A stretch of 64,000 nt of DNA from Myxococcales bacterium. Lineage in GTDB: Bacteria; Myxococcota_A; Polyangia; Nannocystales; Nannocystaceae. Below are positions 1-64,000 of the stretch, piece by piece. The position numbers were made by a program, and so were the translations under genes. Below the pieces are notes generated by a model. The model made no database searches, had not been told where the DNA came from, and saw nothing but the letters and a program-made list of their open reading frames with translations. Positions within the stretch are counted from its first letter, which is position 1; each line of letters begins with the position of its first letter. The stretch is taken from assembly GCA_014240065.1 (NCBI GenBank), contig JAAZXR010000009.1, positions 1 through 64,000 on the forward strand, given 5' to 3'.

Positions 1-2
1 GC

Positions 3-104
<102 letters not shown>

Positions 105-133
105 GTCACGCCGGATCGTAGCGCTTAATGTTT

Positions 134-167
134 AAGAGGGAGCCCAGATGGGCTCCCTCTTCTTTTT
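134..167 (+). terminator. Rho-independent terminator after the GD-repeat gene
   Basis: A perfect 12-bp stem (134-145 with 150-161) has a four-base AGAT loop and is followed by CTTTTT. It sits 30 bases after the stop of the partial plus-strand gene and just before the convergent HemF-like gene ends at 173. The left arm is also preceded by TTTAA, so it could act in both directions. Confidence 0.9.
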
Positions 168-172
168 GCCCG

Positions 173-1255
173 TCAGCCTCCGGATGTGTCGTCGCTCGTG
201 TGCCGCGACGCTGCGAGGGGACTTGCGGGATCTCCCGCTTGCATCGCGAGCGCCTCTGGATGTGCAGCATAGTGTGCCCGCAGCACCCCCGCGAGGAGTG
301 ACTTCTTGTCGGTATCTAGTTCACCCACGGGAGCTGTCCGGAGGACCTCACAGATGTTAAAGACGAGCGCGTCTTGGGGCTTCGGCGTTCGCGGTATCCA
401 TGACTCCAAGATCGCGACATCCACACTCGGGGGCAGCGAAGCCAAAATCCCCTCATCATTTTGATCGTGAACGAGCAACCCGGAGGTTGTCCCTCGGTCC
501 AGCGTGAGCACCTGATACAGGTACAGCGTGTGATACGCCCTTTGCGCGGCGAATTCGGCCGCCGCCGGAGACCTCCCGTCGCCCATGCGACGAGCGAGAA
601 TGTCAGCGTATGCGTCAATCGCCGCCGCACCGAAGTTCCCCGCAAAGCTGGGGCCTTCCCCACTCTCCGCGGGTACAAAACGCTCAAAATAATAATGTGC
701 GACGCCGCGGGTTCTGTTCAACGAGGGGATGAAGAAATAGTCATCTCCGCGCTGGGTTGCCTCACCTGAGAGAGCCCCACACACCGCATCCATCCGCCGA
801 ACAAACGAGGTTGTGTCTTCGGTGATCTCCGTCGACGGATTAAGGTCGGCCATGAGCCGCCAGGACCCGGCGCCGCGCTTCATCTGCGTCCAACTTAAAT
901 GCAGGTGCAACGAGGGGGCAGCCGGAGGCTGAGGATGAACAATGCACGACAACGCGGTCGCGGAGCCGAGCGCCTTCTCCGGGATATCATCGTAGTGAAC
1001 CTGCGAGAAGTTCAGCGATGCCGACACAAACCCAGCGTCCGCTCCAAACAGCTGGCGATTACCTCCTCCGTGACGTCCTTCATCGCGCAGCCACTCCACC
1101 ACCTTCGACGGCGACGCTCCTCGCTGCCCCGCGCGCCCCTCCGCCTCAGCGAAGGCAGCGAGCCTCACCGCGAACGTCTCGCGGAGTCTCAACAAGAGCT
1201 CCCTCGCGCGCATCGCGGGGGCAGACTCGGGGACTGAGAAGTTCAATGGCTGCAT
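173..1255 (-). CDS. Divergent coproporphyrinogen III oxidase (HemF)-like protein
   Basis: 360 residues. The match to the oxygen-dependent coproporphyrinogen oxidase family is clear at LNFSQVHY (81-88), VHPQPPAAPSLH (106-117), ADLNP (136-140), DDYFFIPSLNRTRG (171-184) and LDRGTTSGL...ILASLPP (252-276). HemF converts coproporphyrinogen III to protoporphyrinogen IX in haem synthesis. Several usually strict positions differ. The HxNxR segment reads HLHLSW, GGxDLTPYY reads LMADLNPSTE, and the FFDD after RGIGG reads YYFERF. The protein is also longer than the usual roughly 300 residues, with a polar C-terminal tail. The fold looks right but substrate or activity may have changed. It is the last of three minus-strand genes, 77 bases after the M48 gene. 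Confidence 0.75.
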   Translation of the reverse strand: MQPLNFSVPESAPAMRARELLLRLRETFAVRLAAFAEAEGRAGQRGASPSKVVEWLRDEGRHGGGNRQLFGADAGFVSASLNFSQVHYDDIPEKALGSATALSCIVHPQPPAAPSLHLHLSWTQMKRGAGSWRLMADLNPSTEITEDTTSFVRRMDAVCGALSGEATQRGDDYFFIPSLNRTRGVAHYYFERFVPAESGEGPSFAGNFGAAAIDAYADILARRMGDGRSPAAAEFAAQRAYHTLYLYQVLTLDRGTTSGLLVHDQNDEGILASLPPSVDVAILESWIPRTPKPQDALVFNICEVLRTAPVGELDTDKKSLLAGVLRAHYAAHPEALAMQAGDPASPLAASRHTSDDTSGG

Positions 1256-1332
1256 GGTCGCGCGCTCCGCCGGGAGACTTCACTCTACGCCAGGGCCTCG
1301 GGGTTTGGGAACAATCACGCCCTGCGCGCCCT

Positions 1333-2571
1333 TCAGTCCAGCTGCATCTCCGCGCCGAACATGCGCTCCACCAGCGCAGGAGAGAGGTCCAACGCTTCAC
1401 AAATCTCTTCGATGACTGCGCGCTCACAATCCGCGACGTGCCCGTCGGCTCGGGCGACGACGCAGATATCCCGCACCACTTGTTGACGATGCGCCGCCCC
1501 CGCGCATCCCTTGAGATCCGCGAGGCGGCTCGGGAGGTCGGCGCGCAGGGCCTCCGCGCTGAGTCGATCATGGACGGTCCCTTCTCCGAGGAAGCCATCG
1601 AGGGCTGCGATCTCTGCCTCGTGAACCTCGCCATCCGCGACAGCGACGAGGAAACCGCCCGCGAGCAACACGCGCCTCATGGCCTTCGCCTCCTCCGATT
1701 TCCCCTTGAGATACCCCGGGTCCATCACCGCCATCAACTCATGGATTTGGCGCTCGAGCTCGACCCGGTCGTCATCGCCGATCCCCGTAAACAACCCCGC
1801 CTTGTCCGCCAAGGACGCCGCTTTCAGCCGAAGAGGGCTGAATGGATGCGTCGAAAACCACTCGTCCCGATCTGCGTCATCTGCCGTCGCGATCCCCTGC
1901 GCTTGGAGCTCCTCGACTTGGGTGAGCAACGCTTGCATCGCGACGTTGGCGCGCGTACCCCGAAGCCCGGAGGCCAGCTTGAACAGGCTCCGACCCACCG
2001 CCTCCAGATTTTGACAACACAACAGCCCCGCCCGATCCGCGGAGAGCTCGGCGAACCTCGACCAAGAGAACAGATCGAGCGCGAGCTCGGGATCCTGCTT
2101 GCCCCCCTCTTCAAGCACCGCTCGAACCGGAATATCGTGGTGGCCGTACTTGTGGTGTCCAAGCTCATGCCCGATGACGAAGCAAAGCTCGTCATGATCG
2201 AACGCATCGAGGAGCTCGGATGAGAACAACACAAAGAGCTTCCCGTCCTCTGGCGGTGTGACCGCCGCGTTCATGGAGGAGCTCGGATACACGAAGGGTT
2301 CGAGCGTTGTCTCCACCTTCAACGTCTCCGCACACGAGGCGAGCATCTCTTGGAGCTCTGGCGCGAGCGAACGCGTGAGACGGACCGCCTTCGCGATCAG
2401 CGAACGCTCGATCTCGCTCCCGCCCGAGGCTCGCCCGCGCGCTCGCGACGCCGCCTGCACCACCGGATGTCCGCGAAGCTGCGTCGCCAATGCGGCGTCA
2501 GCCTGCACTCGAATGGCCGCTGCACGATCCATGGGTTGAGCATACATGGTGCGAAACCACGACGTGATCAC
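1333..2571 (-). CDS. M48-family metallopeptidase with C-terminal TerB-like domain
   Basis: 412 residues from a GTG start; ATG codons at 2547 and 2532 are alternative starts and no ribosome site settles the choice. The zinc motif is HELGH at about 135-139, with the third ligand probably Glu174 in AELSADRAG, the M48 arrangement. Unlike HtpX or Ste24 types there are no evident membrane segments, so it is probably cytoplasmic. Residues about 290-410 are helical and resemble the TerB/tellurite-resistance fold (GGFLVAVADGEVHEAEIAAL and a second VVARADGHVADCERAVIEE repeat), with acidic residues at the places where TerB has them. This M48 plus TerB pairing is seen in environmental Proteobacteria and Myxococcota but its role is not established. 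It lies 28 bases after the sirtuin gene and is probably cotranscribed. Confidence 0.85.
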   Translation of the reverse strand: MITSWFRTMYAQPMDRAAAIRVQADAALATQLRGHPVVQAASRARGRASGGSEIERSLIAKAVRLTRSLAPELQEMLASCAETLKVETTLEPFVYPSSSMNAAVTPPEDGKLFVLFSSELLDAFDHDELCFVIGHELGHHKYGHHDIPVRAVLEEGGKQDPELALDLFSWSRFAELSADRAGLLCCQNLEAVGRSLFKLASGLRGTRANVAMQALLTQVEELQAQGIATADDADRDEWFSTHPFSPLRLKAASLADKAGLFTGIGDDDRVELERQIHELMAVMDPGYLKGKSEEAKAMRRVLLAGGFLVAVADGEVHEAEIAALDGFLGEGTVHDRLSAEALRADLPSRLADLKGCAGAAHRQQVVRDICVVARADGHVADCERAVIEEICEALDLSPALVERMFGAEMQLD

Positions 2572-2599
2572 TTCTCGTGAGAATCGCTCACACGTGGAG

Positions 2600-3391
2600 C
2601 TAGGCGGCGTGTGGCGGCGGTGTCTTCATACGCTCAAACACGCTGGCGATCCCCACGGCGGGGGTCACCGGGAGCCTCATGTGTGCGGCGTGCGCTACCA
2701 CCGATTCCCCCGGGTTGATCTCGATGGTCGGGGTCCCTCGCGCCTGGGTCTCCCCCAGTAGATCCGCGACAAAGGACGCGTTCGACGAGGCGCCGACACA
2801 CGCGACGACGTCAAAGCCTCGTTTCAGCTCTCGCTCGAGCGCGAGCATCGCCTCTTCGATAGGGGGCTCTCCCACTAGAGAACAACGCGGTCGCACCACC
2901 CGACCACACGAAGGGCACTGGGGGGTGGCTTCAAGTCCTTCGAAGCTCACGACCGACTCATGCCACCCACATCCGATGCACTCAAGATCCCGGAGGTTCC
3001 CATTGAGCTCGATAAGGTTGGGTGTGTCGGCGCGACGATGGAGTCCATCTACATTTCGGGTCAACGTCCACGCGCCGGGACGAGCGCGACAGAACGCTGA
3101 GAGCCTCGCGTGAGCGTCGTTCGGTGCGGCGTCGCGCGACTCTCGCTCCATCGTATGAAATGTCCTCCACGCCCTCGTCGGGTCGAGCGTCATCACCTCA
3201 AAGTCGAGCTCGCGCTCAATATCGAAGAGTGGATCGTCGGAGGCGTGGCAGCCGAGCCCACCCACACCTCGGTACGTAGGCACACCCGAGTCCGCGGAAA
3301 CGCCAGCGCCCGTAATGAACAGCACTCGCCTGCTCGAATTGAGCAGGCTCGCAACCGCGTTGCACAGCTCGGATAGCGCGTTCGTCTCCAT
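2600..3391 (-). CDS. Sir2-family (sirtuin) protein with Asn at the catalytic His position
   Basis: 263 residues. The NAD-binding motif GAGVSADSGVPTYRG is at about 28-42 and TRNVDGLHRRAD at about 111-122. A Cys4 zinc ribbon (CIGC at 138-141, CPSC at 159-162) is intact. Sirtuins deacylate lysine with NAD and use a His in an E-L-H-G segment as general base. Here that segment reads IELNGNL, so the His is Asn130. Substituting this His inactivates studied sirtuins, so deacylase activity is doubtful unless another residue substitutes. NAD binding or ADP-ribosyl chemistry remain possible. It is the first of three minus-strand genes ahead of the M48 and HemF-like genes. Confidence 0.9.
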   Translation of the reverse strand: METNALSELCNAVASLLNSSRRVLFITGAGVSADSGVPTYRGVGGLGCHASDDPLFDIERELDFEVMTLDPTRAWRTFHTMERESRDAAPNDAHARLSAFCRARPGAWTLTRNVDGLHRRADTPNLIELNGNLRDLECIGCGWHESVVSFEGLEATPQCPSCGRVVRPRCSLVGEPPIEEAMLALERELKRGFDVVACVGASSNASFVADLLGETQARGTPTIEINPGESVVAHAAHMRLPVTPAVGIASVFERMKTPPPHAA

Positions 3392-3675
3392 GGAAGCTAT
3401 GTATCGTCAACGGAACCGCGAACCTGAGAGTTCTCACGCACTATTTTCGGGGATTTTTCGCGCAATTTGATGAACGACGGTTCGTTTCGTGTCCACGGTG
3501 ACCCGTTCTGCGACAACTCAAGATCTCCTCGCCTAAACGGAGTTTGTACCGCGTTTGACGCATCACTGAGCCACGGCGCTCGTCTCGAATCACACGCTCT
3601 TCATGTGCTCCAAGTGACCACAATTCACCCGGGCGAGCGCGGAGCGCCCGTCCGTGTTGATGGGTCGGAACCATC

Positions 3676-4131
3676 TCAAGTTGGAGCGTCAGGGCACGCG
3701 CCGCGAGCCGAATACCGCTGCCCTGGACACGAGCCGGAGGACTGAAATTCGACCCCGTCGCAGCCGCAGTAGGTCTGGAGATCGCGAGTACACATTCGAT
3801 CCTTGGAGAAACAGATCCCTTGGCCCTCACCACACCCCTCGCCTTCACACACCATCCCCTCGCCGCACTCTTCGCTCGTTGTGCACGCCTTCTTTCGAGG
3901 CGGAGCGTCTACCTCGGCGACCTCATTCATCTGGGTCGCTGGCGAAGCGTCATCGGCCTCAGTCTCCGGCGACTCTGCAGCAGGGTCCGCGTCGGTCGCC
4001 TCCATGTCGGGACGAGCCGTCGCCTGCTCAGCCTCCTCTCCCTGTGGTGCGCCCGCACCCGCGCTAACGTTAACACTGCACGCGAGCATAACGCTTGCGA
4101 CTCCCACGAGGATTGGCCAGGTGTACTTCAC
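3676..4131 (-). CDS. Small Cys-rich lipoprotein with Kazal-like domain
   Basis: 151 residues from a GTG start. The N-terminus is a lipoprotein signal (ILVGVASVMLAC), so Cys18 would be lipidated. An Ala/Glu/Asp-rich linker (about 25-75) follows. The C-terminal half (about 80-147) contains about a dozen Cys, with the run TYCGCDGVEFQSSGSCPGQRY. This resembles the Kazal-like, Cys-rich modules common in myxobacterial surface lipoproteins. Kazal modules inhibit serine proteases in eukaryotes, but function here is unknown. It is divergent from the small membrane protein at 4253, with about 120 bases between the two starts. Confidence 0.75.
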   Translation of the reverse strand: MKYTWPILVGVASVMLACSVNVSAGAGAPQGEEAEQATARPDMEATDADPAAESPETEADDASPATQMNEVAEVDAPPRKKACTTSEECGEGMVCEGEGCGEGQGICFSKDRMCTRDLQTYCGCDGVEFQSSGSCPGQRYSARGACPDAPT

Positions 4132-4252
4132 AACGAGACTCTAACAACACGACGCAAAAGATCGAAGACTTATTCTCTCGCTCAAAAATGGCGTCCACAC
4201 GGGACGAGGGGCAAATCTCGCGGTTTGGGGTACACTTGCGGCAACGAGCGCG

Positions 4253-4510
4253 ATGCACCACCCAGAACAATCCACGTCCATTCCCCCGGCGGAGACGACG
4301 CCCAAGTGGATTTGGCCGCTCCGAATTGGCGCGCAGGTCGTCGTGCTGCTGTGGGTGTGGAAACTTTACGGCTGTATGCAGCTTGAGGATTGCAGTGACC
4401 ATCCGGCGGACGCGCGGATGAAGGTGCACCTGTTCCTCGCTGTGATGGTGTTCGTCTCCATCGAGGGGATTTTGCTCGTCAACCGGCTCGCCTTCCCCCC
4501 AGAGCGCTAG
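4253..4510 (+). CDS. Small membrane protein, unknown function
   Basis: 85 residues with two predicted membrane segments, WPLRIGAQVVVLLWVWKLYG (about 21-40) and LFLAVMVFVSIEGILLVNRL (about 60-79), joined by a short loop with two Cys (CMQLEDC). The ATG start follows the 120-base divergent gap shared with the Kazal-like lipoprotein gene. A GC-rich hairpin begins at the stop codon, which supports the 3' end. I do not recognise the family. Third-position GC is high, as in its neighbours, which supports it being a real gene. Confidence 0.65.
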   Translation: MHHPEQSTSIPPAETTPKWIWPLRIGAQVVVLLWVWKLYGCMQLEDCSDHPADARMKVHLFLAVMVFVSIEGILLVNRLAFPPER

Positions 4511-4550
4511 CCCCCCACCCGAGCGTCTCCACTGGTGGGGGGCATATTAT
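4510..4550. terminator. Bidirectional terminator between convergent genes
   Basis: A 10-bp stem of GCCCCCCACC (4510-4519) pairs with GGTGGGGGGC (4534-4543), followed by ATATTATTTA. It separates the small membrane protein gene (plus) from the Hsp20 gene (minus), whose stop lies at 4551. The AT run is on the plus side, so termination of the plus transcript is better supported. Confidence 0.8.
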
Positions 4551-4871
4551 TTATCGCGCGGTCACCTCGATTCTCTTGCCAGATTCCGAGGCCTGGCGCG
4601 GCACCCTCACCCGCAACAGCCCGTGCTCGAGGGTCGCGTCGACCGCATCCATCGAGGCGTCTCGAGGGACCCGGAAGACCCTGCGAAACTGAACGCCGAG
4701 GCCAGGAGCCTCTGCCTCAAGCGTCAGGGTGCGCTCTCCAAAATCCAACTCGATCGCCTCGGCGCTGACGCCGGGGACCTCGATATGCATGGCGTAGGCC
4801 TCGGCGCTCCTAAAAAAGTCAGCTCTCGGGACCACCTGTGGTTGTGTGTTTGTTTCACTGCGTTGAGTCAT
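4551..4871 (-). CDS. Hsp20/alpha-crystallin small heat-shock protein (downstream copy)
   Basis: 106 residues from the ATG at 4871, chosen because AAAGGA lies at normal spacing upstream. An in-frame ATG at 4913 would overlap the stop of the upstream Hsp20 gene as ATGA and give 120 residues. The alpha-crystallin fold is shown by YAMHIEVPGVSAEAIELDFGE, the RVFRVP strand and the terminal motif VDATLEHGLLRVRVP. Small heat-shock proteins hold unfolding clients without ATP. The protein is very short, with little N-terminal arm and no long C-terminal extension. It forms an operon with the second Hsp20 gene; such paired copies may form hetero-oligomers. Confidence 0.9.
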   Translation of the reverse strand: MTQRSETNTQPQVVPRADFFRSAEAYAMHIEVPGVSAEAIELDFGERTLTLEAEAPGLGVQFRRVFRVPRDASMDAVDATLEHGLLRVRVPRQASESGKRIEVTAR

Positions 4872-4909
4872 GACGGTTCCTTTCTTCTTCCTGCATGTGT
4901 TCATCGAGC

Positions 4910-5335
4910 TCATGCGTGTTTGACCTCGATTTTCTTTGGGGTGAGGGCTGCGAGTGGAGCGACCGCGAGCGTGAGGACGCCGTCGCGTAGACTCGCCGCG
5001 ATGGTCTCGGGATCTGCGTCACGTGGGAGCGCGAGCCTCCGCCGTATCTCTCCCACGCGTCGCTCCTTGCGATGAAGGCGGAGCCCCTCCTCTTCGCCGT
5101 GCGCTGTTTTGTAGACGACGTGCAAGACGCCCCCTTCTGCTCGAATATCGAGGTCTTCCGCGCGCACGCCTGGCGCAGTGCACCGCGCCTCCCAGCCATC
5201 TTCGTTCGCCTCGAAGGCCACGTGATGGCGGCCGCGAGGCGACGCGACCGGCGCAGCGAGCTGCCGGGCAAACTCCTCAAAGATGGGCTCCATGGTGCGG
5301 GTTATGTCGGTGTGTATCCAAAGTGGGTTGAACAT
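4910..5335 (-). CDS. Hsp20/alpha-crystallin small heat-shock protein (upstream copy)
   Basis: 141 residues from the ATG at 5335, preceded by AGGAG about nine bases upstream; a longer frame to 5431 has no ribosome site and poor N-terminal sequence. The crystallin domain runs from about 45 to 135, with EANEDGWEARCTAPGVRAEDL and the A-x3-n-G-v-L motif as IAASLRDGVLTLAV. An N-terminal arm of about 40 residues (MFNPLWIHTDITRTMEPIFE) resembles Hsp20 proteins that sit in small chaperone operons. It is the first gene of the Hsp20 pair. A 14-bp perfect palindrome lies 20-35 bases upstream and may be a control site. Confidence 0.9.
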   Translation of the reverse strand: MFNPLWIHTDITRTMEPIFEEFARQLAAPVASPRGRHHVAFEANEDGWEARCTAPGVRAEDLDIRAEGGVLHVVYKTAHGEEEGLRLHRKERRVGEIRRRLALPRDADPETIAASLRDGVLTLAVAPLAALTPKKIEVKHA

Positions 5336-5355
5336 GATGTAGCTCTCCTGGTCGG

Positions 5356-5369
5356 GTGTTCGCGAACAC
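5356..5369. promoter_or_regulatory. Perfect 14-bp palindrome upstream of the Hsp20 operon
   Basis: GTGTTCGCGAACAC is a perfect dyad 20 bases upstream of the first Hsp20 start. It does not match the CIRCE element (TTAGCACTC-N9-GAGTGCTAA). It could be an operator for an unidentified repressor or a chance palindrome. Confidence 0.4.
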
Positions 5370-5563
5370 AAACCGTGCGCGAGCACCTTGTGGTGTAGGC
5401 CCGCCAATGGCGGGGCGTTGTGGGAGCACACGAAGCTCGGCGTTGTGTAGGGGCCTCGTTCGAGCGCCCATCGAACTTGATCATCCCCAGGTGCGTGTCA
5501 ACGGCGGCCGCCAAAAAAATGTGCGCGTCCTACGGCGTCGTGTCCGGCGCCGCCCGACGGCCG

Positions 5564-6562
5564 CTACCTCGTCAATCCATCGCGCGTCCAGACACCCCCA
5601 CGAAAGCTGGTGGAGACCTGGGCGCCCGCCCATACGACCCCCCGCTCCACGGACACATTCTCCAGGATCTTCGCCCCCGCTTCGAGCTGACTGCCCGCTC
5701 CCAGCGCGACGCCGGCTCCCAGCGCCACGCCGTGCTCCATCCATACAGGACCTTCGACCTTCGCCCCCGCCGCGCGCGCGCGCGCCTCGTGCTCTGCTCG
5801 CGCGGCGACGTCCCACCACGGCCGCGTGACCGCGTGACCGAGGACGTTGCCGACACCGGTCAGATAACGAGCGACCGTCGAGTGCTCCCACCAATAATCT
5901 CGCGTCACGAACGCCCCAACACGTCCTTCACGAAACGCGTCCATATACGCGGTCCGCACCACACACGGCGCGCCCTCTCGCGGGATCCGGTCGAGCATGG
6001 CGGGCTCCAAAATATGAACCCCGGTGAACATCATGGGGCGGTCGTCGAGCGTCACGCCCTCGAGCGACTCCCCCACCAACGATCCTAGTCGACCGTCGCC
6101 CGTGACCCGCAGGTTCCCCTTCCACACCCCCTCGAGGTCCTCTCGAAGCACCATGGTCGCTTCGTAGCCGCCGCGTCGATGAAACTCTAGCGCCGCCCCG
6201 AGATCGATGTCGGTGATGATCTTGCCATTGGTGACCACGATGGGCGCGCCACCCCCCGCGTCGAGCAGGGATCTCGCTCGAAGGAGCCCTCCGCCCGTCC
6301 CGAGGATCTCCCCTTCCTCGTGCGAATATTGGATCCGCTGCCCGAGCGACTCGCCTGTCCCTAGATGTGCTTCGATCTGATCTCCGAGGTGGTGGAGGTT
6401 GATGGCCACATCTTGAACGCCGTGCTGCGCGAGCCATCGAGCGCACCACTCCACGAGGGGCTTCCCGCACACAGGGAGCATCGGCTTGGGTCTCAAGGAG
6501 GTGAGGGACTCAAGGCGAGTACCAAACCCGGCGGCGAGGATCATCGCGTGTGGTCGCGGCAT
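5564..6562 (-). CDS. Sugar-phosphate nucleotidyltransferase with C-terminal left-handed beta-helix
   Basis: 332 residues from the ATG at 6562, whose first base is the last base of the upstream stop (TGATG), so the genes are translationally coupled. The nucleotide-binding signature is AMILAAGFGTRLESLTSLRPKPMLPVCGKPLVEW (about 6-39), with GTGGGLLRAR, VTNGKIITDID and YWWEHSTVARYL further on. These match the GlmU/RmlA/GDP-mannose pyrophosphorylase-like class that makes NDP-sugars from sugar phosphate and NTP. The last 60 residues show hexapeptide-like turns (VALGAGVALGAGSQLEAGAKI), a short beta-helix. The metal-site Asp is in the NGKIITDID region, where family members often have NGD. Substrate is unassigned. 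Context suggests envelope or surface sugar supply. Confidence 0.85.
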   Translation of the reverse strand: MPRPHAMILAAGFGTRLESLTSLRPKPMLPVCGKPLVEWCARWLAQHGVQDVAINLHHLGDQIEAHLGTGESLGQRIQYSHEEGEILGTGGGLLRARSLLDAGGGAPIVVTNGKIITDIDLGAALEFHRRGGYEATMVLREDLEGVWKGNLRVTGDGRLGSLVGESLEGVTLDDRPMMFTGVHILEPAMLDRIPREGAPCVVRTAYMDAFREGRVGAFVTRDYWWEHSTVARYLTGVGNVLGHAVTRPWWDVAARAEHEARARAAGAKVEGPVWMEHGVALGAGVALGAGSQLEAGAKILENVSVERGVVWAGAQVSTSFRGGVWTRDGLTR

Positions 6563-8280
6563 CAGTGGTAACTCCAGATGAGATTGTCGAAGAGGGCGAT
6601 GATCAACGCAAGGGTCCCGCCAACCATCAAAATCATTAACGCGAATCGGGCGGCCCCCTCGGCCTTCGACGGCGCCGCGTCCCGCAGCACCCCCGCCTCT
6701 TCCCCCGTGAGGCCAACGCGCTGAAGTCTGCTCTCCAGCAGCAGCCAGCCGGCGAAGAGCAGGACATAGAGGATCCCCCCGACGACCAAGTAGCTGCGCA
6801 CATAGCCGTGGATCTCGTGTTTTCTCGCTCGCAGCGCGTCCGTGTCCAAAGGGAGGCTCCGGAGCGCGACCGGGGCCCCATAGGCGGCGCGGTCCATCGT
6901 GCCCATGAGCCACTCGAGCCGGAGCCCACCTCGGCCTGGGGTGGTCGCGGTCTCCTCGAGCGCCGACAACCATCGGAGCTGGCGTGCGGTGTCCTCCTCC
7001 GCCGAGGAGGACGACGACGTGGCCTCTCGCACCTTGTGGAGAAGCGCGCGCTCACGCGCCGCGCGGCTCGCCCCTGCTCCCCCGACAAAGAGGAGCTCCA
7101 CCATCGCGCCGGCGCGAAACGAGCTCGAGCGCCGATACGCCTCCAACGAGACGAGCCCCGCTGGCGTCCCCGGCGAGACGGTCCATCGATGCACCAGGTC
7201 GCTCCCCTCGGTGTGCGTGAGCGTGTCGATCCAGGCGCCCGTGGCGTCGTGGACGTCGATCAAACTGCCGCGCGCGCCGATCTGCGCCAACCGCAGCTCG
7301 ACCGTCGCGCCCACCGTCACGACAGTGGGCTGGGCGACGGTCAACTTCACCGCCCCCGGATACCCGACGAGTCGGACGACCCGCGTCACGGGGTCGCCCG
7401 CGGAGTCCATTGTCGCGCCCGCGGAGCCGTCACCCGCCACGGTCGACACGTCCACACCCTCCTCTTGAGCACCCGCCACGTCGACCTTTAAGCGGATAAC
7501 CTCGGTCTGTACGCGACCCTTGAAGCGGGCGAGCCCGTCCCCGTCGGTGCTCCCCTCGAAGACCACGGGTGGCGCGTCATGACTCCCTTGGAGCGCCCCA
7601 AACATGCCCGAGGCCAACGACACCTTCACCGCGCGCCGCAGGGGCCTGCCATCAGCGTCGGTGAGCCTCACCATGAAGACGTTGGTGAACGGAGCCAGCA
7701 TCTGCCCCATGACCTCCACGTCGATTTTAAGCGCGTCCGGCTGCGGGTCCGAGTCATCGATGAGGGCGAGCTTTGACTCGTTGTTCAGCCGCGCCGGCGC
7801 CCGCGCTCGCCTCGAGCCCCGAACGGCGACCGGGATTGTCCATCGGGTTGTCTCGTGACCTGCTTGATGAACGCGCACCACGAGCGTCCCTTCACCTTCA
7901 CCGGCTCCCGGAAAGCGGAGCGTGGCGCCATGAATCCCTCGAAAGCCAGCGCCGAGCGGCGACAGCTCGCCAAGCCTGACAACTGGCCCCTCGTCTGGCT
8001 CGTAGCTGAGCTCTACGCGTTCAATGGCCACGGCCTCGCCGTGAGCGTCTTGCGATTCGACGCGCACGGGATAGGGAGCCCCGCGGACAGCGACGGACTC
8101 CGCATAGACGACCACCGACCGCTCGATCTCCCACGCCCCGACCCACAAGCTGACAAACAGGCCGAACCCCACGCCGAGCGCCGCAGCCAAGGGGAACAAA
8201 CGACCTCCCCAGCGCGCGACCCAGCGCGAGCGCGCCTCCGCGCCCAACGATTTTGAGCCCTCGACCTCAGCGTGGTTCAT
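6562..8280 (-). CDS. Membrane-anchored protein with Ig-like periplasmic region, unknown function
   Basis: 572 residues. One membrane segment lies near the N-terminus (LFPLAAALGVGFGLFVSLWVGAW, about 29-51). A long beta-rich, charged region (about 60-470) follows, which I would expect to be periplasmic Ig-like domains. Two C-terminal helices are YLVVGGILYVLLFAGWLLL (about 505-523) and FALMILMVGGTLALIIALF (about 548-566). No enzymatic motif is visible. A polar helical stretch with SSSSSAEED lies around 430. Translational coupling to the nucleotidyltransferase suggests a shared envelope role, perhaps export or assembly of a surface glycan, but this is inference. Confidence 0.65.
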   Translation of the reverse strand: MNHAEVEGSKSLGAEARSRWVARWGGRLFPLAAALGVGFGLFVSLWVGAWEIERSVVVYAESVAVRGAPYPVRVESQDAHGEAVAIERVELSYEPDEGPVVRLGELSPLGAGFRGIHGATLRFPGAGEGEGTLVVRVHQAGHETTRWTIPVAVRGSRRARAPARLNNESKLALIDDSDPQPDALKIDVEVMGQMLAPFTNVFMVRLTDADGRPLRRAVKVSLASGMFGALQGSHDAPPVVFEGSTDGDGLARFKGRVQTEVIRLKVDVAGAQEEGVDVSTVAGDGSAGATMDSAGDPVTRVVRLVGYPGAVKLTVAQPTVVTVGATVELRLAQIGARGSLIDVHDATGAWIDTLTHTEGSDLVHRWTVSPGTPAGLVSLEAYRRSSSFRAGAMVELLFVGGAGASRAARERALLHKVREATSSSSSAEEDTARQLRWLSALEETATTPGRGGLRLEWLMGTMDRAAYGAPVALRSLPLDTDALRARKHEIHGYVRSYLVVGGILYVLLFAGWLLLESRLQRVGLTGEEAGVLRDAAPSKAEGAARFALMILMVGGTLALIIALFDNLIWSYH

Positions 8281-8408
8281 GCTCGCGTCTCAACGGCCGC
8301 TCCACACTGGAGGTCTCGCCGGTGACCTCATCCTACCAACGTCCGCGCGATGCACAAACTTAGGGCCCCGACGACGTCAGGGGTCCGCACAGTCACGCCT
8401 CGTGAGCG

Positions 8409-8927
8409 CTAGTCGACCGTGTCGTACCCGGGATCGAGCTCAAACGACAAGTTCACCACGCGCGGCGGGCCGTCGTATTTCGGGTAGCCGACCTTGTACG
8501 CCACATCTCGAATGCACTTGGAGAGCCGCGTGTCCGTCTGGATCGCGTCGGGGAGGGTCACATTGACGCCCGCGGGACGCCCACGCTTCGGGTCCAGCTG
8601 CACCGCGAGGTAGGCCTCCCCCTCGAGCACGGCGTCGCTCTCCATTTTGGCGCGCGACTTGTGGGAGATGACGCAGCCGTCCATCTTCTCCAGCGAGGAT
8701 CCGAACGCGGTCTCGATGTCGTACTCATCGGGGAGCTCGGTCCCCCACTTGTTCATGTCGAACTCCATGTCCGCGTCGGGATCGAATTCAGCGATGTTCG
8801 CCTTCACGCTCCGCACGCGCTTTGAATCAAGCTCTGCGATTGGATTGAAGCCAGAGAGGTAGACCGCGCCGGCCAGCACGGCGACGCCTCCAAACACCAC
8901 GATGTTTAACTTGTTCGACTTCATCAT
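8409..8927 (-). CDS. Anchored periplasmic protein of unknown function
   Basis: 172 residues from the ATG at 8927, preceded by an AGGGGG ribosome site; a TTG at 8936 is the alternative. One N-terminal helix (IVVFGGVAVLAGAVYLSGF) anchors an acidic domain. The C-terminal part has two Cys, CVISH (about 84) and SKCIRDVAYKVGYP (about 141). The VxLPDAI...CIRDVAYKVGYPKYDGPPRVVNLSFEL stretch resembles TonB/AgmX-like C-terminal domains that myxobacteria use in envelope proteins, but the match is weak. It lies 128 bases upstream of the large membrane protein gene on the same strand. Confidence 0.6.
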   Translation of the reverse strand: MMKSNKLNIVVFGGVAVLAGAVYLSGFNPIAELDSKRVRSVKANIAEFDPDADMEFDMNKWGTELPDEYDIETAFGSSLEKMDGCVISHKSRAKMESDAVLEGEAYLAVQLDPKRGRPAGVNVTLPDAIQTDTRLSKCIRDVAYKVGYPKYDGPPRVVNLSFELDPGYDTVD

Positions 8928-9046
8928 CTGATTCAACCCCCTGTCCCAATGGACGCACCACCTTACGACCAGTTCCTACTTTTTGGGGGTTGTTGATTCG
9001 AACCGGTGAAGAAATGCGCTAAAACAACGGTCTACGCGAGCCCCAC

Positions 9047-9061
9047 GGAGGACGAGAGATC
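9047..9061 (+). promoter_or_regulatory. Possible ribosome site and AUC start for the rhomboid gene
   Basis: GGAGG (9047-9051) is followed seven bases later by ATC at 9059, in frame with the rhomboid gene. The frame is open back to the TAA at 9020-9022 and has no ATG, GTG or TTG before the TTG at 9134. Starting at 9059 would add QCASCG, the first half of the expected zinc ribbon. An ATC start is rare, so a base error or a variant start are both possible. Confidence 0.35.
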
Positions 9062-9133
9062 TCTGACCCTGATGCAAACAGCGAGCTAGGCCCGGTCTCC
9101 GCCCAGTGTGCCTCCTGCGGACTGAGCCCCCTC

Positions 9134-10330
9134 TTGGAGGTTGAGTTCATCCGAGACGAGGACGGAAGCTGGCTCATGAGCGACGGCGAGGACTCCGCAG
9201 CGCACCACGCCACGTCGCAGGTGCGCGCGGCGGTCCACATCGACGCGTGCCCCACATGCAACGGCGCGTGGTTTGACGCGGGTGAGCTCGACACGCTCGC
9301 GACCGACACCGAGGGCGACGAGACCAGTCTTGAAGCGGCCATCGGAGCTGAGCATGAGCTCTCCGAGCGCGTCTGCCCCCGTGGGCATGGCGCCATGAGA
9401 ACGCACCCTCTGAGCGCGGGCGCAGGGACGACCCCCGTAGAGCGTTGCGGGACCTGCCATGGCCTGTGGCTCGACGGTCACGAGCGGGCGAAGCTCGCGA
9501 AGCTGACGACCGCCGAAGGCCAGCGCGGGACGGCCGAGGACCTCGCGCGAAGAGGCGCGATCTATGCGATCCAGCTCCTCACGCAGCTCCCGGTCGAGGT
9601 CGACAACCCGAAGCGCGAGACCCCGTGGATCGTCTACGGGCTCTTGGCGGTCCTCACAGTCTTTTTTGGGCTCCAGACCTTGGAGGTCGTTCGACTTGAG
9701 GACTGCGACGTCATGTCTCGGGCGCGCGACGCCGGCGGTCGATGTCTGGCGCCGGTCGCTGGCGCCCTCCGCGACGATTTCGAGGCCCATGGGCTCGCGT
9801 CCATCGGCAGCGGCTCTGGCTGGACCCTGTTCACGTCCATGTTCCTCCACGGCACCTTCGCCCACCTGCTCGGCAATATGTACTTCCTGTACATCTTCGG
9901 CGACAACGTAGAGTCCCTGTTCGGCAAGCTGCGCTTTATTGGGATGTTCTTTTTGGCGAGCCTCGTCGGCGTCGTCGCGGAGGTGTTCTTGACGAGCGCC
10001 ACCGCGGATCCCATCGTCGGTGCCTCGGGCGGAATCGCGGGCGTGATGGCGGCCTACCTGTGGAGCTTCCCCCGCAACAAGCTATTCCAGATGATCCTCT
10101 TCGTGCAGGTGAAGCTGCCCGCGTGGACCTACCTGGTGTTTTGGATCGGATTTCAAGCGGTCATGGGCCTGTTCTCCGCGCAGACCCACGTCGCCTGGTA
10201 CTCCCACTTGGGCGGATTCCTCACCGGATTCGCGGTCACTCCCCTCGTGCTCAAATGGCGTCGTCGCCAGGTCGCCCTGAGCGTCGAACACCCCGCATCG
10301 CATCTCCTCCATCGCGCGAGCGCGAGCTGA
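9134..10330 (+). CDS. Rhomboid-family intramembrane serine protease with N-terminal zinc ribbons
   Basis: 398 residues from the TTG at 9134; the true start may be upstream at 9059 (see the separate site). The N-terminal third has zinc-ribbon motifs CPTCNGAWFDAGEL and CPRGHGAM...CGTCHGLWLDG, each ending in the WFD/WLDG signature of TFIIB-like ribbons. The rest is a rhomboid core with about six membrane segments. It has the loop/helix motif HLLGNMYFLYIFGDNVE, the catalytic GASGGIAG (Ser near residue 298 counted from 9134) and HLGGFLTG (catalytic His near 358). Rhomboids cleave substrates within the membrane. The ribbon fusion may bind a partner or nucleic acid. It is divergent from the anchored protein upstream and converges on yggX, only three bases away. 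Confidence 0.9.
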   Translation: MEVEFIRDEDGSWLMSDGEDSAAHHATSQVRAAVHIDACPTCNGAWFDAGELDTLATDTEGDETSLEAAIGAEHELSERVCPRGHGAMRTHPLSAGAGTTPVERCGTCHGLWLDGHERAKLAKLTTAEGQRGTAEDLARRGAIYAIQLLTQLPVEVDNPKRETPWIVYGLLAVLTVFFGLQTLEVVRLEDCDVMSRARDAGGRCLAPVAGALRDDFEAHGLASIGSGSGWTLFTSMFLHGTFAHLLGNMYFLYIFGDNVESLFGKLRFIGMFFLASLVGVVAEVFLTSATADPIVGASGGIAGVMAAYLWSFPRNKLFQMILFVQVKLPAWTYLVFWIGFQAVMGLFSAQTHVAWYSHLGGFLTGFAVTPLVLKWRRRQVALSVEHPASHLLHRASAS

Positions 10331-10333
10331 GGT

Positions 10334-10630
10334 CTAGCTCTTCGAGGGCTCATCCGAGGGCGCAGACCAAGCGGTCTCTGCGAGATCCCCCTCCTCAAAC
10401 CCGAAGAACACCTTCATTTGGTTCTCAAGAAACTCTCGCCCCTCCGCGGACTGGAGGTCGATGCGATAGGTGTTGATGTACCGTGGAGACTCTCTCAGCC
10501 ACATCTGCCACGCCTGCATGCTCACGCGATCGTAGAGCAGCTGGCCAAACTCCGTGGGAAACGGTTTAAACGGCAGCGCGGGCAGGTCTTGGTCGAGCTT
10601 GTTGCAGTGGACTGTGCGGGGCTGATTCAT
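10334..10630 (-). CDS. yggX: Probable Fe(2+)-trafficking protein YggX
   Basis: 98 residues, the usual size. The family pattern is complete: RTVHCNKLDQDLPALPFKPFP, GQLLYDRVSMQAWQMWL, INTYRIDLQSAEGREFLENQM and FFGF. The single N-terminal Cys (Cys9) is conserved in the family. YggX protects Fe-S enzymes and is implicated in iron handling under oxidative stress. The C-terminal tail is acidic and rich in Ser/Pro. It follows glyS on the same strand at about 80 bases, so cotranscription is possible but unproven. Confidence 0.95.
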   Translation of the reverse strand: MNQPRTVHCNKLDQDLPALPFKPFPTEFGQLLYDRVSMQAWQMWLRESPRYINTYRIDLQSAEGREFLENQMKVFFGFEEGDLAETAWSAPSDEPSKS

Positions 10631-10712
10631 GGGGTTGTTCCTTCGCTTGTCAACGTGAGCGTTCGCGGCTCTGGACGATTCGTAGTGTAACGGGCATCTC
10701 TATCGACGACCG

Positions 10713-12323
10713 CTAGGTCTTGGCGACGCGGGGTGAGGCGCCGCGGAGCGCGCCCATGATGACCCCCACCACCTCACTGATCGCGATTCGATCCTGCGAC
10801 TTGTCGTCACGATAGCGGATCGTCACGGTGTCGTCCTCAAAAGTTTTCTCGTCGACCGTAATGCAGTACGGCGTGCCGATCTCGTCGTGCCGCGCGTAGC
10901 GCTTGCCGATGGTGTGCTGCTCGTCGTAGCGCGCGTTGATTCCCGAGCGAAAGAAGTCTTGGGCGATCTCGCGGGCCTTCTCAGGCATCCCATCTTTTTT
11001 CACCAGCGGGAGCACCGCCACCTTGTACGGCGCGAGCCTCGGGTGCAAGCGCAGCACCGTGCGCCCCCCCTTCCCATCTGCGCCCGGCGCCTCTTCGTCG
11101 AAGGCGTTGCACAAGACGGCGAGCACGCCGCGTGTGGCACCGGCGGCGGGCTCGACCACGTGTGGCGTGTAGCGCCACCCCTTCTTCCCGGTCTCGGGGT
11201 TCGTGGCCTCGGGATCGAAGTAGTGCAGTTTCTTGCCCGACCCCTTCATGTGGGCGTTGAGGTCGTAGTCCGTGCGCGACGCGATCCCCTCGAGCTCATC
11301 CCAACCCCACGGGAACAGGTACTCCACATCCCAGCAGCCGTCGCTGTAGTGCGCGAGCTCATCGGACTCGTGGGCACGCAGGCGCAGCTTGTCCTCGGAG
11401 AGCCCGAGCGACGCCCACCACTTCATGCGCGCTTCTTTCCAGTAGTCGAGGTACTTGGGCCCCTCGCCGGGCGGTACGAAGTACTCCATCTCCATCTGCT
11501 CAAACTCGCAAGAGCGGAAGATGAAGTGCTCCACGGTGACCTCGTTGCGAAAGGACTTGCCCATCTGCGCGATCCCAAAGGGCACCTTCGACGACATGCT
11601 CTGCTGCACATTCCCGAACTGCACGAACATCGCCTGCGCCGTCTCTGGTCGCAGGTACACGGCGGAGTCCGCGATGACCGACTCCGCCCGCGCGCGCAAG
11701 GTAGCGTCATCAGCACCTTCCTCCACTGCGGTTTTGAGCGCGCCGATGAGCGCGTTCACAGGGTCGACGGGTCCGAGGCTGGTTCGGAACATCAAGTTGA
11801 ACTGCCGCTCTTCGCTCAAGTAGGGCGCCCCGCAGTTGCTGCACACGTAGCCGCGCTCGCCGCCCACAGCACCCACGAGCGACTTGCCGTCTCGGGTGAG
11901 GGATTGACCCAGCGTCTCGTTGGCCCGGGTCAGCGCCGCCTTCGCCTTGCCCTTGTCCCCCAAGGTGATGGGGGCCGGGGCTCCAGCCTCGAGCCGAGGC
12001 GCCTTGTCGGCTCGGAAGCGCTCTCCACAGAGCTTGCAGTCCACGAGCGGATCGCTAAAGGACGCGAGGTGTCCGCTGGCCTGCCACACCTTCGGATGCA
12101 TCATGATGGACGCGTCGAGACCAACGATGTCCTCGCGGGTGTGCACCATGGCCGTCCACCACTCGTTCATGAGGTTGCGCTTGAGCTCGACGCCCATGGG
12201 GCCGTAGTCGTAGGCGCTCCGCAAGCCCCCGTAGATGTCGGAGCTTTGGAACACAAAGCCCCGCCTCTTACAAAGAGAGACGATCTTCTGCATGACATCG
12301 GCGGTGGAGTCTGGTGCGCTCAT
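10713..12323 (-). CDS. glyS: Glycyl-tRNA synthetase, alpha2 class II type
   Basis: 536 residues from the ATG at 12323, preceded by GGAGGA at good spacing; an upstream in-frame start at 12365 lacks a site. It ligates glycine to tRNA-Gly. It is the single-chain eukaryote/archaea-like type rather than the alpha2beta2 GlyQ/GlyS pair. Signatures include IVSLCKRRGFVFQSSDIYGG, GPMGVELKRNLMNEWW, FNLMFRTSLGP, YLRPETAQ (class II motif 2 neighbourhood), GIAQMGKSFRNEV and the C-terminal anticodon-binding domain with IRYRDDKSQDRIAI. Internal CKLC and CSNC pairs suggest a zinc site. It is a stable housekeeping gene. Confidence 0.97.
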   Translation of the reverse strand: MSAPDSTADVMQKIVSLCKRRGFVFQSSDIYGGLRSAYDYGPMGVELKRNLMNEWWTAMVHTREDIVGLDASIMMHPKVWQASGHLASFSDPLVDCKLCGERFRADKAPRLEAGAPAPITLGDKGKAKAALTRANETLGQSLTRDGKSLVGAVGGERGYVCSNCGAPYLSEERQFNLMFRTSLGPVDPVNALIGALKTAVEEGADDATLRARAESVIADSAVYLRPETAQAMFVQFGNVQQSMSSKVPFGIAQMGKSFRNEVTVEHFIFRSCEFEQMEMEYFVPPGEGPKYLDYWKEARMKWWASLGLSEDKLRLRAHESDELAHYSDGCWDVEYLFPWGWDELEGIASRTDYDLNAHMKGSGKKLHYFDPEATNPETGKKGWRYTPHVVEPAAGATRGVLAVLCNAFDEEAPGADGKGGRTVLRLHPRLAPYKVAVLPLVKKDGMPEKAREIAQDFFRSGINARYDEQHTIGKRYARHDEIGTPYCITVDEKTFEDDTVTIRYRDDKSQDRIAISEVVGVIMGALRGASPRVAKT

Positions 12324-12495
12324 GATGGCTGTCCTCCGTCGGTGGACGGGCCGAACGAATAGCACACCCAGCGGCTCGTCGCCCCCGTGAGGTCGCAGCC
12401 GCCAATTTGGCGCTGCGCGCGGCTCCTTGGCCGTCCAAGCGCCGCTACGTGCGAAGCCCTGGGGTTGTTCTCCCCGGGTATGGACGACGTGCTGC

Positions 12496-12510
12496 GCCCG
12501 CCCAGCGGGC
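12496..12510 (-). terminator. Hairpin directly after the first GD-repeat lipoprotein gene
   Basis: GCCCGC (12496-12501) pairs with GCGGGC (12505-12510) around a three-base loop, ending one base from the stop codon. There is no U tract, so factor-independent termination is only tentative. Confidence 0.4.
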
Positions 12511-13353
<843 letters not shown>

Positions 13354-13567
13354 CTCTCGGACGGTAACAAGGAAACGTCCAACCAACCGTGAGCCCGGTA
13401 TAAATCAATGATCGCATCGATTCGACACACCCATGCCGGCGGGTCGGTTTATTGGTAGCGCCCGCCAATCGATTGGATCCACCATATTTCATGTACGGCG
13501 CCTGCTCTTCAGCTGCGTACGCGGCGCGCCCGCACCTCGTGACGAGCTGCGCCTGTCCAAGAACGAC

Positions 13568-13595
13568 GAAGGGGAGAACGCGTCGCGCTCTCCCC
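13568..13595 (-). terminator. Terminator downstream of GD-repeat lipoprotein paralogue 2
   Basis: GGGGAGA (13571-13577) pairs with TCTCCCC (13589-13595) over an 11-base loop. On the minus strand the stem is followed by a T-rich run (TTCGTCGTTCTT). It lies about 50 bases after the stop at 13648. Confidence 0.6.
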
Positions 13596-13647
13596 TCTCG
13601 GATCGTCGTCAGCGATGATCGGCGACGCAGGTCGCCTCGCCAACCCG

Positions 13648-14430
13648 CTACTTCTCGAAGTTGATGGAGCCCTCGAGCCCGGTCAACTTAAAGGTCACAT
13701 CGACGGGCACAGAGTCTCCCGCCGGAATCACCTCGTTCACCACTTCGGACGTGGTGTCATTCCACGTCACGCCCACAGAGACGTTCGGCACGTAGGTCAC
13801 TGTACCTTCTGGGAGAAGGCCAGGGAAGTCAAACGGAGCGGGAGCGCCACCATCAACGATGAGGTCGCCCGTGGCTTGAATCATCTGGATACCGGTCATC
13901 GCCCCGCCCGCGAGCGGAATCTGGACCTGAAAGTCCGGACCGCTGTTGGACAAGACAAAGTTCTGGATCGCGAGCTCCACAGAAACCAGCAAGGCACAGA
14001 CCGTGGGAGGGACGTCCTCAAGTTCAAGATCGACGATCATGAATCCGGCCGTGTCATCGCCGTTATCAACCACGCACAACTCTCCCCCTGTAACACCGAG
14101 GGAAAAGTCCAGCTCACAATTTCCGACGATGCCAGCATCCGCCGTCGCCGTCGTGCTCAACGTGTTCGCGGCGGCATCCCCAACGATCATCGGGAAGCAG
14201 TCGCCGTCTCCGTCTCCGTCTCCGTCTCCGTCTCCGTCTCCATCACCGTCGCCGTCCCCATCGCCGTCTCCGTCTCCGTCTCCGTCTCCGTCTCCATCGC
14301 CGTCGCCGTCACCGTCACCGTCACCGTCACCAGTTTCGTTGCCGCTGGTGTCATCAGAATCGGAGGAGCAGCCAGTCGCGACGGATATTGAGAGGGAGGT
14401 TACAAGACCAAGGAGCCAGAGCTTTTTCAT
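13648..14430 (-). CDS. GD-repeat lipoprotein, paralogue 2
   Basis: 260 residues. The signal peptide is MKKLWLLGLVTSLSISVATGC, with Cys21 as the lipidation site. Short Ser/Asp-rich sequence leads into a Gly-Asp tract of about 40 residues (bases 14201-14331). The C-terminal domain has NCELDFSLGVTGGELC, CALLVSVELAIQNFVL, FPGLLPEGTVTYV and VTFKLTGLEGSINF, matching paralogue 1 at the same order and spacing. It is a predicted beta-rich extracytoplasmic domain of unknown role. A terminator-like hairpin lies just downstream, so it is probably transcribed apart from paralogue 1. Confidence 0.85.
   Translation of the reverse strand: MKKLWLLGLVTSLSISVATGCSSDSDDTSGNETGDGDGDGDGDGDGDGDGDGDGDGDGDGDGDGDGDGDGDGDGDGDCFPMIVGDAAANTLSTTATADAGIVGNCELDFSLGVTGGELCVVDNGDDTAGFMIVDLELEDVPPTVCALLVSVELAIQNFVLSNSGPDFQVQIPLAGGAMTGIQMIQATGDLIVDGGAPAPFDFPGLLPEGTVTYVPNVSVGVTWNDTTSEVVNEVIPAGDSVPVDVTFKLTGLEGSINFEK
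14201..14331. repeat. Six-base tract encoding Gly-Asp repeats
   Basis: Minus-strand unit GACGGN, about 22 copies, mixing GGA, GGC and GGT codons. It is the longest complete GD tract in the window. Confidence 0.9.
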
Positions 14431-14593
14431 GCGCAGACGGTACCAGACAGGGGCATCTGCCGCGAACCGAAGGGCGCGGAAAATGTGCGGCGAAGGGCGT
14501 TCCGACGTTCAGTGCTTCGCGGTGTCAACCGGGGCCAAGAACGCGGATGATGCGCAGACGCGCTCCCGGCCCATCTGCGGGGGCCGAAGCGCG

Positions 14594-15544
14594 CTACATG
14601 CAGGTCTCAGGAATCGATGGAATTCGAGTGGCGGTGAAGCCCACCACCATGTCAAACGCGGGCTCCCCGAGCAGCGTCGTGCAGTTTTCGGAGGTGTTGA
14701 TTCCGCTGAGCAAGGAGCCGAGCGGGAGCCCTCCAGGCATGCAGCCTTCGCAGCTCGGGGGTACGGGGAGCGAGGGGTCGCACGCGCCAATGCACGAGCA
14801 GAGGCTGTCCGCGTCGGCCTCGGACAAGCAGCCGGTCAAGGTTCCGGAGGCGAGTTGCCCGTCCTCTGCGAGCGAGAACTCCGCGACAACTCCGCGCAGC
14901 GGGACGGCGTCGGGGCGCTCGTCCACGGTGCAACTGAACGGCGTGCCGTCGTCATCCTCTGCGTAGATATAAAAAATTTGCGAGGGGTCGCTCCCGAAAC
15001 TAAACGTCCCGAATCCTGGCGTGGAACCCGCCGCGCTGCACGTGCCCGCGTCGGTGTTCGGCACCCATGTCGTGACCGAGGCATCAAAGGTGATCGGGAC
15101 CTCCATGGCGATGGTGTCTGGTTGCGCACACAAGTCCGAGTCAGAGGCCCCTACCCCCGAGCTAATGACCATGGTCCCCGTGCCCGCCGCCTCGTCAAGC
15201 TCCGTGACGTTTGCCAGGATATTGAGCTTGTGGTTTTTAATGTCAGCGCTCCAAGCCTGCTCCAAAAGCCCCGCCTGAATGTTGGTGCCGTCCGCGTCAC
15301 CAAGCCCTTGAATGTCGATGCAGTCGAAGCGGTAGGACGCAGGGAACGACGTGTCGCCGTCACCGTCGCCGTCGCCGTCACCGTCACCCGCAGTATCCAT
15401 GCTGCCGCCGGAGCTTGGGAGCTGACCCGTCTCGCTGTCGGCGTCTCCACCACACCCGAAACCCAACGAGAGTCCCGTGACGAGCGCGAGCGCGCTGAGC
15501 AGGCGATGGCAGGACTGTGGATGGCGAAACAGGACAGTATTCAT
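14594..15544 (-). CDS. GD-repeat lipoprotein, Cys-rich, unknown function
   Basis: 316 residues from the ATG at 15544. The signal peptide ends in lipobox LGFGC. A short linker and a short GD tract (bases 15354-15388) follow. The globular part of about 240 residues is not an obvious copy of its two neighbours. It has FDCIDIQGLGD near the start, a central TFDASVTTWVPNTDAG region, and a Cys cluster (CLSEADADSLCSCIGACDPSLP and CEGC) near the end. Similar proteins recur in Nannocystis-type genomes as hypothetical lipoproteins. It is divergent from the FadL-type gene at 15693, with 148 bases between starts that contain two inverted repeats. Confidence 0.8.
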   Translation of the reverse strand: MNTVLFRHPQSCHRLLSALALVTGLSLGFGCGGDADSETGQLPSSGGSMDTAGDGDGDGDGDGDTSFPASYRFDCIDIQGLGDADGTNIQAGLLEQAWSADIKNHKLNILANVTELDEAAGTGTMVISSGVGASDSDLCAQPDTIAMEVPITFDASVTTWVPNTDAGTCSAAGSTPGFGTFSFGSDPSQIFYIYAEDDDGTPFSCTVDERPDAVPLRGVVAEFSLAEDGQLASGTLTGCLSEADADSLCSCIGACDPSLPVPPSCEGCMPGGLPLGSLLSGINTSENCTTLLGEPAFDMVVGFTATRIPSIPETCM

Positions 15545-15555
15545 GCCGCGAACTG

Positions 15556-15579
15556 TATCACGCCTCGTACGCTGTGATA
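15556..15579. promoter_or_regulatory. Inverted repeat TATCAC-N12-GTGATA in a divergent intergenic region
   Basis: Six-base arms at 15556-15561 and 15574-15579 lie just upstream of the Cys-rich lipoprotein start at 15544. The spacing would suit a dimeric regulator on one face of the helix. No regulator is assigned. Confidence 0.35.
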
Positions 15580-15612
15580 GCCTCCACCGGTCCTGAACGC
15601 CTCGTGCGATCG

Positions 15613-15649
15613 CATGGACGGAGGGTTTTGTCGACGTTGACCGTCCATG
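15613..15649. promoter_or_regulatory. Nine-base inverted repeat upstream of the FadL-type gene
   Basis: CATGGACGG (15613-15621) and CCGTCCATG (15641-15649) are perfect arms separated by 19 bases, ending 43 bases before the plus-strand start at 15693. It could be an operator for the divergent pair or a 5' leader hairpin. Confidence 0.45.
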
Positions 15650-15692
15650 GATCCGAACGCCGTCCCCCTTCGAAAACGCTGAAAGTCTCTGT

Positions 15693-17366
15693 ATGCCGCC
15701 GAATTCTTCCTCGCGTCCTCGCCCACGCCTCCCGGTATTTACCCGCACCTGCGTTGGAGCTGCGGTCGCCAGCGCGCTGGTCTTGACGAGCGCTCCCGCG
15801 CAGGCGGGCGGCTTCGAGGTCGCGGGTCCAGGCGCGCGCGCGCTCGGGCGTGGCAACGCCTACGTCGCGGGTGCGAAGGACCTCTCCGCCATCTATTACA
15901 ACCCCGCGCTGCTCGCGAAACAACGGGGCACGCGAGTGATGCTGAGTCACAGCCTGATTTGGCATCAAATGGAATACACGCGGGCCCCGCTCTCCGACTA
16001 TTGGGTGGATCCCCAAACTGGCGAGGCCCTGGGTGGCACCACCTTCGACCCGGTGAAGAACCAGACGCCGCTGTTTGCCCTCGGAGGGTTCGGCGTCATC
16101 TCCTCCGATTTCGGCCTCGACAATTGGACCTTCGCCGCCGGCGTGTTCGGCCCCCACGCCGTGGGGAAGGTGAAGTATCCCGAGTACGGACCGCAGTCCT
16201 TCCTCCTCACCGAGATGGACACCATCGTTTTGTACTATTCGCTCGCGGCTGCCTGGAAACACAAGAGCGACAAGTTTGGAATTGGCGCGACGCTGCAGTG
16301 GGCGGACATGCCGTACCTGAGCTACTCCCTCGGCGTCGACAGCTCGCTGCTCTCCGATACAAATCCAGACAATGGCGTGGACGCCTCCATTTTCTCCCCG
16401 CTCCCGGATGGCAACGGCACGCAGCTTGTCACCAAACTCAACCTTCAAGATCGGTTCGCGTTCACCGCGATTTTGGGCGCGTGGTACCGGCCTCACCCCT
16501 CGGTGGAGCTGGGGTTCGGGGGTCGCGTGGTGCCCGTCATCTTCCGCCCGGAGGGCGTCAAGAAGGGCTCCAAAAAGCCTTTTCTCGCCGGCAAGGGCAC
16601 CTGGGAAGGCTCGCTCGAGACCGACAAGGACACGCTGGTCTCGGAGAGTTGCGACGCCGACCCGGTGACCGGGGACGACATCAACTGCCGCCCAACAAGC
16701 GCGAGCATGGACAAGCTCGTCATGCCCATCGAGCTTCGCGTCGGCGCGCGGTACATCAAGATCAAGGGGGACCGCGAGCTGTTCGATGTGGAGCTCGACG
16801 TTCAATATGAGAACTGGTCCGCCAACCAGTCCTTTGACATCACCTTCGACGGCGCCATCAACGGGATCCCGATCGCGCCGGTCTCGATCGGCAAAAACTT
16901 TAAGGACACCGTCGCGATCCGTACCGGCGGCGACTACAACCTCCTCGACGGTCACCTGACGCTGCGCGCCGGCGGATTCTTTGAGACCGCCGCCTCCCCC
17001 GACGGCTACGCCCACCTCGACATCCCGAGCTTCATGCGCGGTGGTTTGAGCGCGGGGCTGAGCGGACAATTCCGCGGCGTCGGACTCAACGTGGGCTACA
17101 TGCACGTGTTCCAAGAGACCATCGAGACCGATGAGGCGACCGCCAAGCTCTATCAAATTCGCGCGGTCCGCCCCTGCCCCGACTACTGCGCCGGTGAGAA
17201 CGGCGTGCGATCCAACGCGGGGACCTTTAAGTCGAGCTTTGACATCTTCGGCGCGAGCGTCGAATTGTTGTGGGAAGAGATGCTCTACGGCGACAAATGG
17301 CTCGAGCGGCGCGCGGAACGCAAAGCCGCACGCAAGGCCAAGAAATCGCCTGCTTCTCAGTTGTAG
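15693..17366 (+). CDS. Outer-membrane transport protein, OmpP1/FadL/TodX family
   Basis: 557 residues. A long signal peptide (cleavage near APAQAGG) exposes the FadL N-terminus GGFEVAGPGARALGRGNAYVAG...SAIYYNPALLA. In FadL this region forms the hatch inside the 14-strand barrel. FadL proteins carry hydrophobic compounds such as long-chain fatty acids across the outer membrane. The barrel is longer than the usual 430-480 residues, with extended loops around 220-330 and Cys pairs (ESCDADPVTGDDINC; CPDYC) near 325 and 500. The C-terminus is basic and lacks the usual terminal Phe. It heads a plus-strand group with the M1 peptidase and a small exported protein. Confidence 0.88.
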   Translation: MPPNSSSRPRPRLPVFTRTCVGAAVASALVLTSAPAQAGGFEVAGPGARALGRGNAYVAGAKDLSAIYYNPALLAKQRGTRVMLSHSLIWHQMEYTRAPLSDYWVDPQTGEALGGTTFDPVKNQTPLFALGGFGVISSDFGLDNWTFAAGVFGPHAVGKVKYPEYGPQSFLLTEMDTIVLYYSLAAAWKHKSDKFGIGATLQWADMPYLSYSLGVDSSLLSDTNPDNGVDASIFSPLPDGNGTQLVTKLNLQDRFAFTAILGAWYRPHPSVELGFGGRVVPVIFRPEGVKKGSKKPFLAGKGTWEGSLETDKDTLVSESCDADPVTGDDINCRPTSASMDKLVMPIELRVGARYIKIKGDRELFDVELDVQYENWSANQSFDITFDGAINGIPIAPVSIGKNFKDTVAIRTGGDYNLLDGHLTLRAGGFFETAASPDGYAHLDIPSFMRGGLSAGLSGQFRGVGLNVGYMHVFQETIETDEATAKLYQIRAVRPCPDYCAGENGVRSNAGTFKSSFDIFGASVELLWEEMLYGDKWLERRAERKAARKAKKSPASQL

Positions 17367-17446
17367 ACGCGCGCGCGCACGCCCGGCGCCGCCCGCCAAC
17401 TTTCCCCAAAAGCGTCCGCGGGACGTGATAGGTTTCGCGCCTCGTG

Positions 17447-19825
17447 ATGAAGTGGTCGTTTCGTACTCATCTCCCCGTGCTCGCCCTCGCCTGCGCGATC
17501 CCCAATATCTCCACCGCCGCCCCGGACGAGGATGAGCGCCCCCCGTTGACGGACCCATTCCGTCAATTGGAGGAGACCTTGCCCACCCCCACGAGCACCC
17601 GCGCGGCGAGCGGGGCGCCCGGTCATCGCTACTGGCAGCAGCGGGCCGACTACAACATCAAGGTGCGCATCGACGACGCCAAGCAGCACCTGGAGGGGAG
17701 CCAGCGAATTCGGTATTTCAACGAGTCGCCCGACACCCTCGACTACGTGTGGCTGCAGCTCGACGCCAACATCTACGCGCCCGACTCGGACAGCGTCCGC
17801 GCCCGATCCACCCCCGGTTTCTCACGCATGCCCTACCGCTCGTTGCGCCGCATCTTCGCCCGCGCCACCTTCGACGGCTCCGTGAAGCTCACGCGCGTGC
17901 AGTCGGGTGGCAAGGACCTCAACTACGTCGTGGTCGGCACCATGATGCGCATCGATCTGCCCAAGCCCCTCGCGTCCGGCAAGCGGGTCGACCTCGACAT
18001 CGACTGGCACTACGCCATCAACGATTCCGACCGCGTCTCTGGCCGCACCGGCTTCGAATTCTTCGAGGACGACAAGAACTACATCTACGAGATCGCCCAG
18101 TGGTTCCCGCGCATGGTCGCCTACACCGACGTCAACGGGTGGCAGCACAAGCAATTCCTCGGAAACGGCGAATTTACGCTGGAGCTTGGGGACTACAAGG
18201 TGGAGATCACCGTCCCCGCCGACCACATCGTCGCCTCCACCGGCGTCCTCAAGAACGGCAACAAGGTCCTGACCTCGGATCAGCGCGCCCGCTTGTCCAA
18301 GGCCGCCAAGGCCGACGCGCCGGAGTTCATCGTCACCCCCGAAGAGGCCAAACAAAACGAGGCCGAGGGGACCGAAGAAGAGAAAACCTGGGTCTTCCAC
18401 GCCAAGAACGTGCGTGACTTCGCCTTCGCCACGTCACGCAAGTTCATCTGGGACGCCGTCTCCCACGACGTGAACGGCCGCGACGTGTGGGCCATGTCCT
18501 ACTACCCCAACGAAGGCGAGCCCCTGTGGAGCCGCTACTCCACCCGCTCCATTGAGCACACCCTCGACATCTACTCCCGCTACACCTTCGACTACCCCTA
18601 CCCCGTCGCCATCTCGGTCAACGGCCCCGTCGGTGGCATGGAGTACCCCATGATCTGCTTCAACGGTCCCCGACCCGAGGAGGACGGCACCTACACCGCG
18701 CGGACAAAATACGGCCTCATCTCCGTCATCATCCACGAGGTCGGGCACAACTACTTCCCCATGATCGTCAACTCGGACGAGCGGCAGTGGACGTGGATGG
18801 ACGAGGGCCTCAACACCTTCTTGCAGTACCTCACGGAGCAAGAGTGGGAGCCCGACTACCCCTCGCGACGCGGAGAGCCGCGGAACATCGTCGGCTACAT
18901 GGCGAGCGAGAATCAAGTCCCGATCATGACGAACTCGGAGTCCCTCCTGCAGTTCGGCAACAACGCCTACGCCAAGCCTGCGACCGCCCTCAACGTCCTG
19001 CGTGAGACAGTGCTCGGCCGCGAGCTGTTCGACTTCGCGTTCAAAAAATATGCGCGCCGCTGGAAGTTTCGCCGCCCCCAGCCCGCCGACTTCTTTCGCA
19101 CCATGGAGGACGCCTCGGGCATCGACCTCGACTGGTTTTGGCGCGGATGGTTCTACAGCACCGACCACGTCGACATCGCCCTCACGGGCATCCGAGAGTT
19201 CTCGGTGGACACGCTGGACCCCGAGATCGAGAAGGCGCGGGACCGCGAAGAGCGTGACAGCGTCCCCGAGAGCCTCTCGGAGCGGCGCAACGAGGACTTG
19301 GCGCAGCTGACCGACGCCCTCCCAGAGCTCAAGGACTTCTACAACGACTACGACAAGCTCGACGTCACAGAGAAGGACAAGAAGTGGTATCAGCGCGCGC
19401 TCAAGCGGCTCTCCGACGAGGAGAAGGAGCTGCTGAAGACCACCAAGAAGTTCTACGTGATCGATCTTGAGAATGTGGGGGGGCTCGTCATGCCGGTCAT
19501 TTTGGAGCTGCACTACGGCGACGGCTCCAAGGAAGAGATCCGCATCCCCGCGGAGATCTGGCGGCGCGACTGGCACGAGACCTCCAAGGCGGTGATGACC
19601 GACAAGGACCTCGTGCGGGTGGTCGTCGATCCTCACCTGGAGACGGCCGACACCGACCTCTCGAACAATTTCTACCCGCCGAAGGTCGAGAAATCACGCT
19701 TCGAGCTGTTCAAGTATCGCAGAGACCGAGGCAACCCCATGCGGGACGCGGGCCTCGGAGATGGCTCTGTCAAAGAGCGCTCTCCGCAGGAGAAGGTGGA
19801 TGAGCGCGAACGACCTGGGAAGTGA
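17447..19825 (+). CDS. Exported M1-family metallopeptidase
   Basis: 792 residues from the ATG at 17447; a GTG immediately before it is an alternative. The signal peptide ends near ISTAAPDED, so the enzyme is exported. The zinc site is HEVGHN (about 429-434) with the downstream Glu in WMDEGLN. The GxMEN-like exopeptidase motif reads GGMEYP (about 395), where Tyr replaces the usual Asn. The N-terminal beta domain has RYFNESPDTLDYVWLQLDANIY. A charged helical segment (about 585-675) precedes a C-terminal beta domain (YVIDLENVGGLVMPVILELHY). This matches a periplasmic aminopeptidase-like subgroup common in Bacteroidetes and Myxococcota. It overlaps the next gene by 26 bases. Confidence 0.92.
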   Translation: MKWSFRTHLPVLALACAIPNISTAAPDEDERPPLTDPFRQLEETLPTPTSTRAASGAPGHRYWQQRADYNIKVRIDDAKQHLEGSQRIRYFNESPDTLDYVWLQLDANIYAPDSDSVRARSTPGFSRMPYRSLRRIFARATFDGSVKLTRVQSGGKDLNYVVVGTMMRIDLPKPLASGKRVDLDIDWHYAINDSDRVSGRTGFEFFEDDKNYIYEIAQWFPRMVAYTDVNGWQHKQFLGNGEFTLELGDYKVEITVPADHIVASTGVLKNGNKVLTSDQRARLSKAAKADAPEFIVTPEEAKQNEAEGTEEEKTWVFHAKNVRDFAFATSRKFIWDAVSHDVNGRDVWAMSYYPNEGEPLWSRYSTRSIEHTLDIYSRYTFDYPYPVAISVNGPVGGMEYPMICFNGPRPEEDGTYTARTKYGLISVIIHEVGHNYFPMIVNSDERQWTWMDEGLNTFLQYLTEQEWEPDYPSRRGEPRNIVGYMASENQVPIMTNSESLLQFGNNAYAKPATALNVLRETVLGRELFDFAFKKYARRWKFRRPQPADFFRTMEDASGIDLDWFWRGWFYSTDHVDIALTGIREFSVDTLDPEIEKARDREERDSVPESLSERRNEDLAQLTDALPELKDFYNDYDKLDVTEKDKKWYQRALKRLSDEEKELLKTTKKFYVIDLENVGGLVMPVILELHYGDGSKEEIRIPAEIWRRDWHETSKAVMTDKDLVRVVVDPHLETADTDLSNNFYPPKVEKSRFELFKYRRDRGNPMRDAGLGDGSVKERSPQEKVDERERPGK

Positions 19826-20387
19826 CCCCGCGGTCCAGCGGCGGCGAACCACGCGGCGACGCAACGCCCCCTTGTTCGCCGCGCTGACGTGGCTCGGCGC
19901 TTGGTGCTGCGCCCTCGCCCCTCAAACGGCGCACGCTCACCCCTACCACGTGACGTTCGCGGAGGCGACGCTCGACGAGGCGAGCTGGTCGCTGCAGATC
20001 GCCATTCGCATGAAGCCCGAAGACTTGGAAGAGGCGCTCCGCCGCTCGTCGGGCGTCGAGGCGAAGCTTGAGGAGTTTCCCGACCGAGCCGCTCACGCCT
20101 ACCGCTACCTCTCCTCCAAGCTGTTCTTCGAGCGCGGCGACGCTCCGAGGTTGCCCATTCGCTGGGTCGGGATGGAGCTCTCCTTGCGCGACGCCTGGGT
20201 CTACCTGGAGGTCCCGCTGCCTTCAAAGACCCGGCGCGTCACCGTGCACAACGATATTTTCTTTGATCTGGAGCTCAACCAGGCCAACACGATCGAGCTT
20301 CGCCTCCTGTCGGAGCAGACCACCCTCACCTTTCGACGGGACCAGCCGACGGCGATCGTAGAGATCCCCGTCCGGGTCGCGCGCTGA
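19800..20387 (+). CDS. Small exported protein, DUF6702-like
   Basis: 195 residues from the ATG at 19800, chosen for the AGGAG upstream; it lies inside the end of the M1 peptidase gene, so translation is coupled. A hydrophobic signal (LFAALTWLGAWCCALAPQTAHAHP) precedes a mature domain beginning HPYHVTFAEATLDEASWSLQIAIRMKPEDLEEAL. That pattern, His-Pro followed by a beta-strand pair and a DLE helix, is the hallmark of DUF6702 proteins, often encoded next to M1 peptidases. No catalytic motif is visible. Its place in the overlap suggests it may work with the peptidase in the periplasm. Confidence 0.8.
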   Translation: MSANDLGSDPAVQRRRTTRRRNAPLFAALTWLGAWCCALAPQTAHAHPYHVTFAEATLDEASWSLQIAIRMKPEDLEEALRRSSGVEAKLEEFPDRAAHAYRYLSSKLFFERGDAPRLPIRWVGMELSLRDAWVYLEVPLPSKTRRVTVHNDIFFDLELNQANTIELRLLSEQTTLTFRRDQPTAIVEIPVRVAR

Positions 20388-20469
20388 GAGATCCCGCGAA
20401 GTCGGGGTTCTTCGGGCACCAGGAGGGCACCGCGCGAGTCTCCGTCGTGGGGCGCCGTCCGTGGCTACC

Positions 20470-21504
20470 ATGATCCCCATGGCCCGCTCGACCAGCCTCG
20501 TCGTCCAAAATGCAGCCGCCAACGTCTTGCGGTTCCTCCGCGCGCACGCGGAGGGTGCGACCAAAGAGGTGCTCTGCAGTCGTCCGTTTCCTCCGGGCTC
20601 CGAGATGTCCATGCAGACGATCCAGCGCGCGCTGAAGTGGCTTCGCGATGAGAAAGACGCCCCCATCATCTTCGACCGCAGCGACAATCACTGGAAACTC
20701 ACCGAGCCCTCGTTCACCCTCCCCTTCCTCGACCCGGGGCAGTCCGACCTGGAGGCGGTGCTCTTCGCCAGCGCGCTCCTCGAGCCGCTCGTAGACAAGA
20801 GCCTCTTCGACCGGCTGCGGCGACTCGTGGAAGACATGGATCTCAAGATTCGCGAGGGCCACCGCACCCGAACAAAGGGGCAGCCCATCAAGCTGCGCCC
20901 AGGAGCCCTCACGGCCACCGTGAGCATGGGCAAGCCCGCCGATCTGACCATGGTGACGAAGATTCTCCACGCCATCGGGAGCCGGCCGCTTAAAATCCGC
21001 TACAAGAGCCCTTGGAGCGACCCGGACACGGCGGCGCGGGAGCATGAGATTGAACCCTGGCAGCTGCGGATCCACGACGGCAGCCTCTACCTCCGCGCTT
21101 TCTCGGTCACGAGGGGCGCGCCTCGCTCATTTCGCGTCGCCCAAATCGAATCCGTCCGTCAGCTCCCCCCCCGCGCAGCGCGGGCGCTCGTCCCCCGGCG
21201 CGACCACGTGTGGGGAGACGATGACCCGGCGTTTGGCGTCGACTCGGACCGGCCTGGGCAGGCCACGGTCATCCTCCGCGGACCCGTCGCGCGATGGGCA
21301 GCGATGGAGCAGTGGCACCCGGCGCAGGTGGACACCTGGCGCACCGCGAATGAACGGCTGGAGCGTTCCGTCCCCTTTCGGTCATGCCGCGAGCTCGCGC
21401 GGCGCCTCGCGTCCCTCGGGGACGGCCTCGAGTCCGTCTCTCCCCCGGCGCTGAGAGACGAGGTGCTCACCCTCGCAAAACGGATCAAGACCGCGCTGAA
21501 GTAG
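20470..21504 (+). CDS. WYL-domain transcriptional regulator
   Basis: 344 residues from the ATG at 20470; GTG at 20461 and ATG at 20479 are also in frame. The N-terminus (about 10-75) is a DNA-binding helix-turn-helix-like region. The WYL fold is at about 170-230, with PLKIRYKSPWS, EHEIEPWQLRIHDGSLYLRAF and SFRVAQIESVRQL, the pattern that gives the family its name (here PWQL/LYL). WYL domains sense ligands, often nucleic-acid breakdown products. A WCX-like C-terminal region follows. Targets are unknown. It is convergent with the DUF2505 gene. Confidence 0.85.
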   Translation: MIPMARSTSLVVQNAAANVLRFLRAHAEGATKEVLCSRPFPPGSEMSMQTIQRALKWLRDEKDAPIIFDRSDNHWKLTEPSFTLPFLDPGQSDLEAVLFASALLEPLVDKSLFDRLRRLVEDMDLKIREGHRTRTKGQPIKLRPGALTATVSMGKPADLTMVTKILHAIGSRPLKIRYKSPWSDPDTAAREHEIEPWQLRIHDGSLYLRAFSVTRGAPRSFRVAQIESVRQLPPRAARALVPRRDHVWGDDDPAFGVDSDRPGQATVILRGPVARWAAMEQWHPAQVDTWRTANERLERSVPFRSCRELARRLASLGDGLESVSPPALRDEVLTLAKRIKTALK

Positions 21505-21507
21505 CCG

Positions 21508-21987
21508 CTAGGAACGACCCGCCAGCCGCGCGCGAATAAACGCGGCCTCTTTGTCCGCGATGCCGCGCACCGCCCCGAGGATCTTCCCCTCGATGATGCG
21601 CCCCACGAGGGGAATTCGAATCTCAACGCGGCCGGCGACGGTCAGACGTGACCGACCCTCCGCGAGCTTCGACACGGTGGAGGTGCCCTCCACCCGCGCC
21701 CGGCGCTCGTGCCCACGCACCGTCTGCCGCCACGTCGATCCGCGCGTCACTCGATCGAGCTCCATCCGCATGATCGCGCGCTCCTCCCCCCGCCCGCTGA
21801 ACGAAGGGCGCGTCGTCTCGAGGCGAAGCACCACGGCCGTGTCGTTGGTCCGCTCGACGACGCACGTCGCGACGGTCGCCCCGAGCGCCAGCGCCTTCGC
21901 TCGCTGAAACTCCGGGTCCGCGTAGAGCGCGAACAGCTCGTCCGCGCCGCACTCAAACTCGGAGGATGTCTCAAAGTCGCTCGCCAT
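21508..21987 (-). CDS. DUF2505/SRPBCC-like protein
   Basis: 159 residues from the ATG at 21987, preceded by GAGAGG; an upstream in-frame start at 22044 is less likely. The sequence follows the DUF2505 layout, a START/SRPBCC-type hydrophobic-pocket fold, with SSEFECGADELFALYADPEFQRAKALALG at the start, repeated beta strands, and IPLVGRIIEGKILGAVRGIADKEAAFIRARL at the end. These proteins are thought to bind a hydrophobic ligand. There are no membrane segments. It ends three bases from the convergent WYL gene. Confidence 0.85.
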   Translation of the reverse strand: MASDFETSSEFECGADELFALYADPEFQRAKALALGATVATCVVERTNDTAVVLRLETTRPSFSGRGEERAIMRMELDRVTRGSTWRQTVRGHERRARVEGTSTVSKLAEGRSRLTVAGRVEIRIPLVGRIIEGKILGAVRGIADKEAAFIRARLAGRS

Positions 21988-22110
21988 GATGCCTCTCGGG
22001 ATCTGGAGAATAGCAAAATCACGGACTACAGAGGCATCGTCCACGCGTGGGAGGCATCGTCAACGTGGTAGCCTCCCGGCACCGACGCGCCACGTCCCCT
22101 CCAGCTTTCC

Positions 22111-24384
22111 ATGACGACGACCGACCCTAGCGCGACGGAGCGCGACGCTCCCCAGCCTCCGAGTTCCGCCCGTGACGCGCCCTCCAGGTCGATCGCCGCG
22201 GCGGGGGCTCCCCTCGGTGTCGCGCTCGCCGCGGCGTTCCTCGCCTCTCGCTTTGTCTTCGTTCCAGACGGCCCGTGGGAACAAGACGAGGCCATCTTCG
22301 CGGCCGGCGTGCTGGATCTGGACATCGTTCACCATCGCCCCCATCCGCCCGGATTTCCCGGCTGGATGCTGCTTGGAAAGATCGTCAACGTCTTCGTGGA
22401 CGACGCGCTGTTGAGCCTACGTCTGCTCTCTGGCGCTGCGTCCGCCGCGGTGGCGCTGCTCATCTGGATCCTGCTGAACCGCCGGGTCGGCGCCCTCCTC
22501 GCGCTGGCGTCTGCCGCGACCCTGATCGCCACGCCGTCGCTGTGGGTGCATGCCCCCCGCGCCTTTACGTCGACCGCCGCGGTGGCCGCCTTGATCGGCG
22601 CCGCCTCAACTTGGGGGTGGAGTCTCGGACCGGGCAGCACAAAAAGAGACGACGCCTCCAGGGATCGAGCGCGGCCCCGCTGGCGCGCGGTGCTCGGCTG
22701 GTCGATGGTCGCGTTGGCCCTGACGATCCGCCCACAGCTCGCCCCCACCGCGGGCGTCTTGGCGCTCTCGCGAATCGTGCAGACCCGTCTTAAGCTCCGC
22801 GACGAGCTTCTCCCGATGGGGGTTGGAGGCCTGGTGCTCTTCGGCGTCTTCGCGTGGGCCATCGCAGACAGCGGGGGATGGACCTCGTTTTGGACGGCAA
22901 CCCGCGCGCATTTGTCGGACCACGCTGGCGTCGCTGGCGGCCTGACAAATTTTCAAGACCTGGGTGTCACGCGAGGACTTGGCGGGATCGGTGCCACGGT
23001 CATCCTCGGAGTGCTTGGGCTGCTCGGACTGGGGATGGAGTGCCGCGCCAATCTCCCCCGAGGGCTGTCGCTGTGCGCGCTTTGGGGCGTGACCCTGATG
23101 ATGGTGCTCGGTGCCCACCACCCCGGGTTCCCGCGCTACTCGGTCCCGCTCGTGGTCATCACGTGGATCCCCGCCACCCTCGCCCTCCATCGCGTGGGAC
23201 GAGCCGCGGCGGGGGTGCTCTCGCTTGTCGCGCTCCCGTGGTTCGCGATCACCTCGCTGCGCGTCCTCGAACCCATGGCGAGCCAGCCGCTCCCGCCCGT
23301 CGCGACCCTCCGTGACATCGCCCGCACCTCCCCTCCCGCCGTCGCCTTCTCCCACGGCATGTTCTCGTTCGCGAGGCTCGCGAGCCTCGACGGCACCCTC
23401 GGCGACACGCGCGTCATCGACGTGCGATCCCCCGCCGAACCGCCTCGTCTCCCGCCCGGAACCTGGGCGCTCACGGGACGGTCCTTGAACGTGCTCCCCG
23501 GCAACACCGTGTGCGAGCTTGTCCACGACGATTTTCCGAGCGCGGCCGCCCGCCTGTCCCAAGGACGATTCACGCGTGCCCGCGCCTACCGCGACCCCGT
23601 GCTCCTCGGCGACGGCCACCATCACATCGAACGCACCGACGACGGGCTCCCCTTCGCGTGGTGGTCGGACCACGCGGAGGTCGCGCCGCCGATGGGCGCA
23701 GAGCTTGTCACGCTCCGCCTCTTGACCGACGCTGTTCACGCGCCGATCCCCTGGGAGGCCACCTGCGACGGCCGCTCCATTGAGGAGGGCGTGCTGACTG
23801 CGGGGGTACAAAACCTCAACCTCAACATCCGCGGCTGCCGCTCGCCGATACGCGTTGACGTGTCCAAAACCTTCCAGCCCCAAGATGATGGGCGGATCTT
23901 GTCAGCGCGCTTGCTCTCCGCGTGGGCCTCTGGGCCCGGCATCGCCGCTCCCGCCTTTCGGTTCTCCCCTGGGCAGCCCGCCTCCATGCAAGCCGCGGGC
24001 GCCTCCTTCGAGGGGGTGTACAACGCCGAGACCTTCGGACAGCGACGCCGCGGCGCGTGGACGGGGCCCCGGGCGTCGTGGCGCTTCCCCGCGAGGGCCG
24101 GCACCCTCGCGATCACCATGGCGCGACCACCCCACACCCCTGGACCTGTGCGCGTGCGGGCGGGCGCCGAGGTCGTCTCCCTCGACGTCACCGCGACGCC
24201 TCAGCGCTTCGAGCTGCCCATGCGTGATCAACATGGGCTCGTCACCGTAGAAATTGAGAGCCCGAGTTTCATCCCCTCGGCGCGCGCTGCGACGAGCCGT
24301 GATGGACGATCCCTCGGGGTCATCGTCTTCGAGATCGAGGTGGAGCCCGCGGGGGTCGGCGCCCGCTGTCCGTCCAGCCCTTAG
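22111..24384 (+). CDS. GT-C-type membrane glycosyltransferase-like protein
   Basis: 757 residues. About ten membrane helices fill the first 400 residues. The first periplasmic loop has PWEQDEAIFAAGVLDLDIVHHRPHPPGFPGW, which places an acidic pair where GT39/GT83 (PMT/ArnT) enzymes have their catalytic DE. Those enzymes transfer sugars from polyprenyl-phosphate donors in the periplasm. The C-terminal 330 residues lack helices and look beta-rich, an added periplasmic domain. Ser/Thr/Pro-rich N-terminal 35 residues are cytoplasmic. The acceptor cannot be predicted. Its stop overlaps the convergent permease stop by four bases (TTAG). Confidence 0.8.
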   Translation: MTTTDPSATERDAPQPPSSARDAPSRSIAAAGAPLGVALAAAFLASRFVFVPDGPWEQDEAIFAAGVLDLDIVHHRPHPPGFPGWMLLGKIVNVFVDDALLSLRLLSGAASAAVALLIWILLNRRVGALLALASAATLIATPSLWVHAPRAFTSTAAVAALIGAASTWGWSLGPGSTKRDDASRDRARPRWRAVLGWSMVALALTIRPQLAPTAGVLALSRIVQTRLKLRDELLPMGVGGLVLFGVFAWAIADSGGWTSFWTATRAHLSDHAGVAGGLTNFQDLGVTRGLGGIGATVILGVLGLLGLGMECRANLPRGLSLCALWGVTLMMVLGAHHPGFPRYSVPLVVITWIPATLALHRVGRAAAGVLSLVALPWFAITSLRVLEPMASQPLPPVATLRDIARTSPPAVAFSHGMFSFARLASLDGTLGDTRVIDVRSPAEPPRLPPGTWALTGRSLNVLPGNTVCELVHDDFPSAAARLSQGRFTRARAYRDPVLLGDGHHHIERTDDGLPFAWWSDHAEVAPPMGAELVTLRLLTDAVHAPIPWEATCDGRSIEEGVLTAGVQNLNLNIRGCRSPIRVDVSKTFQPQDDGRILSARLLSAWASGPGIAAPAFRFSPGQPASMQAAGASFEGVYNAETFGQRRRGAWTGPRASWRFPARAGTLAITMARPPHTPGPVRVRAGAEVVSLDVTATPQRFELPMRDQHGLVTVEIESPSFIPSARAATSRDGRSLGVIVFEIEVEPAGVGARCPSSP

Positions 24385-25766
24385 TCTGCGCTGGGCGTTC
24401 GATTCTCGGGTTCCGCACGCCTAAAACGTACCAGGTACAGCGTCAAGGCGGCGACGATCCACGCGAGGCCAACGAGGCTCGCCGAGCGGACGTCGGGGTC
24501 GAGCCACGCGCCCACGACCACGCCGATCTCGACGGCCACAAAGATCAGCGCGGCGATCAAGCCCGTCATTCCCCAGCCCACGACCTCACCACGCCGCTTG
24601 GCCCGCAGGTGCAACACGGGGACCGCCAGACCCGTCAACGCGAAAAACAGTCCGTCGACGAGCACGACCCCCGTGAGGATCTGGTCGATGGCCGAGATCC
24701 CGCTCTCCCCCGCCATGATCAAGATGAAGCACGCGACGCCGCCGAGCAAGACGATCGCCCACACAGGCGTCGCGAAGCGATCGTGCAGGCGCCCAAAGAT
24801 GGCGAAGAAATTCCCGTCGCGGGCCAAGGCCAACACCAGCCGCGGGCCCGACAAAAGCTGCGCGTTGAGCACCCCGAAAGCAGACACCGCCACCCCCGCC
24901 GCCACCATCCTTCCGGCGACGTCTCCGATGGCCTCGCCCACCGCCTCCGCCGCCAACGCCGCGCTCCCTGAGACCTTGGCGGGCCCGAGCATCGCGAGGT
25001 ACGCCCCGTTGACCAAAATATAAATCACGACGACCGCGGCCACCCCCGCCACCACCGAGCGCGGCAGGGTCTTCGCGGGATCTTTGACCTCGCCCCCAAG
25101 CCACAGCACCTGCTGCCAACCGCCGAAGGTGAACATCACTGGCACGAGCGCCGCAACCACCCCGGATAGCGCTCCATGATTTGATTCGCTCGTCGCCTCC
25201 AAGACTTCGCTGGGCGATCGATCCGAGAACGCCGCTGCCACCGCCACGATCACCAACAACGTGCACACTTTGGCCAGGGCCGTGGCGTTTTGAATGCGCT
25301 TGCCCCAGCGAACACCGAGGATATTCGCCGCGCACAAGGAGACGATAAACGCCGCTGCCCCCGCCCCGGCCGCCGCAGGGGACAGCGTGGGCAGGGCCAG
25401 GGCCTCTGCCGCGTTGTGGACGCACAGGAGGGCGATGAGCGCGATGGCCCCCGCTTGGATCGCGGTGGCGTTGCAGACGACGTACACAAACCCCAGCCCC
25501 CGACCGTAGGCCTCCCGAAGCGCGATGTACTGCCCCCCGTTTCGAGGGAACTTCATCCCGAGCGCGGCGAAGGTCAACGCGCCTGTCATGGCCGCCAGTC
25601 CGCCGAGCACCCACGCGGTCATCGCCCCCGCCCCAGAGCCCGCGAGCGTGACGACGCGACTCGGCGTAAAGAAGATTCCCACGCCAACGATGGCTCCCAC
25701 CACCACAGCGATGGCGTCCCACACCCCGAGCTCTCTGCGGAGCCCCCTATCTCCTACGTCGTCCAC
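24381..25766 (-). CDS. APC-family amino acid permease
   Basis: 461 residues from a GTG start with a GAGAGG site. Twelve or so membrane helices are present. The first helix has IAVVVGAIVGVGIFFTPSRVV, the unwound GxG segment that binds substrate in APC transporters. The family segments GMKFPRNGGQYIALREAYG and FGGWQQVLWLGGEVKDPAKTLPRSVVAG follow. It probably imports or exchanges amino acids by proton symport or antiport. Substrate is not evident. It is divergent from the AGCS transporter gene, with 114 bases between starts. Confidence 0.92.
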   Translation of the reverse strand: MDDVGDRGLRRELGVWDAIAVVVGAIVGVGIFFTPSRVVTLAGSGAGAMTAWVLGGLAAMTGALTFAALGMKFPRNGGQYIALREAYGRGLGFVYVVCNATAIQAGAIALIALLCVHNAAEALALPTLSPAAAGAGAAAFIVSLCAANILGVRWGKRIQNATALAKVCTLLVIVAVAAAFSDRSPSEVLEATSESNHGALSGVVAALVPVMFTFGGWQQVLWLGGEVKDPAKTLPRSVVAGVAAVVVIYILVNGAYLAMLGPAKVSGSAALAAEAVGEAIGDVAGRMVAAGVAVSAFGVLNAQLLSGPRLVLALARDGNFFAIFGRLHDRFATPVWAIVLLGGVACFILIMAGESGISAIDQILTGVVLVDGLFFALTGLAVPVLHLRAKRRGEVVGWGMTGLIAALIFVAVEIGVVVGAWLDPDVRSASLVGLAWIVAALTLYLVRFRRAEPENRTPSAD

Positions 25767-25880
25767 CTCTCGCCGTGATCATAGTGGTCGAGGGCCGGCG
25801 AACTCAAGCGCCATCCATCGTCCGGGCGTATCTCTGGTACATTGGACCCGCGAGATCCCTGAAATCGTTCGCGCTCGCCT

Positions 25881-27659
25881 GTGTCCACCATGTTCGCCGA
25901 TACGCTCCAAAAATCCGCAGACCTCATCTGGTCGTTCCCCGTGGTCGGTCTCTGCCTGCTTGGGGCGGTCTTCTTCACAGCCCAGCTTGGGTTCGTCCAG
26001 ATCCGCGCGTTCCCCCACGCGCTGGCGCTGCTGCGGGGCACCTACGACCGGGACGACGAGACTGGCACGCTCACCCACTTTCAAGCGCTCATGGCCGCGC
26101 TGTCGGGGACCATCGGGATCGGGAATATTGGCGGCGTCGCCATCGCCATCGCCGTGGGCGGACCGGGCGCGGTGCTGTGGATGTGGGTCCTCGGACTGTT
26201 CGCCATGGCGACGAAGTTCGTCGAGTGCACGCTGGCCACCAAGTACCGCACGATCGACCCCGAAACCGGGGCGGTGCGCGGCGGCCCCATGTATTATATT
26301 GAACAGGCCCTCGGCCCGCGATTTCGCCCGCTCGCGCTGTTCTACGCCATCACCGTCGCCGTGGCGGGCTTCGGGTTCGCGTGCATGTTCCAAACAAACC
26401 AGGCGGCGAGCGCCCTCGAATCTGGGCTCAACGTGCCCCCATGGATCACGGGCTGCGCCATGGTGGTGTTGGGGGGGATCACGATCGTCGGCGGGATCAA
26501 GCGAATCGGAGCCACCGCGGCGAAGGTGGTGCCGCTCATGTGCGGCATCTACCTGCTCGGAGCCGCGGTCATCTGCGCGTTCAACATCGAGCACGTGGGC
26601 AGCGCCTTCGCCCTCATCATCGAGGACGGATTCTCCGGTCGCGCGGTGCTCGGAGGTTCGATCACCGCGGTGATCTTGGCGGGGGTTCGGCGCGCTGTCT
26701 TCTCGAACGAGGCGGGCCTTGGATCCGCAGCCATGGCGCACGCCACGGTCAAAACCGATCATCCCGTGCGCGAGGGGATCGTCGCCTCCCTCGGCCCCTT
26801 TATTGACACCATCGTCGTGTCCACGGCGACCGCCATGGTGATCTTGCTCGGCGGGCGCTTCGGTGCGGACGCAGACGCCCCCGTCCCGGTGGCGTTTGCC
26901 CAGATCGAATCGTCCGAAGCCGGAGCTCCCGCCACCACCTGGCGCTTCGACGCCACCGTGGAGCCGGAGGTGCTCACCGCCGTCCACGGAGTTCGAGTCG
27001 CTCACCAGGTGGAGCGCGGCGCCCTGCACGTGGAGATTCACGACATCACCGACGGGCAGGAGCACCCGTTGGCGCGCGGCACTATCGGCGGTGGGCCCTC
27101 GACCGAGGATCCACTCCGAGGATGCGACTTCGAAACTGCCTCGTCGCGACGCTGCACCCTTGGCCTCGTCTTCGACCCCACCGAGCGGCCCGGAACGCGA
27201 ACGCTCCGGGTCCAGGTCTCCTCGGTCACCGACGACACGACCGCCTCGGTCTCTCAGGTCGAGCTCGTTCGACCCGTCCAAGGCATCGCCCTCACGGCCA
27301 GCGCGTTTGACGAGGAGCTCCCCGGTTTTGGGACGTGGTTCATCCCCATCGCGGGGTTTTTCTTCGCGTTCTCCACGATGGTGACGTGGTCATTTTACGG
27401 AGAGACCGCCACGGTGTATCTGGTGGGGAACCGCGGCGTCCGCCCCTATCGGATCCTTTTCGTGTCCCTCGCCTACGTCGGCGCCACCCAGAGTCTGGGC
27501 GTTGTCATCAGCTTCTCAGACGCCATGGTGGGGCTCTTGGTGATCCCCAACACCATCGCGTTGTTGTTGCTCTCGGGGCGCGTCCGCGAGATGGCAAAGG
27601 AGTACTTCGCCGCCCTTCGACGCGGGGATTTTGATCCTCCTTCACGCGACGACAGCTAG
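25881..27659 (+). CDS. AGCS-family sodium:amino acid symporter with a large inserted domain
   Basis: 592 residues from a GTG (ATG at 25890 is an alternative). The core is alanine or glycine:cation symporter (AGCS): LTHFQALMAALSGTIGIGNIGGVA (about 64-87), GGPGAVLWMW, ATKFVE and FSNEAGLGSAAMAHA (about 274-288). Canonical members run about 450 residues. Here about 140 residues (326-467; bases 26856-27282) are inserted between the helix ending ILLGG and the one starting GIALTASAF. The insert is beta-rich with one Cys pair (CDFETASSRRC). It might fold as an extra loop domain on one face of the membrane. Downstream helices are intact. Confidence 0.9.
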   Translation: MSTMFADTLQKSADLIWSFPVVGLCLLGAVFFTAQLGFVQIRAFPHALALLRGTYDRDDETGTLTHFQALMAALSGTIGIGNIGGVAIAIAVGGPGAVLWMWVLGLFAMATKFVECTLATKYRTIDPETGAVRGGPMYYIEQALGPRFRPLALFYAITVAVAGFGFACMFQTNQAASALESGLNVPPWITGCAMVVLGGITIVGGIKRIGATAAKVVPLMCGIYLLGAAVICAFNIEHVGSAFALIIEDGFSGRAVLGGSITAVILAGVRRAVFSNEAGLGSAAMAHATVKTDHPVREGIVASLGPFIDTIVVSTATAMVILLGGRFGADADAPVPVAFAQIESSEAGAPATTWRFDATVEPEVLTAVHGVRVAHQVERGALHVEIHDITDGQEHPLARGTIGGGPSTEDPLRGCDFETASSRRCTLGLVFDPTERPGTRTLRVQVSSVTDDTTASVSQVELVRPVQGIALTASAFDEELPGFGTWFIPIAGFFFAFSTMVTWSFYGETATVYLVGNRGVRPYRILFVSLAYVGATQSLGVVISFSDAMVGLLVIPNTIALLLLSGRVREMAKEYFAALRRGDFDPPSRDDS

Positions 27660-27677
27660 CGCCACCGCGTTAACGGC

Positions 27678-29207
27678 TCAGCGAAAGTCTCCCACCGCGG
27701 CGCGCTCTGGCGGGCGCGACAGGGAATAGAGCAGCTCGCCCACTGATTTCGCGTCTCCCGGACCGAAGACGTGAAGCTCGACGGTCGTCATGTCCGGGAC
27801 GCCCTCGGACCCTGTCCAGGCGCGCCGTGCGAGGTCCGTCAAGAGCGCTCGCCGAGCCCACGGGTGACGCCGCAGTCGATCCGTCGCGGACCACGAATCG
27901 TCGCTCGCGCATCCAGCGTCCGTCGTCTCCTCTCGAACCTGGAGCGTGGGCGCGAACAGATCGATCTTAGCACCCTCGGTGGAGACGCCGACGGCCTCCA
28001 CGCACAGCGCCTCGGCGGCGGTTTGCCTGGCCTGCGCGGGAGCTACCCAAGGACCACGCCACATCACAAAACTCCAGCGCTCCCACGCGCTCGCCTCGCC
28101 CGAGTCCCCACCTCGCGGCGCCGTCCTCCCGGGCGCGTCGGTCTCCATCGTCTCCATCGGCGTCCACATCCGCGGCGCGAAGAGGCCGTCTGCCCCGTGC
28201 ACCTCGTAGCCCACGAGCCCGAGGACGCTCCCGGCCACGACCGATCCGAACACGGCGACGCTCGCCCACACCTGCCATCGGGACGGCGATTCAAGCGCGC
28301 TGGCGTCGCCGTGCGGCGCCGGGTCTCCCCGGAGAGGACTCGGGAGACGCGCGAAGACGGCCGAGTCGAGCCCCGCCAGCGCCAACACCAACATCCAACC
28401 GATCCACGAGCCATGCCCGCCGTCGGCCCCGCACACGAGCACCACCATCATCCACAGGAGCGAGCCCACAGATCGCGCCCACTGAATGCCGGTCCAGCCA
28501 GTCCAGGCGATGGCCGACAAACACAGCGCGCCCCCCAACACGACGCGCAACAAAGTATCGCCGCCCTCAAGCTCCCACCCCACGTGCCAAGACGCGGACC
28601 CGAGCACGCCGAACAACACCAGGGCCTGAACCACCAAACTCCCCACGATGAGCGCATTAAAGGTCACTACGCTCCGTTGCTCCCACAGCGCGCCCCTGCG
28701 CTCAGGACCCGCCCCGCCCAGGGCCCACCGCGCGTCGAGGGGCATCGTCCACAACAAGACCATCCACCAGATCACCGCCCCGTCGAGGACGCTCAGCATC
28801 AGCGGCTGCCTCGTCGCGAACGCGCAGGCCCCGAGCAGCGCCACGGCCATGGCCCCTCGATAAAAGAACCCGAGACCGATGCAGAGATAGCTCACCGCCA
28901 ACGCCGCGACGAAGACCGTCACATCGCCGCCCTCTTGCAGTCCCAAGAGGAGACCCACCGGGGGGACCGGGACGGCCGTGGCGGCCGAGACATCGAGGGT
29001 GTCCGCCGCGGACAGCAAGAGCGCCGAGCTCGGAGACGGGAGGGCGCGGGGGCCGTACAGCCACTCCCACTCCCCGCAGCGACGGAGGAGGTCGAGCAAC
29101 AGCCACACCGCCAACCCCACACGCATCAGCGCCAGCGCGCGCAGGTCGAGCCCCGCGCCCCTCCGTGCAGCGGAGGTCTCCCCGGACGGCGTCGCGTCGC
29201 GGGTCAT
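27678..29207 (-). CDS. HTTM-domain membrane protein (second of a coupled pair)
   Basis: 509 residues. The N-terminal half has several helices in the HTTM pattern seen in vitamin-K-dependent gamma-carboxylase homologues: LDLRALALMRVGLAVWLLLDLLRRC, then LPSPSSALLLS and SVLDGAVIWWMVLLWTMPLDARWALG. The C-terminal 170 residues form a soluble domain with a few Cys (LCVEAVGV, CASDDSW). Function of bacterial HTTM proteins is mostly unknown. Its ATG overlaps the stop of the upstream HTTM gene as ATGA, so the two are translated together. It converges on the AGCS gene with 18 bases between stops. Confidence 0.85.
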   Translation of the reverse strand: MTRDATPSGETSAARRGAGLDLRALALMRVGLAVWLLLDLLRRCGEWEWLYGPRALPSPSSALLLSAADTLDVSAATAVPVPPVGLLLGLQEGGDVTVFVAALAVSYLCIGLGFFYRGAMAVALLGACAFATRQPLMLSVLDGAVIWWMVLLWTMPLDARWALGGAGPERRGALWEQRSVVTFNALIVGSLVVQALVLFGVLGSASWHVGWELEGGDTLLRVVLGGALCLSAIAWTGWTGIQWARSVGSLLWMMVVLVCGADGGHGSWIGWMLVLALAGLDSAVFARLPSPLRGDPAPHGDASALESPSRWQVWASVAVFGSVVAGSVLGLVGYEVHGADGLFAPRMWTPMETMETDAPGRTAPRGGDSGEASAWERWSFVMWRGPWVAPAQARQTAAEALCVEAVGVSTEGAKIDLFAPTLQVREETTDAGCASDDSWSATDRLRRHPWARRALLTDLARRAWTGSEGVPDMTTVELHVFGPGDAKSVGELLYSLSRPPERAAVGDFR

Positions 29208-30790
29208 CGCGCGACGTCCTCCCTCGGGACTAACGCGACCCGCTCCGGGGAATCACGGGCCCCCGTGTACACCACGCGAGCGTCTCCTCGCTCCAGGGAC
29301 GTGCTCTGTGTCCGACGATATTCGCGCAGCTCGATGGTCACGATGCACGCCGAGTCCTGCACGTCACCCTCGCAGCTCGCTCCTCGATCTTGTCCGCTCC
29401 ACACCATCCGTTCGAGTTCGATCGCGCCGTAGGTGTAGAGGTGCTCATAAAGCCGCGCCAGCGCGGTCTGCTCGCGCCGTCCCCGAAGCCCGGTCGGTTC
29501 GACCAACCCCGCGGTCGGGGGCGCGGGCTGTTCGCGCTTTCCCCCGTTCAATTCCTGCCACGCCGCGTCGCGCCACCGATGCCATACTCCCGCGGCGGTC
29601 GTGCCGAACAAGGACACGCGCGCGGTCACAACCTCCAGGTGGGGCCAAGGCCCAACGGCGACGGACACCAGCCGAGCCGGGCGATCCACGCGAAGGAGCG
29701 CGCCCCGCTGCGCGTCCTCCTGGCTCGTCCATCGCCGCGGTGGCGACCTTGAATCAACCGGCGCGCGCTTCCCTGCCGCCGCGCCCACCATGAAAACGAC
29801 GAGACCCAGCGTGAGCGTGAGCCCGGCGCATTCGCGGATCAAGAGGCGAGCGAGCCGCTCCGCCGAAGAATCACGGGGCGCACGCGAGCGCTCCTTCGCC
29901 GCGTCTTCCCCTCCGTGCTGCGACCCCGCCACCACCGCCAGCATCGTCCACCACATCAGGGAGGTCGGCACGACCAAGGAGGAGACGAGCGCGCTCACCA
30001 GCAACGAAACACCCCCGATCTTGCGCACCAACCCCACCCGCCACGGGCAAAACAACGACACCGCCCCCACGAGCGCGAGGCCGTGCAAGGCGCCAGACAA
30101 CCCATGAACCTGCGACTCGCTCCACCGCAGCGCCGCGTCTCCCACCACCCAAAGTTCGACCCCCTCCCGCACGGCGACGCCGATTGAGTCACCGTCACCG
30201 AAGGGGACGCGTATCGCCTCCCCCAAGCTCCCCGACGTCAAACAACAGGCCAGGATCCCCACGGGGGCCACCCACGCCCACGTCGTCTGCACCCTGCTCG
30301 GTCCCCATCGCCCTCCACGTCCGGCCGTCCACCCGTCCACAGAACCACGCACCTCGCACGGCGACACCAACACCCACGCGAGCGCCGCGAGCCCGAAGCA
30401 ACCCGCCGCGTCCATGGCCGCGGGATGTCGAACGACGAGCCCCAGCTGCAAGACGAGCAGCGCGACGCCCGCGGGCTTGGTGGCGAATCCGAGGAGGAAC
30501 AACAGCCCCGCCAACGCGGCGCACGCGAAGTACGCCTGCATACCTGCGGCCGAGTCGATGCCAAGCGCCACCGAGGGGAGCGAAGTCGTCGCGAATGTCC
30601 GCCCGACCGCGTCGCTTAGGGGCGACGGCTTGGACGTGAGCAGGGGGCTCAGGTACGCGCGGGTCGCCAAATCAACCAGGAAGATGCCCGCGATCATCAC
30701 CCGAGCGACCGCCAGCCAGCGCGTGTCCACCGACGTCAGCGGATGGTACGCGACCCTGTCGAGCCATCTCCCGAGTCTGGCGAGTTCCAC
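29204..30790 (-). CDS. HTTM-domain membrane protein (first of a coupled pair)
   Basis: 528 residues from a GTG start with GGAG six bases upstream. The opening YHPLTSVDTRWLAVARVMIAGIFLVDLATRAYLSP and the helices YFACAALAGLLFLLGFATKPAGVALLVLQLGL match the HTTM pattern. The C-terminal region (about 350-528) is soluble, with a Trp/Asp-rich stretch and CEGDVQDSACIVTI. It is followed by a second HTTM protein with only moderate similarity, so they are more likely a complex than a recent duplication. HTTM proteins contain the membrane part of gamma-glutamyl carboxylase, but most bacterial members are uncharacterised. Confidence 0.85.
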   Translation of the reverse strand: MELARLGRWLDRVAYHPLTSVDTRWLAVARVMIAGIFLVDLATRAYLSPLLTSKPSPLSDAVGRTFATTSLPSVALGIDSAAGMQAYFACAALAGLLFLLGFATKPAGVALLVLQLGLVVRHPAAMDAAGCFGLAALAWVLVSPCEVRGSVDGWTAGRGGRWGPSRVQTTWAWVAPVGILACCLTSGSLGEAIRVPFGDGDSIGVAVREGVELWVVGDAALRWSESQVHGLSGALHGLALVGAVSLFCPWRVGLVRKIGGVSLLVSALVSSLVVPTSLMWWTMLAVVAGSQHGGEDAAKERSRAPRDSSAERLARLLIRECAGLTLTLGLVVFMVGAAAGKRAPVDSRSPPRRWTSQEDAQRGALLRVDRPARLVSVAVGPWPHLEVVTARVSLFGTTAAGVWHRWRDAAWQELNGGKREQPAPPTAGLVEPTGLRGRREQTALARLYEHLYTYGAIELERMVWSGQDRGASCEGDVQDSACIVTIELREYRRTQSTSLERGDARVVYTGARDSPERVALVPREDVAR

Positions 30791-30866
30791 GTGGCTCCAT
30801 CATACCTTGGAACGCACCTCCTCCGCTGACACATCCAACGATCCGCCGAACCAACCGTCGCCCACG

Positions 30867-31490
30867 TCACCCGCGCTCGCGAATTTTTCGAGCCGGATTT
30901 CCAGCGACGACCGCGCCTGCGGCCACGTCGCGGGTCACCACCGCATGCAGACCGATGATCGCGCCGTCGCCGATGGTGACGCCATCGCAGATACCCACCC
31001 CCGCGCCGATCCACACATCGTCCCCAATCCGAACGCCTCGAGAGGTGACCGGCTGGGCCCGAATCGGGAGACCCGCCGCGGTCCCATGGTTCCAACCGAA
31101 GATGTGGACCCCTGTGGCCACGCGGGTCCCCTCCCCGATCACCACGCCCTGACTCCCAGCGTCGATCACGACGCGTGGATTGAGGGAGGACTCGGCGCCC
31201 ACGTGCAGCGGTCCATGCAGCGCGCACTCCGCCGCGACGCTCGCGAGCGGGCCGATCTCTATCTCTCGATGAGGCTCCGCGAACAGCCGGGCGCACGGCG
31301 CGACGAAACACGTCTCACTCAACCGCACCTGCTCGAACCGCCGCGCCCGCGCGTGCACCTCTCGCTGCCACGGCTCGGCCCACGCGGCGATCTCTGGCTT
31401 CGCCGAGAAATACAGCCGCGGCATCCATGACATCCGCCGGATGTGCTGGGCACGCAGGTCCTCGGGATCCGCCGTCATCGTGGACGCCAC
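30867..31490 (-). CDS. Hexapeptide-repeat acyltransferase
   Basis: 207 residues from a GTG with GAGAGG upstream (ATG at 31478 is an alternative). The left-handed beta-helix is shown by isoleucine-patch turns IEIGPLASVAAECALHGPLHVGAESSL and VIGEGTRVATGVHIFGWNHG. A loop ends in PVTSRGVRIGDDVWIGAGVGICDGVTIGDGAIIGLHAVVTRDVAAGAVVAGNPARKI, the terminal signature of maltose/galactoside O-acetyltransferase-like enzymes. It probably acetylates a sugar or antigen precursor. Catalytic His is likely in HIFGWNHG. The next gene downstream on the strand is the first HTTM gene, 76 bases away. Confidence 0.9.
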   Translation of the reverse strand: MASTMTADPEDLRAQHIRRMSWMPRLYFSAKPEIAAWAEPWQREVHARARRFEQVRLSETCFVAPCARLFAEPHREIEIGPLASVAAECALHGPLHVGAESSLNPRVVIDAGSQGVVIGEGTRVATGVHIFGWNHGTAAGLPIRAQPVTSRGVRIGDDVWIGAGVGICDGVTIGDGAIIGLHAVVTRDVAAGAVVAGNPARKIRERG

Positions 31491-31544
31491 CTCTCACGGC
31501 CGCAGGCGAGCGGCGCGCCCGAGCCTGTCACGCGCGCGCCCATC

Positions 31545-31566
31545 GTGATCACTGCGGTGTGATCAC
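31545..31566. repeat. Twin palindromes across a stop codon
   Basis: GTGATCAC occurs twice (31545-31552 and 31559-31566), each a perfect palindrome, spanning the stop of the repeat lipoprotein at 31549. Together they can fold as an eight-base hairpin. It may be a terminator stem or a two-site operator. Confidence 0.45.
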
Positions 31567-32421
31567 GAGGCGACTGATCCAATCGCCCGCGACGCCCAGG
31601 GTGAAGGCCTCCACCCACCCGAGGCCCTCCGCCTTGATGAAGTTGCCTCCGGCGACGTAGCCGTCACCGTCACGCGAGATCGACGGGTATCCGTCGTGGA
31701 CGAGATGGCAGAACATGAGGCCGACACGCGGGTACGAGAACGGCCCGTCGAGGTTGATCGGCACCTCGTTGTACGCGGTGTCCGACCCTACGAGATCAAA
31801 GCTCTCCTGGAACAGCTGCACCCCATTTTGTGGGTTCGTCGCGTTCTCGGCCAAGCCGTAGACGAAGACATCGAAAGCCGCGTTGATGCTCTCTCCACCC
31901 ACGAGGGCGATGGCCCGCGACAGCCCGAAGCTCGTCACCTCTGCGGGGACCTCGTAGATGGATCCCCAACACTCATTGACCACGAAGCCGCCTTGGAAGG
32001 TCGCCTGGCCGTTGCCCGTAAAGCTGTCATTGCGCAGCTCGATGTCGCCGTCGCCGTCACCGTCTCCAGAGGTGGTCGGGTCGCCCGTGGTCGGGTCGCC
32101 CGTGGTCGGGTCGCCCGTGGTCGGGTCGCCCGTGGTCGGATCTCCCGTGGTCGGGTCTCCTGTGGTCGGGTCTCCGTCGCCGCTCGTGCTGGCGTCCCCA
32201 TCACCGTCGCCGTCACCATCACCGTCTCCACTGGTCTCGCCTGGACAATCACACTCCTCATAGCCCGAACCCGCGGCGTTACAGGCCTGTCCACCGACCT
32301 CACCGCCCGGGCAAAAGCACGCCTCTACCTTTCCGGGTGTGCACTCCGTCTCGGTCCCGCACGCCGACATGCCAGCGCCAAGACCACCAAACAGACCAGA
32401 CAAGAGCAATAATCTACGCAT
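31549..32421 (-). CDS. GD and PTTGD repeat lipoprotein
   Basis: 290 residues. The signal peptide with lipobox GMSAC is followed by a Cys-rich segment (CTPGKVEACFCPGGEVGGQAC, then ECDCPGE) that looks like a small disulfide module frequent in myxobacterial surface proteins. Next come a GD tract, seven PTTGD repeats (bases 32071-32174), a short GD run, and a C-terminal beta-rich domain (about 130-290) beginning LRNDSFTGNGQATFQGGFVVNECWG. It is likely surface-exposed through the repeats. No catalytic motif is visible. It is not closely similar to the three lipoproteins at 12511-15544. Confidence 0.85.
   Translation of the reverse strand: MRRLLLLSGLFGGLGAGMSACGTETECTPGKVEACFCPGGEVGGQACNAAGSGYEECDCPGETSGDGDGDGDGDGDASTSGDGDPTTGDPTTGDPTTGDPTTGDPTTGDPTTGDPTTSGDGDGDGDIELRNDSFTGNGQATFQGGFVVNECWGSIYEVPAEVTSFGLSRAIALVGGESINAAFDVFVYGLAENATNPQNGVQLFQESFDLVGSDTAYNEVPINLDGPFSYPRVGLMFCHLVHDGYPSISRDGDGYVAGGNFIKAEGLGWVEAFTLGVAGDWISRLVITPQ
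32071..32174. repeat. Fifteen-base tandem repeats encoding PTTGD
   Basis: About seven near-identical copies of a 15-base unit (GTGGTCGGGTCGCCC as read on the plus strand) encode PTTGD on the minus strand. The unit keeps frame. The high identity suggests recent or ongoing expansion and contraction. Confidence 0.9.
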
Positions 32422-32477
32422 GGGGTGAACGTACCACGCCGCGATTTCCTCGCAAAATCAACGAGCGCGATCCCGCG

Positions 32478-32921
32478 CTATGTCGGAGCGAAGTCCGCAC
32501 CGATCGCCGCCTGCAATCCGCGGGAAACCTCTTCGAGGGAGTGATGCGTCTTGGCGCGCAGCACGGCATGGAGGCTGGCCCCCCCATCCGTCGCGGTCCT
32601 GGGAAAGAGATGTACGTGGACGTGCGGGACGACCTGCCCAGCGTCGGGTCCGTTGTTGATGCCGATGGTCGTGGCGCTCGCGTTGAGCGAGCGCCGGAGA
32701 CCCGCGGACACCCGCGCGACGCCCTCCATCACGCCCGCGTAGCTGGCCGCGGGCAGCGCCTCTACCTCGCCGCAATGATGCCGCGGCACGACCATCACAT
32801 GTCCGTCGGTGACGGGGTTCACGTCGAGGAACGCCACACAATATTCGTTCTCGAACACTGTGTGACTTGGGAGGTCACCGGCGATGATCCGGCAGAAGAC
32901 ACACGCGGGATCCTGGTCCAT
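32478..32921 (-). CDS. HIT-family nucleotide-binding hydrolase
   Basis: 147 residues from the ATG at 32921, two bases after the fabH stop. The signature HVHVHLFPR (about 100-108) is the His triad that forms the nucleotidyl-His intermediate. CVFCRIIAGDLPSHTVFENE at the start is the usual HinT/HIT opening. HIT proteins hydrolyse purine nucleoside phosphoramidates or dinucleotides. The CVFC pair may bind zinc as in several HIT proteins. Coupling to fabH suggests cotranscription rather than a metabolic link. Confidence 0.95.
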   Translation of the reverse strand: MDQDPACVFCRIIAGDLPSHTVFENEYCVAFLDVNPVTDGHVMVVPRHHCGEVEALPAASYAGVMEGVARVSAGLRRSLNASATTIGINNGPDAGQVVPHVHVHLFPRTATDGGASLHAVLRAKTHHSLEEVSRGLQAAIGADFAPT

Positions 32922-32923
32922 CG

Positions 32924-33910
32924 TCACCAGCGTAACACTGTTGACGCCCATGTGAGACCGGTCCCGAAGCTTGTCAACAGCACGCGGTCACCTGGGTTCA
33001 GTTTCCCGGCCGTTTTCGCCTCGTGAAGCGCGATCGGGATGGTCGCGGCGGACACGTTCCCATAGCGAGAAACCGTGTTGAACGTGCGTTCGAGAGGGAC
33101 GCCAACGCGCGAACGAGTCGCCTCAATGATGCGGATGTTCGCCTGGTGCGGGATCATCAGATCCACGTCGGTTGGCGTGAGCGACGCTGACTCGAGCGCC
33201 TGCTTCGCGGAGGTCGACATCGCGCGCACCGCCTGGCGGAACACCGCGCCCCCATCCATGTGCACCACGTGGGCCTTCTCGGCGATGGTCTCCGCAGACG
33301 CGGGTCGCTGGGTGCCACCCGCCGGTTGATACAGTATCTGGGCCAGCGTCCCATCCGCCCCCCAGTTGGAGGCGAGGACGCCAGCGTCCTCTCGATCTGT
33401 CGCAGACACCACCGCCGCTGCTGCGCCATCGCCAAACAGCACGCAGGTTCGTCGGTCCGTCCAGTCGACGACCTTGCTCATCACCTCGCCGGCCGCCACG
33501 ACGACATTGCGAGCCCGCCCCGAGCTGATCAACGCCCCCGCGAGCTCAAGCGCATAGAGCCAACCCGTACATCCCGCGGCGACATCAAGCGCCGCCGGTC
33601 CTCGAATCCCAAGCCGCTCTTGAACCCAGCACGCGGTGGAAGGAAACATGGTGTCGGGCGTCGAGGTTGCCACGAGGAGCGTGTCCACCTCCTCGAGAGC
33701 GAGCCCCGCATCCTCGCAGGCGTTTCGCACCGCAGGCGCGATCAGATCGGAGGTCGAAGTCTCCGCGGAGGCGATGCGTCGCTCCGAAATGCCGGTGCGC
33801 TCCACGATCCACTGGTCCGAGGTGTCGACCATGGACTCGATCTCTTGGTTGGTGAGCACCCGCGGCGGCATGAAGATGCCCGTGCCCCGAACTTCGAAAG
33901 AATGAATCAT
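32924..33910 (-). CDS. fabH: Beta-ketoacyl-ACP synthase III (FabH)
   Basis: 328 residues. It has the catalytic triad Cys114 (AAGCTGWLYAL), His255 (IPHQANIRI) and Asn285 (YGNVSAATIP). FabH condenses acetyl-CoA (or branched acyl-CoA) with malonyl-ACP to start fatty-acid synthesis. In myxobacteria it often accepts isovaleryl-CoA for branched fatty acids, but primer preference cannot be read here. The family ends TWASTVLRW. It lies just downstream of maeB on the same strand, with a HIT gene two bases after its stop. Confidence 0.95.
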   Translation of the reverse strand: MIHSFEVRGTGIFMPPRVLTNQEIESMVDTSDQWIVERTGISERRIASAETSTSDLIAPAVRNACEDAGLALEEVDTLLVATSTPDTMFPSTACWVQERLGIRGPAALDVAAGCTGWLYALELAGALISSGRARNVVVAAGEVMSKVVDWTDRRTCVLFGDGAAAAVVSATDREDAGVLASNWGADGTLAQILYQPAGGTQRPASAETIAEKAHVVHMDGGAVFRQAVRAMSTSAKQALESASLTPTDVDLMIPHQANIRIIEATRSRVGVPLERTFNTVSRYGNVSAATIPIALHEAKTAGKLNPGDRVLLTSFGTGLTWASTVLRW

Positions 33911-33961
33911 GGTCGTAGGCTTCCTTTGTGCGGCGAGTGCGTCACGAGTCGCCTAAGAGTC

Positions 33962-36220
33962 TCATACTCGGCTTTGAGCTTCTACGACCGTCAGCGCCGA
34001 CATCCAGACGATACTATCGACCGAACAATCCCGCTCCAGCACGCTGACCGGGCGCGGCATCCCTAGCAGCACTGGACCGACGGCGGGGACCCCTCCTAGC
34101 TCTCTCATGAGCTTGTAGGCCACATTGCCAGACTCGAGGTTGGGGAAGATCAACACGTTCGCCGGCCCGGTGAGCCGGGTGAACGGATACCGACGGCGCT
34201 GCAGCTCGTAGTCCACCGCGACGTTGGCTTGCATCTCGCCCTCAACCTCCAGATCGGGCCTTCGCGACTGAAGCAGCTTCACCGCGCGCGCCGCCTGATC
34301 GGAGAGCGGCGACCGCACCGATCCAAAGTTGGAGTAGCTCAAAAAAGCGACCCGCGGCTCGACGTCGAATCGATTCTTGGCCGCGTCGGCGATCATCTCG
34401 GCGAGCTCGGCTTGGGACTCCGCCGTCGTGGTCAGGTTGACGGTGGTGTCGCCAAAAAAGCGCACCCCGTCCTTGTGGAGCATGAGGTACATGCCCGCCG
34501 CACGTTTGACACCTTCGGCCAGCCCGATGGTCTCGAGCGCGGGACGGATGATCTCTGGATAGGAGTGATCGAGCCCCCCGATGACGCCGTCAGCGTCCCC
34601 GTTCTTGACCATCGCGAGACCAAAATAGACAGGCTCACTCATCCGCTGAGTCGCCTGCGCCGAGTCGATCCCCTTACGCCCGCGGGCCCCGTGGTATTGG
34701 GCCACATACGCGTCGGTGCGAGGATCTTTTGAGGGGTCGATGACCTCGTAGTCGTCGGTTGACAGGTGAAGCTCGTGCTCCTCGATGTGTCGCTGGATCA
34801 CATCGGGATCGCCCAGCAACACCGGTCGAGCGATCCCCTCATCGGCGAGGATGGCGCAGGCCTCCAAAATCTTGGGGTGCTCTCCCTCGACAAAAACAAT
34901 CCGCTTGGGATCTCGCTGCGCCCTCCGAACGAATTTTCGCATCAGCGCGGTCGCGCCGCCGAGCAACGTCCGCATGCGCTCGCGGTAGGCCTTCAGATCG
35001 AGGTCGAGCCTCGCGACCCCCGTCTTGATCGCCGCCTCCGCGACGGCTGGTGCGACCCACTGCACCACGCGCGGATCGAAGGGCTTGGGGATGATGTAGT
35101 CCGCCCCGTAGGTGTAGTCCGCCCCGTAGGCGCGGTTCACGTCCTGCGGCACGTCTCTTTGGGCGAGCTCCGCCAACGCGTGCGCCGCCGCCACCTTCAT
35201 CTCTTCATTGATCAACCGCGCCCGGACATCGAGCGCGCCGCGAAAGATCCCCGGAAACCCGAGGACGTTGTTCACCTGGTTGTTGAAGTCGCTCCGGCCT
35301 GTCGCCACGATCGCGTCGGGTCGAGCCCTCTTCGCCGCGTCGTAGCCGATCTCCGGATCTGGATTCGCGAGGGCGAAGATAATCGGCCGTTCCCCCATCG
35401 ACTGCACCATCGCCTCGTCGACCAGGCCCCCCCGGGACAGCCCCAAAAACAGGTCCGCGCCCGCGAGCGCCTCTTTCAACGTTGTGCGTGGTGTGTCTCG
35501 AACGAACGCCATCTTTGATTCGTTGAGGTCATCCCTCCCCGAATGCAGCACCCCCTTCGAGTCGACCATGAGCACGTGCTCGGGGCGCACCCCCAAGCGA
35601 ATATAAAAGCGCGTGCACGCGATGGCCGACGCCCCAGCGCCGCTCACCACCATTTTGATCTCATCGAGGGTCTTGCCCTGGAGCGCGGCCGCGTTGAGCA
35701 GCGCCGCGCCGGAGATGATCGCGGTCCCGTGCTGATCGTCGTGGAAGACCGGGATGTCGAGCCGCTCGCGAAGCTGCTCCTCAATATAGAAACACTCGGG
35801 GGCCTTGATGTCCTCGAGGTTGATGCCGCCAAACGTGGGCGCGAGCGCGCAGACCACATCGATAAAGCGGTCGGGATCATTCGCGTCGAGCTCGATGTCA
35901 AAGACGTCGACGTCGGCGAACTTTTTGAACAGCACCCCCTTCCCCTCCATGACCGGCTTGGACGCCAGCGGCCCAATGTCGCCGAGTCCGAGGACGGCGG
36001 TCCCGTTCGTGATCACCGCGACGAGGTTGCCCCGCGCCGTGTAGTCGAACACGGTGTTGGGATCCGCGTGGATCTCCATGCACGGCTCCGCCACCCCCGG
36101 CGAGTACGCGAGCGAGAGATCTCGCTGGCTCGTCAGCTGCTTCGTGGAAACAACTTCGATCTTGCCGGGCCGCCCCGCGCGGTGAAACTCAAGGGCTTCT
36201 CGCTTTCGAACCTTCGCCAT
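33962..36220 (-). CDS. maeB: NADP-dependent malic enzyme with phosphotransacetylase-like domain (MaeB)
   Basis: 752 residues, typical for MaeB. The malic domain (about 1-430) has [47 protein letters not shown] and [15 protein letters not shown] (NADP fold). The phosphotransacetylase-like domain (about 430-752) has [30 protein letters not shown] and the end [21 protein letters not shown]. It decarboxylates malate to pyruvate with NADPH; the second domain binds acetyl-CoA as an allosteric effector. At 35096-35131 an 18-base unit repeats twice in frame, but alignment by eye to family members shows normal length, so it is not an insertion. Confidence 0.95.
35096..35131. repeat. Two-copy 18-base repeat inside maeB
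   Basis: GTAGTCCGCCCCGTAGGT and its near-copy (last base differs) lie side by side and encode [12 protein letters not shown]-type sequence. Family members have a similar spacing here, so it may be convergence or local conversion of a naturally repetitive motif. Confidence 0.6.
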
Positions 36221-36585
36221 ACGGTGCGGAGGATACTCGAACGCAGGGACGATCTCGCGTGCAAATCACTGCGCATCGCGCGGCCCGTCCGACCAGCGAT
36301 CCATGACGCGAAAAGCTGCTCGCCAGCCGCGACAAGGCGCGACAAGGCGCGACAAGGCGCGACTCTCGATGACCCGTGATTTGACCGCACGAGAGCCAGC
36401 GCGATGAAAACAGCGTCTCCGGTGATCCGTGTCACGCCGAGCAACTTGAACGATCCACAGTCTCCGCGAGACCCATCGCGCGCCGGGCAGAGACGAGGGC
36501 GGCGACACGCGAGACAGCGCGCATGCAAATGCACGCCCGCCTGCGCACCAACGCCGCGGCGCGCTCGACCTCACTCGGCCCGCGC
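36221..36585. other. 365-base gap between maeB and the SprT-like gene
   Basis: No convincing gene: minus-strand frames here have low-complexity Arg/Ser-rich translations. The region holds a 3.3-copy tandem repeat of GACAAGGCGC (36331-36363). The maeB promoter is presumably near its left end. No clear terminator is visible for the SprT-like gene, which stops at 36586. Confidence 0.7.
36331..36363. repeat. Ten-base tandem repeat upstream of maeB
   Basis: GACAAGGCGC is repeated three times plus GAC, in noncoding DNA about 110 bases upstream of the maeB start. Copy-number change could alter spacing of control elements, but no site is identified. Confidence 0.8.
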
Positions 36586-37497
36586 TCAGCGCTCAAGGAG
36601 CTTATGGAGGTTGCGTCGCTCCCACCGCAGCGACACCTCATAGTGCTGGTAGGTGCGCTCGTGCTCGCGAAACGCCGGCGTGTGATAGACGCGGCGGCCC
36701 CCCACGATCGGCATCTCGTGCATGGAGTGCAGCATCTCGTGGAAGACGATGAATTTGACGAAGAACGCCGGCACGTCGCTCGCGTCGAGCACCGGGTGGA
36801 TTCGAATCAGCTGATCTTCGAGGGTGTAGCTGCCCAAGCGAATGGACTCTCGCGCCCTCCGGCGGCGACCTCGCTGGCCCCACGTGATCTGCACGTCGAC
36901 CTCGTCATTGAAGTACTTGGCGTTAAGTTCGTCGTAGATCTGGCGCAGATTGAAGAACCGCCCCTCCACGTCGATCTGATGTTGATCCGTGATGGACCGC
37001 GTGCGCACGCGGTCGTCGTTGTCGTCGATGAACCTCCGCAGCACCTGGGATGCGTCTGGGCACTGCGCCTGCGCGTAACGGGCCACCGCCCGCACCACCG
37101 TCGGCGGCGCGCCGATGAACATGTGGTGCATCCGCAGCGACCACGTCGTCTTGCTGCGCTTGATCGACAGCATGGTGTGACGGTTGTCCGTCGCCACAAC
37201 CCGCACCTCGCGGGCGTCAAAATAGGCGCGAAGCCGGCGCTGGAGATCTCGGCGCCCAAGCTCACGTGTGGTCTCAGAGCGATCCGCCCACGGAGATTCG
37301 AGTCCAAGCGACGACCTCGCCGCGGCGTATTCGCCGGTCTCGTCTTGTGCTCGATTCGTGACGATGCCGCCGACGTCCCCGGCATCAGACGCGCGACGCG
37401 CCTCGCTGTGTGAGGCCATCGCCGCCACCGACGGGGGGGTCCTCGACGCTGTTGCTGTCTTCGCTGTCTGCCGAAATGCTGCCGTGGTCCGTCTCAT
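36586..37497 (-). CDS. SprT-like zinc metallopeptidase-like protein
   Basis: 303 residues from the ATG at 37497; the first 75 or so residues are poorly conserved-looking and the real start may be the ATG at 37419. The zinc motif HEMLH is near residue 251 in FVKFIVFHEMLHSMHEM, followed by RRVYHTPAFREHERTYQHY and a C-terminal WERRNLHKLL. This is the SprT layout (HExxH plus a later His). The upstream NLRQIYDELNAKYFNDEVDVQITWG motif is the SprT-family beta start. SprT relatives process DNA-protein crosslinks in eukaryotes; bacterial role is unclear. It is divergent from the MoaD-MoaE gene. Confidence 0.8.
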   Translation of the reverse strand: MRRTTAAFRQTAKTATASRTPPSVAAMASHSEARRASDAGDVGGIVTNRAQDETGEYAAARSSLGLESPWADRSETTRELGRRDLQRRLRAYFDAREVRVVATDNRHTMLSIKRSKTTWSLRMHHMFIGAPPTVVRAVARYAQAQCPDASQVLRRFIDDNDDRVRTRSITDQHQIDVEGRFFNLRQIYDELNAKYFNDEVDVQITWGQRGRRRRARESIRLGSYTLEDQLIRIHPVLDASDVPAFFVKFIVFHEMLHSMHEMPIVGGRRVYHTPAFREHERTYQHYEVSLRWERRNLHKLLER

Positions 37498-37712
37498 AGA
37501 AAACGTTTTTCTCTATCCAAGTGGTCGGGCGAACGCGTCTCGCTCAGGCGCGCCGAGGAAGCATAGGATCGGGCGCAGCCCCGCCGAAATTCCCCGCCCG
37601 ACCCCGCGGGATCCCCAAGGATCTGCGTGAACTTGCGTCGGGAGCAATGATCTGGAAGACCTCACGTTCGCTCACGTACACTTTAGAACAGCCTGAAGAT
37701 CTGGCACGGATC

Positions 37713-38438
37713 ATGAGCCCCCGCACCTCACGAAACATTCGACTCTTCGCCGGTCTCAAAGAAGCCGCGGGCCGCTCCCATATGCCACTAGAATGCCCTG
37801 AGGGCGCGACTCCAGCGGATCTCAAGGGATTGGTGGCGGCGGCGTATCCGGAGATCGCGTCCCTCGCCGATGCCTGTCGCGTCGCCGTCGGCGGAAAATT
37901 TGTCGCCGACGACGCCCCGCTCCCCGCTGAGGGTGAGATCGCGCTGATCCCGCCGGTGTCTGGCGGGCAGGACGTGGATCGTGCGCCCCTCGATACAGAC
38001 GACGACACCGCCAGCGACCGCTCGCGGAGTGCCTGCCTGACCACGCTGGCCTTGGACTCGACGCAGGTCGCGCGCGAGGTGGCCATGGACACCGCGGGTG
38101 CCACCACGACCTTCGTGGGGAACGTTCGAAGTCACTCGCGCGGACTCATCATCACCCACCTCGACTACGAGGCCTACCGGCCCATGGCCCTGCGGGTCAT
38201 GCAAGAGATCGTGGACGACATCGAATCGGACGTCGAGGGGGCTCGCGTGGCCATCCACCATCGCCTCGGGCGCCTCGTGGTGGGCGAGGCCGCCGTGGTC
38301 ATCGCCGCGAGCGCACCCCACCGAGCCGAGGCCTTCGACGCCTGTCGCCGCGCCATCGAGGCGCTCAAGCGTGACGTGCCGATCTGGAAGAAGGAGTTCG
38401 ACGCCCAGGGTGGAAGCTGGATCGGGCAAGGCCCCTAG
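37713..38438 (+). CDS. Molybdopterin synthase MoaD-MoaE fusion protein
   Basis: 241 residues from the ATG at 37713. Residues 1-85 are MoaD-like, ending EIALIPPVSGG, where Gly84-Gly85 is the thiocarboxylate-bearing end in stand-alone MoaD. Residues about 103-241 are MoaE: TTFVGNVRSHSRG, LDYEAYRPMALRVMQEI, IHHRLGRLVVGEAAVVI and the catalytic lysine region RDVPIWKKEF. Molybdopterin synthase makes the dithiolene of molybdopterin. Such fusions (MoaX type) are known in some bacteria, where the chain is cleaved after Gly-Gly to free the C-terminus. Residues QDVDRAPLDTDDDTAS form the linker. No other moa gene is in the window. Confidence 0.93.
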   Translation: MSPRTSRNIRLFAGLKEAAGRSHMPLECPEGATPADLKGLVAAAYPEIASLADACRVAVGGKFVADDAPLPAEGEIALIPPVSGGQDVDRAPLDTDDDTASDRSRSACLTTLALDSTQVAREVAMDTAGATTTFVGNVRSHSRGLIITHLDYEAYRPMALRVMQEIVDDIESDVEGARVAIHHRLGRLVVGEAAVVIAASAPHRAEAFDACRRAIEALKRDVPIWKKEFDAQGGSWIGQGP

Positions 38439-38516
38439 CCGCCGCCCACCGCGCGATCCTCGAGACTCTCACCATCGAGCGCGCAACGTTTTGCAGGCGC
38501 GGGCGACTACCCCTAT

Positions 38517-39902
38517 GTGACCGCCCAAGCTCTCCCACCCCCACAAGACCTCCACGAGGGCACGGCGACCCTCAAACTCCCTCAGCGCGCGCTGCACGAG
38601 CCGCTCGTGTTCGAGCTCCTCGGCGAGCGACCGACCCGCTTTCGGTGCCGCGGCACGTGGGTCATCGGAGCGTCGGCGACGGCCGCGCTGCGGCTCCATG
38701 ATCCCTTCGTGAGCGGCTCTCATCTTCGATGCACCACCCACAACAACGGCGTGTGGGTGGAAGACCTGCGCTCAAAAAATGGCACCCGACTCAACGGTAT
38801 CCAGATCCGCGCGGGCCTCGTCACGCCCGGGATGTGCCTCCACATCGGGAGGCAGCGCCTCCTCCTCTTTCGTCAGCGCTCCCCGACCTCGGCGCGCCAC
38901 GCAGACGCTGCCTCACCGCCGACATCCCCGCCCCCCCCGACCCCTGGGGGCATGATTGGACAGAGCAAGGCCTTCCTCGACGCGATACGACATCTGTCCA
39001 CCTACGCCACCTTGCCGCAGCCCGTGCTCGTGCTCGGTGAGACAGGTGTGGGGAAGGAGCTCATCGCCCGCGCGCTGCACGACGATGGACCGCGCGCGAG
39101 CGAGCCGTTCGTGGCGCTCAACTGCGCGTCGATCCCCGAACAGCTCGCAGAGAGTGAGCTCTTCGGCCACGCCAAGGGCGCCTTCACGACGGCCATCAAA
39201 AAACACCACGGCGCCTTCGCGCGCGCCGGCGCCGGCACGCTGTTCCTCGATGAAATCGGCGAGCTGCCGCTCTCGTTGCAGGCCAAGCTCCTGCGCGCGC
39301 TCGAGACCCGCGCGTTCGCGCCGGTGGGCGGGGAGACCGCGCAACCGATCGCCGCCCGTATTGTGGCCGCCACACATCGTGATCTCCCGACCGCCATCGA
39401 GCGCGGAGAGTTCCGGGAAGATCTCTTCCACCGCCTCTCCGTGTTCCAGCTGGAATTGCCGCCATTGCGACAGCGCCCAGAGGATATCCCCGCGCTGGTG
39501 AGCCACTTCGTCACGCAGACCGAGCGCGAACTTCGCCGACCGATCAATGTGGAGCCTTGCGCGTTCGAAGCGGCGAGCTCGCACCCGTGGGCGGGGAATA
39601 TTCGGGCCCTGAGAAACGCGATCCTCCGCGCCGCGGTCCTGGGAGACGGGGTCATCACCGGCGCGGTGCTGGTACCGCGCGCCGCGCACCAGGTCCAGGA
39701 GCCCGAGGGGATCACAGTGCCCCGGGGGGACTACGCCTCCATGAAACGCGCGCTATTGCGTCGTTTGGTGGAAGAGCACGGCAGCATCCGCAAGGCGGCG
39801 GTCGCGATCGGCGTCCCGCGCAGCACGCTCGGCGCGTGGCTGCGCGGATCTGAGGAAGAAGTGCCCGCGTCAGCCTCTTCTCCGCTTCCATCGAGCCGCT
39901 AG
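38517..39902 (+). CDS. FHA-domain sigma-54-dependent activator with GAFTTA loop
   Basis: 461 residues from a GTG start. An FHA domain (about 26-125) has WVIGASATAALRLHDPFVSGSHLR and SKNGTRLNG, which bind phosphothreonine. The AAA+ domain (about 146-375) has Walker A GETGVGKE (174-181), Walker B TLFLDEIGEL (241-250) and REDLFHRLSVFQLELPPLRQR. The sigma-54 contact loop reads GAFTTA (221-226) instead of GAFTGA. The C-terminus has a Fis-type helix-turn-helix (GSIRKAAVAIGVPRSTLGAWL). Myxobacteria have many FHA activators coupled to Ser/Thr kinases; the partner here is unknown. It lies 78 bases after the MoaD-MoaE gene. Confidence 0.93.
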   Translation: MTAQALPPPQDLHEGTATLKLPQRALHEPLVFELLGERPTRFRCRGTWVIGASATAALRLHDPFVSGSHLRCTTHNNGVWVEDLRSKNGTRLNGIQIRAGLVTPGMCLHIGRQRLLLFRQRSPTSARHADAASPPTSPPPPTPGGMIGQSKAFLDAIRHLSTYATLPQPVLVLGETGVGKELIARALHDDGPRASEPFVALNCASIPEQLAESELFGHAKGAFTTAIKKHHGAFARAGAGTLFLDEIGELPLSLQAKLLRALETRAFAPVGGETAQPIAARIVAATHRDLPTAIERGEFREDLFHRLSVFQLELPPLRQRPEDIPALVSHFVTQTERELRRPINVEPCAFEAASSHPWAGNIRALRNAILRAAVLGDGVITGAVLVPRAAHQVQEPEGITVPRGDYASMKRALLRRLVEEHGSIRKAAVAIGVPRSTLGAWLRGSEEEVPASASSPLPSSR

Positions 39903-40002
39903 ATTCGCTATGCCTACGGGCACGGCCGCTCCCGCCCGCGCAATCGCGGCGCGCAACATCGCGGCGCGCAGTTTCATCCAGCCACAAACAAAGAGAACCG
40001 AC

Positions 40003-40590
40003 ATGAGCTTCGAACTTCCCACGCTTCCATACGACAAGGCCGCCCTCGAACCCCACATGAGCGCAGAGACCTTCGACTACCATCACGGCAAACACCACAA
40101 CGCCTACGTCAACAAACTGAACGCCATGACCGACGGCTCCGAGTGGGCCGGAAAATCCCTCGACGACATCATCGCGGGCGCCGAGGGTGGCCTGTTCAAC
40201 CAAGCCGCGCAGCACTTCAACCACAGCTTCTTTTGGAAGTGCATGAAGCCGGGTGGCGGCGGCGAGCCCTCGGGCGCCCTGGCAGATGCCATCAAGCGTG
40301 ACTTCGGTGGACTCGACGAGTTCAACGCCGCCTTCAGCGCCGCCGCGGCGGGACAGTTCGGCTCCGGCTGGGCGTGGCTCGTGATGCGGGGCGGCAAGCT
40401 GGAGATCATGACCACCGGCAACGCCGACCTGCCCCAAAAGCATGGCGCCACGCCGCTGCTCACGCTCGACGTGTGGGAGCACGCCTACTACGTGGACTAC
40501 CGGAACGCGCGTCCCAAGTACATCGAGACCTTCCTCAGCAAGCTCATCAACTGGGACTTCGTCGCCGAGAACCTCGGCAACGCCGGCTGA
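40003..40590 (+). CDS. sodB: Iron superoxide dismutase
   Basis: 195 residues from the ATG at 40003 with AGAGA upstream; longer frames to 39910 are unlikely. The metal ligands are His27 (DYHHGKHHNAYV), His in FNHSFFW, and Asp/His in LDVWEHAYYVDY. The FNQAAQHFNHSFFWKCM block is the iron-type signature, including Gln69-equivalent on the N-terminal side. It converts superoxide to oxygen and peroxide in the cytoplasm. A 13-base direct repeat (ATCGCGGCGCGCA at 39943 and 39958) sits just upstream. A bidirectional hairpin follows before the convergent DUF1295 gene. Confidence 0.96.
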   Translation: MSFELPTLPYDKAALEPHMSAETFDYHHGKHHNAYVNKLNAMTDGSEWAGKSLDDIIAGAEGGLFNQAAQHFNHSFFWKCMKPGGGGEPSGALADAIKRDFGGLDEFNAAFSAAAAGQFGSGWAWLVMRGGKLEIMTTGNADLPQKHGATPLLTLDVWEHAYYVDYRNARPKYIETFLSKLINWDFVAENLGNAG

Positions 40591-40610
40591 TCGCGGAGCA
40601 CCGATCGAGC

Positions 40611-40647
40611 GCGAAGAGGCGGGGCGGAGACGTCCTGCCTCTTTCGC
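40611..40647. terminator. Hairpin between sodB and the DUF1295 gene
   Basis: GCGAAGAGGC (40611-40620) pairs with GCCTCTTTCGC (40637-40647) with one bulged T, over a 16-base loop. It lies between two convergent genes and could end both transcripts. The T-rich part of the arm supports plus-strand termination only weakly. Confidence 0.5.
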
Positions 40648-40648
40648 G

Positions 40649-41557
40649 TCAACTGGCGCGAGGTGGCCGCAGCAACACGCGAGATGTCTTCTCCGCGTGG
40701 GCGCGCCACCCCTCTCTGCGCGCCGCGTGCCGCTCCTCGATCATCGGGAGGCTGACAAAGACGAACAGGAGATTGATGGACAGCGCGCCAACGATCGTCC
40801 ACCAGCTCCCGGGCGCGGTGAACGCCGCAAATACAAACAGCCCCCACCAAAACGTCATCTCCCCGAAGTAGTTGGGGTGCCGTGACCACGCCCAAATGCC
40901 GGCCTTCAAGATGGCGCCGCGGGGCGGCCGCTGGAGCCGGAAGGCGCGCAGCTGCTGGTCCGCGAGCCCCTCGCACCCGATGCCGAGAAGCGTGACCGCC
41001 GCCGCGAGCGCGTCGCCCCAGCCCAAGGGGGCGGTCGCGGTCAGCGCGGGCCACAGCGCGGCGCTGCCGCCGAATACGAGCACGGTCGGGAACATGTGAA
41101 TGCCCGAGAAGCTCACCAGCCAGTAGCGACGGCCGTGCTTGCTCGCCAAGTCCACATAGCGCCAGTCCTCGTGCGAGAGGCCCGCCCACCCGCGCGTCCA
41201 ATTCCACGTGAGCCGCGCCCCCCAGAGCCCCACCAGCGCCAGCACCAGCCATTGGCGGTGGGCGTTCCCGGCGAGCGCCTCCGGCGTCATCATCCACCAA
41301 CCCACGAGGACCGGCGGCACCACGCTCCAGTAAGGATCGTACACGCTCGAGTTGTTGACGGCGAAGGACACGGCGAAGATCACCAGCGTCGCGACCACGT
41401 CCGCCACGAGGCCCTGCGCGAGCGGGTGGAGATCTCCTACCAGCGTCAACGAACCCCACGCGGCCAACAGCGCGCCCATATACGCCAGCAGGACCACGCC
41501 AAAACTCCCCACGCGACCGGGTCGAACGCCCCTCACCTGCTGCGACGCCTGCTCCAT
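40649..41557 (-). CDS. DUF1295 (steroid 5-alpha-reductase/ICMT-like) membrane protein
   Basis: 302 residues with about seven membrane helices. The family signatures are NNSSVYDPYWSVVPPVL (about 68-84), WTRGWAGLSHEDWRYVDL, and WAWSRHPNYFGEMTFWWGLFVF, with an acidic/basic end PMIEERHAARREGWRAHAEKT. DUF1295 proteins share the fold of steroid 5-alpha-reductases and isoprenylcysteine methyltransferases and are presumed oxidoreductases acting on lipids, but the substrate is not known. It is convergent with sodB and divergent from thiC. Confidence 0.9.
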   Translation of the reverse strand: MEQASQQVRGVRPGRVGSFGVVLLAYMGALLAAWGSLTLVGDLHPLAQGLVADVVATLVIFAVSFAVNNSSVYDPYWSVVPPVLVGWWMMTPEALAGNAHRQWLVLALVGLWGARLTWNWTRGWAGLSHEDWRYVDLASKHGRRYWLVSFSGIHMFPTVLVFGGSAALWPALTATAPLGWGDALAAAVTLLGIGCEGLADQQLRAFRLQRPPRGAILKAGIWAWSRHPNYFGEMTFWWGLFVFAAFTAPGSWWTIVGALSINLLFVFVSLPMIEERHAARREGWRAHAEKTSRVLLRPPRAS

Positions 41558-41676
41558 ACCTACGTTCTAGCGGTTTCCTCATCAACCGCAAAGATGCGGC
41601 GATGGAGCCGGGCCAGCGCGCGTCCGCTGACGGTCTGCGCGCCACGCCTGTCCCATAGCCGCACAGCAACGAGTGA

Positions 41677-43401
<1,725 letters not shown>

Positions 43402-43404
43402 CCC

Positions 43405-43422
43405 CGTGGCGCCGACGCCACG
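43405..43422. terminator. Hairpin after thiC
   Basis: CGTGGCG (43405-43411) pairs with CGCCACG (43416-43422) around a four-base loop, four bases after the thiC stop, between convergent genes. There is no U tract. Confidence 0.45.
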
Positions 43423-43478
43423 CACCCACGGTCACGTTTGCGACGAGAAGACGGGGGAGGCACAGTCGGTAGGCGGCG

Positions 43479-44840
43479 TCAGATCCCCCAGAACATCCCC
43501 ACGATGGACGCGGAGAGGCACGAGGCCAGGGCCCCCGCGAGCATGGCCCGCATGCCCAGCTTGGACAAGTCCGTGAGCCGCTCGGGCGCCATCCCCCCGA
43601 TACCGCCGAGCTGAATCCCGATGCTCGCGAAGTTCGCGAAGCCGCACAGCGCGAAGGAGGCCATCACCACGGTCCGCTCCGAGAGCTGCTCTGGGGTGTC
43701 GCGGACGATGTCGCCGAGGTGTTGGTAGGCGATAAATTCTGTGAGCGCGAGTTTCTCCCCCAAGAGCTGTCCCACCAAGCCCACCTCACCCCACGGCACC
43801 CCCATCACGGCGGCGATGGGCGCGAACAGCACCGACAACACATCGGAGATCCCGATGGCGCGCGAGCTCACCCCCTCGGCGCAGCCGTAGCCGAAGCTCA
43901 AGCCCGCGTCTCCGCAATATCTCGCCGGCAGCGCGCCGAGCATCCAGTCGAACATCCACACCATGGCGACCATCGCGATCAGCATGGCGGCCACGTTGAT
44001 GGCGAGCTTGACGCCGTCGGCAGCGCCGATCGCCAGCGCCTCGACGAGGTTGCTCGCGGGCGATTTTGGCATCTCGTCGATGTTCCCGGCGGTCGCTGGT
44101 TCTCCCGTCTCTGGCACCACCACCTTGGCGAGCGCGAGGGCCCCCGGCGCCGCCATGATCGACGCCATCACGAGATGGCCGGCGATGTTGGGCACATCTC
44201 GCAAAAACGAGACGTACGCGCCCATGACCCCGCCTGCCACCGTGGCGAACCCGCAGGTCATAATGGCGTTGAGCTCGGAGCGCGTCATCTTGCCGATGAA
44301 CGGGCGCACCAAGAGCGGCGCCTCGGTCTGGCCCAAGAAGATATTTCCCGCGGCCGAGAGGCTCTCTGCGCCCGAGGTGCCGATGGTCCGGACCATGAGC
44401 GCCGCGATGACCTTGACCAGCAGCTGCATCACCCCGAGGTAGTACAGCAACGCCGTGAGCGCCGAGAAAAAGATGATCGTGGGGAGCACCGTGAACGCGA
44501 TGTTCTGGAGCGGAGCAGAGATCCCCTTCGCCAGCACCATCGCCCCATCCTCGCCCCCAAAATGGTGCGGGACAAAGGAGCCGAAGACGAACTCCGCCCC
44601 GAGGTTGGAGAAATCCAGGAGCCGGTTCACGCCCGCGTCCACGACGCTATAAAACCACCCGGAGATCGTGGGGTTCAAGACGAGGAGGCCGAGGGAGGCC
44701 TGCAAGCCGATCCCGATCATCACCGGGCGCCAGCGCACGGCCTTCCGGTCGATCGACATGAGCCACGCGAGCCCCAAGATGGCGAAGATCCCGATGAAGG
44801 AGGTGAGGCGGAGGGTGATGGGCGTGGATTCGGCGAGCAT
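43479..44840 (-). CDS. Concentrative nucleoside transporter (CNT family)
   Basis: 453 residues, close to the usual 400-420, with about ten membrane segments. The start FIGIFAILGLAWLMSIDRKAVRWRPVMIGIGLQASLGLLVL and FVLPTIIFFSALTALLYYLGVMQLLVKVIAALM are typical NupC/CNT. The binding region has GAESLSAAGNIFLGQTEAPLLVRP, the GNIFxGQTEAPLLI-type nucleoside motif. It imports nucleosides with Na+ or H+. Its ATG is three bases after the 2OG-oxygenase stop, suggesting one operon, perhaps for purine or nucleoside use. Confidence 0.95.
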   Translation of the reverse strand: MLAESTPITLRLTSFIGIFAILGLAWLMSIDRKAVRWRPVMIGIGLQASLGLLVLNPTISGWFYSVVDAGVNRLLDFSNLGAEFVFGSFVPHHFGGEDGAMVLAKGISAPLQNIAFTVLPTIIFFSALTALLYYLGVMQLLVKVIAALMVRTIGTSGAESLSAAGNIFLGQTEAPLLVRPFIGKMTRSELNAIMTCGFATVAGGVMGAYVSFLRDVPNIAGHLVMASIMAAPGALALAKVVVPETGEPATAGNIDEMPKSPASNLVEALAIGAADGVKLAINVAAMLIAMVAMVWMFDWMLGALPARYCGDAGLSFGYGCAEGVSSRAIGISDVLSVLFAPIAAVMGVPWGEVGLVGQLLGEKLALTEFIAYQHLGDIVRDTPEQLSERTVVMASFALCGFANFASIGIQLGGIGGMAPERLTDLSKLGMRAMLAGALASCLSASIVGMFWGI

Positions 44841-44843
44841 GAG

Positions 44844-45812
44844 CTAGTCTGTCGTGAGGAGGCCGATCTCTCGGAGCCGTTCCTCGAGATACTCTTGCGA
44901 TGTGATCGGGACCGGGAACTGATTCGGACGATCCGCGCCCATGCAGCCTGGGAGCGTCTCAATCGAGAACTGAGGGTTGAAGTGCAAGAAGTAGGGCATG
45001 GAGAACCGGGAGCGGAGGCTCCACGGCTCCGGCGGATTGACCACGCGGTGCGTTGTGGAGACCAGCTCTTTATTCGTCAGACGCTGCAACATGTCGCCCA
45101 CGTTGCAGACGATGGTGTCCTTCAGGGTGGTCACGGGGACCCACCCACCGTCGCGGCTGAGCACCTCGAGACCTGGCTCGTGCGACCCCACGAGGAGGGT
45201 GATGACGTTGATGTCCTCGTGGGCCGCCGCGCGCACACCCACCTGACCCGAGAGCGGCGGATAGTGCAACGGCCGCATGATCGTGTCCGCGGCGTCGACC
45301 TTGTCGGCGAAGTAGTCCACCGGCAAATCGAGGTGCATGGCGACCAAGGTGAGGAGCTTTTGTCCCGCTCGCCCCAGCGCCGCGTAGAGGTCGAGCATCG
45401 CGGGGCGAAACTCGGGCACCTCCTCCGGCCACGCGTTGGGCAGCATCCCCTCGTAGGCGATGGGCTCGGGGCCCACGTGCCAAAACTCCTTGAGATCGGC
45501 GACGTCCTGATCTTTGGCCTTCTCGATTCCAAAGGCGGTGTAGCCGCGCCCTCCCCCCGATCCGGGGACCTCGCAGCGCTTCTTCGTCGCCACCGGGAGC
45601 TCAAAGACCTGCCGCGTCATCTCGTAGGCGCGGTCCCGAACCTCGTCGCTGATGCCGTGGCCTTGCACACCCACGAAACCGATCTCGCGAAATGCCTTGC
45701 CAAGCTCGCCGCTCAGGCTTCGTCGAGCGTCCTCGCCGCTGTCGAAGCGCTCCAGCGATATCACCGGGATTCCCACGCTGCCTTCCACGTTCATCATCTC
45801 TGCGCGCATCAT
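44844..45812 (-). CDS. 2-oxoglutarate/Fe(II) oxygenase, isopenicillin N synthase-like
   Basis: About 322 residues from the ATG at 45812; ATG codons at 45809, 45797 and 45794 are close alternatives. The fold is the DIOX_N/2OG-FeII type: IPVISLERFDS, FREIGFVGVQGHGIS, LKEFWHVGPE. The iron site is AAHEDINVITLLVG (His and Asp) and STTHRVV (distal His), with RSRFSMPYF binding the oxoglutarate carboxylate. It resembles ethylene-forming/gibberellin-type dioxygenases and the xanthine- or nucleoside-linked subgroup. The tight link to a nucleoside transporter makes a nucleoside-related substrate plausible, but this is inference. It is divergent from the DUF5916 gene. Confidence 0.88.
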   Translation of the reverse strand: MMRAEMMNVEGSVGIPVISLERFDSGEDARRSLSGELGKAFREIGFVGVQGHGISDEVRDRAYEMTRQVFELPVATKKRCEVPGSGGGRGYTAFGIEKAKDQDVADLKEFWHVGPEPIAYEGMLPNAWPEEVPEFRPAMLDLYAALGRAGQKLLTLVAMHLDLPVDYFADKVDAADTIMRPLHYPPLSGQVGVRAAAHEDINVITLLVGSHEPGLEVLSRDGGWVPVTTLKDTIVCNVGDMLQRLTNKELVSTTHRVVNPPEPWSLRSRFSMPYFLHFNPQFSIETLPGCMGADRPNQFPVPITSQEYLEERLREIGLLTTD

Positions 45813-45921
45813 ACCGAGGTCAACGCCCGCCGGCAGTACCATCCACGTCAATGCGGAAGATCCGCGATGAGTTTGCGCCCAGACTGGCCGGACGGGCGTT
45901 CGCCCGCTAGTCTCCCGCGCG

Positions 45922-48186
45922 TTGGCTCCGTTCGCACTCCTCTTCGGCTTCGTTTCAGCGCTGGCAGCCGCACCCGCGCCAAAGACCGCGGTCGCGACCC
46001 GCACGGAGTCACCGGTGATCGTCGATGGTCGAGCAGACGACGCCGTCTGGTCTCGCGCGAAAACGCGCGAAGATTTCATCGAACGCACCCCCAATTTGGG
46101 GGCGACACCCCCCTTCAAGGTGAGCTTTCAGGTCGCCTTCGACGACCTCAACCTCTACGTGCTCATCCGACACGAAGGCCTCGAACGACCGATTCGAGTC
46201 CGCTCGCTGCGGCGAGACTCCTGGGGAGTCTTCTCGGGCGATTGGACCTCAGTGAAGATCGATCCGCTGCACGATCGCCGCACGAGCTACAGCTTCATCA
46301 CCAACCCCGAGGGCGTTCAGGTCGACGTGCTCGGCCTCGATGATGGCCGGGTGCGACTGCGACAGTGGGACTCGGTATGGCGCGCCGAAACACAAATCTT
46401 CGACGACGGTTGGCAAGCGGAGATCGCGATCCCTTTGTACGTGCTCGGTCTGCGCCCCGGCGAAGATCCAGTCATGGGCTTCAATATCACGGTGGGCGAT
46501 CCGGCGCGCGCCGCCGACATCGACTGGTCGTTGATCCCTCCACAACTCGGCGGGCTCTCCTCGAGCGCCCACGGGGATCTCGAGGGGCTCACAGACCTCA
46601 CGACGAGCAAGGCCCTCGAGGTGATCCCGTTCGTCACCGCGCGCAGTGACTTCTCGCGGAAGTTCACCATGGATCCGCGTCGTCAGGCCAACCTCAGCGG
46701 CGGCGGGGATATGCGGCTACAGATCTCACCGGGAGGCTACCTCGAGGCGACGCTGCTGACGGACTTCGCCCAGGTCGAGGCCGACGAGGTCCAGGTCGCT
46801 CGCGACCGATTCCCGCTATTTTTTCCGGAGCGACGGCCGTTCTTCCTCAACGGGTTGGACGTCGTCAACTTCGGACGTGAGCGCGAAGCGCAGCTCTTTT
46901 TCTCTCGCCGCATCGGTCTCGACGCGGGGCAGCCGGTGCCTATCGTGAGCGGGCTCAAGGCTTACGGTCGCTCGGATACGGTCTCGTACGCGCTCCTTAA
47001 CGTACAGACCCTGCGTCGCTTCGCGAACCCCGACATCGAGGGAGACACGGGCACCCCCGCCGAGAACATCACCGTCACGCGCGTGCGGGCGCAGGTCACC
47101 CCGAAGATGGCGGTCGGCGGGCTCGCCATGGGCAAGACCACCACCGCGAGCGGCGACACCTCTCACGTGGCCGCCGGGCTCGACGCGGAGCTTCGTCTCC
47201 TTCAGAGCAAGCTGCGATTGTACGGATTCGGGGCCGCCACCACGAACCGAGAGACGCTCAAGACCGACGAGGCCAGCCAGCTGCTTGAGAACCCCGCGCG
47301 GAGCGTGGAGACCGCTACGGGCGCCTCTGGATATTTTACGGTGGACTACCGGGGCCTGTACGTGCGGCCGCGGGTGTCGTGGCTCTGGAGCGACGGGGAC
47401 TTCGATCCCAAGCTCGGATTTTACCGGCGCCCAGGCACCGCCCGCCAAGACGCTGAGGTCCGCTTCGTCCCACGGCCGAAAGCGCTCGGACTCCAAGAGA
47501 TCAGCTTCGGGCCCAACGTCTCGCTCACCACGGATCCCTCCTACGACGAAATCCTCACCCGAGACATCGGCGGGTCGTTGAAGTTTCGATGGGCCGGAGG
47601 CGGCGAGGCGTCGTACCGGATCAGCCAATACGTCGACACCGTCAAGAACGCGTTCAATTTGTACGACTACGAGGTGAGCCCCGACACCTATTACGGCATC
47701 CGCCACGCGCTCCGGGCAGAGACGCCGCGGAGGTTCCGGGTGTCTGGCAAGACCTCCGTTGAATTCTTCGATCTCTTCGCGGGGCGGGCCGTCCAACTGC
47801 AAGGTCAAATTTTGGCTCAGCCCGTGCGGTTCTTCGGCATCGGCGCCACCTACACCCACTTGCTCGGGAACCTCGGGGCGGGTAAGGACTTCGATTTCGG
47901 GTTTCTCAACGGCGTGATGGAGGTGAACTTCTCGCGCAACATCTTCTTCGACTCTCTGGTCCGCATGACCCTCGAACCGGGCAACGAGCGCATCGGCACC
48001 CAGAACCGTTTTCGCTGGCGCTATCGCCCCGGCAGCGACTTTTTCCTGGTCTATCGAAACGACATCCCCCTCGGCACCAACAGCGCCTCGCCATTTCACG
48101 AGCTTGTCTTCAAGGTCAGCTTCTACGCGCGCGCGCTCCTCGACCGCCGCGCACGAAAACGCGAATCCGCCGCTTCTCCACGCTGA
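45922..48186 (+). CDS. DUF5916 outer-membrane protein with N-terminal CBM9-like domain
   Basis: 754 residues from a TTG. A signal peptide (ALLFGFVSALAAAPA) is followed by a CBM9-like sugar-binding fold (about 35-205): IVDGRADDAVWSRA, VSFQVAFDDLNLYVLIRHEG and a later SFITNPEGVQVDV. The DUF5916 part begins near 220 with RFPLFFPERRPFFLNGLDVVNFG and QLFFSRRIGLDAG, then a long beta-barrel-like run ending in ELVFKVSFYARALLDRR. Such proteins are common in Bacteroidetes and Myxococcota; the role in polysaccharide binding or degradation is inferred from the CBM9 part. No TTG alternative nearby is better. Confidence 0.85.
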   Translation: MAPFALLFGFVSALAAAPAPKTAVATRTESPVIVDGRADDAVWSRAKTREDFIERTPNLGATPPFKVSFQVAFDDLNLYVLIRHEGLERPIRVRSLRRDSWGVFSGDWTSVKIDPLHDRRTSYSFITNPEGVQVDVLGLDDGRVRLRQWDSVWRAETQIFDDGWQAEIAIPLYVLGLRPGEDPVMGFNITVGDPARAADIDWSLIPPQLGGLSSSAHGDLEGLTDLTTSKALEVIPFVTARSDFSRKFTMDPRRQANLSGGGDMRLQISPGGYLEATLLTDFAQVEADEVQVARDRFPLFFPERRPFFLNGLDVVNFGREREAQLFFSRRIGLDAGQPVPIVSGLKAYGRSDTVSYALLNVQTLRRFANPDIEGDTGTPAENITVTRVRAQVTPKMAVGGLAMGKTTTASGDTSHVAAGLDAELRLLQSKLRLYGFGAATTNRETLKTDEASQLLENPARSVETATGASGYFTVDYRGLYVRPRVSWLWSDGDFDPKLGFYRRPGTARQDAEVRFVPRPKALGLQEISFGPNVSLTTDPSYDEILTRDIGGSLKFRWAGGGEASYRISQYVDTVKNAFNLYDYEVSPDTYYGIRHALRAETPRRFRVSGKTSVEFFDLFAGRAVQLQGQILAQPVRFFGIGATYTHLLGNLGAGKDFDFGFLNGVMEVNFSRNIFFDSLVRMTLEPGNERIGTQNRFRWRYRPGSDFFLVYRNDIPLGTNSASPFHELVFKVSFYARALLDRRARKRESAASPR

Positions 48187-48249
48187 GACGCCCCTCTTCG
48201 TTGAGGCGCGAATGTGGCGTCTGAATCCCCTGACCTGCGCGCGCCACCT

Positions 48250-48966
48250 TCACGGCAGCCCCACACGCGCCGCGAGCGAGACACACGCAGTCTCGACCCG
48301 TAACGGCCGGGGCCCGAGCCCGACGCCCCCCAAGCCCGCCTCCTCAAGGCGCGTCACCTCATAGGGGACAAAGCCCCCCTCGGGACCGACCACCACCAAC
48401 GTCTCCTCCGCCGTCGACGGGCACGGACGCCCCGCGCCCACGTGCGCGAAGTATCCCGCCGTCACAGTCTCGAGCAGCGAGGGGACCGCCTCCTCCACGA
48501 AGGCCCGAAAGCCGCGATGCCATTGGACCTGGGGCATCCGAGTGTCGCGCCCTTGCTCCAATCCTAGCCGCAGCTGGCGCCCGACCTCGTCGTCTCCCAG
48601 CGCGTGGCTCTGCCAGAAACTTTTCTCCACGCGTCTGGAGTGGAAAAAGTGGAAGCGTTTGATCCCCATGGCGGTGAGCTGCTGCAGCACCTTATTGAGG
48701 GTCGGTGGGCGTGGAAGCGCCACGCAGACCACGAGCGGAAGCGGCGCAGGCGCGACCTCAGTGAGCTCGCCAACGGACAGCTGCACCTCGCGATCGTCGA
48801 TCCCAGTCACGACGGCTTCCCCCATGCACCCATCCACGACGCCCACACGCAACGAGTCCCCCACCTTCGCGCGGTGGACTGTCTTCACGTGCTCATATCG
48901 TCGGCCTGACAGCACAACATTGCAGCCCATCGACATCTCCGCCTGCTCGAGCAAGACCAAGTTCAT
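48250..48966 (-). CDS. rsmE: 16S rRNA m3U1498 methyltransferase RsmE
   Basis: 238 residues from the ATG at 48966; a longer frame to 49005 would overlap the divergent gene. RsmE methylates N3 of U1498 of 16S rRNA with S-adenosylmethionine through a trefoil-knot SPOUT fold. The knot motifs are VVVGPEGGFVPYEV and VGLGPRPLRVETA (about 191-226), and the start has the PUA-like region GRRYEHVKTVHRAKVGD. It is divergent with the amidohydrolase, with only about 21 bases between the proposed starts, so at least one promoter must overlap a coding region. Confidence 0.95.
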   Translation of the reverse strand: MNLVLLEQAEMSMGCNVVLSGRRYEHVKTVHRAKVGDSLRVGVVDGCMGEAVVTGIDDREVQLSVGELTEVAPAPLPLVVCVALPRPPTLNKVLQQLTAMGIKRFHFFHSRRVEKSFWQSHALGDDEVGRQLRLGLEQGRDTRMPQVQWHRGFRAFVEEAVPSLLETVTAGYFAHVGAGRPCPSTAEETLVVVGPEGGFVPYEVTRLEEAGLGGVGLGPRPLRVETACVSLAARVGLP

Positions 48967-48987
48967 TTGTGCGATATGCTTCACACG

Positions 48988-50682
48988 ATGGGCCACAAAT
49001 CGCAACCCGGACGTCGTCGTTTCCTCTCCGCCGCGAGTGGCGCGGCGACCACCGTCTTTTTGTCAGCCTGCGGCACCAAGAAAACGAGCGTCCAAGCCAC
49101 CACCGGAGCCGACCTCGTCATCACCGGAGGGACGATTTTGCCGCTCCATCGACTTCATCAGCCCTGTGAGGCCCTCGCCGTCCGCGACGGCAAGGTGTGG
49201 AAGCTGGGAAGCCGAAGCGAAATCGAGGCGCTGGCCGGGACCAACACCAAGAAGATTGATCTTGAAGGTGGCCTCGCGACCCCCGGTCTCGTCGACTCCC
49301 ACGCCCACCTCATCAACCTCGGCGCCTCGCTCGAAGAGGTGGATCTTCGCGGCGCGCGCTCGCCCGAGGAGGTCATCCGTCGCCTCAAAAATGCGAAGCG
49401 ACTGGGCGACTGGGTCATCGGTCGCGGCTGGGATCAGAACCTCTGGAGCCCTCCCACCATGCCGACCCATCACATCCTGACGCGTGAATTCCCGGACCGA
49501 CCCGTGTGGCTCACCCGCGTCGATGGCCACGCGGCCTGGTGCAACAAAGCGGTCATGGATTTGGCGAACCTCAACGCAGACGTCGAAGACCCTCCCGGCG
49601 GCGAGTTCTTGCGCGGCGAGGACGGCGAGTTGACAGGGGTGCTTATCGACACCGCGATGGACGCGGTCACCCCTCCGCCGCCATCCCGCGAAGACATCCG
49701 GCGATATATCATCGAGGGACAGCGGCACGCGCTCGAGCGCGGCCTCACCGGTGTACACGAGATGGGGATTTCAAAACTCCAGCATCACGTGGTTAAAAGC
49801 GTTGAACGTGAGGGCGCCCTGCGCATGCGACTCAACGCATACGCCGACCGCGAATGGTTCGAGTCTGAGCTGATGGAGACGACCCCTGAGCCCGTCGCTG
49901 CAGAGGCCCTGTACGCGGTGCTCGGCGCGAAGATTTACGCCGACGGCGCCCTCGGAAGTCGTGGCGCCGCGCTCACCGACAGCTATCACGACCGCCCTGG
50001 ACACAAAGGCAAGCTGCTCACCTCCCAAAAGCGCCTCGAGCGGCTCGCGCTCGAGTCGATGGAACGTGGATGGCAGCTGGCGACCCACGCCATCGGTGAC
50101 CGCGCGATCCACCAAGTGCTCAACGCCTACGGCCTGGCCGACCAGCGGTTCCGCAGGCGCGACCATCGTTTTCGCATCGAGCACTGCCAGATCGTGAACG
50201 TCAATGACATCGCCGACTTCGCGCGACTCTCCGTCGTCGCGAGCATGCAGCCGACCCACGCCACCAGCGACATGTCGTGGGTGCCCGACCGCATCGGGCA
50301 GCGGCGCCTGGAGGGGGCGTACGCGTGGCGGCGGTTCATCAACGCCGGCGTACACCTGGCCCTCGGATCTGATTTCCCGGTGGAGCAGGCGGATCCGCGG
50401 CTCGGTCTCTACGCGGCCGTCACCCGTCAAACCGTGGGTGGAGCGCCGGAAGGGGGCTGGCTCCCAGACCAACGGCTCACGGTTGTTGAGGCGTTGAGGG
50501 GTTTCACGACGGAGGCGGCGTTCGCGGCGCGACGGGAGGCGCACCTCGGGGCGCTCGCGCCGGGTATGCAGGCCGACATCACCTGCTTTGGCGCCGATCT
50601 CCGCTCCGCGCCGCACTCGGAGCTCCCAGATATTCCCATCCGCGCGACGATCATCGCCGGGAATATTTGCCATCGCGCCTGA
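48988..50682 (+). CDS. Tat-exported amidohydrolase (YtcJ-like) lipoprotein
   Basis: 564 residues from the ATG at 48988; ATG 48976 and TTG 48967 are alternatives. The N-terminus has a twin-arginine signal (GRRRFLSAASGAA) and a lipobox LSAC, so it is probably Tat-exported and lipidated. The amidohydrolase_3 fold is shown by TPGLVDSHAHLINLG, a beta-alpha region GRGWDQNLW, VDGHAAWCNKA, IYADGALGSRGA, THAIGDRAIHQVLNAY, RIEHCQIV and LALGSDFPVE. The family hydrolyses amides or forms imino/hydantoin-type products; substrate is unknown. Confidence 0.9.
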   Translation: MGHKSQPGRRRFLSAASGAATTVFLSACGTKKTSVQATTGADLVITGGTILPLHRLHQPCEALAVRDGKVWKLGSRSEIEALAGTNTKKIDLEGGLATPGLVDSHAHLINLGASLEEVDLRGARSPEEVIRRLKNAKRLGDWVIGRGWDQNLWSPPTMPTHHILTREFPDRPVWLTRVDGHAAWCNKAVMDLANLNADVEDPPGGEFLRGEDGELTGVLIDTAMDAVTPPPPSREDIRRYIIEGQRHALERGLTGVHEMGISKLQHHVVKSVEREGALRMRLNAYADREWFESELMETTPEPVAAEALYAVLGAKIYADGALGSRGAALTDSYHDRPGHKGKLLTSQKRLERLALESMERGWQLATHAIGDRAIHQVLNAYGLADQRFRRRDHRFRIEHCQIVNVNDIADFARLSVVASMQPTHATSDMSWVPDRIGQRRLEGAYAWRRFINAGVHLALGSDFPVEQADPRLGLYAAVTRQTVGGAPEGGWLPDQRLTVVEALRGFTTEAAFAARREAHLGALAPGMQADITCFGADLRSAPHSELPDIPIRATIIAGNICHRA

Positions 50683-50695
50683 GTGAACTCATCGC

Positions 50696-52300
<1,605 letters not shown>

Positions 52301-52306
52301 GGCCGG

Positions 52307-52891
52307 TTACTCCTTTCCTTCCTGCTGCTCCGGTCGCTCCCACGTCGCCAGGGTCAGATCGACGTTGAGCCGATCTTCTGTCGACGATGGTGACCGCACG
52401 AGGAGGTTCTCCGTGAGCACAACGTGCGTGGGATTCGACTCGAGCTTCGCGACGAAATCGACGAGCTGCTCAAGGGTGACGCCACGGAGATCAAACTCAA
52501 CGGCGTTCTTTCTCAGACCATCCTTGAGATCCACAGGCTGCAAAAGCTGCTGGTTCCTCGCGGAGATTCCGATCTGCTGGGCGGCCTCCTCGACCGCGGT
52601 CGTCAACAGCAGCGACTCCGAAGATATCTTCGACTCCCGCTGCTGTTTTTGGGCCGCCTTGCGCTGGTAGACGCCCCCTTGACTGTACGCGAGTTCGATC
52701 CCTGCGCGCAGGTCCGACACCCCGTCTTCGAGCTCGTCGAGCTTCATCCCGCGGAAGAAAAACAACAGCGCCAACGCGGTGACGAACGCCGCCACGACGA
52801 ACGCGAGCACCAAGGTCCGCTCGCGTGGCTGAAGCCGCGCGACGAACCCGTGACTGTGCCCCCCGAGGGGCACCCCTTTTGGATCACTCAT
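52307..52891 (-). CDS. gspM: Type II secretion protein GspM
   Basis: 194 residues, with an N-terminal cytoplasmic stretch, one helix TLVLAFVVAAFVTALALLFFF (about 25-45) and a periplasmic domain of alpha/beta type. GspM joins GspL in the inner-membrane platform of the type II secretion system. Its ATG overlaps the gspL stop (TAATG). Sequence identity in the GspM family is low; assignment rests on size, topology and gene order L-M-N. Confidence 0.85.
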   Translation of the reverse strand: MSDPKGVPLGGHSHGFVARLQPRERTLVLAFVVAAFVTALALLFFFRGMKLDELEDGVSDLRAGIELAYSQGGVYQRKAAQKQQRESKISSESLLLTTAVEEAAQQIGISARNQQLLQPVDLKDGLRKNAVEFDLRGVTLEQLVDFVAKLESNPTHVVLTENLLVRSPSSTEDRLNVDLTLATWERPEQQEGKE

Positions 52892-54708
52892 TACTGCTCC
52901 TCCATTTTCGCGGTTCCAAGCTCTCGATAGCAGTTGTGATCGACGATCATCTCAAACACCTTCCGTTCGTTACGATCAACAATGCGCCCCTTCGTGATGC
53001 CCCCAACACAGCCGAGCAGCTCTAGCTGGATGGCCAGCCGGTCCTGGGCGGACGCGCGCGTGGCTGACATCTTAAGCTCCATCTTCCGCTCTCGAAGATC
53101 GATGGAGCCGAACTCCAGGGCGTCGCTCATCACTATCCCTGCGTTGTTGTCGATCATCTGCAGGCCGGTGTCACCGTCCCCGTCCCCGGCCGCCGCGCCA
53201 TCTTCGGGGGCAGGCATCGGTATCGCGGCGCCCGTGGGATCCACGGGGACTCCTCCGTCCATCAGCTGTGGCAAGGGCGCGAGTGGCACCTCCGGGGGTT
53301 GTCCATTCCCAGCATCCGAAGGGGTCGCGGCCAACGCCACCATATCCAGCAGCTCGAGGGCACCGCGCGACGGGATCGCCTTCTTGAGATCTGCGCCGCC
53401 CACCGACAACACCGCGGCCTCGATCTCCGATCGAGTGGAGAAGGACTCTCCGAAATACTGCTTGGTGACTACAGACAACTCCTCGGTGAGGAGCTCGGTC
53501 TGGCGCTCGAGCGCCTGCTGTTTGGCGAGCGAGTCGATGCACGCCAGCGCGAAGACAGCGAACCCCACGGCGACCAGCGTATAAAACTGACGCTGCATCC
53601 ACCCGGCGTCGCGCTCCACCGCGCTCGCGTCGTCGAGGCGGATAAGCGGGCGCCTCGCTGCGCCGATACTCGCCCCCAACGCCGAGCAATAGTCTCCCCA
53701 ACCTGCCTCCGGTGCCTCGCCAACCACTTTCCCCACAGGCGTGATCACCTTCGCGGGGATCCCAACGCGCCCCTCAAGATACTCTCCGAGCCCCTCGATA
53801 AGGGCGCCGCTGCCCGCGAGCCTTAACTCCGTCATCTCGCAGCCAAGCTCGTTTCGGAGCCAGAGTCGCGTGAGCTCGATCTCTCGAAAGATCACCTCCA
53901 GGGTAGATTCGGTGAGCACCGCGACAGCGCGCTGCTGCTGCGAGAGCTCCGGCAGCCCGCCGTGGGGCAAGAAGGCGCTGTCGCGCTTCAGCTGCTCCGC
54001 GCGCTCCTCCGCCACACGATACTCGCGAGCGAAGGCCGCGGTGAGATGCTGTCCACCGCGCCGGACCGAGCGAATCGCCACGATGCCCTTCTCCGTGATC
54101 GCGGAGAGTTCAGACGAGCGCGATCCCATATCCACGATCAGCGCCGCCGGGAGCACCTCCTCGGCCCCATCATCTTCATCGCTGGCGTAGGCCTGGACCG
54201 GTCCGATCTGCGTTTGGGCCAGCGCCGCCGGCGTGGTGGTGAGGAGGCGGAGGTCGAGCCCCTCCGCGCCGCACCGCTCTACCACAGCCTCCGTGACCTC
54301 CTGTGGAACGGCGATCGCGACCGCGACACCGCCGCCGCGCGTGGCGCTGCTGGCGTGATCATACTTGTACTCGGTCAGCCCCTTGGGCAACAACTCTTCG
54401 AACTCGAACGGCAACACCTGAGCGATTCGCTTCCCGTCGGAGAACGGAAATTTGATCACCCTCGCGCTCGCCAGATTCCCCGACAGCGCGATACCAGCCG
54501 GGAGGCGCTCAAGCCCGTTCGCACGCAGCAGCTTGAGCGCGGCCTCCAACGAGGCCATGCTTCGCCCCTCGCGATCGAGCGACGCCTCACTCTGCGGTAC
54601 GTCAGCCTCGTACACCGCGACGACTTGAACGCCGCGAAAGCCCGCCGTGGATACGACGCAGCGGACGTTCTTTGAACCTAAATCAATTCCAACAAACTGT
54701 TGTGCCAT
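52891..54708 (-). CDS. gspL: Type II secretion protein GspL (PilM-like cytoplasmic domain)
   Basis: 605 residues. The N-terminal 350 residues form an actin-like PilM/GspL domain: VGIDLGSKNVRCVVS (about 5-19), FEFEELLPKGLTEYKYD and ALIVDMGSRSSELSAI, with GSGALIEGLGEYLEGRVG. A membrane helix (FYTLVAVGFAVFALACIDSL, about 375-394) and a periplasmic domain (about 395-605) follow. The periplasmic part has a Pro/Gly/Asp-rich linker near 480-520. GspL anchors GspE to the inner membrane. Gene order and size fit GspL rather than PilM, since PilM lacks the long periplasmic domain. Confidence 0.9.
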   Translation of the reverse strand: MAQQFVGIDLGSKNVRCVVSTAGFRGVQVVAVYEADVPQSEASLDREGRSMASLEAALKLLRANGLERLPAGIALSGNLASARVIKFPFSDGKRIAQVLPFEFEELLPKGLTEYKYDHASSATRGGGVAVAIAVPQEVTEAVVERCGAEGLDLRLLTTTPAALAQTQIGPVQAYASDEDDGAEEVLPAALIVDMGSRSSELSAITEKGIVAIRSVRRGGQHLTAAFAREYRVAEERAEQLKRDSAFLPHGGLPELSQQQRAVAVLTESTLEVIFREIELTRLWLRNELGCEMTELRLAGSGALIEGLGEYLEGRVGIPAKVITPVGKVVGEAPEAGWGDYCSALGASIGAARRPLIRLDDASAVERDAGWMQRQFYTLVAVGFAVFALACIDSLAKQQALERQTELLTEELSVVTKQYFGESFSTRSEIEAAVLSVGGADLKKAIPSRGALELLDMVALAATPSDAGNGQPPEVPLAPLPQLMDGGVPVDPTGAAIPMPAPEDGAAAGDGDGDTGLQMIDNNAGIVMSDALEFGSIDLRERKMELKMSATRASAQDRLAIQLELLGCVGGITKGRIVDRNERKVFEMIVDHNCYRELGTAKMEEQ

Positions 54709-54711
54709 GTC

Positions 54712-56043
54712 TCATTCCTCTCGAAAGAACAGCCAGGCCCCCTTGCCCGAGCTGTTGCTCCGTCCGTATTGCATGTCGTAGACGGCGTCCACGCGGGTCC
54801 TGGCGGCGCCGACATCCGTGATGATCTCGATTCTGTAGTATCGCTCTGGCTCGACGGTGGCGACCTCGCGCAGCCCGCCCCAGCACGAGTCGTTACGACA
54901 GCCCTCGTTCACGCGCACCTCGACACCATCGGGGATGAAGGAGTTCGTCTGCTGCTCGGCGTCGTCCCCTCCGGTCAAGAACGCCGGCATCATGTACTGA
55001 TCAGGCTTACCGACGATGCTCTTGAGGTCGGTCAGTTTCTCAAACAAATTGAACTGCCGCGCCTCCACCACGAAGTTGGCGAGGGGCAGCGTCATCGCGA
55101 GGTAGTTTGGCCCCTCTGTCTTCCAGCGGTCACGCGAAGACACTGCGTGGACGAGCACCGCGGCGATCTGTCGCGCGGAGGCGAAGTTCACGTTGATCTT
55201 GCACGAGCCATAGACGGTCAATTCGTCTCCGAAGGCGGCCACCCAATCGTCATCGATCCCCTCCACGAGCTGGAGCTCCTCGAGGCTGTCAAGCCGGGCG
55301 TTCCTCGGCTGGTAAGGGTCGTACAACTCGGTGTAACGGTAACGCTCTGCGCCGCCGCCGGTCTCCATCCTGAGGGGATCGAAGCTGCTGCGATTGTCGT
55401 CGATATAGTCGACGATGCTGCTCAGCACATCAGTCCTGCGATACGTCTGCCCGTCGGCCTTGTCCTCCTCGAACAACGGATCGTAGAGGCTGGGAGCCAT
55501 CAACTGGGCCAGCATGGTCGCGGTCTGGCTCTGCACCTTGCTGCCTTTCGAGTCCGACTTGTTGAGGCAGTTGACGTTAATCCGGCCGCTCTCCGCCTCG
55601 ACGCGAACCTCAAATCCCCCGCCTCCCAGCGACAAGTCACCGAGCGCAGACGTGTCCATCCCGACGAAGTCACCGAGGGCTTGCGCCCCGTCCTGACTCC
55701 CGAAGATCGACATGAGATAGGGCGCCACCTGGGTGATGTCCATCTGGCCGCCGACGAACTCTCGAAACTGCTTCTGGTTAAACACCATCCGCTGAAGCTC
55801 GAACATCAACACCGACAAGCGCAACGCGCCCCGCTGCATATTTCGGGCCTTGACCTTGTCCGCGGTGTTCACGGAGCCTTGCCAGTCGACCTTGGCGTCG
55901 AGGTTGAAGGTGGTCGTGAACGGGATCATGACGGCCAAGGCCGCGAGCACCATCAGCAACGCGACGCCGCGCTCACTGCGTCGCGCCGACGGCGCCTCGG
56001 CGAGCGCTTCGTTGGGTGGCTGAAGTTGATCGGGTGTCGTCAC
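54712..56043 (-). CDS. gspK: Type II secretion minor pseudopilin GspK
   Basis: 443 residues, long for a pseudopilin as is normal for GspK. The N-terminal prepilin segment is RGVALLMVLAALAVMIPFTTTF (about 25-46). The large domain has VDYIDDNRSSFDPLRMETGGGAERYRY and the helical insertion typical of GspK. GspK caps the pseudopilus and lacks the Glu5 of most pseudopilins, consistent with GVALLMV here. It follows gspJ by 4 bases and precedes gspL by 3. Confidence 0.9.
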   Translation of the reverse strand: MTTPDQLQPPNEALAEAPSARRSERGVALLMVLAALAVMIPFTTTFNLDAKVDWQGSVNTADKVKARNMQRGALRLSVLMFELQRMVFNQKQFREFVGGQMDITQVAPYLMSIFGSQDGAQALGDFVGMDTSALGDLSLGGGGFEVRVEAESGRINVNCLNKSDSKGSKVQSQTATMLAQLMAPSLYDPLFEEDKADGQTYRRTDVLSSIVDYIDDNRSSFDPLRMETGGGAERYRYTELYDPYQPRNARLDSLEELQLVEGIDDDWVAAFGDELTVYGSCKINVNFASARQIAAVLVHAVSSRDRWKTEGPNYLAMTLPLANFVVEARQFNLFEKLTDLKSIVGKPDQYMMPAFLTGGDDAEQQTNSFIPDGVEVRVNEGCRNDSCWGGLREVATVEPERYYRIEIITDVGAARTRVDAVYDMQYGRSNSSGKGAWLFFREE

Positions 56044-56047
56044 GTCA

Positions 56048-56752
56048 TCACCGTCCTAGATCAATCTTCTCCTGCATGACCAAGGCGGTCTGCACGTGAT
56101 AGGTCACGATCTCTTCGCCCTCGCGAACACCGAGCTTGATCCACACCCGCGTGGGCAGTCGATCGGGCTGCTCCGAGTTCATGGTGGTCGCCCAGCTGTC
56201 GACCCACTCTTGGCGATTGAGATCAAAGTACTTGAGGTCGAACACCTCCACGTCTTCACAGGCGACGTACGCCGGGAAGTAGTTCTCCATGTTCTCCGGC
56301 AGGTCACCCATGAGGCGCCGTGACTCACGACGATAGAGGTGCTGGCGAGAGCGGTCCTCTGGATCCCCGGCCACGAAGTACTGGATGACGGCCTGATCAG
56401 ATTCGTTGGCGTCCTGGCGCAGTCGGAGGTGCGCGAAGGTCGAGAACGTCACGTTGTCGCGCTCAAATTCGTCTCGCCCTTCGAACAGCGTGAAGTGTCG
56501 CTGCTCATCGAGCGGCCGATTAAACGACAGGTACGACATCGACAGCTCCGCCGAGATTCGACTCAACGCCCCGCGGATCGTCTGCGCGCGCTCTTGCAAG
56601 ACCCGGTTGCGCTGCACACCCCGCATCGTGGACTTAAAGCTCGCCCACACGGAGGTCATCATCATCACCATGATGGCGATAGACACCATGACCTCGATGA
56701 GGGTCATGCCGCGCGCGCGCGCGCGCCTCGACGCGCCGAGCATCCGGGACAT
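56048..56752 (-). CDS. gspJ: Type II secretion minor pseudopilin GspJ
   Basis: 234 residues. The prepilin motif RARARGMTLIEVMVSIAIMVMMMT has cleavage expected after Gly15 with Glu5 of the mature protein present. The C-terminal region has FDLNRQEWVDSWATTMN and LPTRVWIKLGVREGEEIVTY, typical of GspJ. The ATG overlaps the gspI stop (TGATG). A GC dinucleotide run (bases 56710-56726) encodes the ARARARG just before the cleavage site. Confidence 0.9.
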   Translation of the reverse strand: MSRMLGASRRARARGMTLIEVMVSIAIMVMMMTSVWASFKSTMRGVQRNRVLQERAQTIRGALSRISAELSMSYLSFNRPLDEQRHFTLFEGRDEFERDNVTFSTFAHLRLRQDANESDQAVIQYFVAGDPEDRSRQHLYRRESRRLMGDLPENMENYFPAYVACEDVEVFDLKYFDLNRQEWVDSWATTMNSEQPDRLPTRVWIKLGVREGEEIVTYHVQTALVMQEKIDLGR

Positions 56753-57486
56753 CAGTTGATCCCTCCGATCGAGGGCGTGCGCGACGGCCCGCCGGGCAGG
56801 CCGGGCGTGGGCCGAGGGATGCCCGAATCACCGTCCGAGGAATCGTCGTCCGCGTCACCGAACTCCCCGCCCATTCCCGGGAGTTGCGTCAACCCTTGGG
56901 GGTTCGTCCAGAACGTGCTGACCGTCGTCTCGTACTCTTGCTTGCCCTGCTTCCATTTCGCGGTGCAGGACGCCTTTCGGATCGAATTCTCGATGGCGCC
57001 TTGGACCAACGGCCAGACCATGCCGAACACTCCAACGGTCGCGTCGCCCGTGTCCACCATGCCGTCATCCTCGACACCGCTCGCGTCTTCAGCCTCATCC
57101 TTCGCCCCTTGGATCTGGCTCCACTCCGGGAGCTCGAGGAAGTCAACGAGGCAGTGGTATTCCATGTCGGGCCAATCTTGATCCGAAAATTCACCGTCAA
57201 ATTCAACGTCGTTGCTCGGCCAGCCATCTTGTTGCAGCTCCCACTCGATCTCGTGGAGCTGGAATTCCGCCAAAAATACGGCCGCCGACAGTGAGTGTGC
57301 GTAGCGCATCGCCCGGAGGCTCGTGATCTGAGAGCTCAAGAGCGAGGTCAAGCTCATGCCCAAGATCGCCACCGCCACCATCACCTCGAGGAGCGTGAAT
57401 CCGCCATCCTGCCCTGCCGAGCTCGCGGTCCGCCGACTTCGACGCGCTCGCGAGTCGTCGTCGCGACGCAGCCAACGCCCGCTCAA
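56752..57486 (-). CDS. gspI: Type II secretion minor pseudopilin GspI
   Basis: 244 residues from a TTG that overlaps the gspH stop (TTGA). The prepilin segment is GGFTLLEVMVAVAILGMSLTSLL (about 28-50), cleaved after the first Gly pair. Basic residues RRDDDSRARRSRRT precede it. The mature domain is longer than the roughly 110-130 residues of most GspI, with an acidic, Asp/Glu-rich middle and a Gly/Pro-rich end (GDADDDSSDGDSGIPRPTPG). Assigned by position between H and J. Confidence 0.85.
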   Translation of the reverse strand: MSGRWLRRDDDSRARRSRRTASSAGQDGGFTLLEVMVAVAILGMSLTSLLSSQITSLRAMRYAHSLSAAVFLAEFQLHEIEWELQQDGWPSNDVEFDGEFSDQDWPDMEYHCLVDFLELPEWSQIQGAKDEAEDASGVEDDGMVDTGDATVGVFGMVWPLVQGAIENSIRKASCTAKWKQGKQEYETTVSTFWTNPQGLTQLPGMGGEFGDADDDSSDGDSGIPRPTPGLPGGPSRTPSIGGIN

Positions 57487-58316
57487 AACGACCTCCGCTG
57501 AATCGAGCGCCCGAGGGAGTCCTCTCCATCGAGGATGTCGCGCGGCAGCGTGAGGTCGATGAGGCCACCTTCCACGCGAACGCGCCCCGTGAGCGGCTCC
57601 ACAATCACTGTGTAGCCGTCCTCATCATCTTCGCTCCCCTTCTCGCGTAACTGAATGTGGGCCAGCTGGGTGCGCCCTTGCGGGAAGAAGTAGAGCGACG
57701 CCTCCTTTTCAGTGATCGCCGCCGGGTCGTGCTCGGTTCGCACGGAGACGATTTCGACGCCATCCGGAAGCTGGATGGTCTCGCCGAGGCCCGAGAGGCT
57801 CCCTTCGCCGCTAAAGTTCGAGAACAACGGAGGGCGCCGGCGCGGGACTTTCTCGGCCGTGATTGCGTAGGGGTTCATATCCTCGCCTTCGAGCATCCCC
57901 ATCATCCGCCCTTGGATCGAGCTGAAGTAGCTCTCCGCGGCCTTCTCGTCGCGCGCGACCTTGTCGGCCTCCTCGTCTTCGTCGTACTCGCGAATGCTGC
58001 CGTCGCGGTCAGTCGAAGGCATGTACATCCGCTCGTCTGCGCTCTGGAGCGAAAAAGAGCCCTTCTCAAAATCGAGATTGAGCCGGTAGTACGTCCCCGT
58101 GACCAGCGCCTTGTTGAAGGCGAAACGCACGGTGCCCGCCACTTGATTCGTCGCGCGCATGAGCTGCGCCTGCCGCCCCGCGCCGAGCCCCATGAGCAGG
58201 CCACCGGCGAGCAAACCAACGACGGCGACGACGATCATCACTTCGATGATCGTCATCCCGACACTCGCGGTTCTGCGGCTGCTTCCCCGCGTGGCTGCAC
58301 GCTTACGACGCTCCAA
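57483..58316 (-). CDS. gspH: Type II secretion minor pseudopilin GspH
   Basis: 277 residues from a TTG with AAGAGG upstream. The prepilin segment VGMTIIEVMIVVAVVGLLAGGLL (about 18-40) has the Gly/Met cleavage and mature Glu5. The domain is longer than usual (about 170), with an acidic insert (REYDEDEEADKVARDEKAAES). The end has DGYTVIVEPLTGRVRVEGG, matching the terminal strands of GspH. It is 9 bases after gspG. Confidence 0.85.
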   Translation of the reverse strand: MERRKRAATRGSSRRTASVGMTIIEVMIVVAVVGLLAGGLLMGLGAGRQAQLMRATNQVAGTVRFAFNKALVTGTYYRLNLDFEKGSFSLQSADERMYMPSTDRDGSIREYDEDEEADKVARDEKAAESYFSSIQGRMMGMLEGEDMNPYAITAEKVPRRRPPLFSNFSGEGSLSGLGETIQLPDGVEIVSVRTEHDPAAITEKEASLYFFPQGRTQLAHIQLREKGSEDDEDGYTVIVEPLTGRVRVEGGLIDLTLPRDILDGEDSLGRSIQRRSF

Positions 58317-58325
58317 TTTAACCTC

Positions 58326-58754
58326 TTAGGAGTCGCCCTCGGCGTCACCTTCGTCCCACGAGTTGACGTCGTCTTCGGATCCGAATTGCTTGTCCGGACC
58401 CGCGGACGCCACGTCAATCTCGCCGTGCTCGCCCGGACATGTGATCTGGAACGCGGTCCCCCATGGGTCCTTCTTTGACTTCTTGAGGATGCCGCCAGCC
58501 TTGAGCTCCTGCATATCCTTTGGGCACTTGTTTTTCTGCACCATGTACATCTCGCAGGCGCTCTCGATCTGCGTGACGTCGTTGGTCGCGGTCTTGATCT
58601 TCGCAGCCCCGAGCTGGCCGAACGCCGCGACCGCGACGCCTCCGACGATTAAGCCGATGATCGCCAACACGACCATGATTTCGATCAGGGTCATGCCACG
58701 GCTGGCTGAGCGGGCGAGTTTGGGCGGGTTATGTTGATTTCTTACAGTGTTCAT
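58326..58754 (-). CDS. gspG: Type II secretion major pseudopilin GspG
   Basis: 142 residues from the ATG at 58754, with GGAG eight bases upstream; a longer frame to 58775 has no good site. The prepilin segment is RGMTLIEIMVVLAIIGLIVGGVAVAAFGQLGAAK. The mature domain has KDPWGTAFQITCPGEHGEIDVASAGPDKQFGSEDDV, the GspG calcium-loop region with its Asp residues. One Cys pair (CEMYMVQKNKCPKD and the later CPG) gives three Cys, an uncommon feature. GspG builds the pseudopilus. Confidence 0.93.
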   Translation of the reverse strand: MNTVRNQHNPPKLARSASRGMTLIEIMVVLAIIGLIVGGVAVAAFGQLGAAKIKTATNDVTQIESACEMYMVQKNKCPKDMQELKAGGILKKSKKDPWGTAFQITCPGEHGEIDVASAGPDKQFGSEDDVNSWDEGDAEGDS

Positions 58755-58809
58755 TCCTTGTCTCCGTTGTGTCATGTGTTCGCGCGACGCGAGGTCGCCT
58801 GTTTAAAAG

Positions 58810-59016
58810 TCATGGATGGTCCTGGGCCGTCAGCGCGACGCCGATCGACTGATGAGGCGCGGTCCCAGCGCTGTCGGTCCACCACGCGCCCCCCACCACA
58901 GCGGCGATCAAAACGCCGACGAAGCCGAGGCACCGCAGCATCCACCGCGCCCGCTCCAGCGCGCGCATCTCCGTCGCCATTTGGATAGACCAAGGGGAAG
59001 AATCGAGATGTTTCAT
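58810..59016 (-). CDS. Small membrane ORF between gspF and gspG, unknown
   Basis: 68 residues, starting inside the gspF stop (ATGA overlap). It has one hydrophobic segment (RCLGFVGVLIAAVVGGAWW, about 29-47) and a short polar C-terminal tail, with a 25-residue cytoplasmic or leader part. No prepilin motif, no lipobox and no Cys pair are visible. Canonical T2SS operons run gspF directly into gspG, so this looks like a lineage-specific insertion. It could be a small accessory protein or a reduced GspC-like anchor. Coupling supports it being translated. Confidence 0.6.
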   Translation of the reverse strand: MKHLDSSPWSIQMATEMRALERARWMLRCLGFVGVLIAAVVGGAWWTDSAGTAPHQSIGVALTAQDHP

Positions 59017-60257
59017 AGGTTGGCCATGCTGTTCATTTGGATGATGGGTTGCATGATCGCGAAGACGATGAAGCCGACGACGACGGCCATGCCCACGATC
59101 ATCAGGGGTTCAAGCACCGCCATGGAGCGATTAATCGCCGTGTTAACCTCGCGGTCGTAGGCGTCGGCCACATCGCCGAGCATGGACTCAAGCTCGCCCG
59201 AGCGCTCTCCAACCGAAATCATATGAGTCACGAGCGCCGGGAACTCGCCGCTGCGCTTGAGCGCCGGAGCGATGCCCTCGCCCTCGCGGATGTCGTCTCG
59301 CGCGTCCGACACCGCCTTCTCAAGGGTCACATTACCAAGCAACGAGCTCACGATGTCCAACGCCTCGAGGAGCTGGACGCCGCTGGCCAACATAGTCGCG
59401 AGGGTGCGGGAGAACCGCGCGACCGCGACTTTGCGGAGCAGATCGCCGAGAAACGGGAGCGACAGTTTTCGCTGGTCGAGCGATGCGCGGCCAGCCGCGG
59501 TCGTTCGCCACCTCCCAAACGCCCACGCGGCGGCGACGCCCACGATGATGATGAGCCACCAATAGCCGCCCACGAAGTCGCTGACCATGATGAGAATCCG
59601 CGTTGAGAACGGCAAGGTCATCTCCTGGTCGGAGAACAACTCCGTCACTTGCGGGACCACCTTGACCATCAAGAGCCCGACCACGAAGGTCGCGACCAAC
59701 GCCATGGCGATGGGGTAGAGCAGCGCCGTGCCGAGCTTCCCCTTGAGCTCCTCTTGCTGGTCCATAAAATCCGCGAGTCGAATCAGCACCGTCTCCAACG
59801 CCCCCGAAGACTCCCCGGCCCGCACCATATTCACGTACAAGGGCGTGAAGACGTCCGGGTGGGCGCCGAGCGCAGCGGCCAACGACGACCCCTCATTCAC
59901 TCGCCCAGAGAGATCACTTAACACCCCCTTGAAGCGCGCGCTCTCCACCTGATCGGTCAAGGCGCTCAGCGCCTCTGGGAGCGTGACCCCAGCGACGAGC
60001 AGCGTCGAGAGCAGGCGCGTCACATACGCCACCTGCTTCGGGCTCACCCGGTCAAAGAGCGCGCCAAGATCAAATTCTGTCGACTCCGTGTCCGTCGTCT
60101 TCCCTGGCCGCCCCGAGGCGCTCGCCTCGGTCACAGCGGTCAAGTACACGCCGTCTCGCCGCAAGGCCGCCTTGAGTCCGGCGACCGTATCCGCCGTCTG
60201 CACCCCCTTGATGCTACGGCCCTGACTGTTCAGGCCGGTGTAGGCGAACGCGGGCAA
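59013..60257 (-). CDS. gspF: Type II secretion inner-membrane protein GspF
   Basis: 414 residues from a TTG with GGAGG eight bases upstream, inside the gspE end. The two T2SSF repeats are at about 80-200 and 285-405, each with the EGxxLAxAL-type helix (NEGSSLAAALGAHPDVFTPLYVNMVRAGESSG and REGEGIAPALKRSGEFPALVTHMISVGERSG). Three membrane helices are present, ending MIVGMAVVVGFIVFAIMQPII. GspF is the polytopic platform protein. The TTG start is shared with gspH and gspI. Confidence 0.95.
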   Translation of the reverse strand: MPAFAYTGLNSQGRSIKGVQTADTVAGLKAALRRDGVYLTAVTEASASGRPGKTTDTESTEFDLGALFDRVSPKQVAYVTRLLSTLLVAGVTLPEALSALTDQVESARFKGVLSDLSGRVNEGSSLAAALGAHPDVFTPLYVNMVRAGESSGALETVLIRLADFMDQQEELKGKLGTALLYPIAMALVATFVVGLLMVKVVPQVTELFSDQEMTLPFSTRILIMVSDFVGGYWWLIIIVGVAAAWAFGRWRTTAAGRASLDQRKLSLPFLGDLLRKVAVARFSRTLATMLASGVQLLEALDIVSSLLGNVTLEKAVSDARDDIREGEGIAPALKRSGEFPALVTHMISVGERSGELESMLGDVADAYDREVNTAINRSMAVLEPLMIVGMAVVVGFIVFAIMQPIIQMNSMANL

Positions 60258-60260
60258 GCG

Positions 60261-62132
60261 CTAAGCCTCCTCCGCGGTGACCCGCATGATCTCGTCCACC
60301 GTGGTCACACCCGTCAACAGTTTGTGCGCCCCGTCGTCGCGCAGCGTTCGCATGCCGTCGGCGAGCGCCGCCTCTTTGATCTCAGCCCCCGACGCGCGCT
60401 GAATCGCCATCCGACGGACGGGCTCTGTGATCTCAAGGACCTCGTAGATCCCAGTACGCCCCGAGTACCCGGTGCCGTGGCACGCGTCGCATCCCCGCGC
60501 CTCCCACACCTTTCCTCGCGGAGGAATACCTGGGGAGGCGACCGCCTCAAGCGGCTCAACCTCCCCCTTCGCGTCCCGAATGGGCGACCGTAAGGCCTCC
60601 GCCCCTTTCCCAGCGGCGAACGCCACCGGATCAATGTTGAGCTCCGTGAGCACCTGCGCGGTCGGGGTCACGGCCTCCCTGCACTCCTTGCAGACGCGGC
60701 GAATGAGGCGCTGGGCCTGCAGCGCACAGAGCGAAGAAGCTACCAAGAACGGCTGCACGCCGAGGTCGACGAGGCGCGTGATCCCCGTCGCCGCGTCGTT
60801 GGTGTGAATGGTCGAGAGCACCAAGTGGCCCGTCAAGGAGGCCTGAATCGCGATTTCTGCGGTCTCGAGGTCACGAATCTCGCCGACCATGATGACGTCG
60901 GGATCGTGCCGCAAGAACGACCGCAAGCCCGTCGCGAAGGTGAGGTTGATCTTCGACTGCACCTGCACCTGGCTGATCCCCGGGAGTTGAAATTCGACCG
61001 GGTCCTCCACCGTGAGAATGTTAAGCTCCGGCTGGTTAATCTCCGAGAGCGCCGAGTACAGCGTCGTCGTCTTGCCCGAGCCCGTGGGACCGGTCACGAG
61101 GAAAATCCCGTGCGGTCTCGCGATGGTGTCTAGCACGACCCGAAGGTGATCAGAGGCCATACCAATCCCCCGAAGGTTGAGCATCACGGCCGACTTGTCC
61201 AGCAGACGGATCGTCACCCGCTCCCCGTGTGCCGTGGGCGCGGTGGCGACACGCATGTCCACCTCTTTGCCGGCGATCTTTCGGCGAATACGTCCGTCTT
61301 GCGGGAGGCGTTTCTCGGCGATATTGAGCCCCGCCATGATCTTGACGCGAGCGATGATGCTCGAGAGGTGGGCCCGCGGTGCACGCTTGACCTCTTGAAG
61401 AACCCCGTCCACTCGAAATCGAACCGTGACCTCTTTATCACCGGGCTCGATGTGGATATCCGACGCCTTCTCTTTCGACGCGTTGAAGATGAGGCTGTTC
61501 ACGAAGCGGATGATCGGCGCGTCCTCCGCCGACGCGTGGAGGATGTCCTCATCATCGAGTCCCGCCTCCTCCTCTTTCTTCTCGAGGTCTACGTCCTTCG
61601 CCCGCTTCGAGTAGATCTTGTTAATCAGCTCGATGATGGCGGACTTGCTCATCAGCGTGACGTGCACTTCTGCGTCGAACACCTGCCCGAGATCATCCAG
61701 ATCAAAGATCCGGAGCGGGTCCGCAGACAGCACGTGGATCTCATCGAGCTCTCGGTCACGCTTCCATGGCATGCAGACGTTGCTGCGCGCGAAGCCGATG
61801 GGGAGCTCCTCGACCAGCTCGTCCTCGATCTCCCCCTCCGCGATCGTGGAGATCGTCGGGAGCCCGAACTGACGCCCCAGCGCCTCGCACACTTGCTTCT
61901 CGGTGCAATGGTGTAGGCGCACCAGGGTCTCCCCCACCCGCTCCTCCTCAAGGTGCTGGACGGCCAGCGCCTCGGCGAGCTGCTCCGCGTTCGCGGCGCC
62001 CATGTCCAGCAGGATCTCCCCGAGTTGTCGGCCGTCGGGTCGCTTGGGCAACGCCCGCGCCGGCCGAGGGAGCCCCGGCGAGGTCGTACGCGGCGGCGGA
62101 CGTCGAGATGGCAGTGGCGGTGGTTGGCTCAT
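60261..62132 (-). CDS. gspE: Type II secretion ATPase GspE
   Basis: 623 residues. The N-terminal N1E domain has LGEILLDMGAANAEQLAEALAVQH and VGETLVRLHHCTEKQVCEALG. The ATPase has Walker A GPTGSGKTTT (near 347), the Asp box ILTVEDPVEFQ and Walker B DPDVIMVGEIRD with HTNDAATGITRLVDLG. The C-terminal Cys4 zinc module has CKEC and CDAC, but about 60 residues lie between the pairs (normally about 30), with a Pro/Gly-rich stretch. It powers secretion through GspL. It is followed by gspF, whose start lies in its tail. Confidence 0.96.
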   Translation of the reverse strand: MSQPPPLPSRRPPPRTTSPGLPRPARALPKRPDGRQLGEILLDMGAANAEQLAEALAVQHLEEERVGETLVRLHHCTEKQVCEALGRQFGLPTISTIAEGEIEDELVEELPIGFARSNVCMPWKRDRELDEIHVLSADPLRIFDLDDLGQVFDAEVHVTLMSKSAIIELINKIYSKRAKDVDLEKKEEEAGLDDEDILHASAEDAPIIRFVNSLIFNASKEKASDIHIEPGDKEVTVRFRVDGVLQEVKRAPRAHLSSIIARVKIMAGLNIAEKRLPQDGRIRRKIAGKEVDMRVATAPTAHGERVTIRLLDKSAVMLNLRGIGMASDHLRVVLDTIARPHGIFLVTGPTGSGKTTTLYSALSEINQPELNILTVEDPVEFQLPGISQVQVQSKINLTFATGLRSFLRHDPDVIMVGEIRDLETAEIAIQASLTGHLVLSTIHTNDAATGITRLVDLGVQPFLVASSLCALQAQRLIRRVCKECREAVTPTAQVLTELNIDPVAFAAGKGAEALRSPIRDAKGEVEPLEAVASPGIPPRGKVWEARGCDACHGTGYSGRTGIYEVLEITEPVRRMAIQRASGAEIKEAALADGMRTLRDDGAHKLLTGVTTVDEIMRVTAEEA

Positions 62133-62144
62133 CGCTCGTCGTTC

Positions 62145-64000
62145 CTATCGAATTCGCGCTGAAGAGGACGTGGCCTTGATGGTCGGACGCTTCGTGTCCT
62201 TGGTGTCGCCACCGGCTGTACCGAGGCGAGGGCTCGCGCCGAGCTCGCCGGAGATCCGCTCGGAGGACAGCTCGTCCTCCGCCTGCCGCAGCAGCCGCTC
62301 CTCGTGCTCGAGTCGCCTGGCTTCGCGATCGATGCTCGGCAGCAACCCGGACTTGTCCCGGTAGTTAATATTCGTCTCAAGATCTTTGCGCGCGAAGCTC
62401 GACTCACGCTCCAAGAACTCCATGCGCTCTCGGATGCGACGGGCGTGAATCCGGCGGACGTCGTCGGGGCTGTCCACGATATGGGGCACCATGATCACCA
62501 GGAGGTTCACCTTCTCCTTGCCCTTTTTCTTGCGCTTGAACAGCCACCCAAAGATCGGAATCTTCCCGAGTCCGGGCACCTCCTCGGAGGCCTCGCTCTC
62601 TTTTTCACGAATCAGCCCGCCCAACACAAGAGGCTGCGCGTTTTGGGCTTTGATGTGCTCCAGCTTAAATTTTCTCTTGGTGGTGGTCACACCCAAGATC
62701 GGATCGATGGACACCACGTCCTGGTCTTCAATCTCCACGTCCATCGTCACTGTCTCTGAATCGTTCACGTGCGGCGTGACCTTGATCTTCAAGGTCACCG
62801 GCTCGCGTTGCACGTTGACCTGCGGGATGGCAGACAGACCGCCGGCGCTCGTAATTCCGGAGGTCGAGCCGACGCCGTTCGGTGTCGGAACCGTCTGCCC
62901 CACCTCGAGCTCCACCTCGCGATTGTCCGCCGTCATCACGTGCGGCTCGGCGACGACGTTGATGTCGTCTGATTGGTGCAATGCCTGGATCACGAGGCCG
63001 AATCCCGGCACATCATTCTGCGTCCCGAGGATTTGGCCCGAGTTTGGGATCACCGGCCCGAGCAGACCGCCCGCGAGCCCTTGGAGTCCCGCTGGGTTGA
63101 GCGCCAGTGAGCTCACCTCGGGGGACGGGGTCGAGGTGACAAAGCCCAGCCCGTCACCGTTCGCGGTCGGCACCGGCGCGCCGAAGTGTCCGCCGGTCCC
63201 CGCCGTCAGCCCCCGCGTCACGTTGGCCTCGAGCAAGTAGATCTCCAAATACACCTGCGGCCTGTCCGTATCGATCTCGTCGATCACGCGTTCGAGATTC
63301 CGGTAATCCGCTGCCGAGGCGACGATGACCAGCGAGCGGCTCGCCTCATCCGCGGTCACTTTCACGTCTCCTGAGAACAGCTCCGCTGACACACCACCCT
63401 CGGCGGCGCTCTTGTTCTTGCCCTTTTTCTTCGAGTTGGAAGACTTTGTCTGCGTCAAGCTCTGCAGCACCGTCGCGAGCTCCTTCGGGTCGGCATACTT
63501 CAGCGGCTTTACGTGGATTCGACCGCCGCCGCCAGGCAGGCGCACGTCGAGCTGCTCCACCAAGCGTCGGACCGTGGTGTAGTCGGTCGCCGACGCCACG
63601 ATGATCAGGGTGCCGGTTCGGTCATCCACGATGACGCGCGAGACGTCTGCCGTCGTCCCTTTCGCGCTGCTCGACTTTTTCTTTTTGGAGCTCTTGCTCT
63701 TGGAGCCGCCGGCGGTCTCACCGAAGATCTCTCGGATGATCTCTGCCACCTCGTTGGCGTCGGCGAACTGCAATTGATAAAAGAAAATTCGATCGCCAGC
63801 CTCTGCGAGATCGAGCTGCTTGATGATCTTCATGAAGCGGCGCACTGTGCTCCCGCGCTCCGTGATGATCAAGAGATCCCCGATCACCTCGATGCTCCCC
63901 TGCTTGCTCTTCATCTTGTCGAGCACGGTAGACACATCGGAGGCGTCCGCCGCCTCGAGTCGCACGAGCTGGGTGACATAGCGATCGTTGTTGGGCGCGG
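62145..64000 (-). CDS. gspD: Type II secretion secretin GspD (partial, N-terminus cut by the window)
   Basis: At least 617 residues to the right edge; the frame continues beyond 64000 (APNNDRYVTQLVRLEAADASDVS). N1-N3 domains show the beta-alpha repeats (KPLKYADPKELATVLQSL). The secretin core has VELEVGQTVPTPNGV, MDVEIEDQDVVS, VLGGLIREKESEASEEVPGLGKIPIFGWLFKRK and VNLLVIMVPHIV. The region between N2 and N3 is Lys/Ser-rich. It forms the outer-membrane channel for folded exported proteins. gspC, if present, is beyond the right edge. Confidence 0.95.
   Translation of the reverse strand, partial: APNNDRYVTQLVRLEAADASDVSTVLDKMKSKQGSIEVIGDLLIITERGSTVRRFMKIIKQLDLAEAGDRIFFYQLQFADANEVAEIIREIFGETAGGSKSKSSKKKKSSSAKGTTADVSRVIVDDRTGTLIIVASATDYTTVRRLVEQLDVRLPGGGGRIHVKPLKYADPKELATVLQSLTQTKSSNSKKKGKNKSAAEGGVSAELFSGDVKVTADEASRSLVIVASAADYRNLERVIDEIDTDRPQVYLEIYLLEANVTRGLTAGTGGHFGAPVPTANGDGLGFVTSTPSPEVSSLALNPAGLQGLAGGLLGPVIPNSGQILGTQNDVPGFGLVIQALHQSDDINVVAEPHVMTADNREVELEVGQTVPTPNGVGSTSGITSAGGLSAIPQVNVQREPVTLKIKVTPHVNDSETVTMDVEIEDQDVVSIDPILGVTTTKRKFKLEHIKAQNAQPLVLGGLIREKESEASEEVPGLGKIPIFGWLFKRKKKGKEKVNLLVIMVPHIVDSPDDVRRIHARRIRERMEFLERESSFARKDLETNINYRDKSGLLPSIDREARRLEHEERLLRQAEDELSSERISGELGASPRLGTAGGDTKDTKRPTIKATSSSARIR

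Follow-up and report, generated by a model that had tools for sequence, protein, structure and literature searches.

Between gspF and gspG, the type II secretion operon in the window (the whole stretch of 64 000 nucleotides that was analysed) contains an additional gene encoding a 68-residue protein with a single membrane segment. As judged from one pair of sequences, this open reading frame (ORF) is a real gene that evolves as a protein under purifying selection. With moderate confidence, its product is considered to be a true accessory subunit, restricted to this genus, of the inner-membrane assembly platform of the type II secretion system, with its translation coupled to that of gspF. The ORF, seen at present in two genomes that belong to the same genus, is a genus-restricted accessory gene in a known machine of which the operon in the window is apparently a variant without gspC.

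The type II secretion operon and the additional ORF

The operon lies on the minus strand in the order gspD-E-F-ORF-G-H-I-J-K-L-M-N (Table 1). All genes from gspD through gspN are present, with some minor pseudopilins and gspM assigned by weak matches and position only. GspN carries a long low-complexity acidic C-terminal tail. The earlier note described an ORF of 68 residues with a single membrane segment that starts in the stop codon of gspF and precedes gspG, and both the sequence and the hydropathy confirm this description; its end had been placed at 59013, three bases short of the real extent, which includes the stop codon.

Table 1. Coordinates of the ORF, its parts, the genes of the type II secretion operon and the empty gspC slot.
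Feature	Position	Strand	Basis or remark
68-residue single-pass membrane protein gene (ORF)	58810..59016	-	ATG 59016-59014, stop 58812-58810
ORF codons 1-28, predicted cytoplasmic segment MKHLDSSPWSIQMATEMRALERARWMLR	58933..59016	-	strongest constraint
ORF codons 29-46, membrane helix	58879..58932	-	differences by codon position; hydropathy; AlphaFold2 model
ORF codons 47-68, predicted periplasmic tail, unconstrained	58813..58878	-	codon-position differences
gspD	62145..64000, running past the window to contig base 64496	-	
gspE	60261..62132	-	position; 69-74% identity to copies in other family genomes
gspF	59013..60257	-	TIGR02120, 446 bits, over cut-off
gspG	58326..58775	-	PF08334 and N_methyl over cut-off
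gspH	57483..58316	-	TIGR01708, below cut-off
gspI	56752..57486	-	TIGR01707, below cut-off
gspJ	56048..56752	-	N_methyl over cut-off; PF11612 just below
gspK	54712..56043	-	PF21687 over cut-off
gspL (PilM-like domain, membrane segment, periplasmic part)	52891..54708	-	PF11104 over cut-off; linker comparison
gspM	52307..52891	-	NF040576 weak, below cut-off; position
gspN	50696..52300	-	TIGR04411 over cut-off
Empty gspC slot	contig C235 64497-64607 (L009 497-607), just outside the window		

The stop codon of gspF (59015-59013) overlaps the ATG of the ORF as ATGA, and this overlap is present both in the genome of the window (G000) and in the only other genome of the genus that was examined (G001). 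No clear Shine–Dalgarno sequence was seen before the ATG of the ORF, and initiation would therefore rest on coupling. The likely start of gspG is the ATG at 58754, with GGAG ahead of it at 58765-58762; gspG thus seems to have its own ribosome site, and the ORF accordingly looks like an added cistron. At the end of the ORF (58754-58813) an ATGA is again found; the ATG within it is in frame with gspG in G001, and in G000 a one-base difference ends this frame after 13 codons.

The predicted product of the ORF has a mass of 7.4 kDa. The ORF has one hydrophobic stretch, the best 19-residue Kyte–Doolittle window of which (2.06) begins at residue 26. Five K/R and three D/E residues precede the helix and no K/R and two D/E residues follow it, and because of these counts the N-terminus is predicted to be cytoplasmic. 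The AlphaFold2 model, computed from an alignment of two sequences, places a helix at residues 8-51 (mean pLDDT 73, pTM 0.38) and a second helix of low confidence at residues 53-65, and adds little. A prepilin cleavage motif is absent from the ORF, with no N_methyl or TIGR02532 match and with the motif pattern missing. Neither an HR domain nor a T2SSG domain (PF08334) after the helix was matched in Pfam; only 22 unconstrained residues remain after the helix, and none are left to hold a C-terminal PDZ domain or coiled coil. The ORF of the window has no match in Pfam even at an E value of 10, and searches of both copies against Pfam and NCBIfam gave chance-level matches only (CyoD, 0.047; DUF2749, 0.16 for the copy from G001).

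Conservation and selection

In G001 a relative of the ORF occupies the same place, as the earlier note had envisaged for a conserved small ORF; it aligns over 68 of 68 residues without a gap at 69% identity and preserves the start, length, frame and stop. The two copies differ at 64 nucleotides, distributed 14/11/39 over codon positions 1/2/3, which cause 21 residue changes. Random placement of these 64 substitutions gave 37.9 residue changes on average; none of 20 000 draws was as low as the observed value, and 64% of the draws gained a stop codon. It is because of this third-position excess and these few residue changes that the ORF is taken to evolve as a protein, and the view of the earlier note that it is coding is thereby upheld; as there are only two ORF sequences, the conclusion on selection amounts to one pairwise comparison. 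In this comparison, selection is on the cytoplasmic start and, to a lesser degree, on the helix, while the 22-residue tail drifts: codons 1-28 contain 18 differences (1/0/17 by codon position) and two residue changes, codons 29-46 contain differences of 3/4/11 and six residue changes, and codons 47-68 contain differences of 10/7/11, with 13 of the 22 residues changed.

The NG86 estimates between G000 and G001 are a dN of 0.20 and a dS of 2.46 for the ORF, with this dS near saturation and the dN/dS ratio therefore rough, a dN of 0.047 and a dS of 0.99 for gspF, and a dN of 0.038 and a dS of 0.69 for gspG over 122 codons. The single length difference between gspF and gspG in the two genomes falls after the stop codon of the ORF. 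The codon usage is mildly coding-like (0.087 log-odds per codon, the best of the six frames); all 51 in-frame windows from the adjacent gsp genes score higher, and a score as high as that of the ORF is also seen in 12 of 255 off-frame windows.

No convincing relative of the ORF beyond G001 was found in searches of a set of 59 genomes, of 29 genomes of the order and of 317 genomes of the class. A scan of genome contigs returned a single locus, which its length, coordinates and identity show to be the contig of G001. In the set of 59 genomes, 27 gave a match at an E value of 0.1, and apart from the ORF itself and the copy in G001 every match had an E value of 0.001 or worse; in the order, 14 of the 29 genomes gave a match at 0.05, the remaining matches being at about 0.002 or worse. 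The class search, which scored 19 candidates per genome among the matches listed, returned three of the 317 genomes under 0.001. The third of these (G217; E value 9.6e-4, residues 23-67) was set aside as unsupported, the long frames of its locus showing, by eye, no sign of gsp genes.

The gspF–gspG junction in related genomes

The gspF–gspG junction was obtained from 25 of 27 family genomes that belong to other genera, and none of these 25 has a separate membrane ORF there; the first membrane frame is either gspG or a long upstream extension of the gspG frame. Outside the family, ten of 29 junctions from the class carry a separate GspG-like gene, here called GspG2, between gspF and gspG. Direct joining of gspF to gspG is the rule in the family and not in the class, and the statement of the earlier note that type II secretion operons usually join the two genes is to be confined to the family. 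GspG2 is found in families f5, f8, f11 and f14, namely in genomes G032 (locus L047), G035 (L043), G040 (L083), G041 (L052), G043 (L038), G048 (L032), G049 (L041), G051 (L039), G056 (L033) and G057 (L044). The GspG2 proteins have 136-157 residues, a hydrophobic stretch and GspG-like sequence without a prepilin motif, and all four that were tested match T2SSG in Pfam. Some of their N-termini (ISLPWERR and VFFPWEKR) presumably resemble the PilN peptide that docks on PilM.

In a type II secretion locus on a Sphingomonas plasmid gspF is joined to gspG. On a Cupriavidus plasmid (L120 6382-9180) gspF and gspG are separated by an annotated DNA/RNA non-specific endonuclease gene and a hypothetical gene, and no gspC is annotated in the type II secretion stretch of this plasmid. 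Searches of the open-licence literature gave no account of a small ORF between gspF and gspG in this group and nothing on Nannocystaceae with type II secretion.

The apparently missing gspC and the N0 domain of the secretin

In all 18 loci of the family that reach the slot, gspC is flanked by a sigma-54 response regulator gene on one side and by gspD on the other. In G000 the regulator gene (64608-66098) and gspD are on the same contig and are separated by 111 bp in which gspC is missing. A profile of 21 GspC sequences matched in 55 of 59 genomes, including all 27 of the family that belong to other genera; there was no match in G000, G001, G036 or G054. At E values of up to 10, G000 gave only three matches to the GspC profile; these lie in frames of 562 and 634 residues that belong to other contigs, and each of them is to the PDZ end of the profile. 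PF11356, the model of the HR domain of GspC, was also not found in G000; this model is less sensitive, 22 of the 59 genomes having no match to it at an E value of 0.1, of which 19 have a match to the GspC profile. The earlier note had not seen gspC in the window, and the gene is likewise absent from the slot typical of the family and was not found in the G000 assembly. G000 has apparently lost gspC, a conclusion that concerns one contig of one draft assembly (97.67% complete).

At 54% completeness of the G001 assembly, the missing GspC match in this genome means little; the contig that carries the ORF there has 3117 bases and ends before the gspC slot. In G036 and G054 the gspF contigs also end before the slot, with a weak PF11356 match in G054, and in neither is there a separate ORF in the gspF–gspG gap; failure to detect gspC is thus not always accompanied by such an ORF. 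In G003, two tandem matches to the GspC profile, each of full profile length, were observed (G003:C23:369459-371561).

The N0 domain of GspD, which binds GspC in other systems (excerpts of PMC3169554 and PMC6882859), is detected in G000 (PF21305). Between G000 and 18 GspDs of the family the identity is 65% in N0 and 52-56% in the other domains, and among those 18 it is 78% in N0 and 62-67% in the other domains; extra divergence of the G000 N0 domain relative to the other domains was looked for and is absent, and something may therefore still bind it. There are three options for G000: a different protein holds the N0 domain, the domain has no partner, or gspC is located in the small fraction of the genome that the assembly lacks. 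A search of seven genomes for PF04351, a PilP-like HR protein that might stand in for GspC, says little about replacement: G000, G001 and G025, the last of which has gspC, gave no match, G011 and G019 (both gspC-bearing) and G054 gave weak ones that stayed below the cut-off, and G036 gave one over the cut-off.

Alternative explanations of the ORF

The ORF could be a reduced GspC, in which the cytoplasmic start and the anchor were kept, or evolved again, after loss of the HR and PDZ domains and were placed between gspF and gspG. It is consistent with this that gspC is missing from G000 whereas all 27 genomes of the other genera in the family have a match to the GspC profile, with the gene in the same slot wherever the locus reaches it, and a gene table for Burkholderia vietnamiensis places the GspC product between gspF and gspG (excerpt of PMC13101487), which gives some support from gene order. 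The product of this type II secretion operon gene is predicted, like GspC, to start with a short cytoplasmic segment and to cross the membrane with one helix, and where the helix starts both contain W, a pair of hydrophobic residues and one basic residue, in most cases together with LG. However, GspC has 310-359 residues in the 21 aligned relatives compared with 68 for the ORF, which lies at a different place in the operon from gspC in the family; among the parts of GspC described in an excerpt of PMC3169554 (cytoplasmic segment, membrane helix, linker, HR, linker and C-terminal domain), the ORF has the first two and none of the remainder, and because its tail is not conserved it cannot, unlike GspC, form a bridge to the secretin. 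The sequence similarity is borderline at best. In pairwise comparisons with shuffles, seven of the 21 GspC N-termini gave p values under 0.05 (uncorrected and non-independent), and the mean score against 18 GspC N-termini of the family was reached by four of 87 other N-terminal membrane segments, taken from open frames (putative genes) of the examined loci and filtered by hydropathy and base composition. The best single score, however, was reached by 17 of these 87 segments, an HMM of the GspC N-terminus gave −1.0 bits on the ORF, with 1374 of 2000 segment-preserving shuffles equally good, and hhalign gave a probability of 1.1% (P 0.047). On these grounds the reduced GspC-like protein that the earlier note had put forward is unlikely.

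Similarly doubtful is the derivation of the ORF from a relative of GspG2 of which only the cytoplasmic start and the membrane helix are left. The place in the operon is the same, the start of GspG2 overlaps the stop codon of gspF in five of the ten loci, and an N-terminal segment followed by a hydrophobic helix is common to both; PW precedes the helix in two GspG2 families, and the mean score of the ORF against the three PW members was reached by one of the 87 segments and the best score by five. This subset was picked after the motif had been seen, however, and against all ten GspG2 proteins the mean was reached by 34 segments and the maximum by 12, one of the ten pairwise comparisons had a p value under 0.05, the score of the GspG2 N-terminus HMM on the ORF was reached by 1534 of 2000 shuffles and hhalign gave a probability of 2.2% (P 0.021) over six columns. 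Moreover, the GspG domain that follows the helix in GspG2 (PF08334) is not present in the ORF, and GspG2 occurs at none of the 25 junctions from other genera of the family. An open frame that arose by chance in GC-rich DNA would fit the occurrence of the ORF in two genomes only and its weak codon usage, but is extremely improbable in view of the third-position excess, of residue changes fewer than in any random placement, and of a frame that is kept with a length difference only after the stop. It is also very improbable that the ORF is a mainly structural spacer, a leader that is translated in order to guide ribosomes on from gspF to gspG and whose peptide is of little use; the ATGA overlap and the unconstrained C-terminal third would agree with this, but residues 1-28 are nearly unchanged while the third positions vary, which argues that the peptide matters, and gspG seems to have a ribosome site of its own.

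A likeness to PilN lies in the short cytoplasmic piece before the membrane helix and in the PilM-like nature of GspL in this operon, and the PW of the ORF may resemble a PilN motif. PilM binds the short cytoplasmic part of PilN (excerpt of PMC4471445). However, the ORF has no PilN domain and GspL already has its own linker. Supply in trans of a lost GspL linker by the ORF was considered and rejected, the linker being present (RRPLIRLDD, and RRPLIQLHD-like in relatives of the family); since it is kept as in the relatives, nothing obvious is missing for the ORF to supply.

Proposed role of the ORF product

As an accessory subunit of the inner-membrane platform, which is the reading preferred here, the ORF product would be made together with GspF and may lie beside GspF, GspL or GspE, where contacts in the cytoplasm and within the membrane would let it stabilise or adjust the platform or the docking site of the ATPase. 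It would not act by reaching the outer-membrane secretin and is unlikely to do the secretin-binding work of GspC, because nothing in its predicted periplasmic tail is kept. With less confidence, it may be suggested that the ORF originated in a lineage that had lost gspC and makes up in part for this loss. In a further, rather tentative proposal, which we would put below an even chance by a wide distance, the type II secretion system of G000 works without a GspC that spans the periplasm, the 68-residue protein keeps only the role at the inner side and as membrane anchor, and the secretin, with its N0 domain intact, is either held there by a different partner or left without one.

If this were true, the two jobs of GspC would have been separated naturally. 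A system without gspC that has gspD through gspN, an N0 domain and an added small membrane protein would make clear which of the tasks of GspC are dispensable or replaceable. For the mitochondrial system, replacement of GspC by an unrelated protein has been raised (excerpt of PMC8134430); that system has also lost the N0 domain, whereas G000 keeps it.
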